Of a DNA stretch of 12,876 bases, positions 1-12,876 are shown in pieces. Within the stretch, counting starts at the first letter, position 1; each line of letters opens with the position of its first letter. Position numbers and translations under genes: made by a program. The DNA is from Strigomonas culicis (taxonomy: Eukaryota > Euglenozoa > Kinetoplastea > Trypanosomatida > Trypanosomatidae): assembly GCA_000482145.1 (NCBI GenBank), contig AUXH01000547.1, positions 1-12,876 of the forward strand. Direction: 5' to 3'. The notes below the pieces were generated by a model that saw only the letters and a list, made by a program, of their open reading frames with translations, ran no database searches and was not told the DNA's origin.

Positions 1-387
1 TTTTTCGTTGTTGTGTGATTATTTTTCCCTCTTTTGTATGCCAGCCAATACTATTAGTAGTAGTAATAGCATTATTCATTATTCTTTTTTTCTTCTTCTT
101 CAAACTTCTCTGTGTATTCACTTCATTATGTTTTTTTTTCAGTTACCATTGTTAAAAAAAAAGATAATAAATCTAAAAAAAGAAGAAAGAAGCTGAAACA
201 CCTTTTATAAGTGTAAAAATATCAATTGCAGTATACACATATATCTACATGTATCAACTAAAAGGAAACAAAAAAAACTCGACGAACAAATACCGTCACA
301 ACGATGTCCCCTTCTGTAACTAAGGACTGATTATTATAGAATTACTATGTAAAAACGTCTGTATGTATACATGTGTGCATATACTGT

Positions 388-445
388 TTCTCTCCCTCTA
401 TCTATCTATCTCTATTGTTGATGTTGTTTATAAAGTGCAACCTAG
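388..445 (+). promoter_or_regulatory. candidate polypyrimidine tract and SL trans-splice acceptor for the arrestin-like gene
   Basis: A pyrimidine-rich run at 388-413 is followed by the AG dinucleotides 434-435 and 444-445. In trypanosomatids the first AGs after such a tract commonly accept the spliced leader. Either would give a 5' UTR of roughly 72-82 nt. A later AG at 479-480 would give a 37-nt leader without the short upstream ORF at 455. The tract is seen directly; its use as an acceptor is inference. Confidence 0.5.
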
Positions 446-454
446 GCCACACAT

Positions 455-478
455 ATGTCCTGTTATTCATACATTTGA
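455..478 (+). other. 7-codon upstream ORF in the putative 5' UTR of the arrestin-like gene
   Basis: ATG at 455 is followed by six sense codons and TGA at 476-478 (peptide MSCYSYI). It ends 39 nt before the main start at 518. It lies in the mRNA only if the SL acceptor is at 435 or 445 and is excluded if the acceptor is at 480. A peptide this short can occur by chance; a repressive role on translation is speculative. Confidence 0.3.
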
Positions 479-517
479 AGGAAAGGGAAAATAATTATAA
501 TAATAAAAAGAGCTGAA

Positions 518-3501
518 ATGGACGAGACCAGTGCGGCCGCAGGAGAAGCTCCCCCCGCCGCGGCGGCGCTCGTGGCGGTGGTCATGCTGGAGCGGCCGGC
601 GCTGCTGCCCGGCGAGCCGCTCCGGGGCACCGTCACCATCACGGGCGACGCGCCGTGTCTTTCCCTCGCGCAGCAGCTGCAGACCGTCGAGGTGGTGCTC
701 TCGGGGAAGGAGTACGTGGCGACGTCCTTCGCCGCCGCGCAGCGCCGCAGCCACGCGCCACTCGCCGTCGCGCGCACGATGGATCTGAACGCGGCGCTGG
801 CACGCTGCATCCGTCACTACGAGGACGCGGCAGACGCCGTCTGCGTCCATGTGCAGGAGTCACTCGTGTGCTATCGCCACGGCGCGGATGCGGCGATGGA
901 CGCCGCGACGACGCGGCTGCAGCTCCCCTTTTCGTTTCAGATCCCCTCCCACTCACCTCCATCTTTTTATGTGCCCTTTGCGGGGGGGGCGGAGGGGGCC
1001 CAGCCGAGACGGAGGGACAAGGCGTGCACCCTGCTGTATTATCTACAAGTGCACGTGACACCGCGGAGGGACCCGCTGTGCCGCGCCGCCGCGCCGCCGC
1101 CGCCGCCGGCGGTGTACGCCCCGTTCCTGGTGCTTCCAGTGGGTCCCGCGGCCGCGCGGCGGCGCCCTACCCGCCTCGCCCTCGCCCCCCAGCCGCCGCA
1201 ACCGCCGCATGAGAAGGAGCGCGCGGGCGTTTTTGTGGTGTCCGGCGTACCGACCGTGGGGCAGGGTGTGAATGGGAATCGGGTGCGGAGGGAAGAGCGG
1301 GACGGCACCTCGAGTAGCACCGGGGGGCCGTGTCTCGACTCCGCGTCGTGCTCACGGTCATCCGTCTGGTTGGGTGCCGCCCCACTGCGTCTGGACAACC
1401 CTCCGCCGCCGCATGTCCGCACGACGGATCCTTCTTACTTTGACGGCTGGCGCACCCCGAGGCTCGAGCGCGATGGCGCGGACGCTGACGAGGCCCGCCA
1501 TCGCCGCGCGGCGACGCACGACAGGGGCACGGCGCCGCAGGCGATGTGGCAACGCCCGCACGCGGCGTCTCACGGGTGTGGTGGTGAAGGGGGGGAAGAA
1601 GGTGCGGAAGCGGAGGAGGAAAAAGTCAAAGGCATGAGCCGCACGCGTAAACGACGAACCGAACTGGAGAACGCTAACATTAGTACAAATGGCGGCAGCA
1701 GCATGCGTTCAAGCTTGGGGTTGTTCTTTTGTCTTGGCGGGGGGAAGAAGAAAATGGCCGCGAGCCTCGCCGAGCGGTGTTCCGAGCCGCTCACGAGCCC
1801 TCGCCAGGAGCTGCTGCGCTACTACCCGAGTAGGAACAAGGCAAGCCGCACCGACCCCGTCTCGCCTACCTCCTCCGCTGCCTCCTCCATCCCTTTGGAC
1901 GCGCGCCCGGCGCCAGCGGCCGCGGGGCAGGACGGCATCCACCCGGCGGACGAGGCCGCCGCACGCCACGCGAAACCGCCGCAGCAGCAGCTGCTGCCGC
2001 GCACGCCCGCCACCTCGTGCACTTCCGGCACGAGTGGCGGGCCCGGGTGGGGCGCCGCGGCGCCGTCTCCGCTCGTCGCCATGACTGTCTGTCCGCACGT
2101 GGTGGCGGTGGGCACGGCGGCCCCGCGCGATGGCTACGCCCACCTCACGACCCTCTTCGTGGCCGCGAGCGCGGCCGCCGGCCCGCGCCACCCTCACGCC
2201 GGCCGGCCGAGCGCGCTCACCGAGGCGCAGCTGGCGTGGCTGCAGCGGTACAACGACACCGCGGCGGCGGCGGCCGGCGGCGACGGGGCGGATGCCGGCG
2301 CGCCCGCGCCAGAGCACAGCGTGGCCGTCTGCGGGACGCTTATGCACCAACCACCGCGGCCGCAGCAGAAGCCGCGCGCCTCGAAAGGGAGAGAGACGGT
2401 GGTGATGGCCGGCGTCGGGCTCGAGGTCCTGCAGTGCATCACCGTGCGCGGCGACGGCGGAGACCGAAAAGGGGAAAAAAGGAAGAAGAAGCGGGTGCGG
2501 AATGTCACGGGGATGGACCGCCTTTGGCGCAGCCACCGCCGCACCGCAGCCGCGACCTCAGCACGGAGCTGCTCGCGTCGACCTCCGCCGCGGATGCGCC
2601 GCCCGCCATCGCACGTGCGATGGCGGCGGCCGGCGCCTGCCGCAGTATACAGGCGACGCGGTATCTCCACCACGGCCTCCACCCCACACTGAGCAGCGCG
2701 CACGGTGAAAAGGGTAAGACGAGAAGTAGGAGCGCGGGTACGGCGCACTCGGTGCAGTTGCGACTGCCGTCCGGGGGGCTGCCGCCGCAGGGCTCGCACA
2801 CGTTTGAGGTCGCGGTGCACTGCGCGGCGCAGCTGCGGCTGTACGACCCGCTCTTGCTGCTGCTGCTCGACCCGCGGAACCTCAGTGCCGTCTACTATTT
2901 GCAGGAGCAGCAGCAGGAGCAGCCCGGCCACGCCGTACTCGACGCAAGGGCCACGCGCGCGACGCAGCTGATCCTCTTCTACCTCGAGAGCAAGGAGGAG
3001 CGCAAGGTGCTGCCGACCGTCGCCGCGAGGTTTCTGACGTCCACCGTGCTGCTGGTGCTGCGCGCCTCCTATGACACGCAGCGCCACCTCGCAAAGAAGA
3101 AGAAGGAAGCGAAAAGGCAAAGAAAAAAGAGCCGCGCGCATGCAGTGACGGAGACCGCTTTACTGTATCTCACCAGCGACGACGCTTGCAGCGCGGCAGG
3201 GGATGCGAACCGCAGCAGCAGCAGCAACAGTAGCGGTAGCCAGTTTTTGCTCGGCAACAAAGACAACCGTCTCCATGATGACTGCCGCCACCTTGACAGT
3301 GCGACGGTAGTAGATGCCAAGGGAGAGCGACGGGCGATGCACCGCGGTGGATGGGTGCAACAGGAAACGATCATCGTGGAGAACCCTTTCCTTTTGGTGT
3401 ACTCCGGCCATCCCAACACACAAGAACAATCATTGGTGTCAGCACCAGCAACAACATGTGAGATCAATGCTGGTGATGTATGGATGAATACGAAATGCTG
3501 A
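518..3501 (+). CDS. arrestin-like protein, reading frame interrupted by one frameshift
   Basis: Probable arrestin-fold adaptor, a family that links membrane cargo to ubiquitination and trafficking. The first frame runs 518-2692 (724 codons if read straight). Arrestin-N-like features are LLPGEPLRGTVTITG near residues 29-43, VEVVLSGKE soon after, LPFSFQIP..PPSFY at about 136-151, and the beta-rich LLYYLQVHV at 172-180. A long low-complexity middle follows, rich in Pro/Ala/Gly/Ser/Arg, with basic Lys clusters. After about 2462-2546 the plausible protein continues in the -1 frame to TGA at 3499-3501; with one base restored the product would be about 994 residues. ATG 518 is the first in-frame start before the conserved region. 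No canonical PPxY motif of alpha-arrestins is seen. A Vps26-like protein is an alternative. Whether the break is a sequencing error or a real mutation cannot be decided here. Confidence 0.7.
2462..2546 (+). other. frameshift zone in the arrestin-like gene
   Basis: The 5' frame has G/C-rich third positions up to about 2460, then passes through a purine tract (A4 at 2467, G4 at 2471, A6 at 2475, then GGAAGAAGAAG) and degrades into Arg/His/Thr-rich shadow-like sequence that stops at 2692. The -1 frame has plausible codons from about 2490 and clearly from 2545 (RDLSTELLASTSAADAPP). The change matches one missing base, most easily in the A or G homopolymers. The 0-frame codons here (AAA GGG GAA AAA AGG) do not form a canonical X XXY YYZ slippery site, so programmed frameshifting is less likely. 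Confidence 0.7.
2479..3501 (+). CDS. C-terminal portion of the arrestin-like protein in the shifted frame
   Basis: This frame is open from upstream of 2017 but looks coding only from about 2490 onward. It contains LRLPSGGLPPQGSHTFEVAV and a Leu-rich beta-like segment (LRLYDPLLLLLLDPRN), consistent with the C-terminal half of an arrestin fold, then a Gln/Glu run. A strongly basic cluster at 3088-3135 (KKKKEAKRQRKKSR) may be a nuclear signal or an acidic-lipid contact. The final ~110 residues are Ser/Asn-rich and come from visibly less GC-rich DNA. It ends with TGA at 3499. There is no spacer, polypyrimidine tract or convincing start before it, so it is read as the continuation of the gene starting at 518. 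The exact left boundary is uncertain. Confidence 0.6.
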   Translation, partial: KEEEAGAECHGDGPPLAQPPPHRSRDLSTELLASTSAADAPPAIARAMAAAGACRSIQATRYLHHGLHPTLSSAHGEKGKTRSRSAGTAHSVQLRLPSGGLPPQGSHTFEVAVHCAAQLRLYDPLLLLLLDPRNLSAVYYLQEQQQEQPGHAVLDARATRATQLILFYLESKEERKVLPTVAARFLTSTVLLVLRASYDTQRHLAKKKKEAKRQRKKSRAHAVTETALLYLTSDDACSAAGDANRSSSSNSSGSQFLLGNKDNRLHDDCRHLDSATVVDAKGERRAMHRGGWVQQETIIVENPFLLVYSGHPNTQEQSLVSAPATTCEINAGDVWMNTKC

Positions 3502-4040
3502 ATTGTGTTATGTTCCACAAAGAAAAAAGAACAATTATTAATTTGTCTCCAAAGGAAATATAAAAAGCGCTTTTCCAAAGCAGTTTTCTCTGTTTATTTT
3601 AAATACATAATTTTGGTTGTTGTTCTATTTTTTCGACTCTCTTTACATGGTACCTATATATTCAATAAGAGAGAGAGACTAGAAGCTCTATAACCAGAAC
3701 AGCAAAAAAAAAAAAAAGGTTCATATATACCTGTTTTTTAAAACATTACAACATCAAAAGTTTATCGTTATTTGTCTCTTTTTTTATATATCTTCTCTAT
3801 TATGTTGCACTCCAAAAAGAAAAAGGATCACTTTTTACTTTTACTCTTCCTGTATAATTTGGACATTCGAAAGTAAAAAAAAAAATCAAAGGGGCATTAT
3901 TTCTATAATAATCAACATAACCCACAGTATTATTGCTGCTGTCCCTTCGTATCTTTTTTTTTCTCCCTTCTTAGTCTTTACACAGCTTTTTTTTTTCTTG
4001 TCGATCACAGAAAAAAAAAAAAAGAAGTAAAAAAAAGGTA
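3502..4040. other. AT-rich intergenic spacer between the arrestin-like and BCS1-like genes
   Basis: No supported gene. It contains several A and T homopolymers (for example the A run near 3704-3717 and T runs near 3953-3961) and three ATGs, all before 3804; 3804-4040 is free of ATG on the + strand. It should hold the 3' UTR of the arrestin-like gene and the 5' UTR of the gene at 4041. The open frame at 3505-3693 is AT-rich and lacks coding character. Confidence 0.7.
3953..4010 (+). promoter_or_regulatory. candidate polypyrimidine tract and SL acceptor for the BCS1-like gene
   Basis: Pyrimidine tracts at 3953-3972 and 3986-4000 are followed by AGs at 3973-3974, 3984-3985 and 4009-4010. The last (CACAG at 4006-4010) is directly followed by an A-rich stretch and would give a 5' UTR of only 30 nt, with no ATG before the start at 4041. 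Acceptor assignment is inferred from general trypanosomatid rules. Confidence 0.55.
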
Positions 4041-6850
4041 ATGGTGTATCCCCTGGCGACACCCATGGCTCCCTCGAGCATGAGCGTCCTCCCAAATCCT
4101 AACCACAGCACCAATGCGGCGAGCACTCCCAGCAGCGACGGAACCGGCCACGACCACGACCTCCACCTGTTTGCGCAGCAGCTGCTGCACCGCCTCAACG
4201 ATGCGGTGCTCACCCACTCCCCGCTGCGGATGGAGTACCTGCTGCTGCTGCTGCCCTTCCTCATTGGCCTCTGGCGCGCCCTCGTGCCCTTCGTGCGGCC
4301 GCTCGCCGTCTACGGCGCACAGCGCGTCGTGTACGCGCTGCAGCTGGAGCACTATCTGGTCCCCATTGCTGCGTGGCTCGACGCCGATGCGACCTACGTC
4401 CAGCTGCAGGCTGCGCGGAAGGAAAAGCTGTTGAGCGGCGGCGGCGGCGGCGACGGCGGCGAGAGCAGCACGACGCTGCAATTCCTTGGGTGGCGGATCC
4501 AGAAGGACATGTACGTACACCGCCGCATCGCCTCCACGCTGCCCACGACGAACCAGACGCTGTCGCAGAACCACATCCTCACCAAGGCGCTGCTGCTCTA
4601 CGTGGCACACTTCTGGCACCCCAAGCAGCAGCAGCAGCAGCAGCAGCATTTTTCTCGCTGGCAGAGCACGGCGCCGACCGCGGCGGACTACGCCAACAAG
4701 ACGTCGACGCTGCTGCTGCTGAACCCCTTCCACACACGCAGCGGCAACGACCGCTACATCGCGCGGCAGGATGTGCTACACACGGATGTGTGGCGGCTCA
4801 ACCGCGCCAGCACGGCCCACACCAATCTGCTCCGCTACAACTTCAGCCTGTACGACCTCACCGCCGAGGAGGAGGAGGAGCTCGCCCACGCGATGCAGCC
4901 GCGGTCGGGGAAGACTGAGGCAGCGGTGGGCAGCGGCGGTGGCCGCGCGGCGAAGAGCCGCAACCAGCGCTACTTCGACAGCGACTTCAACGCGACCTTC
5001 AACGCGCTGAAAAAGAAGCTGCGCTATTTGAACTTCTTCGTCCTGCTGAAGCTCCCCACCGCGCCATCGTACGTGCCGCTGTGCGGCAGCCGCGCCGTCT
5101 TTGGTGGCGGCGCACCGCGGCGAGACGAACGGGGGCCGCCGCCGCCGTGCCATGCGGGCACCCCCTTCACGCGCGAGGAGCTCTTCTACTACTTCAAGGA
5201 TGTGGAGCTACAGTACGGCTGCGAGCGCGTGACCACGGCGGTCGAGAACGACTCCAGCGCCACGGTGAAGGCGCTGACCACCGTGACGCTGCGCGCGCAC
5301 GGCCCGGCGCGCTACCACGTGTTGGACTTCCTGATGCAGTGCTGCCTGGATTACTACGTCACCCAGATCCCGCTCGCCGGCAGCCAGGTGCGCTACTACT
5401 ACGAGCTGCTGCCGCCGCCCGGCGCCTCCAGCGCGGAGCGGCTCATGGCCACCCTCCTTGCGCCGGAGGCCCGCGCCGCGGAGCCGCAGGCGGAGACGGC
5501 GGCCGTCACTGCGCGGGCGGGCGGCGGCCCGCCCTCCCGTCTTGTGTTCAAGAAGTACGCGCTCCCCAGCACGCGCCATTTCGACACGCTCTTCTTCCCG
5601 CAGAAGGAGAAGACGCTGCGGCTGATGGACGCCTTCTACTTTCGCACGGGGCGATTCGCGATTGAGGGGTTTCCGTACAAGATGGGCTTCCTGCTCTACG
5701 GCCCCTCCGGCACCGGCAAGACGACCTTTGTGAAGTGCCTCGCGGATTACTTTGGCCGCCACGTCGTCTCCGTCCCGCTCGAGTACTTCTCGACGAATCA
5801 GCAGCTCTGTGATGTGCTGCTCAACGGCACCTGCTGGTGCCTGCGCGGCGGCGCCGGCGCCGGCGCGGCGGCGGCGGCGCTGCCGGAGGAGGAGGCCGTC
5901 GAGGGTGACGGCGCGGCGGACGCGCCGTCGGCCGCGATCGACAAGGACTCCGGTGCGAGTAGCAGCGCGTCGAGCAGCGACTACGACAGCGACGGGTCGG
6001 ATGACGGGAGCGCGGACGGCAGCGGCGGCGGCGGCGTCAGCAAGAACGACCTCAAGAAGGAGACGGTCAACTGGGAGAAGGCCATCTACGTCGTGGACAA
6101 CCTCAACTCGCTAAACAGCGTGCTCTGCGCCCGGTCGCGCACGCGCAGTGTGCTCCGGTCGAGGCCCGCCTCGCTCTCCGTCCGCGCCTTCCGCGCCGGC
6201 GCGGACGACGCGGCGACGGCGCAGCGCCACCTCGACCAGTTCATCACCGCGCACCATGCGGATCCGCTGATGGACACCGCCCCGACGAGCGCGGACGCCC
6301 GCACCACGGATGAGGATGAGGCCGACGCGGACGGGCCGCCCGGCGCCGAGGCGGAGGCGTACGAGGAGTACGAGGTGCAGCTGGATGACCGGTCGCACGC
6401 TGCCGGCGACGAGCGGAAGCGAAACCTCTTCGATCTGTTCGACGGCACGGCCGACCGCGTGGACCTCTCGTCTCTGCTGAACATCCTCGACGGCGTCGTC
6501 GACACACCGGGCCGCATCATCGTGTTCATCACGGACCACCCAGAGCGGCTGGACCCCGCGCTCGTGCGCCCCGGACGCATGAGCACAAAGATCAAGTTCG
6601 ACTATATGACCTTCGAGTCGCTCGTCGCCTTCGTGGGTCTGCACTTCGGGTCCTTCGAGCCCGCGCCGGCGGCCGCGGCCGACGGTGCGCGGTGCGCCTC
6701 TGCCGATGCGCTCGGCTACGACCACTACCGCCCCGTCGAGGAGCAGAAGGTGCAGGCCATTCTCGCGGCGCTGCGACACAAACTGCAGCGCGACCGCCGC
6801 GACGAGCAGCGGCGGCGGCGCCGCGCGGGCGAGCCGCCGTTCGCGGCGGA

Positions 6851-6884
<34 letters not shown>

Positions 6885-7184
6885 GCGGCGGCGGTCACAC
6901 CGGCGATGGCGCGGGCGCGGCTGCGGCACAAGACGCTGACACGGGCGCAGATACACACCCTCTTCCAGTGCATCGACGCCGCTGAGAAGGAGCTGGAGGC
7001 ACAAGAGGCAGCGGCCACGGAGGAACAACATGCTCCGCATGCTAATAATGAGAGTAATAATAAAATTGGCATCAGGCTGCACGTCACGCCGGCAGAGATT
7101 GAGATGATTTGTGGTTTCTGTCATACGTTCGAAGATTTTATGCCGTTCTTCCGCAGCCTCATTCATAACGAACTTCACTTGTAA
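4041..7184 (+). CDS. BCS1-like AAA ATPase, enlarged, with altered Walker B and sensor 1
   Basis: 1047 residues, against roughly 420-460 for animal and yeast BCS1, the inner-membrane translocase for the Rieske Fe-S protein. A hydrophobic segment near residues 65-90 suggests one membrane span. A BCS1-type pre-AAA region leads through RHFDTLFF (from 512) and GFPYKMGFLLY to Walker A GPSGTGKT (554-561). The Walker B equivalent AIYVVDN (681-687) ends D686-N687 rather than Asp-Glu. DLSSLLNILDG starts near 808. The sensor-1/SRH block is FITDHPERLDPALVRPGR, with D832 where Asn is usual and R843/R846 retained. Two insertions interrupt the AAA core: about 601-675 (Gly/Ala, then Ser/Asp) and about 694-800 (acidic). 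A Gln run lies near 196 and a D9 run at 939-947. Family membership is secure from the SRH and Walker A; function as a Rieske chaperone is inference, and a plant AATP1-type role is possible. Confidence 0.82.
4626..4646 (+). repeat. CAG trinucleotide run encoding polyglutamine
   Basis: About seven consecutive CAG codons encode a Gln run starting at residue 196 of the BCS1-like protein, ahead of the AAA domain. It is in frame, so length changes in units of three would be tolerated. It is probably a disordered loop. Confidence 0.85.
6855..6881 (+). repeat. GAC trinucleotide run encoding polyaspartate
   Basis: Nine consecutive GAC codons encode Asp939-Asp947 in the C-terminal part of the BCS1-like protein, just after an Arg-rich stretch (QRRRRRAGE). 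The pairing of basic and acidic runs suggests a flexible, charge-patterned loop. Such repeats are often length-polymorphic. Confidence 0.9.
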
Positions 7185-7351
7185 CAAGACAAGGAGGAGC
7201 TTAAAAAATAGTGTTTTTCCTTTAATGATTATTGCGTATTCTCTTCCTTTTTTCTCAAGCATGGTTGCGATATTCTCTACGATAAGCAACCCAGTATTGT
7301 TCTAATGTGCACGAACAAAAACATTTATTTACATATTTGATATTCATATTC

Positions 7352-7373
7352 ATATATATATATATATATATAT
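7352..7373. repeat. (TA)n dinucleotide repeat
   Basis: An uninterrupted run of about 11 TA units lies in the probable 3' UTR or intergenic part between the BCS1-like and MICU-like genes. It is a simple sequence repeat with no evident function. Confidence 0.9.
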
Positions 7374-7510
7374 TTATTTATAGTTGTGTCCTTATTAATG
7401 AATAACGATACACTGAGTGTGTGTGTTTTTCTTTTTACGTTATCAGAGGTGTTAGGTTTTTTTTTTTTTCATGACAGTCATTCGAGTGGTTTTTGTGAAT
7501 ATGTGCTTGA

Positions 7511-7571
7511 CTTTCTCTTCTTCTTCCTTCATTCTTTCTTTTTCTACGTATCACAAGACGAAAACACAAAG
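7511..7571 (+). promoter_or_regulatory. candidate polypyrimidine tract and SL acceptor for the MICU-like gene
   Basis: A long C/T tract (7511-7545, TTCTTCTTCC-type) is followed by AGs at 7556-7557 and 7570-7571. Either gives a 5' UTR of about 107-121 nt with no ATG before 7679. Seen directly as sequence; acceptor use is inferred. Confidence 0.55.
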
Positions 7572-7678
7572 GTCTTTTATTCATCTGTAAACGATAACAC
7601 AACGGGGGCCTATTTGGATTGATAGATTACGTTACATACAGGAGGAAAACTTCAAAAGCAAAGAAATAAAAAGTGAAA

Positions 7679-9388
7679 ATGTTCCGTAGACAGACCCCAT
7701 GGTCGCAGCGCTTCGCCCCAACTAAAACGGTACACCGTGCTGGACCGGCACCCCGCACACGATGGTGGCTCCCCCGCGCAGTGGCGGTGACGGCCCTCGT
7801 GGCGGCTGGCACGTGTGGTTGCATCGCTGCTGCCGGCACGCCGCGTCGGTGGGCGTGGCCGCAGCCCGGCTGGGGCGCCCTCTCCCTACCGGTCGCGGAG
7901 GCACAGGAGGCGGATCGAAATAGCTCTACGGAGGAGGAGGCGGCTGGCCACGCCATCGCAGACATCCCCAAGGACCTCCGCACCCGCTTCTTGCGCTACG
8001 CCCGTCTCGAGAAGCGGACGAAGAAAAACGCCCGCACCGGCGAGGAGGTGGAAGAGAGTGAATATGTCCTCCACCTCAACGATTTCATCGCCTGTGTGCT
8101 GCTGCTGCCGCCGACCCGCGACGCACGGCAGCACCAGCAACAGCGGCTCTTTGCCCCACATACGCAGGAGCGTCTCAAGCTCATCTTTGCGTACATCGAC
8201 ATGGACCGCAGCAACACCATCAACTACGCGGAGTTCGTCGTGCTCTTCACCATGCTGTCGACGCGGCAGCGCATATTTCACAAGGCCTTTCTGATGTTCA
8301 GCGATGACGACGACGGCCACCACGCGGCCACGCATCACAAGCTGCACCGCGCGCAGTTCATCCGGCTGCTGAACACCCTCATGGTGGACCCGGATGTCCA
8401 GATCGTCCAGGACGCGGCGGCCGCCGCCGCCGCGCCCTCCCGCGCGTGGCGCCGCGGCGGGCCCGGCCGCGGGCAGCTCACCCTCACCCTCCGCGCGGAG
8501 GACGTCGACCGCTTTCTCTTCGCGGAGCTGCCACTGCACGTCGCGGCGCCGCCCGGCTCCTCCCACGCGCCACTACATGCCCACACGAGCCAGGGGCCGC
8601 GGCGGTGGTGGCGCGACGCGCGCTACGAGGTGGGCTACGCGGCGCGGTACCTCTGCACCTTCGTCGGCGCGGCGCCGGGCGGCAGCGCAGCCACCTTCTA
8701 CGACCGGCTGACCCGTGGCGAGCGGCGGACGCTGCTGCGGCAGCAGCGGCGGACGCGCGCGCACGTCCAGCGGCTCCAGCGCGCCGCAGCGGCCGAGGCG
8801 GTGGAGCGGCGCATCAGCTTCGACGTCTTTTGGTACCGCATGGACTTTCTGCGGTGGGAGCTGCGCGCGGTCGAGTTCAGCGTCTTCGACGCGCAGAACA
8901 CGGGAAAGATCCGCTTCGGCGATTTTGCACGGCTGCTGTCGGCAGACCGCCGTCGCGCGGCGCGCTCCGCCTACGACGACGCCTACGTGTCGTGGCACTT
9001 TTATCAGGCCGTGTTCGACATTATCCGCGTGGCGGACCAGATCCTGCCGGCGCTGACGCTCGCGCTGCGGGCGCTGCCGCCGGCCCCCACGGGGGAGGCG
9101 GCATCGACCACGCTCACCCGCGCGCAGTTCTTTCACGTCCTGCACGCGATGGAGGAGGTGCCGCGGCTCGCCTCCCGGGAGGAGGAGGAGCTGTTCTTTG
9201 AGCTCGTCAAGGACCCGGAGCCGGCGGCGCGGCCGGACGGTGCGGCACCGGGCGACATCACACCGCAGGTGTTCGCGCAGGTGTGCGAGCTGCGACGGTC
9301 CTTCTTCGCTCTCTATCTGCCGCGCTTCACGGAGCCGCCCCGCAACACCGTCCAGCAGTTCTTCTACTGTATGCAGCAGGTAGAGTGA
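7679..9388 (+). CDS. MICU-like EF-hand regulator of the mitochondrial calcium uniporter
   Basis: 569 residues. The N-terminus is rich in Arg, Trp and Ala and almost lacks acidic residues up to a hydrophobic stretch at about 34-53 (AVAVTALVAAGTCGCIAAAG), fitting mitochondrial import and an inner-membrane anchor. A MICU-type helix (DLRTRFLRYARLE) precedes the first EF-hand, DMDRSNTINYAE at 174-185, with canonical ligands and Glu at position 12. LSTRQRIFHKAFLMFSDDDDG resembles the conserved MICU block after EF1. The distal EF-hand, DAQNTGKIRFGD at 404-415, is degenerate (Gln, Lys and Arg at ligand positions, Asp at 12). Two cysteines, C536 and C564, lie near the C-terminus, where human MICU1 and MICU2 pair by disulfide. 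MICU proteins gate MCU on the intermembrane side. ATG 7679 is chosen; GTG at 7673 is not a credible eukaryotic start. MICU1 versus MICU2 type is not resolved; a generic mitochondrial EF-hand protein is the alternative. Confidence 0.75.
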   Translation: MFRRQTPWSQRFAPTKTVHRAGPAPRTRWWLPRAVAVTALVAAGTCGCIAAAGTPRRWAWPQPGWGALSLPVAEAQEADRNSSTEEEAAGHAIADIPKDLRTRFLRYARLEKRTKKNARTGEEVEESEYVLHLNDFIACVLLLPPTRDARQHQQQRLFAPHTQERLKLIFAYIDMDRSNTINYAEFVVLFTMLSTRQRIFHKAFLMFSDDDDGHHAATHHKLHRAQFIRLLNTLMVDPDVQIVQDAAAAAAAPSRAWRRGGPGRGQLTLTLRAEDVDRFLFAELPLHVAAPPGSSHAPLHAHTSQGPRRWWRDARYEVGYAARYLCTFVGAAPGGSAATFYDRLTRGERRTLLRQQRRTRAHVQRLQRAAAAEAVERRISFDVFWYRMDFLRWELRAVEFSVFDAQNTGKIRFGDFARLLSADRRRAARSAYDDAYVSWHFYQAVFDIIRVADQILPALTLALRALPPAPTGEAASTTLTRAQFFHVLHAMEEVPRLASREEEELFFELVKDPEPAARPDGAAPGDITPQVFAQVCELRRSFFALYLPRFTEPPRNTVQQFFYCMQQVE

Positions 9389-9647
9389 GAAGGAGGGGGG
9401 AGGGGTGCGCCGCATCCGAGATGCAGGTGTGGTGTTGTCGTTGTTGTTGTCGTTGTTTGTGTGTGTGTGTGTGTGTTTTGATTGGTTTGCCTATTCTACT
9501 TGGAATTGTGTTGTTGGTTTGTGTATATGTCTGTATTCTGTATGATATAGTCACCTTCTATATTTTATATGTATATTCGTGTCATTATGGTTCTTATCTG
9601 CATCTTCTCTCTCTCTCTCTCTCTTTCCCGTTCCCTCTCTCTTTCAG
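9389..9647. other. probable 3' UTR of the MICU-like gene with (TG)n and (CT)n tracts
   Basis: A T/G-rich stretch after TGA 9386-9388 carries a (TG)9 run at 9458-9475 and four ATGs (9421, 9542, 9569, 9587). It ends in a pyrimidine tract with (CT)9 at 9607-9624 leading to TTTCAG at 9642-9647. TG-rich 3' regions followed by polypyrimidine tracts are typical of trypanosomatid spacers, where polyadenylation of the upstream mRNA is coupled to the next trans-splice site. Confidence 0.6.
9605..9647 (+). promoter_or_regulatory. strong candidate SL acceptor, distal 5' end of the kinase mRNA
   Basis: A 40-base, nearly pure C/T tract including (CT)9 ends in TTTCAG (AG at 9646-9647) and is followed immediately by A-rich sequence. 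It is the best-formed polypyrimidine/AG signal in this spacer. It lies only 259 bp after the MICU-like stop but 1272 nt before the kinase ATG at 10920. The + strand contains no ATG from 9590 to the kinase start, so an mRNA beginning here would have a very long, AUG-free leader. Confidence 0.55.
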
Positions 9648-10077
9648 AAACAATAATCAATAAAAAAAAAAGAAGAAGAAGAAAGGTCCAACCGTAGATT
9701 TCATTCCTCTTCTTCTTTTTTCTCTTTCATCTCTTTTTTTTTTATTCCTCCTCCTTTTGACACTCCTTCTTTAGTTTTGACTTGCACATATTCGTATTAG
9801 TACAAAGAAACATAAAAAAAGATTGTTACTGTTATACATATTTAGTTGAAGTTTTTATTTTGATCTTTTTTTTCTCGGAAAGAAGTTCTTTTTGCGTTGT
9901 CTTTTTTTATTATTATTCTCCTTTTCTCGCATTTTGTTTTGCTTTTTGATTTTCTTGCTTTAAAGCTCTTTTTTTTTTTCAGAAAAGCTTTATATATATA
10001 TTATACTTTATTCTTTTTCTTTTCAGTTTCCCTTTTTTTTTTCTGTCTTCCCTAAATTTTTGTTCCTTTTTTTTTTC

Positions 10078-10108
<31 letters not shown>

Positions 10109-10109
10109 G
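10078..10109. repeat. (TTG)n trinucleotide run
   Basis: About ten tandem TTG/TGT units lie directly after T-rich sequence in the long spacer before the kinase. It is a simple repeat. If transcribed it would form a U/G-rich element, a kind of sequence bound by several trypanosomatid RNA-binding proteins, but no such role can be shown here. Confidence 0.85.
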
Positions 10110-10740
10110 CTTGTTTGCTTTCTCATTTTTGTTTTGCCTACGTCTTGATAAAACTCACAACTTGTAGATATTGCAATAATTATATATACATATAATTGTT
10201 TATTCTTGTTGTTCTCTGTTTCTAGGGTAAACTGTTATTCTTCCAGATACCCTTCATCTTTTCCAGTACTAAAAAGTGTTTTAGCAAAGAAAACAGAGAT
10301 AGTGGTATTCGGTAGGATACGAAAAAAACATTTAAAAAAAAAGAGTAAATAGTAACAACACTTCAGTTTACAAGACACGATTAGAAACAACAGTAAAAAA
10401 AGAGGGAAGTGAGTAGCTGTAAGACGTAAAAAAAAAAAACGGTGAACCTTCTGAACGTTTCAAGGCAAAAAAAAAAAAGAAATAGTATTAATTTTTTATA
10501 TATATATATTCCTATATATATACTCCTCACACAGATATAAGGTAACACGGAAGGGATACAAAGTAAAGGAAAAAAAATTTGAAACGTACACCGTAAAAAA
10601 AGGGAAAGTAAAAAGTACTTCCAAAACCTTAACCTTACACATTTTTCCCTACCATTGAGATTGCAACGTTTTAATTAATATACACGTAAAAAAAAAAAAC
10701 ATTTTATATCACTTTCTTTTTTTTTCTTTGTATTGTTTTT

Positions 10741-10845
10741 TATTCCCGTTTTTTTAATTAATTTTACTTTTCGATTTTTTTTTAGTTTCGTTCTGTTTTC
10801 TTGTTCCTGTGGTTGTTTTATTTTTGTTTTTTTTTTGTTTTTGAG
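10741..10845 (+). promoter_or_regulatory. proximal candidate SL acceptors for the NEK-like kinase
   Basis: T-rich tracts lead to TTTAG at 10781-10785 and, after a second tract, TTGAG at 10841-10845. These would give 5' UTRs of about 134 and 74 nt, normal for trypanosomatids. There is no ATG between either site and 10920. They compete with the upstream sites at 9647, 9982, 10026 and 10225; the sequence alone cannot tell which dominates. Confidence 0.45.
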
Positions 10846-10919
10846 GCTTTTTGTTTTCCTACTTCAAAAAAAAAAAAACTAAATACTTGTAACTGTAATT
10901 ATCCTTACGGTGTCACGCG

Positions 10920-12464
10920 ATGGAAGGAGCAACGAGTCCACCCATGTATCCGATGGACCCATGCGTGGCGCAGCCCCCGCTCGCTAAGTACGATCGCATC
11001 TCGTCTAACGCAAACACCATTACGCATAACAGTAGCACACACACTAGCAACCTCAACAGTAGTCTTGTCCAGCCGGTCAACGCCGCTGCCAGTGCCGATG
11101 GCGGCGGTGGCGGTGGCGGAGGCGGCGGCGGAGGCGGCGGTCGCACCAGTGGCGGCCTCGCCCTCAACAACAGTAGTGGCAATTACTTGTCTGATCATAG
11201 CAGCACGACCAACGCGAGCGACCACGTGCGGCGCCGCACGGGGAGCACCTACTGTCTGGACGACGCGAATGGCAACGCGATTAGCAACACGATTAACACG
11301 AGAGCCTCCGGCGATGGGAGCCCCCTGCACCAGCCACAGCAGCACTACGTGTCACCGCTCATCACGAGCTTTCCGAACATTGTGGGGCCGCAGCCGCCTT
11401 TTCGCTACCGCCCGCGTCGACCGATCGGCCGTGGTGCCTACAGTACCGTGTGGTCGCTCACCAGCAACGAGACGAACCAGGTGGTGGTGGGCAAGCTCTC
11501 GGACCTCGCCGTGATGTCCGAGGCGAACCGCAACTTTGCGCGGAGCGAGGCGGCCAACATCCGTGCGTGCAACCACCCGAACATTATAAAGCTCATCGAG
11601 ACCTTCGAGAGCGGTGACAAGCTGCTGCACATCCTAGAGTACGCAGACGCCGGCGATCTTTACAACCAAGTGGAGCTCCGCGCGCGTCACAACGCACAGA
11701 ACACGGAGCGGCAGCCGGTTTTTTATCAAGAGAACGAGATTCTGGTCATTCTCTCGCAGCTCTTTCTAGCGGTCCAGTACATCCACGATCGGCGCATCCT
11801 CCACCGCGATCTCAAGACGCCCAACGTGATGCTCATGAAACATGGCCTCATCAAGCTCGGTGATTTTGGGTTCTCGCGACAGTACGAAGAGAGTGTGTCG
11901 ACGAACGTCGGAAACACCTTCTGCGGGACGCCCTACTACCTGGCGCCGGAGCTCTGGCAGCGGCAGCCGTACAGCTACAAGGCTGAGATCTGGTCGCTCG
12001 GTGTCATCGCCTACGAGCTCATGATGCTGCAAAAACCCTTCCCGGCGCACGACTTCAACGACCTCATGCAGCGCGTCTGTCGCGAGCGCAGCTATCTGCC
12101 GATCCCTGCCGACCGCTACTCGCCACAGCTCATCCACCTCGTAGAGTACATGCTGCGCGTCGACCCCAATAGGCGGCCGAACATCAAGCAGGTGCTGGCC
12201 GCGCCCATCATGCAGCAGAAGGGGCTGCCGCTGCTGAAGATCAACGTCCGGCGGCTGCGCAACCTGGACCCCGCCATCTGTGCGCAGCTCGTCGCGGAGG
12301 TGGACTACACGCTTGCACAGGCGGCCGCCGCCGCGCCCACGGAGGAGAGCTTCGCGGCGGCCAACGCCGGTCCGCCGGCCGCGCCGGCGTGCGCGCCGCG
12401 TAGTGCTCTGCCCGTCCCAGCCCCCGCCGTAGCGGTGGCAGCGTCTAACAGAGGGAAGCGGTAG
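10920..12464 (+). CDS. NEK-like serine/threonine protein kinase
   Basis: 514 residues. The first ~160 are a disordered Ser/Asn/Thr-rich extension with a 14-Gly run (61-74). The kinase domain spans about 164-430: glycine loop GRGAYSTVW (170-178), ATP-binding Lys192, alpha-C Glu210, catalytic loop HRDLKTPN (295-302, Asp297), DFG at 315-317, and activation/P+1 loop CGTPYYLAPE ending at Glu344. HRDLKTPN followed by CGTPYYLAPE and YxxKxxIWSLG is typical of NEK kinases, a large family in trypanosomatids linked to cilia/flagella, basal bodies and the cell cycle. The invariant alpha-F Asp (usually SDIWSLG) is Glu356 here. All catalytic residues are present, so it should be active. The C-terminus is Ala/Pro-rich and ends with tandem stops TAG TAA (12462-12467). 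ATG 10920 is the first ATG after a 1.3 kb ATG-free stretch, with an in-frame TAA at 10896. Kinase identity is secure; the NEK subfamily less so. Confidence 0.87.
   Translation: MEGATSPPMYPMDPCVAQPPLAKYDRISSNANTITHNSSTHTSNLNSSLVQPVNAAASADGGGGGGGGGGGGGGRTSGGLALNNSSGNYLSDHSSTTNASDHVRRRTGSTYCLDDANGNAISNTINTRASGDGSPLHQPQQHYVSPLITSFPNIVGPQPPFRYRPRRPIGRGAYSTVWSLTSNETNQVVVGKLSDLAVMSEANRNFARSEAANIRACNHPNIIKLIETFESGDKLLHILEYADAGDLYNQVELRARHNAQNTERQPVFYQENEILVILSQLFLAVQYIHDRRILHRDLKTPNVMLMKHGLIKLGDFGFSRQYEESVSTNVGNTFCGTPYYLAPELWQRQPYSYKAEIWSLGVIAYELMMLQKPFPAHDFNDLMQRVCRERSYLPIPADRYSPQLIHLVEYMLRVDPNRRPNIKQVLAAPIMQQKGLPLLKINVRRLRNLDPAICAQLVAEVDYTLAQAAAAAPTEESFAAANAGPPAAPACAPRSALPVPAPAVAVAASNRGKR
11100..11141 (+). 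repeat. GGN codon run encoding polyglycine
   Basis: Fourteen consecutive glycine codons (mostly GGC, some GGT and GGA) encode Gly61-Gly74 in the N-terminal extension of the kinase. The mixed codons suggest an older or selected tract rather than a pure slippage repeat. It is probably a flexible linker. Confidence 0.9.
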
Positions 12465-12876
12465 TAAGGAGACCGGAAGAAGAGAAGAAAAAAAGGATAA
12501 AAGAACTTCGAAAAGAAAAGAAAAAGAGTGAGAGAGAGAGTCAGAGAATCAGAAGCAAATAAAGAAAAGAAATAAGAAGAAAGAGAAAACTCATAATAGG
12601 CAAGAAGTGCTGAAAAAAAAGAAGATGCTCATAGACATGAGAAAAAAAAAGTGTACTGTTCGAACATAGCTAGGCATGTATTGAACAATGTATTCCTCAA
12701 AGGAAAACTTATTACTGTAAGTTTGAGTTATACTTTTTTTTTCAAAAGCGGTATTTTTATTATGCAATTGCTTCTTTACATTTTTTCACGCTTTCTTATT
12801 GTTGTTTGCTTTGTTGCTTTCAATTTACTTTGCGTAGTTCCTTTTTTTTTTATTCTCGTTATCTCTCTCTCTCTCT
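12465..12876. other. downstream spacer with the start of the next polypyrimidine tract
   Basis: No supported gene. It is A/G-rich from 12470 to about 12660 (the probable 3' UTR of the kinase), then T-rich, ending in a T run at 12842-12852 and (CT)n that runs off the window. Several ATGs occur, unlike in the spacer before the kinase. The terminal C/T tract probably belongs to the SL acceptor of the next + strand gene. Confidence 0.6.

Follow-up and report, generated by a model that had tools for sequence, protein, structure and literature searches.

Why does a stretch of more than 1.3 kb upstream of a protein kinase gene contain not one ATG on the coding strand? The stretch lies in a 12,876-nt piece of Strigomonas culicis DNA (contig AUXH01000547.1 of assembly GCA_000482145.1, referred to here, at its full length, as the window), between a gene for an EF-hand protein and the kinase gene. 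Our preferred reading, which we consider moderately likely, is that the kinase mRNA has a trans-spliced 5' leader of 1.1 to 1.3 kb from which upstream AUGs have been removed by selection. From the DNA we infer three further things: use of the acceptor, a stable and translated transcript, and purifying selection as the cause of the loss.

The kinase gene, its neighbors, and its start codon

The kinase gene (10920 to 12464, + strand) encodes a 514-amino-acid protein with a Pkinase match (E = 3.1e-60) and orthologues in other trypanosomatids, and the motifs HRDLKT and GDFG of the kinase domain are invariant across 10 aligned sequences. Among named relatives, the best is that of Angomonas deanei, which shares 69% identity over 65% of the query; Novymonas, Leptomonas, and Leishmania come next. 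We call the protein NEK-like from its protein kinase domain together with the labels of some relatives, namely, a NEK-family label in T. cruzi and NEK1_4_5 labels in KEGG. The predicted protein begins MEGATSP, similar to MECATAP in Leptomonas seymouri, and the sequence from 10953 to the kinase domain contains no in-frame ATG; 10920, in the context GCG-ATG-G, is therefore a reasonable and plausible start. Out-of-frame ATGs follow at 10961, 11098, 11269, and 11314, the first within 41 nt. The N-terminal extension (10920 to 11345) is of low complexity, rich in Asn, Ser, Thr, and Gly, with a run of 14 glycines, and reaches about 110 to 140 residues beyond the Angomonas, Leptomonas, and Leishmania orthologues.

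The gene upstream (7679 to 9388, + strand) encodes a 569-amino-acid EF-hand protein (Pfam EF-hand_1, E = 1.4e-6). Its putative 3' UTR would span 9389 to 9590 on the + strand, the end being set by the acceptor tract that follows, and these roughly 200 nt contain five ATGs, at 9421, 9527, 9542, 9569, and 9587. The other + strand genes of the window are ORFs of 724 and 293 amino acids, both without a Pfam match, and an AAA ATPase gene. The 724-amino-acid ORF (518 to 2692) runs at its end into the 293-amino-acid ORF (2620 to 3501), which is in a different frame; the open frame of the latter reaches back at least to 2431, and beyond about 2460 the former looks off-frame and rich in arginine. Probably, 518 to 3501 is a single gene carrying either a frame change or an assembly error.

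ATG counts in the spacer and in the sampled genome

The original prediction held that no + strand ATG lies between the one at 9587 to 9589 and the kinase start, that CAT occurs there about 14 times and GAT and TGA about a dozen times each, and that base composition does not account for the absence. Direct counting confirmed the first two points: 9588 to 10919 holds 0 ATG, 14 CAT, 14 GAT, and 12 TGA, and the last + strand ATG before the kinase start is at 9587 to 9589. The ATG-to-ATG run that ends at the kinase start is 1,333 nt, the longest in the window, where the next is 451 nt and the longest CAT-free run is 532 nt. The third point was upheld by dinucleotide-preserving shuffles, the check that had been proposed. 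Shuffling of the whole region gave an expectation of 9.9 +/- 2.8 ATGs, with 0 of 2,000 shuffles ATG-free (Poisson probability, 5e-5), and shuffling within local 111-nt blocks gave 7.9, again with 0 of 2,000 ATG-free; CAT was seen 14 times against 12.0 expected. Composition-matched real spacer windows from the same genome (14 windows, 1,260 nt covered) gave 14.8 expected ATGs and a product of zero probabilities of 1e-7, which is optimistic because the pool windows overlap. Most of the signal comes from the middle of the stretch, since the probability of zero ATGs is lowest there (0.0015 for 10101 to 10785, compared with 0.03 for 9588 to 10100 and 0.44 for 10786 to 10919).

ATG is not alone in being scarce. 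Against dinucleotide shuffles, AAT, TAA, and TTA are depleted as strongly or more so (z = -5.1, -3.8, and -3.4, versus -3.4 for ATG), with 17, 31, and 37 copies remaining, a skew that seems partly due to homopolymer and TA tracts. With simple tracts masked, G follows the AT dinucleotide in 0 of 61 cases in the stretch versus 23% in background spacers. At about 10078 to 10110, inside the predicted leader, lies a (TTG)n run in which one base change per unit would create ATG, and none is present. Chance or base composition as a full explanation is disfavored by the global, local-block, and matched-window nulls. Before one given gene a chance stretch of this kind is unlikely, and less so somewhere in the whole genome. 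By our arithmetic chance would produce about 0.1 such cases, given about 7,000 spacers, of which 4 in 99 are long enough (kinase spacer included), and a probability of about 4e-4 each, the Poisson value for the block-shuffle expectation of 7.9.

The background consisted of three contigs, 250 kb of the 17.7-Mb assembly (670 contigs), plus the window, and comprised 103 same-strand spacers, three of them from the window. Genes were called mechanically as ORFs of at least 120 amino acids with an excess of third-position G+C, and the start was taken as the first in-frame ATG, so that by construction no in-frame ATG can stand between the preceding stop and the start; for the kinase this part amounts to 7 codons (an open frame of 521 versus 514 amino acids). 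Four of the 103 spacers, one of them at 2693 to 4040 of the window, were left out of the depletion and tract-composition counts as possibly coding, and three without a qualifying tract-AG pair were left out of the leader-length predictions.

Upstream of the other starts (98 spacers, kinase excluded), ATG loss is confined to the nearest 100 nt, where 34 ATGs were found against 98.9 expected; the counts were 50 against 50.0 from 100 to 150 nt and 661 against 597.8 beyond, and CAT showed no matching loss upstream of starts in the sampled spacers. More than 150 nt from a start, the ATG density of sampled spacers is 14.7 to 16.7 per kb, close to the one per 50 to 60 bases of the original prediction. 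Because the loss is confined to this zone, the usual 5' leader in this genome would be about 100 nt long, and the kinase leader would be about tenfold longer; the median predicted leader in the sampled spacers is 125 nt. Sequence that would be 3' UTR, upstream of predicted acceptors, shows no ATG depletion (observed/expected, 1.05). Leaders of great length look uncommon in this genome. Eleven other spacers with a predicted leader of more than 400 nt hold 103 ATGs in those leaders against 103.6 expected (0.99), one of the 11 being free of ATG, and with a C-weighted predictor (96 spacers) the two others with leaders of more than 600 nt hold 11 and 25. Either simple acceptor predictions fail in these cases or long leaders here tolerate AUGs.

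Measured by the ATG-free gap before the start, the kinase spacer ranks first of 103 (1,330 nt; next, 683 and 597 nt; median, 162 nt) and remains first among 99 once the four suspected-coding spacers are dropped; in spacer length (1,531 nt) it ranks third of 103. The longest CAT-free run within any sampled spacer is 446 nt. By the number of ATGs expected in the gap, the lead over the runner-up is only modest (8.7 versus 6.9). That runner-up is spacer C2:98508-99527, whose final 353 nt are without ATG. The 683-nt gap (C19:67003-68168) precedes a NIF-type phosphatase gene, and the 597-nt gap (C2:42560-43704), which begins near the best polypyrimidine tract of its spacer, precedes a gene without a Pfam match. 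When the kinase spacer was shuffled with its proximal 100 nt fixed, a gap of 1,330 nt arose in 0 of 20,000 shuffles and one of at least 1,000 nt in a fraction of 0.0001, the 95th percentile being 491 nt. Gaps of at least 330 nt were seen in 11 other spacers, against 4.2 by shuffling with 100 nt fixed and 7.4 with 200 nt fixed, and gaps of at least 500 nt in 2, against 0.27 and 0.62, so that the excess of long AUG-free gaps in the sampled genome is at most small. No functional theme emerged among long-gap genes, because only one of the four scanned genes with gaps of at least 427 nt (4 of the 11 others with gaps of at least 330 nt) had a Pfam match, the NIF phosphatase.

Candidate acceptors and competing accounts of the spacer

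The kinase spacer contains 8 tract-AG pairs (5.2 per kb, versus a median of 4.7). The predicted main trans-splice acceptor (9591 to 9647, + strand) consists of a C-rich polypyrimidine tract at 9591 to 9645 (42% C; score, 41, second best in the spacer) followed by CAG; a single nucleotide separates the tract from the last ATG, and the acceptor would give an AUG-free leader of 1,272 nt (9648 to 10919, + strand). A second candidate (9699 to 9774, + strand; TAG, with the AG at 9773-9774) has the highest score in the spacer (49.5), also tops the C-weighted score, contains 28% C, and would give a leader of 1,145 nt. Candidate internal acceptors have AGs ending at 9982 and 10026 (9966 to 10026, + strand), with a further AG after a tract at 10225, and T-rich start-proximal tracts (10712 to 10845, + strand) have AGs ending at 10785 and 10845 that could serve a short leader. 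Positions 10025, 10264, and 10265, which miss the true AG by one or two bases, are not counted as acceptors. The right edge of the ATG-free run is the kinase start and its left edge is the C-rich tract with CAG, which supports the reading of the stretch as a leader. In sequence terms, the predicted leader has at its 5' end the polypyrimidine tract and AG of a trans-spliced leader, and its shortfall of AUG against dinucleotide expectation is restricted to the sense strand, as in an AUG-depleted 5' UTR. In 102 spacers, kinase included, last ATGs lie closer to the top tracts than uniform placement predicts (Kolmogorov-Smirnov P = 1e-4 for the top tract and 3e-4 for the top two), under a null that ignores the clustering of both last ATGs and tracts near starts. 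A search of the assembly for the spliced-leader gene with three exon patterns gave 0 matches each; the actual exon may differ from these patterns, and tandem arrays may be absent from the assembly.

In the preferred reading, the kinase mRNA leader would begin at the acceptor near 9647 (or at 9774), selection would strip upstream start codons from it, leaving the kinase AUG as the place where scanning ribosomes initiate; the simplest mechanism would be ordinary scanning to the first AUG, the kinase's own. An AUG-free leader would result from any of the candidate acceptors between 9647 and 10845, and therefore the kinase frame could be reached from any of them. A doubtful extension of this idea is that several acceptors spread over 1.1 kb are in use and that AUGs have been cleared from the whole so that leader length may vary, for example, with life stage, without ever creating an upstream ORF (uORF).

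How long the leader is depends on which acceptor is used, and the ATG counts bear on this. If the leader were only 74 to 134 nt long, starting from 10845 or 10785, most of 9389 to 10700 would be 3' UTR of the EF-hand gene, and this T- and A-rich low-complexity DNA would lack ATG by chance. We regard this as unlikely, though not negligibly so: start-proximal tracts with AG do exist, the length would match the median predicted leader, proximal acceptors are reportedly preferred (PMC6597758), and the genome-wide figure of about 0.1 chance cases leaves some room for it. Against it, 0 of 3,000 block shuffles of 9588 to 10785 were ATG-free (7.6 expected), and 3' UTR sequence upstream of predicted acceptors is elsewhere not depleted. 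The tracts themselves point the same way, with C fractions of 0.14, 0.15, and 0.0 that fall at the 0 to 3rd percentile of 98 near-start tracts, though also at the 0 to 9th of 93 distant ones. Near-start tracts in the sample average 31% C versus 29% for distant ones, a small difference (P = 0.019), and by its C content the 9591 tract fits either group (87th percentile of near-start and 86th of distant tracts); tract composition, scored without ATG counts, would thus favor a distal acceptor by a modest margin, roughly threefold. The likelihood of zero ATGs is 193-fold (residual upstream ATG rate, 0.34) to 1,132-fold (rate, 0.1) higher for an acceptor at 9647 than for one at 10785, and 139 to 849 times higher for 9774, with 2 to 3 ATGs still predicted over a long leader at the rate of 0.34. 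Combined with a prior for a kilobase leader that we estimate at 1 in 50 to 1 in 100, these ratios put a leader of more than 0.9 kb ahead by at least a few to one.

A leader of 650 to 950 nt, spliced between 9965 and about 10266, with the T-rich upstream part ATG-free through composition, would draw on the AGs that follow tracts and end at 9982, 10026, and 10225. Only 1.8 to 2.9 ATGs are expected from 9588 to 9982-10167, and acceptors at 9965 to 10167 have a likelihood 35 to 61 times that of a 134-nt leader (residual rate, 0.34). Acceptors at 10225 and beyond gain just 4- to 11-fold, however, the tracts at 9852 to 9980 are 12 to 20% C, and the account does not explain why the last ATG coincides with the 9591 tract. 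We judge it improbable. We give very little credence to the idea that a noncoding RNA transcribed separately, or some other element, occupies part of 9648 to 10700 and has an acceptor of its own. The length of the spacer (third of 103) and its 8 tract-AG pairs speak for this, though the pairs occur at near-median density. Against it, no ATG-initiated + strand protein can begin inside the stretch, and a noncoding RNA gives no reason for ATG loss. Moreover, an Rfam search of the stretch gave no match at the gathering threshold, a tRNA search found none, folding of the stretch is not unusual (z from -1.5 to +1.6 in 13 overlapping 150-nt windows), and the sole second copy in a DNA search of the genome is a 54-nt match at the TTG repeat, on contig C338.

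The original prediction had joined strand-specific loss of upstream AUGs to a 5' UTR of about 1.27 kb, and this remains, as a prediction, the best-supported reading, given the rank of the gap, its edges, and the depletion rule. The further suggestion of translational or stability control found no support in the folding or Rfam searches. A k-mer model of 5' versus 3' UTRs gave no useful separation in leave-one-out trials. A uORF-regulated leader needs at least one upstream AUG and 9588 to 10919 has none; this absence speaks for scanning without obstruction, not for control by uORFs.

Upstream AUGs in known leaders and in the predicted kinase leader

Upstream AUG depletion in 5' UTRs has been described in 473 of 478 eukaryotic species, in the part of PMC7889888 considered here, with AUG below expectation upstream of the coding sequence, as in the kinase spacer. 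There, depletion is stronger within 100 nt of the coding sequence than farther away, whereas in the kinase stretch it is complete over 1.3 kb, far past the zone of about 100 nt seen in this genome. Long trypanosomatid leaders are likewise known. Median 5' UTR lengths are given as 32 to 47 nt in T. brucei (PMC2916883), 127 nt in T. congolense (PMC6084854), and 242 nt in Leishmania mexicana (PMC4599935), and spliced-leader trapping in T. brucei is described as placing 5' UTRs of more than 2 kb on 153 to 198 genes per life stage (PMC2916883). The description of the kinase leader as very long for a trypanosomatid thus needs qualifying: leaders longer still exist in T. brucei, and what is odd is zero AUG at such a length.

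In a review (PMC6597758, in the portion bearing on acceptor choice), the tract nearest the initiator AUG is said to be usually preferred, and a figure (3e) depicts an extended 5' UTR produced by use of the upstream one of two acceptors. The kinase spacer resembles this case in having several tract-AG pairs and in the predicted use of a distal acceptor to give a long leader; according to the review, extended leaders that have an AUG and an open frame are poorly translated, whereas the kinase leader would contain no AUG. Similarly, the uORF-bearing trypanosome leaders covered in the relevant passages of PMC6084854 and PMC2916883 are long and trans-spliced with alternative acceptors, like the kinase candidate, but gain uORFs with length (r = 0.88 between leader length and uORF number in T. 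congolense; PMC6084854), and the kinase candidate has 0. Judged against these sources, what stands out is the combination of kilobase length with zero AUG, since uORF number normally grows with leader length.

Such a leader raises the question of what maintains its length, given that long trypanosome leaders usually collect uORFs. If several acceptors are indeed in use, leader-based control would be decoupled from uORF repression. If the leader is real, the constraint on upstream AUGs marks the 5' end of an mRNA from DNA alone, and the distance from a start codon back to the last ATG, compared with the background ATG density, could serve for rough estimates of 5' UTR length in trypanosomatid genomes without RNA data.
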